A DNA stretch of 32,355 bases. Source: Oscillospiraceae bacterium. GTDB lineage: Bacteria; Bacillota; Clostridia; Oscillospirales; Ruminococcaceae. The position numbers and the translations under genes are program-made. Positions 1-32,355 of the stretch are shown here, piece after piece. The notes under the pieces are model-generated. The model was given only the letters and a program-made list of their open reading frames with translations. It was not told the DNA's origin and searched no databases. Location of the stretch: contig JAFTXQ010000017.1 of the NCBI GenBank assembly GCA_017461565.1, forward strand, positions 1 through 32,355. Direction: 5' to 3'. The first letter of the stretch is position 1; every line of letters starts with the position of its first letter.

Positions 1-5
1 TAATA

Positions 6-19
6 AAAGCGGCCGCTTT
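6..19. repeat. 14-bp perfect palindrome at the left edge
   Basis: AAAGCGGCCGCTTT is a perfect 14-bp palindrome 32 bp before the first gene. It could be the tip of a terminator of an upstream gene outside the window, or an operator of the mobile element. The flanks are cut by the window edge, so its role cannot be decided. Confidence 0.3.
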
Positions 20-51
20 CAATTAAATTCACCACACATGGAGGTACACAC

Positions 52-2853
52 ATGAAGGAAAATTATATCGATGGCACGAACCCATTCGTTCCTATCAACC
101 CAAGCGCCCAATCGGAAAACGAGAACAAAAACACTCCCGTAAAACAAAATTCACAGGCCGTAGCCAATCCCGATTGCTCTGCGCCACAACAAAATTTCGG
201 GTTTGTGCCACTGGTAATGGGTACTCAGATCCGGAAAAACTTCAGCAACGCCATTGGAAGTGACGATATCTCAACAACAATACTTTCTGACTGTGCAAGG
301 AATGGTATGTGTGAACTGACTATAGATAATATGTATCGTAGCTCCACCGTGCAGACACACTACAATCAATCTTATTTTGCGTCAAACGCCGTTGATGATC
401 AGCATACTGAGTCGCATTCTTCTACGAGAACACTTACAAATGGTATTGTGGAGGTTGAGGGTGCGGTACTGCAAAAGGAAAACGCATCCGATGAAGGTGA
501 ATTTCTGGTCAAGCTTAAGATTATTGATGTTCAACGCAATGAAAAACACATTGAAATCCCTGTTGATGTGCTGAAACACGATACCAAAGCACTGAAAGAG
601 ATACTCATAGATAACGGCGTGATCTTAAAAGCACAAGGCTGTATTGGCAAGATACAGGGTTTCCTGCTTGAGAGCCTTGCAAAGTTCAATGAGAACTATG
701 AAGTCAGGTACAACGGCTATTATACCGATAACGGCAATATTCGCCACATCGCAGAGGACGATATTCTTAGAAATGCGGCTGATTCCAGTGAGATACTTGA
801 GATATTCAGGCTGACCGATGCACAGAATCAGCCCGCACCTTTCATGAATATGATGTTGCTGGGAATTGGCTGTATAGCTTCCGTCAGATCGCTTCTGACA
901 CAGCAGGGGTATACTCAGTTCCCGCTTGTTGTACTGTCACCTTCAAATGCTGAGAAAGCTGTAATTGAGCTAATCCGAATTTTTTGCGACAACAATAAGC
1001 CAATCAGACTGAGAAAGGGATTTGAAGATGAATTAAAGGTGAATTATACAAATAATCCGCTGTTAACAATACCGGATAATAGCAATTCACCTTATATGAA
1101 CAAGAAGCTTATTTCAAGGATGCTTGATTTCACCTCAGAATATGCAGGTGGAGATAGGAGTGTAAATACATTTCCGCTGCTTGTTATGTCCGATCCGACG
1201 ATTGTAAGCGAAAGCATACCCGAGGAACACTTCGTTGTTTTTTCGTATGTAATGACAGGCATTGATAACAGGGCACTGAAAGTGTTCAACTGGTTCAGGG
1301 GGATGTGCATCAGAAATCCCCAATTCCTGGCGTCAGTGATCGAATGCGCAAATAGCTACAAGGAGAATCATCTTGAAGCAAACGGCTGTCCTGACCATTT
1401 GCAGGAGCTGTTTGCACTGCTTCTGGCAATGGCTTATATAGTGCTGAAATGCACGGGTAACGATACTAAGGAGATCCAAAAGATAATCTGGAGCTACTAT
1501 GAGTATCTTACGAACACTGCGGATAACACGGACAATCTTGCTGTGGACATTATAAAGGACTATCTGAATGGTGCAGGAAAGCACTGCCTGATACCTCAGT
1601 ATAATCTTTGTAAAAAGGATGCGTACAGGAGCTGTATAGGCTACAACGACAAGGAGGTGATGCTTTCACCTCCCGCTATGCAGTCACTGGCAGCGGCAAA
1701 CAATATGTCTCAGACAGAACTGGCAAAGCAGCTGAAAGCGGCAGGCGCTCTGGACTGCAGTGACAAGTATCAGAAAAACATCAGGGTATCTGACGGTACT
1801 TCAAGGCTTTATGCTATACCACTCGACAGCCTGTATGATATAGGGCAGGTCCGCATTCAGCCTGATGAGTTCGAAGCTGATGCGCCTGCACTTATGGTGA
1901 AGTTAGGTATATGCGATGGCAATCAGATATACTATGCACTTAATGATCTGATAGGAACTGACAGTCCGCATATTCTGGTGACAGGACCTTCCGGCTCGGG
2001 AAAATCTTATTTTCTGAGGAGGTTTGCCAAGGCTGCCGCAGAACAAGGGGTTACCGTTATCAGCTTTGGAACTGACAGCGCATGTCTTGAATTTGATGAG
2101 GGGGAACGTATTATGCTGACCACACAGGATTTTGACGAAACGATCATTACATTCCGCACTGTCCTTGAGCCATTGCAGATATACGAGGACTGGACCGAGG
2201 CCGAAATCGAGCTAATAGGCATACTGGCTAACGAACAAGCCACATTTGACAGCGTGGAACAGTGCATAGAAGTCTGCAAATCGCTGTATTCCAACGAGCC
2301 TAACGGAATGCGGATACTGGCACGTATTGAAACTAATTTTTGCTTCGGAGTTTACAACAGCGGATTCAACTGGCAGAAGCTGTGCAGACCAGGGGCGTTA
2401 ACTACCGTTGTTTCTTCAGAGAACGATACTGTATTCCTCAACACTGTCCTGAAAAGCTTTTTCGACTACAAATGTTCTATGAGCGAGGTCACGCCATGTC
2501 TGCTCATCATGGACGAGTGTCAGGAGCTTGATCTGCAGCAGAACGCGCCGCTTGTGAAGCTTTTGCTCCGTCAGGGCAGAAAGTATGGAATAATCGCTGT
2601 TCTGGCAACACAGTATCTGACAGCCGATAACGGCAAAAACATCGACAAAGCTATAAAGCAGTGCGAAACGATAATCGCTTTCAAACCAGGCGATGATGTT
2701 GAACTTGTAAAGCTGCTGAAGTACAATGTCAAAGACGAGCGTGCGAGAAAAGCTATTTCAGACATCGGCAGATATTCTTGTATCACTAAAGGTTGGTTAG
2801 CAACTGACAGGTGCAGGATAGATTATCCGCTGATACTGGACATCCCTGAATAA
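52..2853 (+). CDS. Mobile-element ATPase with a HerA/FtsK-like C-terminal domain
   Basis: This 933-aa protein is a P-loop ATPase of the kind carried by integrative elements; the exact role (DNA translocation, replication or transfer) is not known. Residues 1-130 are polar, Asn/Gln/Ser-rich and probably disordered. Residues about 590-933 form an ATPase domain with Walker A GPSGSGKS (645-652), Walker B LLIMDE (817-822) and a LATQ sensor-like motif near 851, as in HerA/FtsK/VirB4-type motors. The middle (about 200-595) resembles the layout of DUF927-type helicases: FPLVVLSPSNAEKA (290-303) sits where a P-loop would be but lacks the GK(S/T), and a winged-helix-like stretch follows (about 520-595). 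That reading is inference. The start is supported by TGGAGGT 7 bp upstream. A serine recombinase follows on the same strand, which supports a mobile-element origin. Confidence 0.8.
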   Translation: MKENYIDGTNPFVPINPSAQSENENKNTPVKQNSQAVANPDCSAPQQNFGFVPLVMGTQIRKNFSNAIGSDDISTTILSDCARNGMCELTIDNMYRSSTVQTHYNQSYFASNAVDDQHTESHSSTRTLTNGIVEVEGAVLQKENASDEGEFLVKLKIIDVQRNEKHIEIPVDVLKHDTKALKEILIDNGVILKAQGCIGKIQGFLLESLAKFNENYEVRYNGYYTDNGNIRHIAEDDILRNAADSSEILEIFRLTDAQNQPAPFMNMMLLGIGCIASVRSLLTQQGYTQFPLVVLSPSNAEKAVIELIRIFCDNNKPIRLRKGFEDELKVNYTNNPLLTIPDNSNSPYMNKKLISRMLDFTSEYAGGDRSVNTFPLLVMSDPTIVSESIPEEHFVVFSYVMTGIDNRALKVFNWFRGMCIRNPQFLASVIECANSYKENHLEANGCPDHLQELFALLLAMAYIVLKCTGNDTKEIQKIIWSYYEYLTNTADNTDNLAVDIIKDYLNGAGKHCLIPQYNLCKKDAYRSCIGYNDKEVMLSPPAMQSLAAANNMSQTELAKQLKAAGALDCSDKYQKNIRVSDGTSRLYAIPLDSLYDIGQVRIQPDEFEADAPALMVKLGICDGNQIYYALNDLIGTDSPHILVTGPSGSGKSYFLRRFAKAAAEQGVTVISFGTDSACLEFDEGERIMLTTQDFDETIITFRTVLEPLQIYEDWTEAEIELIGILANEQATFDSVEQCIEVCKSLYSNEPNGMRILARIETNFCFGVYNSGFNWQKLCRPGALTTVVSSENDTVFLNTVLKSFFDYKCSMSEVTPCLLIMDECQELDLQQNAPLVKLLLRQGRKYGIIAVLATQYLTADNGKNIDKAIKQCETIIAFKPGDDVELVKLLKYNVKDERARKAISDIGRYSCITKGWLATDRCRIDYPLILDIPE

Positions 2854-2854
2854 T

Positions 2855-2867
2855 TGATGATATATAG
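2855..2867 (+). repeat. Direct repeat copy 1, TGATGATATATAG
   Basis: This 13-bp sequence begins just after the ATPase stop codon and recurs identically at 4732-4744, at the recombinase stop codon. The two copies bracket the small ORF plus recombinase. It is AT-rich, so chance is possible. Confidence 0.35.
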
Positions 2868-2905
2868 GTGCTGCTCAATTATATATTATACTACTGAGCG
2901 GCACC
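2867..2905 (+). other. Stem-loop upstream of the recombinase cassette
   Basis: GGTGCTGCTCA (2867-2877) pairs with TGAGCGGCACC (2895-2905), giving 11 bp with one G-T wobble and a 17-nt AT-rich loop. No T-run follows on +, so it is a weak terminator at best. It may instead separate expression of the ATPase from the recombinase or act as a protein-binding site. Confidence 0.5.
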
Positions 2906-2933
2906 AAATTCAAGTATGTAAGGAGGAAACAAC

Positions 2934-3089
2934 ATGGCTAAAACAACAAGAACAATGGAATGCACTGCTGCACAGGCAAGCGATAACATTCCCGAAGAAA
3001 TTGTAATAATCACCTTGTTTCAGTGCATTGATCTGGTACGGGAGGAGGTGACGGCTAATGGCGGAGGAAATGACGAAACCGCTGATTGA
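2934..3089 (+). CDS. Small 51-aa ORF translationally coupled to the recombinase
   Basis: ATG at 2934 is preceded by AAGGAGGAA at ideal spacing and opens a 51-codon frame (starting MAKTTRTMEC, ending NGGGNDETAD). Its last 32 bases overlap the recombinase start in another frame, so the recombinase ribosome-binding site lies inside this ORF. That arrangement suggests translational coupling. No domain was recognised. The strong ribosome-binding site and the overlap argue for a real gene, perhaps a recombinase accessory or directionality protein, but that role is a guess. Confidence 0.6.
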   Translation: MAKTTRTMECTAAQASDNIPEEIVIITLFQCIDLVREEVTANGGGNDETAD

Positions 3090-4734
3090 TGCCGTTGCCT
3101 ACGCACGCTTCTCCTCAAACCATCAGCGAGATGAGAGCATTGACGCTCAGTTGAGGGATATCCGCAGTTTCGCCAAAAGCAACGGCATAAGAATAATAGC
3201 CGAGTATGCCGATAAAGCCTTTTCCGCACGATCAGACCAACGCCCTGATTTCCAGCGTATGATAAAGGACGCAAAGGAGCATAAGTTCCAGGTGGTCATC
3301 GTACATAAGCTGGACAGGTTTTCCCGTGACAGATATGACTCGGCTTTCTACAAGCGTGAGCTGAAAAAGCATGGGGTGAAGATACTGTCAGTTACTGAGA
3401 AACTGGATGACAGTCCTGAAAGCGTTATGCTGGAATCAGTGATTGAGGGAGTAGCGGAGTATTACTCCAAAAACCTCGGTCGTGAGACTATGAAGGGTCT
3501 CAAGGAGAATGCCTATAACGGCAAGCACACAGGCGGACTTGCTCCGCTGGGATATCGTGTGGATCCTGTCACAAAACGCGTGGAGATCGATCCCAACGAG
3601 GCAGGCGCGGTGCAGATGATATTCGAGATGGCGGCAAGCGGCGCTCATTATCCCGAGATAGTGGACAAGCTCAACGCCAAAGGCTACCGCACCAAAACAG
3701 GCAGAGAATTCAGCAGCTCGGGACTGCATGAGATCCTCAAAAATCAGAAGTATATCGGAATCTGCGTATACAATAAGCGTGTATCGCAGGACGTCTGCAA
3801 CAGCAGCCGCAGATTCAAGGACGAAAGCGAGTGGATAGTCCGCACGGATGTGTTTCCTCCGCTGGTGGACGAGGAGGTATTCAATCTTGTTCAGGAACGC
3901 CTGAGAAAGCGTCAGGTAAGCGGACAGGCTCATCCGAAGGAGGTGTATCTGCTCAGCGGCAAGATACGCTGCGGAATATGCGGCACAGCCTACTGCGGTG
4001 AGCGCAAAAGGAGTGGGAAAGGGATAATTTCTCATTCCTACTTCTGCAACAGCCGCAACAGAGGTCATGGAAGCAGCTGCGGAAATCCCTCAATAAGCAG
4101 GTCGCTTATCGAGAGTTATGTGCTGGAGAGGCTTTCGGAATATGTTTTCTCGGACAGCCTTATCCCTGATATCGTAGGGAGCTACAACCGTTATCTGAGA
4201 GAGCAGAACGGCACAGCCATGCAGAGGCTCGACGAGCTTGCCAAAGAAAACAGCTCATTGCAGAGCAAGATAAACTCCACCATTGAGCTGCTTATCGAAA
4301 CCAAGTCAGCGGCTCTCAAGGATAAGCTTGCATTGCTTGAAGCGAGGCAATCTGCTGTTCAGGCAGAGATCACCGAACTTAACTCGGGCAACATCGACAG
4401 AGCAGTTACCGAGGAGCAGCTGAAAGCGGCATTCTGCGAGATACGGGAATGTCTTACCAACGGCACTCTGCACAATGTCAAGCGTCTGATAGATGCGTAT
4501 GTGCATGAGGTACTGGTGTATCCCGAAAAGGTCGTTGTGGTGTTCAATATGTTCCCACACATCAAATTCCCCAAGATACAAGACGAGGAGAGCCCTGACG
4601 AGGGGCTCTCCTCTGTTGCTTATCCCGAAGTGATGACCGATGAGCTGTGCAGGAAACGCTACGACAGCCCTGATTTTGTGGCAGGCTCCCGTGTGCTTGA
4701 CCGTATAAGAGGTTTGAGCGGGGAGCCGCCGTGA
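3058..4734 (+). CDS. Large serine recombinase (resolvase/invertase family integrase)
   Basis: This 558-aa site-specific recombinase cuts and rejoins DNA through a serine-phosphate link, typically to integrate or excise a mobile element. The resolvase domain (about 12-150) contains YARFSS with nucleophile Ser19 and neighbouring Arg17, plus KLDRFSRD (84-91). The Recombinase domain follows (about 158-285). A zinc ribbon uses C305, C308, C330 and C341, with C313 nearby. A coiled coil spans about 386-443, as expected for large serine integrases. The length is typical and no disruption is seen. The start is fixed by GGAGGAGGTG upstream of ATG. A serine recombinase at this edge marks this as one end of an integrated element. 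Confidence 0.95.
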   Translation: MAEEMTKPLIDAVAYARFSSNHQRDESIDAQLRDIRSFAKSNGIRIIAEYADKAFSARSDQRPDFQRMIKDAKEHKFQVVIVHKLDRFSRDRYDSAFYKRELKKHGVKILSVTEKLDDSPESVMLESVIEGVAEYYSKNLGRETMKGLKENAYNGKHTGGLAPLGYRVDPVTKRVEIDPNEAGAVQMIFEMAASGAHYPEIVDKLNAKGYRTKTGREFSSSGLHEILKNQKYIGICVYNKRVSQDVCNSSRRFKDESEWIVRTDVFPPLVDEEVFNLVQERLRKRQVSGQAHPKEVYLLSGKIRCGICGTAYCGERKRSGKGIISHSYFCNSRNRGHGSSCGNPSISRSLIESYVLERLSEYVFSDSLIPDIVGSYNRYLREQNGTAMQRLDELAKENSSLQSKINSTIELLIETKSAALKDKLALLEARQSAVQAEITELNSGNIDRAVTEEQLKAAFCEIRECLTNGTLHNVKRLIDAYVHEVLVYPEKVVVVFNMFPHIKFPKIQDEESPDEGLSSVAYPEVMTDELCRKRYDSPDFVAGSRVLDRIRGLSGEPP

Positions 4735-4744
4735 TGATATATAG
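4732..4744 (+). repeat. Direct repeat copy 2, TGATGATATATAG
   Basis: Identical to 2855-2867. It starts at the recombinase TGA stop codon. The pair could mark a cassette insertion or duplication, or may be chance in AT-rich DNA. Confidence 0.35.
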
Positions 4745-4805
4745 TTGTGTTTATCTCAAGGATATGTGATAGTTCAGATGTTCTTGAAAGGTAACAATGG
4801 ATAAA

Positions 4806-4834
4806 TTAAGCCGTGATCGTTTATCACGGCTTAA
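4806..4834. terminator. 12-bp perfect hairpin downstream of the recombinase
   Basis: TTAAGCCGTGAT (4806-4817) and ATCACGGCTTAA (4823-4834) form a perfect 12-bp stem with a 5-nt loop. It lies about 70 bp after the recombinase stop. The T-tract is poor on both strands, so it is either a weak terminator or a structural/att-like sequence of the element end. Confidence 0.5.
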
Positions 4835-4838
4835 AATA

Positions 4839-5024
4839 TCACCCATTAACTATGTTTTCTTTTTCAAAAAGTCTACCTACTATAAAAATAGCAAGAGAAG
4901 AAAAAATAATATTTACAATGCAGGTTACTGCTACAAACTCAGGTGAGTAATCACAGGCTACAATATCCTGCATTAATACCATTGTATTCCAAGCGGTATG
5001 CAGGCATTTATCATATCTAAACCG
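4839..5024 (-). pseudogene. Relic: C-terminal fragment of a membrane protein, ABC-2 permease-like
   Basis: The - strand stays open for 61 codons, ending at a TGA (4839-4841), with no start codon at its head. The reading holds a hydrophobic segment (IVNIIFSSLAIFIVGRLF) followed by a short charged tail (EKENIVNG). This is the usual ending of ABC-2 type permeases, a last transmembrane helix then a short cytosolic tail. The frame is cut upstream by a stop at 5025-5027. I read it as the 3' remnant of a lost gene, possibly disrupted when the element inserted or decayed. The family assignment is tentative. Confidence 0.4.
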
Positions 5025-5074
5025 TCAACTACCTCACCAAAACTCTCTAAGCAATTGTGGTTATGACAATGACG
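4973..5074 (-). pseudogene. Relic: cyclophilin-like fragment
   Basis: A second - frame, overlapping the permease-like relic, contains CLESFGEVVDGLDMINAC at about 5001-5056. FGEVV-DGLD-hydrophobic is the conserved segment near the C-terminus of cyclophilin-type peptidyl-prolyl isomerases. The normal C-terminal strand is missing and the frame stops soon after. Adjoining fragments in different frames indicate a decayed region. The match covers only about 15 residues. Confidence 0.3.
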
Positions 5075-5314
5075 TCAGCAGTAGTAATTAGCCATACCGA
5101 TATTTCTTTGTATAAAGTACGATGAGCAGGTTGAGGAAAAACGACAGTACAGGATCTGCTTTGTACTTTTATCATCAGGTTTTAGGATTCTGTTTGCTAA
5201 GAATAATTATTCCCCACTTCATCGCTGTGTTTTCTCCGTTTTATTCTTGGCATTCATATATGCATTTGCGTACAGTTTCGCAATAACCTTAATGGTTTTC
5301 TCGCATGTACGCTA
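5025..5314. other. Intergenic stretch without a supported gene
   Basis: Apart from the cyclophilin-like relic at its left end, I see no gene here. An 86-codon + frame lies between stops at about 5092 and 5350, but it has no usable start codon or ribosome-binding site and no recognisable motif. The AT-rich content and gene fragments fit an insertion scar between the mobile element and the housekeeping operon. Confidence 0.4.
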
Positions 5315-5356
5315 TAAAAAATCCTCCTATGGTATTTCCATCATACCATAGGAGGG
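5315..5356 (-). terminator. Rho-independent terminator of the glnA-gatB operon
   Basis: CCTCCTATGGTAT (5323-5335) and ATACCATAGGAGG (5343-5355) form a perfect 13-bp stem with a 7-nt loop. In the - direction it is followed by ATTTTTTATAG, a good T-tract. It lies about 55 bp past the gatB stop and closes the leftward operon. The + side has only a weak T-run (GCGTTTT). Confidence 0.9.
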
Positions 5357-5408
5357 CGTTTTATCTTATCGGTTCAGTGCACTGCTTCGGGAGTCACTGC
5401 ATTTGAAG

Positions 5409-6833
5409 CTATCTGCGAAGCTTTGCTATCAGCTGCTCCTGAATAGCCTTGGGCGATGCTGCGCCTTTCAGCGCCTTGTTCGCCTGACCCATGAAGAAGC
5501 CGAACACCTTCTGATCTCCGCTTCGATACTGCTCGGAGGCTTTGGGGTTGCTTGCTATTATCTCGTCAATAACTGCAGAAAGCTGCTCGGTGTCCTCCTT
5601 TATCCAGAGCTCCTGCTCGTCTGCAATAGTTTCAGGAGAGCCGCCATGCTGTGCCATTTCGCCCAGTATCAGCTTTGCATTGTTCTGCGAGAGCTTGTCG
5701 GAATAGAGATATTCCACAAGCCTTGCGAAGTCCTTGCCGCTGAATTTGAGCACGTCAAGGTCTATTTCGCCGAGATTTACCCTTCGCATAAACTCGCCTA
5801 CAAGGTAGCTTGCAACGTTTTTAGGACTTTTACAGCCGTCCACAGCCTCGTCAAAAAAGTCGCTGACGCGTTTATCAGAAACGATTATCACAGCGTCGTT
5901 CTCGCTTATCCCGTATGCTGTGCGGTAACGCGCCATGCGCTGCTCAGGCATTTCGGGAAGCGTTGCGCGGATATCTGCAAGCTCCTCCTCGGTGAAGATT
6001 ATCGGCGGAATGTCAGGATCGGGGAAATAACGATAATCGTGCGCATCCTCCTTGGAACGCATGGCGAGCGTTTCCATTGCAGCCTCGTTGAAACGCCGCG
6101 TTTCCTGAACGATCTCGCCGCCGTTGTCCAGCATCTCAGCCTGACGTGCTATCTCTGCTTCGATCGCCTTAGCAATGGCTTTGAGAGAGTTCAGATTTTT
6201 AAGCTCGGTGCGTGTGCCGAGTTGTTCGCTGCCCTCGGGTGCAATGGAGATGTTCACATCACAGCGGATGCTGCCCTGTTCCATCTTGCAATCGCATATA
6301 CCTGCGTACAAAAGCAGCAGCTTTATCTTCTCGAAGAATGCAACAACTTCTTCAGCACTGTGAAAATCAGGCTCTGTTACTATCTCAATAAGCGGTATTC
6401 CGCAACGGTTGTAGTCTGCAAGGGATATTCTGCCCTCGTGGGTCAGCTTGCCTGCGTCCTCCTCAAGGTGGATACGGTTGATTCGGATAGTCTTATCTTC
6501 GTCGTTTACCTTGATATCAACATGACCGTCAAGGCAGACAGGGCGCGGCATCTGCGATATCTGATACGCCTTGGGCAGGTCGGGATAGAAATAGTTTTTC
6601 CTGTCCCATTTTGTAAAACGGCTGATATCGCAGTTCATAACATAGCCTGCTTTTATAATGTACTCGACAGCGCGGCGGTTAAGCACAGGTAGCGTTCCCG
6701 GAAGTCCACTGCATACAGGGCAGCAGCGTGTATTAGGCTCACCGCCAAATTCGGCCGAACAAGAGCAGAACACCTTTGATTTTGTAAGCAGCTCCGCGTG
6801 TATCTCAAGTCCCATTGTAGGATAATATCTCAT
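5409..6833 (-). CDS. gatB: Aspartyl/glutamyl-tRNA(Asn/Gln) amidotransferase subunit B
   Basis: GatB is the tRNA-binding kinase/transamidase subunit of GatCAB. The complex converts misacylated Glu-tRNA(Gln), and often Asp-tRNA(Asn), to the correct aminoacyl-tRNA using glutamine-derived ammonia. The 474-aa length is normal. The N-terminus MRYYPTMGLEIHAELLTKSK is characteristic, and Cys23, Cys25, Cys38 and Cys41 form the bacterial GatB zinc site. The tail helical domain (GQANKALKGAASPKAI) is the GatB/YqeY tRNA-binding region. TAAGGAGGTG before the ATG overlaps the gatA stop codon, so gatA and gatB are probably translationally coupled. It is the last gene of the leftward operon. Confidence 0.98.
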   Translation of the reverse strand: MRYYPTMGLEIHAELLTKSKVFCSCSAEFGGEPNTRCCPVCSGLPGTLPVLNRRAVEYIIKAGYVMNCDISRFTKWDRKNYFYPDLPKAYQISQMPRPVCLDGHVDIKVNDEDKTIRINRIHLEEDAGKLTHEGRISLADYNRCGIPLIEIVTEPDFHSAEEVVAFFEKIKLLLLYAGICDCKMEQGSIRCDVNISIAPEGSEQLGTRTELKNLNSLKAIAKAIEAEIARQAEMLDNGGEIVQETRRFNEAAMETLAMRSKEDAHDYRYFPDPDIPPIIFTEEELADIRATLPEMPEQRMARYRTAYGISENDAVIIVSDKRVSDFFDEAVDGCKSPKNVASYLVGEFMRRVNLGEIDLDVLKFSGKDFARLVEYLYSDKLSQNNAKLILGEMAQHGGSPETIADEQELWIKEDTEQLSAVIDEIIASNPKASEQYRSGDQKVFGFFMGQANKALKGAASPKAIQEQLIAKLRR

Positions 6834-6845
6834 AGCTGCACCTCC

Positions 6846-8294
6846 TTAAAGCTTTGGAAGGACGGGCGTAAATTCACGCTCGAATGCGTCCGCAAGCTGA
6901 AGTATCGTAGTCTCGTCAAAGCGCTTTCCGACAAGCGACATACCGATAGGCATACCTGCCTTGTCATAGCCGCAGGTGGTGTTTATCGCCGGAAGTCCTG
7001 CGATATTTACTGTGACCGTGCAGATATCGGCAAGGTACATCTTCACAGGGTCGTTATCCTGAGCGCCTATCTTATAAGCTACAGTCGGTGCTGTCGGTGT
7101 GAGAATTACATCGGCAGTATCGTAAAGCTCGTTGTATTCTTTGATTATCTCCTGCTTTAAAGCAAGCGCTTTCTTGTAATATGCATCGTAATAGCCGCTG
7201 GAAAGGGCATAGTTTCCGAGAAGTATACGGCGCTTTACCTCCTCGCCGAAGCCCTTGGTGCGGCTATCGCGGATAAGCTCTTCAAAGGTCGCACCCTCTC
7301 CCCTGTATCCGTATTTGATGCCGTCAAAGCGGGAGAGATTTGAAGCAGCCTCGGCACAGGCAATGAGATAATACGCAGGAATCGCGTATTTCAGCGACGG
7401 CATGGAGCATTCAACAAGCTTTGCGCCCTTTGCTTCAAGCGACCTTGCCGCTTCCAGTACAGCCTCACGCACCTCGTTGTCTACCTCGTCTGCAAAGAAC
7501 TCCTTTGGCATAGCTATTTTCATGCCGTTTATAGGCTGACCGAGCCTTTCAGTGAAATCGGGTACTGCTACTCTTGAGCTGGTTGCATCATGCTCGTCAT
7601 GAGAGCAGAGCGTGTTCAGCAGTATTGCGCAGTCCTCCGCGCTGTTTGCTATAGGTCCTATCTGATCAAGCGAGCTTGCAAATGCAACAAGTCCGTAACG
7701 CGATACTCTGCCGTATGTTGGTTTTATTCCCGTTACTCCGCAGAAAGCCGCAGGCTGTCTTATTGAACCGCCTGTATCCGAGCCTAATGCGCACGGTGCG
7801 AGCGAGGCTGCAACAGCGGCTGCACTGCCGCCCGAGGAGCCGCCCGGTACACGCTCAAGGTTATAGGGATTACGAGTTTTTGCAAATGCCGAAGTCTGGT
7901 TTGAGCCGCCCATGGCGAACTCGTCCATACTGGTCTTTCCAAGCAGTACATAGCCCTCACGCTTCAGATTTTCTATAACCGTTGCGTCATACGGCGGAAC
8001 GAAATTCTCCAGCATTCTGCTTGAACAGGTGGTCTTAACGCCGTCTGTGCAGATGTTATCCTTGACGGCTATCGGTATTCCTGTAAGCTCTGTCCCTTTG
8101 CCGCTGTCTATAAGCTTCTGCGCCTCGGCAGCCATTTCAAATGCCTTTTCCTTTGTAACTGTGATGTAGGACTGAAGCCTTCCGTCAACAGCCTCGATGC
8201 GGCTGAAATACTCGCTGCAAAGCTCTGTAGCGCTTATATGCTTTGTGTCAAGCGCTTTTCTGAGGTCGCGTATTCTTGTTCTTCTGATATCCAT
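6846..8294 (-). CDS. gatA: Aspartyl/glutamyl-tRNA amidotransferase subunit A
   Basis: GatA is the amidase-signature subunit that hydrolyses glutamine and channels ammonia to GatB. The 482-aa protein has the complete Ser-cisSer-Lys triad: Lys78 in GIPIAVKDN, Ser153 in GGSSGGS and Ser177 in GSDTGGS. The substrate loop GVTGIKPTYGRVSRYGL is also intact. AAGGAGG lies 6 bp before the ATG and begins within the gatC stop region. The gene order gatC-gatA-gatB is the common Firmicute operon. Its location ties tRNA amidation to the supply of glutamine made by glnA in the same operon. Confidence 0.98.
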   Translation of the reverse strand: MDIRRTRIRDLRKALDTKHISATELCSEYFSRIEAVDGRLQSYITVTKEKAFEMAAEAQKLIDSGKGTELTGIPIAVKDNICTDGVKTTCSSRMLENFVPPYDATVIENLKREGYVLLGKTSMDEFAMGGSNQTSAFAKTRNPYNLERVPGGSSGGSAAAVAASLAPCALGSDTGGSIRQPAAFCGVTGIKPTYGRVSRYGLVAFASSLDQIGPIANSAEDCAILLNTLCSHDEHDATSSRVAVPDFTERLGQPINGMKIAMPKEFFADEVDNEVREAVLEAARSLEAKGAKLVECSMPSLKYAIPAYYLIACAEAASNLSRFDGIKYGYRGEGATFEELIRDSRTKGFGEEVKRRILLGNYALSSGYYDAYYKKALALKQEIIKEYNELYDTADVILTPTAPTVAYKIGAQDNDPVKMYLADICTVTVNIAGLPAINTTCGYDKAGMPIGMSLVGKRFDETTILQLADAFEREFTPVLPKL

Positions 8295-8305
8295 ACCGCG
8301 CCTCC

Positions 8306-8584
8306 TTAATCCACTACCTTAGGAACAACATAACAGTCATCCACGCTTTTTGCGTTCTGCATGAGCTTTTCGGGAGAAAACGAAGGCTTTACGATGTCCT
8401 CGCGCACCTCTCCGAAAGAAATGCTGTTGTTGTCCTTGGTGTCATCGTAGCTGAGATCAAACTCCTTTATCCCGTCCATGAGCGAGATAATGTCTGTCAT
8501 CTCTGATGCGACTTTTTCAAGAGCCTCATCATCATAATTGAGCTTGCTCAACTCGCACAAATGTTGTATTGTTTTTAGTTCCAT
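8306..8584 (-). CDS. gatC: Aspartyl/glutamyl-tRNA amidotransferase subunit C
   Basis: GatC is the small belt subunit that holds GatA and GatB together. The start is placed at the second ATG (protein MELKTIQHLCELSKLNYDDE, 92 aa) because GAGGAG lies at proper spacing before it. An in-frame ATG 15 bp upstream would put that ribosome-binding site inside the coding region. The usual features are present: an N-terminal helix, a central acidic region and a C-terminal segment ending in VDDCYVVPKVVD. The gene lies 37 bp after guaA. Confidence 0.95.
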   Translation of the reverse strand: MELKTIQHLCELSKLNYDDEALEKVASEMTDIISLMDGIKEFDLSYDDTKDNNSISFGEVREDIVKPSFSPEKLMQNAKSVDDCYVVPKVVD

Positions 8585-8621
8585 AATAACTCCTCGCATT
8601 ATATACTGTTTCGAACGACTA

Positions 8622-10181
8622 TCACTCCCACTCTATCGTTGACGGCGGTTTGCTCGTGATATCATAAACGATCCTATTTATGCCTCCAACCTCGTTAACT
8701 ATACGCACAGATACCTTTTCCAGTACATCATAGGGGATACGGGCAAAATCGGCCGTCATAAAATCCGAGGTGGTAACTCCTCTCAATGCAAGAGTGTGAT
8801 CATAAGATCTGCCGTCGCCCATTACTCCGACGGAACGCATATCCGTAAGTACGGCAAAATACTGATTTATGCTGCGGCTAAGCCCTGCGTTCACTATTTC
8901 TTCGCGGAATATAGCGTCAGCCTCTTGAAGTATTCTGACCTTTTCGGCAGTGATGTTTCCTATTATCCTTACAGCCAGTCCGGGACCCGGGAAAGGCTGC
9001 CGCCACACCAGCTCCTCTGCAAGCCCCAGAGTAAGTCCCAGCTTGCGTACCTCGTCCTTAAACAGCAGACGCAAAGGCTCAATTATTTCCTTGAAATCAA
9101 CAAAATCGGGCAATCCGCCGACATTGTGGTGGCTTTTTATCACAGCGGCATCTCCAGCGCCAGATTCGATAACATCAGGATAGATAGTGCCCTGAACGAG
9201 ATAATCTATCCTGCCGAGCTTTTGGGCTTCCGTCTCAAAGACCCGTATAAATTCCATTCCGATTATCTTGCGCTTTTTTTCGGGATCCGATATTCCTGCG
9301 AGTGCTTTCATAAACCGTTCGGCAGCATTGATGCGTATAAAGTTCACCCCTGAATCCGCAAAAGCATTCTCGACTTCATCTCCCTCGTTCTTGCGCATAA
9401 GGCCATGATCCACGAAAATACAAGTAAGCTGCTCTCCCACTGCCTTTGCAAGCAGCATGCAGGCAACAGAACTGTCTACTCCGCCCGATAATGCCAGTAA
9501 GACTCTGCCGTCTCCAACCTTTTCTCTGATCTCCTTTACGGCGGATTCGGCGTAGCTTTCCATTGTCCAGTCGGCATGGCAACCGCAGATACTGCGAAGA
9601 AAGTTTTTCAGCAGCTCGCTGCCCTGAACTGTGTGATTTACCTCGGGATGAAACTGAACACCGTACAAATGCCGCTCCCTGTCTTCTATCGCTGCATAGC
9701 GGCATTTCGCAGTATGAGCAATAGCAATGAAGCCCTCCGGAAGTCTTTTTATATAGTCATTGTGGCTCATCCATGCAATAGTAGTATCACTCATTCCTCT
9801 GAAAAGGACGGAATGAGTATCGATATGCGTTACAGTCTTGCCGAATTCTGCAAGAGAGCTGTCTTTGGCAGCTGCTATTTCACCGCCAAGCACATGAGCC
9901 ATCAGCTGCGCTCCATAGCAGATTCCGAGTATAGGGATACCAAGTGAAAAGATCTCTTTATCTATTTTGGGAGAGTTCTTCAGATATACGCTGTCAGGTC
10001 CGCCTGTAAAGATGATCCCCTTAGGCTTTCTGGCGACGATTTCCGCTACGGAAGTGCGGTAGGAAATGACCTCGCAATAAATATGCTGCTCTCTGATACG
10101 GCGTGCAATAAGCTGATTATATTGTCCGCCGAAATCAACAACAAGTATAAGCTCATGCTTGTTTGAAAACATTTGTGACAT
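8622..10181 (-). CDS. guaA: GMP synthase (glutamine-hydrolysing)
   Basis: GuaA converts XMP to GMP with ATP and glutamine. The start chosen is the ATG at 10181 ([20 protein letters not shown], 519 aa) because AAAGGGAGC lies just upstream; an in-frame ATG 33 bp earlier has no such site. The class I amidotransferase domain has Cys88 (GICYGAQ), His178 and Glu180 (QFHPE). The ATP pyrophosphatase domain has the P-loop SGGVDSS (232-238) and the C-terminal dimerisation domain ends STIEWE. The gene is preceded by a 164-bp leader with two strong inverted repeats, so it may have its own post-transcriptional control inside the operon. Confidence 0.98.
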
Positions 10182-10345
10182 AATAAAGCTCCCTTTCTGT
10201 TTTTTATACGCCAATACGCAGGCCTTACACTGTGTTAGGTCTGCGTATTTATATGCTGATATATCACACCGTGCGGCGACGCAATGGCATAAAGCGAATC
10301 AGTAAAGCTTTGGAGGCGCATCGCCGCACGGGAGAAAACAATATC
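10182..10345 (-). promoter_or_regulatory. Structured leader between amt-glnK and guaA
   Basis: This is the longest gap inside the leftward operon and holds two strong hairpins. The distal one pairs CCGTGCGGCGA (10269-10279) with TCGCCGCACGG (10321-10331), a perfect 11-bp stem enclosing further pairing (CGC/GCG, AAAGC/GCTTT) and internal loops. The proximal one pairs AATACGCAG (10213-10221) with CTGCGTATT (10241-10249), extended by CCT/AGG and ACAC/GTGT. Neither has a T-tract in the - direction. The layout suits an RNA switch, a processing site or an mRNA-stabilising element acting on guaA. No known riboswitch class was recognised; the purine aptamer core was not found. Confidence 0.5.
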
Positions 10346-12094
10346 TTATGCGTTGTCCTGCAGGGCATCATAGCCCTCCTCGGAAGTTCTGATCTTTACC
10401 ACATTCTCCACATTATAAACAAATATCTTTCCGTCTCCGATATTGCCTGTATAGAGTGCATTCTTTGCAGCGTCAACAACTTCACTTACAGGTATCTTGC
10501 ACACAACCACCTCGATCTTGACCTTGGGCAACAACCGAGGAGTTACCTTTACTCCACGGTAATATTCGGCAGAGCCTTTCTGCATACCGCAGCCCATAGT
10601 ATTAGTAACTGTCATTCCTGTTATTCCGATATCATACAGTGCATTCTTTAACGGCTCAAACCGTTCCATGCCGGTGATGATATCCACCTTTGTCATTTTT
10701 ACGCCGGCAGTATGAACATTACCCGAGAGAGCACCGTCAGTGTTGTTGTACTCAACAGGAACAGCCTTCTCAATAGGGACGGCTGGAATGACGTTCGCAA
10801 CCTCGCGCTCCTTGCCCGAGCTTGTTGTTTCGATATGAGTAGAGGGGATAAAGTCAGCGTAGGAGGAAGCAAGACCGTGCTCTGTAAGGTCAAGGCCGAC
10901 AACCTCCTCATGACGGGATACTCTCAGACCGATCGTTTTCTTGATAACAAGGAACACCAGTGTCATCGTAACAGCTGTCCAGGCTGTAACAGTGAGAACT
11001 CCCAACAGCTGCTTGCCGAAAAGCTCAAAGCCGCCGCCGTAAAACAGACCGGTCAGTCCGCTCTCGGGAGCTGTGGACGTAGCGAAAAGTCCTACAGCGA
11101 GTGTGCCCCATATACCGTTTAGGAAATGGACTGCGACCGCACCGACAGGATCATCAACTTTGAGCACATTGTCAAGGAACCATACGCCAAAAATGACCAG
11201 CAGTCCAGATACTAAGCCTACGATAGCTGCACCGGCAGCATCCATGACATCACAGCCTGCTGTTATACCTACAAGACCTGCAAGTGATGCATTCAGGCAC
11301 ATGGAAACATCGGGCTTGCCATATTTCAGCCATGTGAAGATCATGCACACTACTGTTGCGACAGCGGGAGCAATGGTTGTAGTCAGGAAAATAGAACCGA
11401 GCTGAGGTCCTGTTGTGGCAGCGGCACCGTTGAAGCCGTACCAGCCAAACCAGAGGATAAAACAGCCGAGAGCACCTAAGGTGAGTGAATGTCCCGGAAT
11501 AGCCACCGGCTTTTTGTCCTTTGTGAATTTGCCTATTCTCGGTCCTACTATAGCAGCACCAATAAGAGCTGTAACACCGCCTACAAGATGGATTGCGCAG
11601 GAACCTGCGAAATCATGGAAGCCCATCTGAGCCAGCCATCCGCTGCCCCAAATCCAATGTGCCTCAACGGGATAGACAACAAGACTGATTATAGCTGAAT
11701 AAATGCAGTAGGAAAGGAACTTTGTCCTTTCTGCCATTGCACCGGAAACGATAGTAGCTGCTGTTGCACAGAATACCAGATTGAATACGAAGTTCGGCCA
11801 ATCAAACGCTCCGTAATCTGTAAACAGATCGAATGTCGGAATGCCTATAAAGCCACCGATATCCTCGCCGAACATCAGCCCGAAGCCAAGCACAGCAAAA
11901 ACCACTGTACCGATGCAGAAATCCATCAGGTTTTTCATGATGATATTGCCTGCATTCTTGGCTCTGGTGAAGCCTGTTTCCACCATTGCAAAGCCCGCCT
12001 GCATGAAGAAAACGAGCGCTGCACCGATAAGGAACCATATACCGAATACTTCGGCGTTGACCTGTTCCGTTACCTGCATCATAAGGTCTGTCAT
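10346..12094 (-). CDS. amtB-glnK: Ammonium transporter fused to a P-II (GlnK) domain
   Basis: This 582-aa protein joins an Amt channel to its own P-II regulator. Residues about 1-410 form the 11-helix Amt domain, with pore His169 (IHLVGG) and His323 (HFLNGIWG). A linker of about 55 residues, rich in Thr, Ser and Val, leads to a full P-II domain (about 467-582) with the B-loop TGNIGDGKIFV for ATP/2-oxoglutarate sensing. The C-terminus of Amt is cytosolic, so the topology fits P-II docking. The T-loop has YYRGVK: the Arg that plugs the pore in AmtB-GlnK complexes is present (Arg513), but the position of E. coli Tyr51 is Val517, so uridylylation is not expected. The start is the second of two close ATGs, because AAAGGG is too near the first (12100). 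Confidence 0.96.
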   Translation of the reverse strand: MTDLMMQVTEQVNAEVFGIWFLIGAALVFFMQAGFAMVETGFTRAKNAGNIIMKNLMDFCIGTVVFAVLGFGLMFGEDIGGFIGIPTFDLFTDYGAFDWPNFVFNLVFCATAATIVSGAMAERTKFLSYCIYSAIISLVVYPVEAHWIWGSGWLAQMGFHDFAGSCAIHLVGGVTALIGAAIVGPRIGKFTKDKKPVAIPGHSLTLGALGCFILWFGWYGFNGAAATTGPQLGSIFLTTTIAPAVATVVCMIFTWLKYGKPDVSMCLNASLAGLVGITAGCDVMDAAGAAIVGLVSGLLVIFGVWFLDNVLKVDDPVGAVAVHFLNGIWGTLAVGLFATSTAPESGLTGLFYGGGFELFGKQLLGVLTVTAWTAVTMTLVFLVIKKTIGLRVSRHEEVVGLDLTEHGLASSYADFIPSTHIETTSSGKEREVANVIPAVPIEKAVPVEYNNTDGALSGNVHTAGVKMTKVDIITGMERFEPLKNALYDIGITGMTVTNTMGCGMQKGSAEYYRGVKVTPRLLPKVKIEVVVCKIPVSEVVDAAKNALYTGNIGDGKIFVYNVENVVKIRTSEEGYDALQDNA

Positions 12095-12126
12095 AATCAT
12101 ACACCCTTTCTTTGTTCAGGGGTAGT

Positions 12127-12152
12127 CCGCAGCACCGGCAGCAATGCTGCGG
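12127..12152 (-). other. Hairpin in the amt-glnK leader
   Basis: CCGCAGCA and TGCTGCGG form an 8-bp perfect stem with a 10-nt loop in the 75-bp gap between purF and amt. No T-tract follows in the - direction, so it is more likely an mRNA processing or stability element than a terminator. Confidence 0.4.
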
Positions 12153-12169
12153 CAATGCCTCTGTTTGTT

Positions 12170-13594
12170 TTATCTATGTATCTTTTGTTCAAATTTATTT
12201 TTCTGCGGCGCTTTTGTTATTTCTATAGGATATTTTCCGCTGAAGCAGCCGTTGCATATTCCAAGTCTGCAGTCTTCGGCAATTTCAGAGGTGGCCTCTA
12301 TGGAGAGGTATGCCAGCGAGTCTGCGCCGATAACTCGTGCTATATCCTCTGTGTTATCATAACGGCAAGCGATAAGATCGTCTTCGCTGTCGATATCTGT
12401 GCCGAAATAACAGGAGTGTCTGAACGGGGGAGAGGATACTCTCATGTGCACCTCTTTCGCACCGGCTTCCCGCAACAGCTGTACGATGCGAGCGCAGGTA
12501 GTACCTCTGACTATAGAGTCATCCACGAGTACGACTCGCTTGCCATTTACAGTTTCCTTTATGACGCTCAGCTTTATATTTACTGCGTCTTCACGACTGT
12601 GCTGTTCGGGTAGGATAAAGCTTCTGCCGATGTATTTATTCTTAACAAAACCGATGCCATAGGGTATGCCGCTTTCTTTGGCATAGCCCATTGCCGCGTC
12701 TAGGCCTGAATCGGGAACCCCGATAACCACATCTGCCGCAACTGCGCTGTCCTTTGCGAGATATTGTCCTGCCCGTAGCCTTGCATGATGTACCGATGCT
12801 CCGTCAATTACTGAGTCGGGACGGGCGAAGTAGATATATTCGAACACACACAGACTACCCTTGCCACAGGTGTTCGTGCGGATGCTCCTTACGCCGCTTT
12901 TGTCTATGACTGCGATCTCACCAGGCATGATATCACGGACAAGTTCTCCTCCTGCCGCCTTAATAGCAGCGGATTCCGAGGCAATGATATACGCACCGTC
13001 ATTGCGTTTACCCATAACAAGCGGGCGGAATCCATTAGGGTCTCGGAAAGCTATCAGCTTTGTGGCGGTCATAAGCACACAAGAATATGCGCCTTTCAGC
13101 TTGCTCATTATCTTGCTTACAGCTTCCTCAGTGGAGGACGATTTCAAGCGCTCGGATACTATCTCATAGGCTATCGCTTCGGTATCGGAGGTGCTATGGA
13201 AGATGGCTCCCGAAAGTTCAAAACCTCTGCGGAGCTCCTCGGCATTCACGAGGTTTCCGTTATGTGCAAGTGCCAGATTTCCTTTGATGTGACGTATTGT
13301 AAGAGGCTGTATATTGTTCAGACCTCCACCGCCCGTTGTAGAATATCTGACGTGTCCCACGGCAATATTACCCTCGCCCAGCGACTTTATCGTATTCTCG
13401 TCAAAGACTTCAGATACCAGACCCTCACCCTTTTTTGAGGAAAAAACACCGTCGTCGCAGACTGCGATACCGCATGCCTCCTGACCTCTGTGCTGAAGCG
13501 CATAGAGCCCCAGATATACTGTTCCCGCTACATTTGCTGTTCTGTCGGAATAAATGCCGAACACGCCACACTCTTCGTGTATGTTATTTGTCAT
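12170..13594 (-). CDS. purF: Amidophosphoribosyltransferase
   Basis: PurF makes phosphoribosylamine from PRPP and glutamine, the committed step of purine synthesis. The 474-aa protein is of the B. subtilis type: an 8-residue propeptide precedes nucleophile Cys9 (HEECGVFGIYS). The PRPP loop is VVLVDDSIVRGTT. Four cysteines positioned as the known [4Fe-4S] ligands are visible (SLCVFEYIYF, HSCYFG and the pair in LGICNGC). Such enzymes are matured by propeptide removal and are oxygen-sensitive, fitting an anaerobe. The ribosome-binding site is weak (no AGGAGG before the ATG), so translation may depend on coupling to glnA, which ends 24 bp upstream. Confidence 0.98.
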   Translation of the reverse strand: MTNNIHEECGVFGIYSDRTANVAGTVYLGLYALQHRGQEACGIAVCDDGVFSSKKGEGLVSEVFDENTIKSLGEGNIAVGHVRYSTTGGGGLNNIQPLTIRHIKGNLALAHNGNLVNAEELRRGFELSGAIFHSTSDTEAIAYEIVSERLKSSSTEEAVSKIMSKLKGAYSCVLMTATKLIAFRDPNGFRPLVMGKRNDGAYIIASESAAIKAAGGELVRDIMPGEIAVIDKSGVRSIRTNTCGKGSLCVFEYIYFARPDSVIDGASVHHARLRAGQYLAKDSAVAADVVIGVPDSGLDAAMGYAKESGIPYGIGFVKNKYIGRSFILPEQHSREDAVNIKLSVIKETVNGKRVVLVDDSIVRGTTCARIVQLLREAGAKEVHMRVSSPPFRHSCYFGTDIDSEDDLIACRYDNTEDIARVIGADSLAYLSIEATSEIAEDCRLGICNGCFSGKYPIEITKAPQKNKFEQKIHR

Positions 13595-13618
13595 CGCTGT
13601 TCATCTGTATGCTATGCA

Positions 13619-15712
13619 TCATCTTACACCGAACAGCAGCTCTCCGTAGGAGGGATACGGCCAGTACTCTGCGGCTGTAAGCATCTCGGCGCTGTCTACG
13701 GCAGCTCTCAGTTCATCCATAGCGGCAAGTACCTCGTCCTTATAAAATGCTGCCAGCACCGTAATATCAAAGATGCGCTTAGTCTCCTCCAGCTTTGCCT
13801 CCAGCGTTTTAAGTGCGCTGAACGCCTTGCCTGAAAGAGCCGACAGCTCCTTTGCTGTCTCTGCCTCATAGCTTAAGTCCACATCCGAGCCGATCGCCTG
13901 CTTTGCACCCGCAGAAGCGGAAAGAGAAGCTATGTACTCGCTGATTGCAGGAAGAATATCCTTGCGAGCCATATCCACCATAGTCAGAGCCTCGATATTT
14001 ACTACCTTGCAGTAGTTCTCAAGATTGATCTCGTAGCGAGATCGGATCTCCACCTCGGTGAATACCTTATGAGAGGTGAACAGCTTGATATTCTTATCAT
14101 GGATGAAATAAGGAAGCGCATCGGGAGTGGTCTTGAGATTGAGCAGACCTCTCTTCTCGGCCTCGGCTACCCACGAATCATCATATCCGTTTCCGTTGAA
14201 GATAACATGCTGATGCTCAACGATAACTCTCTTTACAAGATCGTGCAGAGCGGTATCGAAATCTGCTGCATTTTCAAGCTCATCGGCAAACTGCTTAAGC
14301 TCTTCAGCTACTGCGGTGTTAAGTACGGTGTTGCAGCCCGAGATCGAGTTTGCGGAGCCCAGCATTCTGAACTCGAACTTATTACCTGTGAACGCAAAGG
14401 GAGAAGTACGGTTTCTGTCTGTACTGTCCTTAGGGAATTTAGGCAGCACATGAACACCTACCCTCAAAAGTTCCTTTTCCTTTGCACCGTAAGGAGTGTC
14501 GGTCTCTATAGCCTGAAGCACCTCAGAAAGCTCCGAGCCGATAAACATCGACACGATGGCGGGAGGAGCCTCGTTTGCTCCGAGTCTGTGGTCGTTTCCC
14601 GCAGAAGCTACGGAGATTCTAAGCAGATCCTGATAATCGTCAACTGCCTTAATAACTGCACACAGGAACAGCAGGAACTGCGCATTCTCATAGGGGGTTT
14701 CGCCCGGTTCGAGAAGGTTTACGCCTGTATTTGTGCTGATCGACCAGTTGTTGTGCTTGCCGGAGCCGTTCACGCCGTCAAAGGGCTTCTCGTGTAGCAG
14801 ACATACAAGTCCGTGCTTCTTTGCAACCTTCTGCATGATCTCCATTGTAAGCTGGTTGTGATCGGCGGAGATGTTAGTGGTAGCGAAAATGGGAGCAAGC
14901 TCATGTTGTGAAGGAGCGACCTCGTTATGTTCGGTCTTTGCAAGGATCCCCAGTTTCCACAGCTCCTCGTTAAGCTCGTTCATATATGCCTGAACTCTAG
15001 GCTTGATGACACCGAAATAGTGGTCGTCTAACTCCTGTCCTTTAGGTGGCTTTGCGCCGAAAAGCGTCCTGCCTGTATAGATAAGGTCCTTGCGCTTATC
15101 GTACATTTCTTTGTCGATAAGAAAATATTCCTGCTCAGGACCTACTGTGGTCTTTACAGAAGTAACATCATCATTTCCAAAGAGCTTCAGCACCCTGAGC
15201 GCCTGCTTATTTATGGCTTCCATTGAGCGCAGCAGCGGTGTCTTTTTGTCAAGCGCTTCACCGCCGTAGGAGCAGAATGCTGTCGGAATGCAGAGAACGC
15301 CATCTTTGATGAATGCAAATGAAGTGGGATCCCACGCAGTGTAGCCTCTTGCTTCGAATGTTGCTCTCAGTCCGCCGGAGGGAAAGCTGGAAGCGTCAGG
15401 CTCGCCCTGAATGAGCTCCTTGCCCGAAAACTCCATAATAACTCTGCCGTCATTATTCGGGCTGATAAAGCTATCGTGCTTCTCTGCGGTGATACCTGTC
15501 ATCGGCTGAAACCAGTGGGTGTAGTGGGTAGCGCCTTTTTCGATTGCCCAGTCCTTGATGGCATTGGCTACCACACCAGCCGCAGACGGTTCAAGACGCT
15601 TACCGTTATTGATTGCTGCCTGAAGCTGCTTGAAGGTATCCTTTGGAAGCCGTGCTTTCATTGCGCTTTCGTTGAATACATTTTCACCGAAATAGTCCGA
15701 AACGTTTCTCAT
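13619..15712 (-). CDS. glnA: Type III glutamine synthetase (GlnN)
   Basis: It makes glutamine from glutamate, ammonia and ATP. At 697 aa it is the large type III (GSIII) form known from Bacteroides, Ruminococcus, cyanobacteria and some clostridia, not the 440-470 aa type I. Visible motifs are [23 protein letters not shown] with following [26 protein letters not shown] and [20 protein letters not shown]. The start is the ATG at 15712 (MRNVSDYFG), supported by AAGAAGGAA at good spacing; an in-frame ATG 33 bp upstream lacks a site. It is the first gene of the leftward operon, read from a consensus sigma-A promoter with an upstream inverted repeat, and is divergent from glutamate synthase, so GS and GOGAT share one control region. 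Confidence 0.98.
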
Positions 15713-15788
15713 AGATGTTCCTTCTTTCGTATATTTATATTGCAAACGATCGCAGGTTATTGTCGATGCCTCTGTCGTTTACACTTGC

Positions 15789-15817
15789 ATTATATCACCG
15801 TGTTAATTTCTTGTCAA
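15789..15817 (-). promoter_or_regulatory. Consensus sigma-A promoter of glnA
   Basis: Read on -, TTGACA (15812-15817) and TATAAT (15789-15794) are both perfect consensus hexamers with the ideal 17-bp spacer. The expected start of transcription is near 15782, about 70 nt before the glnA ATG. Confidence 0.93.
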
Positions 15818-15825
15818 GGTGTTTT

Positions 15826-15851
15826 TGCAAGTTTTCATTCAATTTCTTGCA
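15826..15851 (-). promoter_or_regulatory. Operator A: TGCAAG-N14-CTTGCA upstream of the glnA promoter
   Basis: A perfect 6-bp inverted repeat with half-site starts 20 bp apart, ending 8 bp before the glnA -35 box and centred near -57. The same sequence, at the same distance, precedes the glt promoter. The position suits an activator dimer. The regulator is unknown. It does not match GlnR/TnrA (TGTNA-N7-TNACA) or NtcA (GTA-N8-TAC) sites. Confidence 0.7.
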
Positions 15852-15875
15852 TTTGTCATATTTTGAGCAATTGAT

Positions 15876-15903
15876 TTGACGATAATTTGTAAAATGTTAT
15901 AAA
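15876..15903 (+). promoter_or_regulatory. Possible distal glt promoter
   Basis: TTGACG (15876-15881) and TATAAA (15898-15903) with a 16-bp spacer. It would give a leader of about 190 nt for the glt operon. AT-rich surroundings make chance matches likely. Confidence 0.25.
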
Positions 15904-15928
15904 ATTTAAGATTGCATATCCGTTTTCT

Positions 15929-15954
15929 TGAAAGTGAATTGTGCATATCTTTCA
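15929..15954 (+). promoter_or_regulatory. Operator B candidate: TGAAAG-N14-CTTTCA
   Basis: A perfect inverted repeat with the same geometry as operators A and C, differing by one symmetric change (C to A in each half-site). It lies 9 bp upstream of a weak + promoter candidate. It may be a lower-affinity site of the same regulator. Confidence 0.4.
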
Positions 15955-15963
15955 TAATCATAT

Positions 15964-15992
15964 TTGAAAATCGGTTAAAACATAGATAAAAT
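15964..15992 (+). promoter_or_regulatory. Possible second glt promoter next to operator B
   Basis: TTGAAA (15964-15969), a 17-bp spacer and TAAAAT (15987-15992), placed 9 bp after operator B. It mimics the layout of the main glt promoter but with weaker hexamers. Confidence 0.3.
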
Positions 15993-16001
15993 ACACCAAA
16001 A

Positions 16002-16027
16002 TGCAAGTTGTTTCGAAAAAACTTGCG
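16002..16027 (+). promoter_or_regulatory. Operator C: TGCAAG-N14-CTTGCG upstream of the glt promoter
   Basis: An inverted repeat with one terminal mismatch, ending 8 bp before the glt -35 box and centred near -57. Arm sequence, 14-bp spacer and distance to -35 equal those of operator A at glnA. It also sits in a longer near-palindrome (16003-16026) around TTCGAA. Confidence 0.7.
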
Positions 16028-16035
16028 CAAAAGCA

Positions 16036-16065
16036 TTGACAAAAAAGTAACCAAAGTGCTATCAT
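16036..16065 (+). promoter_or_regulatory. Sigma-A promoter of the glt operon
   Basis: TTGACA (16036-16041) and TATCAT (16060-16065) with an 18-bp spacer. Transcription should start near 16072, about 30 nt before the first ATG. The less ideal -10 and spacer compared with the glnA promoter suggest a need for activation. Confidence 0.85.
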
Positions 16066-16102
16066 GTTTTCAGAAAAAGCAGAAAAGCAAGGAGGTAACG
16101 TT

Positions 16103-17215
16103 ATGCTTTTAGAGGGCCAAGTGCGAATTCCTGCAGGATGTGCCATTTCAGGCTTCATCAGCAGAGATGGAAACAGGATCAATGGTAGTGAGATCGTCAA
16201 GTCGATCTCGTATATGCATGACCGTTCCAACGGTCTCGGCGGTGGATTTGCAGGATATGGCATATATCCCGAATATAAGGATCATTATGCATTTCATATC
16301 TTTTATGATTCAAACGAGGTACGTGAACAGACCGAGAAGTTTCTCGATCGTCATTTTGATGTGATAAACCTCAGCCGTATTCCTATAAGAAGAATCCCTT
16401 CTATAACCAATGAGCCGCTGATATGGAGATATTTCGTTGACCCGCGCCCCACGAAGATAGCGTCCTCGCAGCTTGATGAAAAGGAATATGTAGCCAAGTG
16501 TGTCATCAGGATAAACAACGATATAAAGGGTGCATATGTTTTTTCCAGCGGAAAAAATATGGGAGTATTCAAAGCGGTTGGATATCCCGAGGATGTTGGC
16601 CAATTCTACCGCCTTGACGAATATGACGGATATGCGTGGACAGCTCATGGAAGATATCCCACGAACACACCCGGCTGGTGGGGCGGAGCACATCCTTTCT
16701 CGCTGCTGGATTACTCTATCGTCCATAACGGTGAGATATCCTCTTATGACGCTAACCGCCGTTTCATTGAGATGTTCGGATACAAATGCACCTTGCTGAC
16801 CGATACAGAGGTCATCACATATATTTTTGACTGGCTCCACAGAAAACAGCAGCTTAGTCTTGAGGATATCGCCTCGGTCATCGCTGCACCTTTCTGGACG
16901 AAGATAGATGAGATCGGTCGCACTGACCCCGAACAGGCAGAAAAGCTGAGATATCTGCGCAACGCCCTTTCGGGACTGCTTATCACCGGTCCGTTTTCTA
17001 TAATTCTTGGCTACACAGGCGGAATTATGGCATTGAACGATCGACTGAAGCTGCGCTCTATGGTCGTTGCGGAAAAAGACGACAGGGTATATATCGCCAG
17101 CGAGGAGTGCGCCATCAGAGCCATCTGTCCCGATTGTGGAAACGTATGGTCCCCAAAGGGTGGAGAGCCCGTTGTGGTAACGCTTAATGAGGAGGGCAGA
17201 AAGAGATGTCTGTAA
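16103..17215 (+). CDS. Glutamate synthase, glutamine amidotransferase subunit
   Basis: This 370-aa class II amidotransferase corresponds to the N-terminal domain of classical GOGAT, here a separate protein as in archaeal-type split enzymes. It releases ammonia from glutamine for the FMN subunit encoded next. The start is the ATG at 16103, fixed by AAGGAGG upstream; an ATG at 16064 is inside the promoter -10 region and cannot be used. The likely nucleophile is Cys13 in IPAGCAISGFIS, so removal of about 12 residues would be needed to expose it, as in PurF-type enzymes. Other family motifs are GHxRYPTN-like TAHGRYPTNTPG, SIVHNGEI and LTDTEVI. It overlaps the next gene by 10 bp. Confidence 0.92.
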   Translation: MLLEGQVRIPAGCAISGFISRDGNRINGSEIVKSISYMHDRSNGLGGGFAGYGIYPEYKDHYAFHIFYDSNEVREQTEKFLDRHFDVINLSRIPIRRIPSITNEPLIWRYFVDPRPTKIASSQLDEKEYVAKCVIRINNDIKGAYVFSSGKNMGVFKAVGYPEDVGQFYRLDEYDGYAWTAHGRYPTNTPGWWGGAHPFSLLDYSIVHNGEISSYDANRRFIEMFGYKCTLLTDTEVITYIFDWLHRKQQLSLEDIASVIAAPFWTKIDEIGRTDPEQAEKLRYLRNALSGLLITGPFSIILGYTGGIMALNDRLKLRSMVVAEKDDRVYIASEECAIRAICPDCGNVWSPKGGEPVVVTLNEEGRKRCL

Positions 17216-18711
17216 ACTTTTTTCCTGCGGAATTTGAGATAATCCGCAATTATGATAAATGTATCGGCTGTCGTGCCTGTGAACGTCAATGCGCAAACGA
17301 GGTACACTATTACGATTCGGACTACAGCAAAATGTTGGCGCATGAAAACAAATGTGTAGATTGCCAACGCTGCGTCTGTCTTTGCCCTACAGGAGCACTG
17401 AAGATACAGCCGAATGCAAATGCTTTCAGACAAAGCGCAAATTATACTCAGCAGCTTATGCTTGAAAACTATCGCCAGGCAGAGAGCGGCGGTGTGCTGC
17501 TATCCTCTATGGGAACTCCCAAGGATTACCCCGTGTACTGGGATAAGATCCTGCTGAACGCATCTCAGGTAACGAACCCGCCTATCGACCCATTGCGCGA
17601 GCCTATGGAAACAAAGGTATTTCTCGGCAAAAAGCCGATCCCTATCAAAAAGAAAGCAGACGGCAGCATAGACACACATATAGAGCCTCACCTTGAGCTT
17701 GACATCCCCATTATGTTCTCGGCGATGTCCTACGGCTCTATCTCAAAGAATGCCCACGAAGCCCTTGCACGAGCCGCAGAGGAGCTAGGAACCTACTATA
17801 ACACAGGCGAGGGTGGTCTTCATAAGGATTTTTACAAATACGGAGATAACACCATCGTTCAGGTAGCATCGGGACGTTTTGGCGTATTCAAGGGATATCT
17901 TGACACAGGCGCCGCAATCGAGATCAAAATGGGTCAGGGCGCAAAGCCTGGTATTGGTGGACATCTCCCCGGCGAGAAGATCGCGGAGGACGTTTCCCGT
18001 ACAAGAATGATACCTATGGGAACGGACGCTATCTCACCTGCTCCCCATCATGATATATATTCTATTGAGGATTTAAGACAGCTTATTTTTTCGCTTAAAG
18101 AAGCTACCGAGTACAAAAAGCCTATCATCGTGAAGATAGCCGCAGTACATAATGTAGCAGCTATTGCCTCAGGCATTGCAAGATCAGGTGCGGATATCAT
18201 CGCGATAGACGGTTTCAGAGGTGGAACAGGTGCCGCTCCCACAAGAATAAGAGATAATGTGGGAATCCCGATCGAGCTTGCTCTTGCAGCAGTTGACGGC
18301 AGACTCCGCCACGAGGGCATCAGAAACGAAGTGTCTATTGTAGCAGCCGGTTCTATCAGAAGCTCCTCCGATGCAGTTAAGGCAATCGCTCTCGGAGCAG
18401 ACGCAGTGTATATCGCAACCCCTGCACTGCTGGCTATGGGATGTCACCTTTGCAGAAGCTGCCACAGCGGTAGGTGTAACTGGGGTATTGCAACGCAGCG
18501 CCCCGAGCTTGTAAAGCGGCTTAATCCCGATGTTGCATACAAGAGGCTTGTAAACCTTGTCAACGCATGGAACCATGAGATAAAAGAGATACTGGGCGGC
18601 ATGGGAATAAACTCTATCGAAGCACTCAGAGGTAACCGCCTTATGCTGAGAGGCATCGGTCTTACACAGAAAGAGCTTGATATTCTCGGAATAGCTCACG
18701 CCGGCGAATAA
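17206..18711 (+). CDS. gltB: Glutamate synthase, FMN/iron-sulfur synthase subunit
   Basis: This 501-aa subunit makes glutamate from 2-oxoglutarate and ammonia. An N-terminal ferredoxin domain carries two [4Fe-4S] motifs: C19, C22, C25, C29 and C50, C53, C56, C60. The FMN-binding synthase barrel (about 130-480) has SYGSISKNAHEAL, KMGQGAKPGIGG and DGFRGGTGAAP. The [3Fe-4S] ligands C413, C419 and C424 follow the C-x5-C-x4-C pattern of glutamate synthases. The central linker domain of bacterial GOGAT is absent and the amidotransferase and GXGXG domains are encoded separately. The fused ferredoxin domain suggests electrons arrive through iron-sulfur clusters from the neighbouring subunits. A 10-bp overlap with the upstream gene indicates coupled translation. 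Confidence 0.95.
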   Translation: MSVNFFPAEFEIIRNYDKCIGCRACERQCANEVHYYDSDYSKMLAHENKCVDCQRCVCLCPTGALKIQPNANAFRQSANYTQQLMLENYRQAESGGVLLSSMGTPKDYPVYWDKILLNASQVTNPPIDPLREPMETKVFLGKKPIPIKKKADGSIDTHIEPHLELDIPIMFSAMSYGSISKNAHEALARAAEELGTYYNTGEGGLHKDFYKYGDNTIVQVASGRFGVFKGYLDTGAAIEIKMGQGAKPGIGGHLPGEKIAEDVSRTRMIPMGTDAISPAPHHDIYSIEDLRQLIFSLKEATEYKKPIIVKIAAVHNVAAIASGIARSGADIIAIDGFRGGTGAAPTRIRDNVGIPIELALAAVDGRLRHEGIRNEVSIVAAGSIRSSSDAVKAIALGADAVYIATPALLAMGCHLCRSCHSGRCNWGIATQRPELVKRLNPDVAYKRLVNLVNAWNHEIKEILGGMGINSIEALRGNRLMLRGIGLTQKELDILGIAHAGE

Positions 18712-18730
18712 ATGAACGGAGGCAACTAAA

Positions 18731-19180
18731 ATGAAAAAGGTATATGTGAATGAGGAACGCTGTCTTGGCTGTCACTTATGCGAGTTCTACTGTTCATTTG
18801 CGGGCGGCGGCGAAACGGATATGGCAAAGGCGTTCAAGCTCGGCAGAGTGGTCGCTCCTCGTGTGCGCATCGAGGAGAGCAAGGATATAAACTTCGCTGT
18901 TCAGTGCAGGCACTGCGAAGACCCCCTATGCGTAAAGAGCTGTATTGCGGGCGCACTCACCAAAAAGAACGGCATGGTCGAGATCGACAAAGCGAAGTGC
19001 GTTGGTTGCTACACCTGCGTGCTGGTATGTCCCTACGGCTGTATAGCCCCTGATAAGAAATCAGGAGGCAAGACCGTCACAAAATGTGAGCTTTGCCTTA
19101 ATTCCGCAGCGGGAGAGCCAGCATGTGTCAAGGGCTGCCCGAACAAGGCTATAGTATACGAGGAGAGGGGCGAGCAGTAA
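18731..19180 (+). CDS. Four-cluster ferredoxin-like electron transfer subunit
   Basis: This 149-aa protein of the HycB/DmsB type has sixteen cysteines in four [4Fe-4S] motifs: C11/C14/C17/C21, then groups in CRHCEDPLCVKSC, CVGCYTCVLVCP and CELCLNSAAGEPACVKGCP. It lies between the synthase barrel gene and a pyridine-nucleotide flavoprotein, so it most likely carries electrons between them within the glutamate synthase complex. Its stop codon overlaps the next start (TAATG). It could serve other partners, but the tight packing argues for this complex. Confidence 0.9.
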   Translation: MKKVYVNEERCLGCHLCEFYCSFAGGGETDMAKAFKLGRVVAPRVRIEESKDINFAVQCRHCEDPLCVKSCIAGALTKKNGMVEIDKAKCVGCYTCVLVCPYGCIAPDKKSGGKTVTKCELCLNSAAGEPACVKGCPNKAIVYEERGEQ

Positions 19181-20414
19181 TGAAATATGTAATTATAGGA
19201 AACTCCGCCGCAGGTATCGGCGCAGTTCAGGGAATCCGTGAACTTGACAAAGACGGAGATATCACCATGATCTCGGACGAGAACTATCATACATATTCAC
19301 GTCCTCTGATCTCCTACTGGTTGAAGGGCGATGTTACCGAAGAAGGCATGAAATACCGCCCGAATGAGTTTTACACAGAAAACAAAGTGAACGCTCTGCT
19401 AGGAAAAAAAGTCGTTTCTATCGATAAGAAAAACAAGACTGTACTTATGGATGACGCCAGCGTAACAGAATACGACAAGCTGCTGGTTGCTACAGGCTCT
19501 GACCCGTTTGTACCGCAGCTTGAGGGGCTTGACAAAGTAAAGAACAAATTCACCTTTATGAAGATGGACGATGTTAGAGCAGTAAGAGAGCGGCTTAGCA
19601 AAAACTCAAAGGTACTTATTATCGGAGCGGGTCTTATCGGATTAAAAGCAGCAGAAGCAATGGTAAGGTTCACAAATAACATCACTGTGATAGATCTATC
19701 GGAACGTATCCTACCTGCTGTGCTTAATGAAGAAGCTTCACACATCATGAAGCACCATATTGAGACTACAGGGGTGCGTTTTGTACTCGGTACAACCGTA
19801 AAGGAATTTTCCGAAAACACTGCAACCCTGACCAATGGAGATAGTATAGATTTCGATATACTTATCCTTGCTGTCGGAGTTCGTCCCAATACCGAACTTA
19901 TCGATGCTATCGGCGGAAAGGTCGATAGAGGAATAGTTACTGATGACACCCAGGCAGTAAAGGGGTTTTCCGATATATATGCCGCAGGCGACTGCACAAA
20001 AAGCCATGACATCACAAGCAATACGGACAAGATGATCGCAATACTTCCCAATGCGTTTATGCAAGGAAATGTTGCAGGAAAGAATATGGCAGGCGGTGTG
20101 GCACATTATACTAATGCGTTTCCGATGAATGCCGCAGGCTTTTTCGGCCTGCATATAATTACTGCAGGCTCTTATTCGGGCGAGGAACACACCGCGATAA
20201 GCGAAAGTGGTTACAAAAATCTGTTCATTGCAGACAACAAGCTTAAGGGTTTTATTTTAATGGGAGATATGATAAATAATGCAGGTATCTATACCTCGCT
20301 TGTGAGAGAACAGACACCACTCAATGAGGTAGATCTCGCGTTGCTGCTGGAAAAGCCTGCACTGATGGCATTTCCTGCAGAATACAGAAAAGAAAAATTG
20401 GGAGGGCAGAGATA

Positions 20415-20415
<1 letters not shown>
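19180..20415 (+). CDS. NAD(P)/FAD-dependent oxidoreductase of the glutamate synthase complex
   Basis: This 411-aa flavoprotein probably feeds electrons from NAD(P)H into the glutamate synthase in place of the usual GltD. The start is the ATG at 19180 (MKYVIIGNSAAGIGAVQGI), overlapping the preceding TAA; GAGGAGAGGGG is its ribosome-binding site. An ATG 57 bp upstream lies within the ferredoxin gene. The N-terminal FAD fold has GNSAAG, the NAD(P) fold has GAGLIGLKAAEA (about 148-159), and the second FAD motif is DIYAAGDC. It belongs to the NADH-dependent nitrite/rubredoxin reductase-like group and lacks the N-terminal ferredoxin domain of GltD; that role is taken by the preceding gene. Confidence 0.93.
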
Positions 20416-23479
<3,064 letters not shown>

Positions 23480-23491
23480 GGAGGGATCTTA

Positions 23492-24784
23492 ATGTCAAAC
23501 TGTGCTGTGGTAGGAATCAATTGGGGCGATGAGGGCAAGGGCCGTATGGTTGATCTGCTGACAAAAGACTATGATGTTGTTGTACGCTTTCAAGGCGGCG
23601 GAAACGCAGGACATACCGTTATCAATGAGAATGGAAAGTTTGCACTTCATCTGCTACCCTCAGGTGTTTTCAGAAAGGGCGTTGTAAATGTTCTCGGAAA
23701 CAGTGTTGCTCTGGATCCTGAAAACCTGATAAAAGAAATACAAGAGGTAACATCAAAAGGTGTAGCGATCACCCCCGATAACCTCATGATAAGCGACCGT
23801 GCTTCGCTGCTGCTTCCCTGGCACCGTGAGCTGGATGAACTGGAGGAGCAGCGTCTGGCGGACAAAAAATACGGTTCGACCAAACAGGGCATCGCTCCGT
23901 TCTACTCGGATAAGTATCAGAAAAAAACTATTCTGGCAGGCGAACTGTTCTATCCCGATGAATTGAGAGAGCATTTAAGGGAACTTCTTGAATGGAAGAA
24001 CCTGACGATCACAAGGGTATATGGTGCAAAGCCGTATACTACGGATATGCTTGAGGAATGGCTGAGTAAATATTGTAATAAGATCAAGCCCTTTATCTCC
24101 GATGTGGGAGCTTACCTGACTCAAGCGCAGGCCGATGGGAAAAACATTCTTTTCGAGGCACAGCTTGGTTCATTAAGGGATATTGACCATGGTATCTTCC
24201 CTTACACTACCTCCTCAAATACACTCGCCGCTTATGCGCCTATCGGTGCGGGTGTGCCGAGCGCAAAGCTGGATGACATCATCGGCATTGTTAAGGCCTA
24301 TTCCACTTGTGTTGGAGAAGGTCCTTTCGTTTGTGAGATGTTCGGAGATGAGGCGGATAAGCTTCGTCAGATGGGTTTTGAATATGGCGCAAAAACAGGT
24401 CGCCCCCGTCGGGTAGGTCCGCTTGATATAGTTGCTACCAGATATGGTGTTGAAATGCAGGGGGCGACAGCTATCGCGATCACCAAGCTCGATATCCTGA
24501 GCTATATGGATAAAATTCCTGTATGTACACATTATCTGCTGAACGGAAAGCAGACAGATAGTTTCCCTTTTCCTACAGCGCTGAAAAACGCCCAGCCTGT
24601 TATAGAGTATTTTGATGGTTGGAAGTGTGATATTTCCCATGTCCGCAAGTGGGAGGAGCTTCCTGTACAGGCACAGGAATATATCGCCTTTATCGAAAAA
24701 CAGATCGGCTGCCCGATAAAATATATTTCTGTCGGTGCTGAGAGAGATAGTATTATAATCAGAAACACGGAGGATATGACATGA
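23492..24784 (+). CDS. purA: Adenylosuccinate synthetase
   Basis: PurA condenses IMP and aspartate to adenylosuccinate with GTP, the first step to AMP. The 430-aa length is normal. The catalytic P-loop WGDEGKG (11-17) holds Asp13, and GGGNAGHTV contains His41. The GTP-binding C-terminal region has TKLDIL. AAGGAGGGA precedes the start. It overlaps purB by 4 bp (ATGA). With guaA in the opposite operon, both branches from IMP are encoded in this locus. Confidence 0.98.
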   Translation: MSNCAVVGINWGDEGKGRMVDLLTKDYDVVVRFQGGGNAGHTVINENGKFALHLLPSGVFRKGVVNVLGNSVALDPENLIKEIQEVTSKGVAITPDNLMISDRASLLLPWHRELDELEEQRLADKKYGSTKQGIAPFYSDKYQKKTILAGELFYPDELREHLRELLEWKNLTITRVYGAKPYTTDMLEEWLSKYCNKIKPFISDVGAYLTQAQADGKNILFEAQLGSLRDIDHGIFPYTTSSNTLAAYAPIGAGVPSAKLDDIIGIVKAYSTCVGEGPFVCEMFGDEADKLRQMGFEYGAKTGRPRRVGPLDIVATRYGVEMQGATAIAITKLDILSYMDKIPVCTHYLLNGKQTDSFPFPTALKNAQPVIEYFDGWKCDISHVRKWEELPVQAQEYIAFIEKQIGCPIKYISVGAERDSIIIRNTEDMT

Positions 24785-26196
24785 CAGACAGATATGAATC
24801 GCCATTATCATCACGCTACGCTTCAGAATATATGCTGAAATTATTTTCGGCAGATGCACGCTATCAGACCTGGCGCAAACTATGGACGGCTTTGGCTAAA
24901 GCGGAGATGAAGCTTGGACTTCCTGTTACAACAGAGCAGATTGAGGAGCTTTCGGCACATATCGAGGATATCGATTACGAATGTGTAAAGCAACGAGAAA
25001 AGGAAGTGCGCCATGATGTTATGGCTCATGTGTACGCTTACGGCAAGGCGGCTCCGACAGCTGCAGGAATTATTCATTTAGGTGCAACGAGCTGCTACGT
25101 TACCGATAATGCCGACCTGATTATTTATAGAGATGCTCTGCGCTATCTGCGTGCAGAGCTTTTGGGCGTTTTGGCAAATCTTGCTGATTTCGCCGAGAAA
25201 TATAAAGCGATGCCCACACTTGGATACACGCACTATCAGCCTGCTCAGCCGACTACGGTAGGTAAGCGTGCGTCGCTTTGGATGCAGGAACTGCTTTCCG
25301 ATCTCGACGAGATAGATTTTGCACTTGCTAATATAAAATTTCTCGGCTGCCGTGGTACAACAGGCACTGAAGCAAGCTTTATCGAACTGTTTAACGGTGA
25401 TTCATCCAAAATAGATCAAATGAACAGTCTTATTGCTGCCGATTTCGGGTTCAATGAATGCTACGATGTCTGTGGTCAGACTTATCCCCGCAAGGTGGAC
25501 AGCCGTATATTGAATGCTCTGTCCTCAATTGCACAAAGCTGTTATCGTATGGCAAATGATATCCGTCTGCTGCAGCATGATCGTCAGCTTGAAGAACCGT
25601 TTGAAAAGGATCAGATAGGCTCGTCAGCGATGGCATATAAGCGTAATCCTATGCGCTGCGAACGTATATGCTCACTGGCACGATATCTGATTGCTGATGC
25701 TGCAAATGCACCTATGACTGCCGCAACGCAGTGGCTGGAACGGACGCTCGATGATTCGGCAAACCGCCGTATCTCTCTGCCCGAAGGCTTCCTGTGTGCA
25801 GACGCTATTCTGAGACTGGCTCAAAATGTTACAAATGGTCTTTTTGTTAATGAAAAGATGATCGAGAAAACGCTGAAGGAATATCTGCCGTTTATCGCCA
25901 CTGAAAACCTTATGATGGAGGCGGTTAAACGCGGAGGTGATCGTCAACAGCTGCATGAGATAATACGCAGATGCTCGATGGAGGCGTCAGCAAAGATGAA
26001 AAACGGCGAAGAATGCGACCTGCTTGACCGCCTTGCGGCAGAAAAAGAGTTCGGACTTACCGAAAGTGAAATTCAGGAGCTGCTTGATCCATCCCTTTAT
26101 GTAGGACGCTGCCCCGAACAGACACAAGCATTTGTGGATAAAATAAGACCGCTGCTTGCTGATGTAACAGCAAAAGCGGCAGAGATAGAGCTATAA
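24781..26196 (+). CDS. purB: Adenylosuccinate lyase
   Basis: PurB releases fumarate from both SAICAR and adenylosuccinate. The 471-aa protein belongs to the fumarase/aspartase superfamily. Its signature loop is GSSAMAYKRNPMRCE (280-294); the usual Pro after Met is Ala here, a mild departure. Other motifs are HLGATSCYVTDNAD and TLGYTHYQPAQPTTVGKR, which includes a catalytic His. It overlaps purA by 4 bp and has GGAGGA within the purA end. Confidence 0.98.
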   Translation: MTDRYESPLSSRYASEYMLKLFSADARYQTWRKLWTALAKAEMKLGLPVTTEQIEELSAHIEDIDYECVKQREKEVRHDVMAHVYAYGKAAPTAAGIIHLGATSCYVTDNADLIIYRDALRYLRAELLGVLANLADFAEKYKAMPTLGYTHYQPAQPTTVGKRASLWMQELLSDLDEIDFALANIKFLGCRGTTGTEASFIELFNGDSSKIDQMNSLIAADFGFNECYDVCGQTYPRKVDSRILNALSSIAQSCYRMANDIRLLQHDRQLEEPFEKDQIGSSAMAYKRNPMRCERICSLARYLIADAANAPMTAATQWLERTLDDSANRRISLPEGFLCADAILRLAQNVTNGLFVNEKMIEKTLKEYLPFIATENLMMEAVKRGGDRQQLHEIIRRCSMEASAKMKNGEECDLLDRLAAEKEFGLTESEIQELLDPSLYVGRCPEQTQAFVDKIRPLLADVTAKAAEIEL

Positions 26197-26212
26197 GAAA
26201 AGAGATGATCAA

Positions 26213-27307
26213 ATGGCAACGGAATACAACAGAAAGATCATATTGGAGGACGGTCAGGAATACTATGGCTATGCTTTTGGAAGCACCTGCGACAAAGTAT
26301 GCGAGATAGTATTCAACACCTCTATGGTGGGATATCAGGAGATTATTTCCGATCCCTCCTACACCTATCAGGCTGTAGTAATGACATATCCGCTTATAGG
26401 AAGCTATGGTATGGCAGAGGAGGATTATGAAACCGATGCACCCTCCATCGGTGCACTTGTCGTTCACGAATACAATGACCTCCCTTCAAATTTCAGAAGC
26501 GTTTCAACTCTGTCTGAGGTAATGGAGCAATATAATATTCCCGGCATCTATGGTGTGGATACCAGAAAACTTACCCGCTCCATTCGTGACGGGGGCAGCC
26601 GAAAGGCTCTTATATGCTCCTGTGATGTCAGTCTGAATAGAGGTCTTTCTATCTTGCACAGTACCGATATCCCCCGTGACGCAGTATCGCTCGTAAGTCG
26701 AAAGACGATATATAACAGCGAGCTGGAAAATGCAGAATTTCATGTAGTCGCCATTGATTGCGGTATGAAGCAGAACATTGTGAGGACACTCAACAGAAAG
26801 GGCTGTGATGTTACCATTGTTCCGTGGAATACAAGCGCCGAGGAGATAATCAGACTGTCGCCCGACGGCATATTTATCTCCAATGGTCCCGGAGATCCTG
26901 CCGATGTTCGTCAGACTATTGATACCGCAAGGTCACTCTTCGGAAAATATCCCGTTTTCGGAATTTGTCTCGGACATCAGATAATATCGCTTGCTTATGG
27001 TGCAAGAACATACAAACTGAAATTCGGTCACAGGGGTGGTAATCACCCTGTGCGCGACCTTGAAACAGGCAAAATAGAGATCACATCTCAAAACCACTCC
27101 TATGCTGTAGATATCGAAAGCATAAAAAACACACCCCTTACCGTTACACATATCAATATCCTTGATAATACAGTAGAGGGTGTAAAATGCGAAAGGGATA
27201 AGGTGTTCAGCGTACAGTATCATCCCGAAAGCGCACCCGGTCCTCAGGACAGCGATTACCTGTTCAATCGTTTTATCAAGCTGATGGAGGAAAATAAAAA
27301 TGTCTAA
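26213..27307 (+). CDS. carA: Carbamoyl-phosphate synthase small subunit
   Basis: CarA hydrolyses glutamine and passes ammonia to CarB to make carbamoyl phosphate for pyrimidines and arginine. The 364-aa protein has the N-terminal CPSase domain ([20 protein letters not shown]) and a class I amidotransferase domain with Cys252 (GICLGHQ) and His/Glu in [17 protein letters not shown] upstream is a moderate ribosome-binding site. It overlaps carB by 8 bp. Confidence 0.98.
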
Positions 27308-30300
27308 AAGAACGGATATTAAAAAGATACTTGTAATCGGATCGGGGCCAATCGTTATCGGTCAGGCAGCAGAATTTGACTACGCAGGAACTCAGGCTTG
27401 CCTTGCTTTGAAGGAGGAGGGCTATGAGGTGATTCTCTGCAATTCGAATCCCGCAACTATTATGACGGACATCGCCATTGCCGACAAGGTTTATATGGAA
27501 CCGCTAAACCTTGAATACATTGCAAAAATAGTGCGATATGAGCGTCCTGACGCTATTCTTCCCGGAATAGGCGGACAGACAGGCCTTAATCTTGCAATGC
27601 AGCTTGAGAAAAAAGGCATCCTGAAGGAGTGCAGGACAGAGCTGCTGGGCACTAAAAGCAGCAGTATCGAGCAAGCCGAGGACAGAGAGCTTTTCAAAAA
27701 GCTGTGTGAAAGGCTCGGAGAACCGGTGCTTCCATCAGATATTGCAAACACCGTCGAGGACGGACTTCGTATCGTACAGGACATAGGATATCCTGTGGTG
27801 CTGCGCCCTGCATTCACTCTTGGCGGCACAGGCGGCGGTTTTGCAGACAACGAGGAAGAATTTATATCTCTTATGAAGAACGGGCTTGCTCTTTCACCAG
27901 TGCATCAGGTGCTGGTCGAGAAAAGCATCAAAGGATATAAGGAGATAGAATACGAGGTCATTCGTGACAAAAATGACACTGCAATAACAATATGTAACAT
28001 GGAAAATCTTGACCCTGTGGGAATACACACAGGCGATTCTATAGTAGTATGCCCATCGCAGACACTTACGAACAAGGAATATCAGATGCTTCGTGACAGT
28101 GCATTGAAGATAATACGAGCCCTCAAGATAGAAGGCGGCTGTAATGTTCAATTTGCACTGGACACAAAATCTTTCCAATACTACCTCATCGAAGTAAACC
28201 CCAGGGTATCACGCTCTTCAGCACTTGCCTCAAAAGCAAGCGGATATCCTATAGCAAGGGTATCTGCAAAGATAGGTGTCGGTATGACGCTGGATGAGAT
28301 AAGGATAGCCAATACACCGGCTGCGTTTGAGCCGACGCTCGATTACATCGTGACAAAAATGCCTCGCTTCCCATTCGACAAATTCACAGATGCAAGTAAC
28401 TCCCTCGGTACGCAGATGAAAGCTACGGGAGAGGTCATGAGCATCGGCAGAACAGCTGAGGAAAGCTTGCTGAAAGCGATACGTTCCCTTGAGATCGGGC
28501 TTTGTCACCTGCATCACCCGAAATTCGACAGCGTGGATACAGATATGATGCTCAGCTATGTTAAAAATGGCTCTGACGACCGCATTTATGCTATAGCGGA
28601 GCTGTTGCGCAGAGGCGTCTCTCATAAGACGATAAACGAAATAACAGGCATCGATATGTTTTTTATAAGCAAGCTAAGCAATATAATCGACATGGAGAGA
28701 AAGCTTATCAACAGCGTTTCAGATAAGGATATTCTCCTGAAAGCCAAAAAGCTTGGTTTCTCAGACAAAGCTATTGCAGATCTATGGGGACTTCCTGAAA
28801 AAGACGTATCTGCTTTGCGCAGGAAAACGGGCGTTCTTCCGGTCTACAAGATGATAGACACCTGCGCTTCCGAATTTGACAGCTATATACCGTATTTTTA
28901 CTCAACTTATGATGAGGAGAACGAATCAATTATTTCCGACAGAAAAAAGATAGTGGTCTTGGGCTCCGGCCCTATCCGTATCGGGCAGGGAGTGGAATTC
29001 GACTATTCCACCGTTCATGCTGTTGACACCATCAGAAAATCAGGCTACGAAGCAATTGTGATCAACAACAATCCCGAGACCGTATCCACTGATTATACCT
29101 GCTCGGATAAGCTGTATTTTGAACCTCTCTGTCCCGAGGATGTTATGAATATAATCGAGCTTGAGCAACCCATCGGCGTTATTGTGACTCTTGGCGGTCA
29201 GACAGCGGTAAATCTTGCTGAGCCTTTATCTGAACGTGGAGTGAAAATAATAGGTACAGATTGCGATGCGATAGCAAAAGCAGAAAACAGAGAACTGTTC
29301 GAGAAGCTGCTTATCAGCCTTGATATCCCTCAGCCCAAAGGTGCTGCGGTTACAAATATAGAAGACGGAATCGCTGCCGCTGCCGAAATAGGATATCCGG
29401 TACTGGTGCGTCCCAGCTTTGTTCTTGGCGGCAGAGCAATGCAGATAGTGGCAAAGGAAGAGGACCTGCGACACTATCTGAAAACGGCAGTTGAGATAGA
29501 TGCTGACAGACCTGTGCTGGTGGATAAATATATCCGTGGCAAGGAAGTGGAAGTAGACGCTGTCTGCGACGGCGAAAATGTTTTTGTGCCTGGTATCATG
29601 GAATTGGTCGAGCGTACAGGTATCCACTCTGGTGATTCAATAAGCGTATATCCTACCTACAGCATATCACAGAAGGTGAAGGATACTATCCTTGATTATA
29701 CTAAGCGGCTCGGCAGAGGAATAGGGATCGTTGGGCTATTCAATATCCAGTTTATTGTAGACAGGAACGAAAATGTGTATATTATAGAGGTCAATCCTCG
29801 TTCTTCAAGAACTGTTCCATTCCTATCAAAGGCTACGGGCTATACTCTTGCTGATATAGCCACTCTTGCTATACTTGGGGTCAGTCTGCCGCAGCAGGGT
29901 ATAACCGAGGTGTACCCTAAAGAAAAAGAACGCTGGTATGTAAAAGCTCCTGCTTTCTCGTTCTCAAAGCTCAGAGGAATGGACAGCTATTTGTCTCCTG
30001 AAATGAAATCCACAGGTGAGGCGATCGGTTATGACGATAAGCTTCACCGTGCTATGTATAAAGCAATGATCGCTTCGGGAATAAAGCTGCAGAATTATGG
30101 AACGGTAGTCGTCACTCTTGCCGATGAGGACAAGGAGGAGGCTCTCCCGCTTGTAAAACGCTTTTATGATATGGGATTTAATATAGAAGCAACGATAGGT
30201 ACAGCTAATTTTCTCAAAGAACACGGTATCCGAACGCGAATTCGCAGAAAACTCAGTGAAGGAAGCGAAGAGATACTCGACTCTATCCGTGCAGGCTATG

Positions 30301-30479
30301 TCAGCTATATCATCAATACCCGAGCTGTTTTTTCCGGAGTTCATTTCAAGGATGGAGCGGCGATACGCCGATGCGCCAACGAAAACAATATCACTATGCT
30401 TAGCTCACTGGATACGGTAAAGGTTCTGCTTGATGTGCTTGAGGAGGTCACGATCGGAATCTCCACTATTGACAAGTAA
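27300..30479 (+). CDS. carB: Carbamoyl-phosphate synthase large subunit
   Basis: CarB uses two ATP, bicarbonate and ammonia to make carbamoyl phosphate. The 1059-aa protein shows the duplicated architecture: the first synthetase half (about 1-400, [20 protein letters not shown]), an oligomerisation region (about 400-550), the second half (about 550-935, [20 protein letters not shown]) and a C-terminal MGS-like allosteric domain (about 935-1059). Both ATP-grasp halves look intact. GGAGGA upstream lies inside carA. The arginine and pyrimidine partner genes are not in this window; the only other pyrimidine gene is pyrG. Confidence 0.98.
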
Positions 30480-30548
30480 TGCAGAACAGCAGAGCGCTTG
30501 CTTTGAGTATAGTTTTTGTGTAGTAAAGAGAATTGTAAGGAGGGGCAC

Positions 30549-31337
30549 ATGTACAGCTTTGATGCAAAAAAGACCACGCAGGACATTATCGTGTGGATAA
30601 ATGATTTTTTTGAAAAAAACGGCAAGGGATGTAATGCAGTGGTGGGCATTTCAGGCGGAAAGGACAGCTCTGTTGTGGCGGGTCTTTGTGCCGCGGCTCT
30701 TGGAAAAGAGAGAGTTATTGGCGTGCTTATGCCTAACGGCAATCAGAGCGATATCGATATGTCAATAAAGCTTGTGGAACACCTTGGCATAAGATACACT
30801 ATAGTCAATATTGCGGCGGCTTATCAAGGATTGATCGGAGCTATCAAGGATGCCCACTGCGGCAATGGATATGAGATCGATCAGCTTTCAAAACAGGCTG
30901 TTGTAAATCTTCCGCCCAGACTTCGCATGGCGTCTTTATATGCTGTCAGTCAGTGCAATAATGGCAGGGTTGCAAACACCTGCAATCTTTCGGAGGATTG
31001 GGTGGGATACTCTACACGCTACGGCGATTCTGCGGGTGATTTCAGCCCCATCTCACGGCTTACGGTGCACGAGGTCAAGCAGATAGGCAGAGAGCTTGGA
31101 CTTCCCTCAGAGCTTGTGGATAAGGTGCCCTCCGACGGACTTTGCGGCATGACTGATGAGGATAACCTGGGCTTCACTTATGCGACACTGGACAGATACA
31201 TTCGGACGGGAGTGTGTGTCGATGCTGAGATCAAGGCACTTATCGACAGTAAGCACGAAGCGAACATGTTCAAAATGGAGCTTATGCCATGCTTTCAATA
31301 CGAAGCAGGAACACTGCACCGTGAGACTTCCGAATGA
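30549..31337 (+). CDS. nadE: NH3-dependent NAD synthetase
   Basis: NadE amidates deamido-NAD to NAD. The 262-aa protein has the PP-loop SGGKDSS (35-41) and the family motifs VNLPPRLRM and GLCGMTDEDNLGF. It lacks the nitrilase-type glutaminase domain of long NadE, so it should use free ammonia, unlike the glutamine users around it. The start is the ATG at 30549 with AAGGAGGGG upstream; an in-frame ATG at 30516 lacks one. The 69-bp gap after carB contains a weak possible promoter (TTGCTT-N17-TAGTAA). It is the last gene before the operon terminator. Confidence 0.96.
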   Translation: MYSFDAKKTTQDIIVWINDFFEKNGKGCNAVVGISGGKDSSVVAGLCAAALGKERVIGVLMPNGNQSDIDMSIKLVEHLGIRYTIVNIAAAYQGLIGAIKDAHCGNGYEIDQLSKQAVVNLPPRLRMASLYAVSQCNNGRVANTCNLSEDWVGYSTRYGDSAGDFSPISRLTVHEVKQIGRELGLPSELVDKVPSDGLCGMTDEDNLGFTYATLDRYIRTGVCVDAEIKALIDSKHEANMFKMELMPCFQYEAGTLHRETSE

Positions 31338-31364
31338 TGATCGGCACTGGCTCTAAATAAAAAA

Positions 31365-31404
31365 ATACCGTGACAGAATGATATCGGTCACGGTATAAAT
31401 TTTT
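31365..31404. terminator. Bidirectional terminator after nadE
   Basis: ATACCGTGAC (31365-31374) and GTCACGGTAT (31387-31396) form a perfect 10-bp stem. On + it is followed by AAATTTTTG, and on - by a long T-run (TTTTTTATTTA). It can end the rightward operon and also stop leftward transcription from the AraC-type gene. Confidence 0.88.
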
Positions 31405-31418
31405 GTGTCACTAAATAA

Positions 31419-31684
31419 AATGCGGCGCCTGATACAATAATAACCTCCGGATCTTTTCAGAAAAACAGGTCAATATCTACAAAAGCAACGTTTGACCTGC
31501 TTTACAGCTTGATACGAAACTGCATAGCAGAGAACTCTGTAACGGTCATAGAGCAGAGCGACTACACCGAACATTACATTAATTACGACACAATACATAC
31601 ATCCGTTCTCACATGTATTGTACATGCCTAGTCCGTTGCTTTTGTTTACAGAAATCTCAAAAAGAATCAGCTTAATTTATAATT
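31419..31684. other. Intergenic scar between nadE and the AraC-type regulator
   Basis: No intact gene is visible. The - strand holds a DUF1848-like relic (listed separately). A 70-codon open + frame (31419-31631) has no start codon or ribosome-binding site. The mix of coding-like fragments in several frames points to decayed genes. Confidence 0.45.
31470..31625 (-). pseudogene. Relic: DUF1848-like cysteine motif fragment
   Basis: A 51-codon - frame begins MYNTCENGCMYC. This closely resembles the C-terminal Cys motif of DUF1848 proteins (family pattern roughly DIG-x-YNTC-x-x-GC-x-YCYAN). The codons just upstream read SNGLG, similar to the family's DIG. After the motif the usual CYAN continuation is lost and the frame stops after about 40 unrelated residues. 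No ribosome-binding site was seen. I read it as a fragment of a lost gene, joined to other decayed sequence. Confidence 0.4.
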
Positions 31685-32355
31685 CTATTTACCTTTTCTG
31701 TACTTCCCCGGTGTGATTTGGTATTTTTTCTTAAAGCTTCGATTGAAATATGAAAGATTGTCAAATCCACAAGCACAGGCGATTTCAAGAATATTGCCAT
31801 CTGTTGCACGGAGCATATTCGCTGCTGTTTCAAGCCGATAGTCATTAAGATAGTTAATAAAGCTCACACCCATACTTTCCTTGAAGAACTTCATAAAATA
31901 GGATTTGCTGTAAAAGCAAAGCTCTGCTACTTCTTCAACGGTGATACTTTCTGAATAATGCTGTTCCACATAAGAAAGTATGGTTTTTATTTTGTCAATA
32001 TTCTTCTGTGAAATTTGAGAAAATGTTTCGCCGATTTCTGACACAAGACGGTGAAACATTAGATAAAGGTAACCTTTTACAGCTATCTGATAGCCCGTAC
32101 TTTTTTTATCACACAGCTTATCGATTCTTTGTATATATTCAGAAATGCCGCTCTCAATCATCTTGTCAGCACAAATCAATGGGCAAATTGATCTTACGGA
32201 AGAAATCAGCGGGGAAATAAATTGCTCCCAACACAGATCACTTCCTGTTGCTTTCAGCATAGATGGTCTGAACAGAATATTTTCGTATTCCATTGTGCTG
32301 TTTTCAAGCTGCGAAATTGAGTGAAGCTGTCCTGACATTATGAAAACGGCATCAC
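31685..32355 (-). CDS. AraC-family transcriptional regulator, 5' end outside the window
   Basis: At least 222 residues are encoded and the frame stays open to the window edge. An ATG at 32338 exists, but the codons before it read DAVFI and join naturally to MSGQLHSI as part of an AraC-type cupin sensor domain, so the true start is beyond 32355. The C-terminal part is a complete tandem HTH domain: the first motif near SITVEEVAELCFYSKSYFMK, then GNILEIACACGFDNLSYF and the typical tail FKKKYQITPGKYRK. It is a DNA-binding regulator of the sugar or stress-responsive AraC type. Its ligand and targets are unknown. It is convergent with nadE and separated by the terminator, so a link to nitrogen control is unproven. 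Confidence 0.93.
   Translation of the reverse strand, partial: DAVFIMSGQLHSISQLENSTMEYENILFRPSMLKATGSDLCWEQFISPLISSVRSICPLICADKMIESGISEYIQRIDKLCDKKSTGYQIAVKGYLYLMFHRLVSEIGETFSQISQKNIDKIKTILSYVEQHYSESITVEEVAELCFYSKSYFMKFFKESMGVSFINYLNDYRLETAANMLRATDGNILEIACACGFDNLSYFNRSFKKKYQITPGKYRKGK

Follow-up and report, generated by a model that had tools for sequence, protein, structure and literature searches.

A conserved operator between glnN and glt and a putative nitrogen-assimilation regulon in Ruminococcus-like bacteria, with an RpiR-family protein as candidate regulator

Described regulators and the glnN-glt region

GlnR and TnrA of Bacillus act through one palindromic operator placed before the glutamine synthetase, glutamate synthase and ammonium transporter genes and activate or repress according to its position, and the system described here appears to share these traits; what sets it apart is the operator, which we take to be TGTNA-N7-TNACA in Bacillus and which reads TGMAAG-N14-CTTGCA here, with arms two helical turns apart. 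Compared by eye, the arms found in the present locus match neither that operator nor GTA-N8-TAC, which we take to be the operator of NtcA. The known members of the RpiR/MurR family presumably control sugar or sialic-acid genes, and its sugar-phosphate binders carry SxSGxT in the SIS loop, whereas the likely targets of the candidate regulator considered below are nitrogen genes and its SIS loop reads SFPRYA/S; the HTH_6 plus SIS architecture is common to both (HexR, NanR and MurR; structures 8ju9, 4ivn and 7en5 among others). PucR-type activators such as AdeR, PutR and GabR likewise use inverted repeats, but theirs are of 24, 17 and 21 bp and serve local catabolic genes (PMC7652997, in excerpt). 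ANTAR antitermination concerns the same nitrogen genes as the present operators (PMC3369931, in excerpt); unlike them it works on RNA after initiation, and for that reason does not explain operators in DNA. The operator class is that of an ordinary palindromic activator or repressor site; what is new, as far as could be seen, is that this motif, this regulon and the likely RpiR regulator occur together. Among the best-ranked papers of the open-access literature searched, none was seen to describe the operator or an RpiR nitrogen regulator.

The window, by which we mean the whole stretch of 32,355 nucleotides that was analysed, carries two divergent gene runs (Table 1). The glnN promoter on the minus strand consists of TGCAAGAAATTGAATGAAAACTTGCA, 8 bp, TTGACA, N17 and TATAAT, and the glt promoter on the plus strand of TGCAAGTTGTTTCGAAAAAACTTGCG, 8 bp, TTGACA, N18 and TATCAT. 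Both palindromes, which share the form TGCAAG-N14-CTTGCR, lie where the initial annotation had placed them, each ending exactly 8 bp before TTGACA; its identification of a glutamine synthetase holds as well, while its label glnA does not, the gene being that of a type III enzyme, glnN. Counted from a -10 box whose first base is taken as -12, the operators are centred at -56.5 (glnN) and at -57.5 (glt, where the core spacer is 18). The palindrome lying between them has as its left arm TGAAAG, the usual left arm of glt operators in relatives. An Rfam scan of positions 13000-18000 gave no match up to E = 1.

Table 1. Features of the window
Feature	Position	Strand	Basis or remark
amt, ammonium transporter fused to a P-II domain at the C-terminus, in the glnN gene run	10346..12100	-	family models
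purF-like gene, downstream of glnN on the same strand	12170..13594	-	open reading frame list; name presumed
glnN, type III glutamine synthetase	13619..15712	-	GSIII_N and Gln-synt_C-ter
glnN core promoter TTGACA-N17-TATAAT, 8 bp downstream of operator	15789..15817	-	read from sequence
glnN-promoter operator TGCAAG-N14-CTTGCA	15826..15851	-	read from sequence; identical arms in G007 and G009
possible third, weaker site TGAAAG-N14-CTTTCA	15929..15954	.	10.8 bits; both arms identical in G000, G007 and G009
glt-promoter operator TGCAAG-N14-CTTGCG	16002..16027	+	read from sequence; N14 in G007, N13 in G009; conserved in glt promoters of the genus
glt core promoter TTGACA-N18-TATCAT, 8 bp downstream of operator	16036..16065	+	read from sequence
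glt, amidotransferase part of glutamate synthase	16103..17215	+	GATase_2
glutamate synthase core subunit	17206..18711	+	Glu_synthase, 470.8 bits
ferredoxin-like, FAD/NAD oxidoreductase and GXGXG-like genes of the glt run	18731..21140	+	weak or sub-cut-off family matches

The two runs that diverge from the glnN-glt region (5409-31337) include many glutamine-using genes, namely purF, guaA, gatAB, pyrG, purC, purA, purB, carAB and nadE, most of these names being presumed from the sequences. Towards the left contig end (3058-4734) lies a large open reading frame that we take to encode a serine recombinase, possibly the remnant of a mobile element; at the right end (31685-32338, minus strand) lies an AraC-type regulator gene, whose C-terminal DNA-binding region is the only part matched by the family models.

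Conservation of the operator across the genus

In the genome from which the window derives (G000, 2.19 Mb, 92.8% complete) the exact pattern TGCAAG-N14-CTTGCR occurs at three places, two of them in the window, and its reversed control at none, in line with the initial view that the arrangement is hard to explain by chance; the third copy (C16:122798) precedes an aspartate aminotransferase type Ic gene (aat; NF053594, 662 bits against a cut-off of 435). Allowing two mismatches makes the motif uninformative in the window, where ten matches compare with a shuffle mean of 7.05 and 25 of 100 shuffles reach ten, and leaves it saying little in the genome, with 111 matches against 62 for the reversed control (1.8-fold). 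Because the window also holds 190 perfect palindromes with 6-bp arms and gaps of 8-22, the evidence lies in conservation and not in the palindrome itself.

A count of TGCAAG-N(4-24)-CTTGCA in 43 genomes, which belong to one genus and are related, so that neither this count nor those that follow are of independent events, returned 308 occurrences, against 263 for the reversed control. At N14 alone there are 82 exact sites, compared with 23 for the reversed N14 control, seven of which come from one genome; the other gaps from 4 to 24 average 11.3 each, making N14 over-represented about 7-fold. (The 308 do not strictly contain all of the 82, since the wider count assigns a shorter gap to at least two of them, G003:C12 and G027:C53.) Of the 43 genomes, 37 have one or more exact N14 sites, and six have none.

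The surroundings of 75 of the 82 sites were read, which covers all but one site in G039 (its second) and the pairs of sites in G040, G041 and G042, and nitrogen genes lie downstream of 53 of them: aat in 26 cases, amt in 14, a glnN of the window type in three, glt in one, a second glnN in one, a glnQ-type ABC gene in three, ilvE and/or leuS in four, and a deaminase-like gene adjoining a PucR-type gene in one. The aat, glnN and glt genes were assigned by similarity to the copies of G000, whose own amt and aat rest on family models; glnQ, ilvE, leuS, the deaminase-like gene and the amt genes of relatives are names that we presume from their sequences. The remaining 22 sites, in coding regions or beside genes without a tie to nitrogen, were not counted as targets.

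The glt orthologs, most of them 73-76% identical, were identified independently of the motif. In all 30 with loci to read, CTTGCR ends 7-9 bp before TTGACA (8 bp in 23, 7 bp in four and 9 bp in three), and in 26 of them TGMAAG stands exactly 14 bp before that arm; the exceptions are an N13 gap in G009 (L341) and a left arm about one base off in L342-L344. The arms and the 8-bp spacing, on whose conservation the initial annotation had let its reading depend, do therefore recur in orthologous promoters. The core promoter is a perfect TTGACA-N17-TATAAT in 27 of the 30, the window and two near relatives having TTGACA-N18-TATCAT. A weight matrix built from 49 distinct exact sites, which include neither the glt loci L342-L368 nor the rpiR loci, gave at least 15 bits at N14 in 21 of the 27 glt orthologs outside the near clade when 350 bp were scored, or in 23 of 27 with 420 bp, while from none to two reached this score at other gaps and none in 20 rounds of block shuffles. 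As a background, four of 280 upstream stretches of open reading frames without an exact site reach 15 bits, one at L151 and three at L240/L241, all at loci that had been picked for their sites.

Only G000, G007 and G009 showed the divergent glnN-glt layout together with a near-identical glnN. The usual full-length glnN of the genus, of which G000 has a copy at C6:19798, is 61-65% identical to that of the window; its putative site precedes the gene by about 290 bp and is thus far from the promoter that the alignment shows, and 11 of 28 such sequences reach 15 bits at N14 compared with none at other gaps. The amt gene, which in the window sits within the glnN run, has an operator site of its own in relatives.

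Taken together, the over-representation of N14, the nitrogen-gene targets and the conserved layout of glt promoters lead us to regard the regulon operator as real, that is, as a set of putative operators of a nitrogen-assimilation regulon that is conserved across the genus. That glutamine synthetase and glutamate synthase are co-regulated through one putative operator is strongly supported by the recurrence of arms, N14 and 8-bp distance at glt orthologs, at the 14 amt promoters and at further nitrogen genes; the initial annotation was borne out on this point, and not in calling the regulator an activator, which is not established.

Further sites were noticed. In G003 a 28.9-bit site (L151:1236) lies upstream of an mfd-like open reading frame without a tie to nitrogen, and in G000 a 17.6-bit site (L241:1609-1634) lies 62 bp upstream of a gene that we take to be nfnA-like, followed by one presumably gltD/nfnB-like. 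One-mismatch sites occur in L004, L005 and L007, as well as in L008, there beside what we assume to be a prepilin-peptidase-like open reading frame. Many of the 14 amt promoters carry, in the 20 bp upstream of the operator and abutting it, another conserved inverted repeat that resembles TTTTGT...ACAAAA.

Operator position and the candidate regulator

The operator is not found at one position only. Its centre lies at -56.5 in 12 of the 14 amt promoters (-55.5 in the other two) and in all three glnN promoters of the window type, at -43.5 in 26 of 26 aat promoters, at -35.5 in three of three glnQ promoters, and at -77.5 or -76.5 in the three ilvE promoters measured. The positions -35.5, -56.5 and -77.5 are spaced by 21 bp, or about two turns, and the half-sites of the operator itself are 20 bp apart; aat is out of phase with this series, and there the right arm is itself the -35 box (TTGCAA). 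We infer from this geometry that one protein may act in two modes set by the position of its site. Activation would suit the fixed 8-bp spacing in glnN, glt and amt, and repression the way in which the site overlaps the -35 box at aat, rpiR and glnQ, whereas the perfect TTGACA/TATAAT cores of the amt promoters and of most glt promoters speak against the need for an activator; as to the direction of control, activation near -57 and repression on the -35 box, we regard the chances as even.

A candidate for the protein emerged among the weaker sites of G000, one of which, scoring 23.2 bits, immediately precedes an RpiR-family gene located outside the window (G000:C5:2973-3830), with the domains HTH_6 (PF01418, 57.9 bits; cut-off 28.3) and SIS (PF01380, 80.4 bits; cut-off 25). 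A single ortholog is present in 38 of the 43 genomes, including all 27 of high quality, and the five without it are under 90% complete. Within the genus, 21 of 29 rpiR promoters reach 15 bits at N14, as against 0-8 at other gaps and none of the shuffles (30 matches had loci to read, one having too little upstream sequence to be scored). The arms are more degenerate than at glt: CTTGMA lies on the -35 box in 27 of 30, and in 13 of 30 a left arm agreeing in at least four of six bases stands at N14 as well; in part of the genomes the site is centred at -43.5, with its right arm forming the -35 box. Among distant rpiR promoters one of 29 reaches 15 bits (L289), and L280 and L287 reach 7-8 bits with a layout that is comparable by eye.

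Of 50 genomes tested outside the genus, 28 carry an RpiR ortholog (43-58% identical), and glnN promoters score at least 10 bits in seven of these 28 compared with none of the 22 without one (Fisher p = 0.012), an association to be read in the light of the 50 loci having been picked from 80 so as to include visible sites, and of a threshold chosen afterwards; a rank test on the same loci is not significant (p = 0.065). Ruminococcus flavefaciens YAD2003 (L102) lacks both the ortholog and the site. The SIS loop is SFPRYA in the protein of G000 and SFPRYA/S in the alignment consensus of 57 orthologs, and the absence of the SxSGxT loop that we associate with sugar phosphates from these aligned orthologs bears on the ligand, family membership resting on the domains. 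The RpiR-family protein is probably, and with fair confidence, the binder of the operator, being the best candidate among the regulator families screened. A symmetric regulator, most likely this single protein, would recognise TGMAAG/CTTGCA half-sites spaced by 20 bp; from a position of about -57, adjoining RNA polymerase, it would most likely activate glnN, glt and amt, and it would most likely repress where its right arm forms the -35 box, as at aat and, in part of the genomes, at its own gene, and also at glnQ, where the spacer of the operator holds the -35 box. To this account as a whole, in which operators of a nitrogen regulon are read by RpiR and activate or repress by position, we assign a probability of about 0.6.

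The same regulon might instead work by repression only, nitrogen excess filling all sites so that upstream contacts of RNA polymerase are blocked at -57 and the -35 box is covered at -43 and -35. The constant placement of the site on the -35 box at aat and glnQ would suit such a scheme, as would the perfect core promoters at amt and in 27 of 30 glt promoters; it sits less easily with the ilvE sites at -77 and with an 8-bp distance that is nearly constant among the non-orthologous glt, amt and glnN promoters, which is stricter than a repressor needs, and we hold it to be a serious possibility on the doubtful side. Scarcely less credible, but a shade more doubtful, is that the operators are real and read by another DNA-binding protein, rpiR being one more target gene. 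Few regulator families were screened, and ANTAR (38 of 43 genomes) and HTH_30 proteins of the PucR/CdaR type (matched in 43 of 43, in 42 above the cut-off) are as widespread as RpiR; a PucR-type gene adjoins the site at L200, and an HTH_30 protein encoded upstream of an ftsEX-like pair (L217-L225; G000:C17:116321-116485) is unusually conserved, its HTH scoring the same 70.5 bits in 42 of 43 genomes. Against this protein stands the lack of a convincing site at its own gene, where nothing in L225-L235 exceeds 8.6 bits (five two-mismatch matches occur in L217-L235 and one in L215), and this CdaR-like regulator was set aside; moreover, PucR recognition helices are described as one turn apart (PMC11617747, in excerpt), and the operator arms are two turns apart. 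NrpR is excluded, as its NRD domain (PF01995) occurs in none of the 43 genomes, compared with two of 14 control genomes. That the palindromes arose by chance in an A+T-rich intergenic region is very improbable: the abundance of perfect palindromes in the window and the lack of enrichment of the two-mismatch motif there would allow it, but arms, spacer and promoter distance are conserved in many genomes and at several gene families.

A possible second tier and its meaning

Six-base loops with A at position 1 and G at position 4 have been described as recognition elements of ANTAR proteins and reported upstream of ammonium transporter, glutamine and glutamate synthase genes (PMC3369931, in excerpt). 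Conserved hairpins resembling these, with a six-base loop that has A at position 1 and G at position 4, occur in the amt leaders of relatives (L146-L209) and in the leaders of the second glnN (L311-L338), where the element reads GAAAC-loop-GTTTC and overlaps a hairpin resembling a terminator. Of the 43 genomes 38 have an ANTAR gene, and in 29 of the 38 this gene shares a contig with glt, at a distance of 4.5-6.4 kb; in G000 it is on C10, away from the window. A second, ANTAR-type tier of control probably acts on the RNA of amt and of the second glnN.

In the open-access literature searched we found no account of how ruminococcus-like fibre degraders control ammonia assimilation at the promoter; the operator now offers an exact bait together with a list of targets, and RpiR a single protein to test. 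The fullest form of our proposal is tentative, and we put it at slightly worse than even: that a master nitrogen regulator of the RpiR/SIS family, unrelated to GlnR, TnrA, NtcA, NtrC and NrpR, reads half-sites two turns apart as a position-dependent switch in Ruminococcus-like gut bacteria, with a ligand that differs from the classic sugar phosphates (or an amino sugar derived from glutamine), and forms the promoter tier above the ANTAR tier. If true, a family known for sugar control would run nitrogen metabolism in a large group of gut bacteria, paired with ANTAR antitermination in a two-tier circuit.
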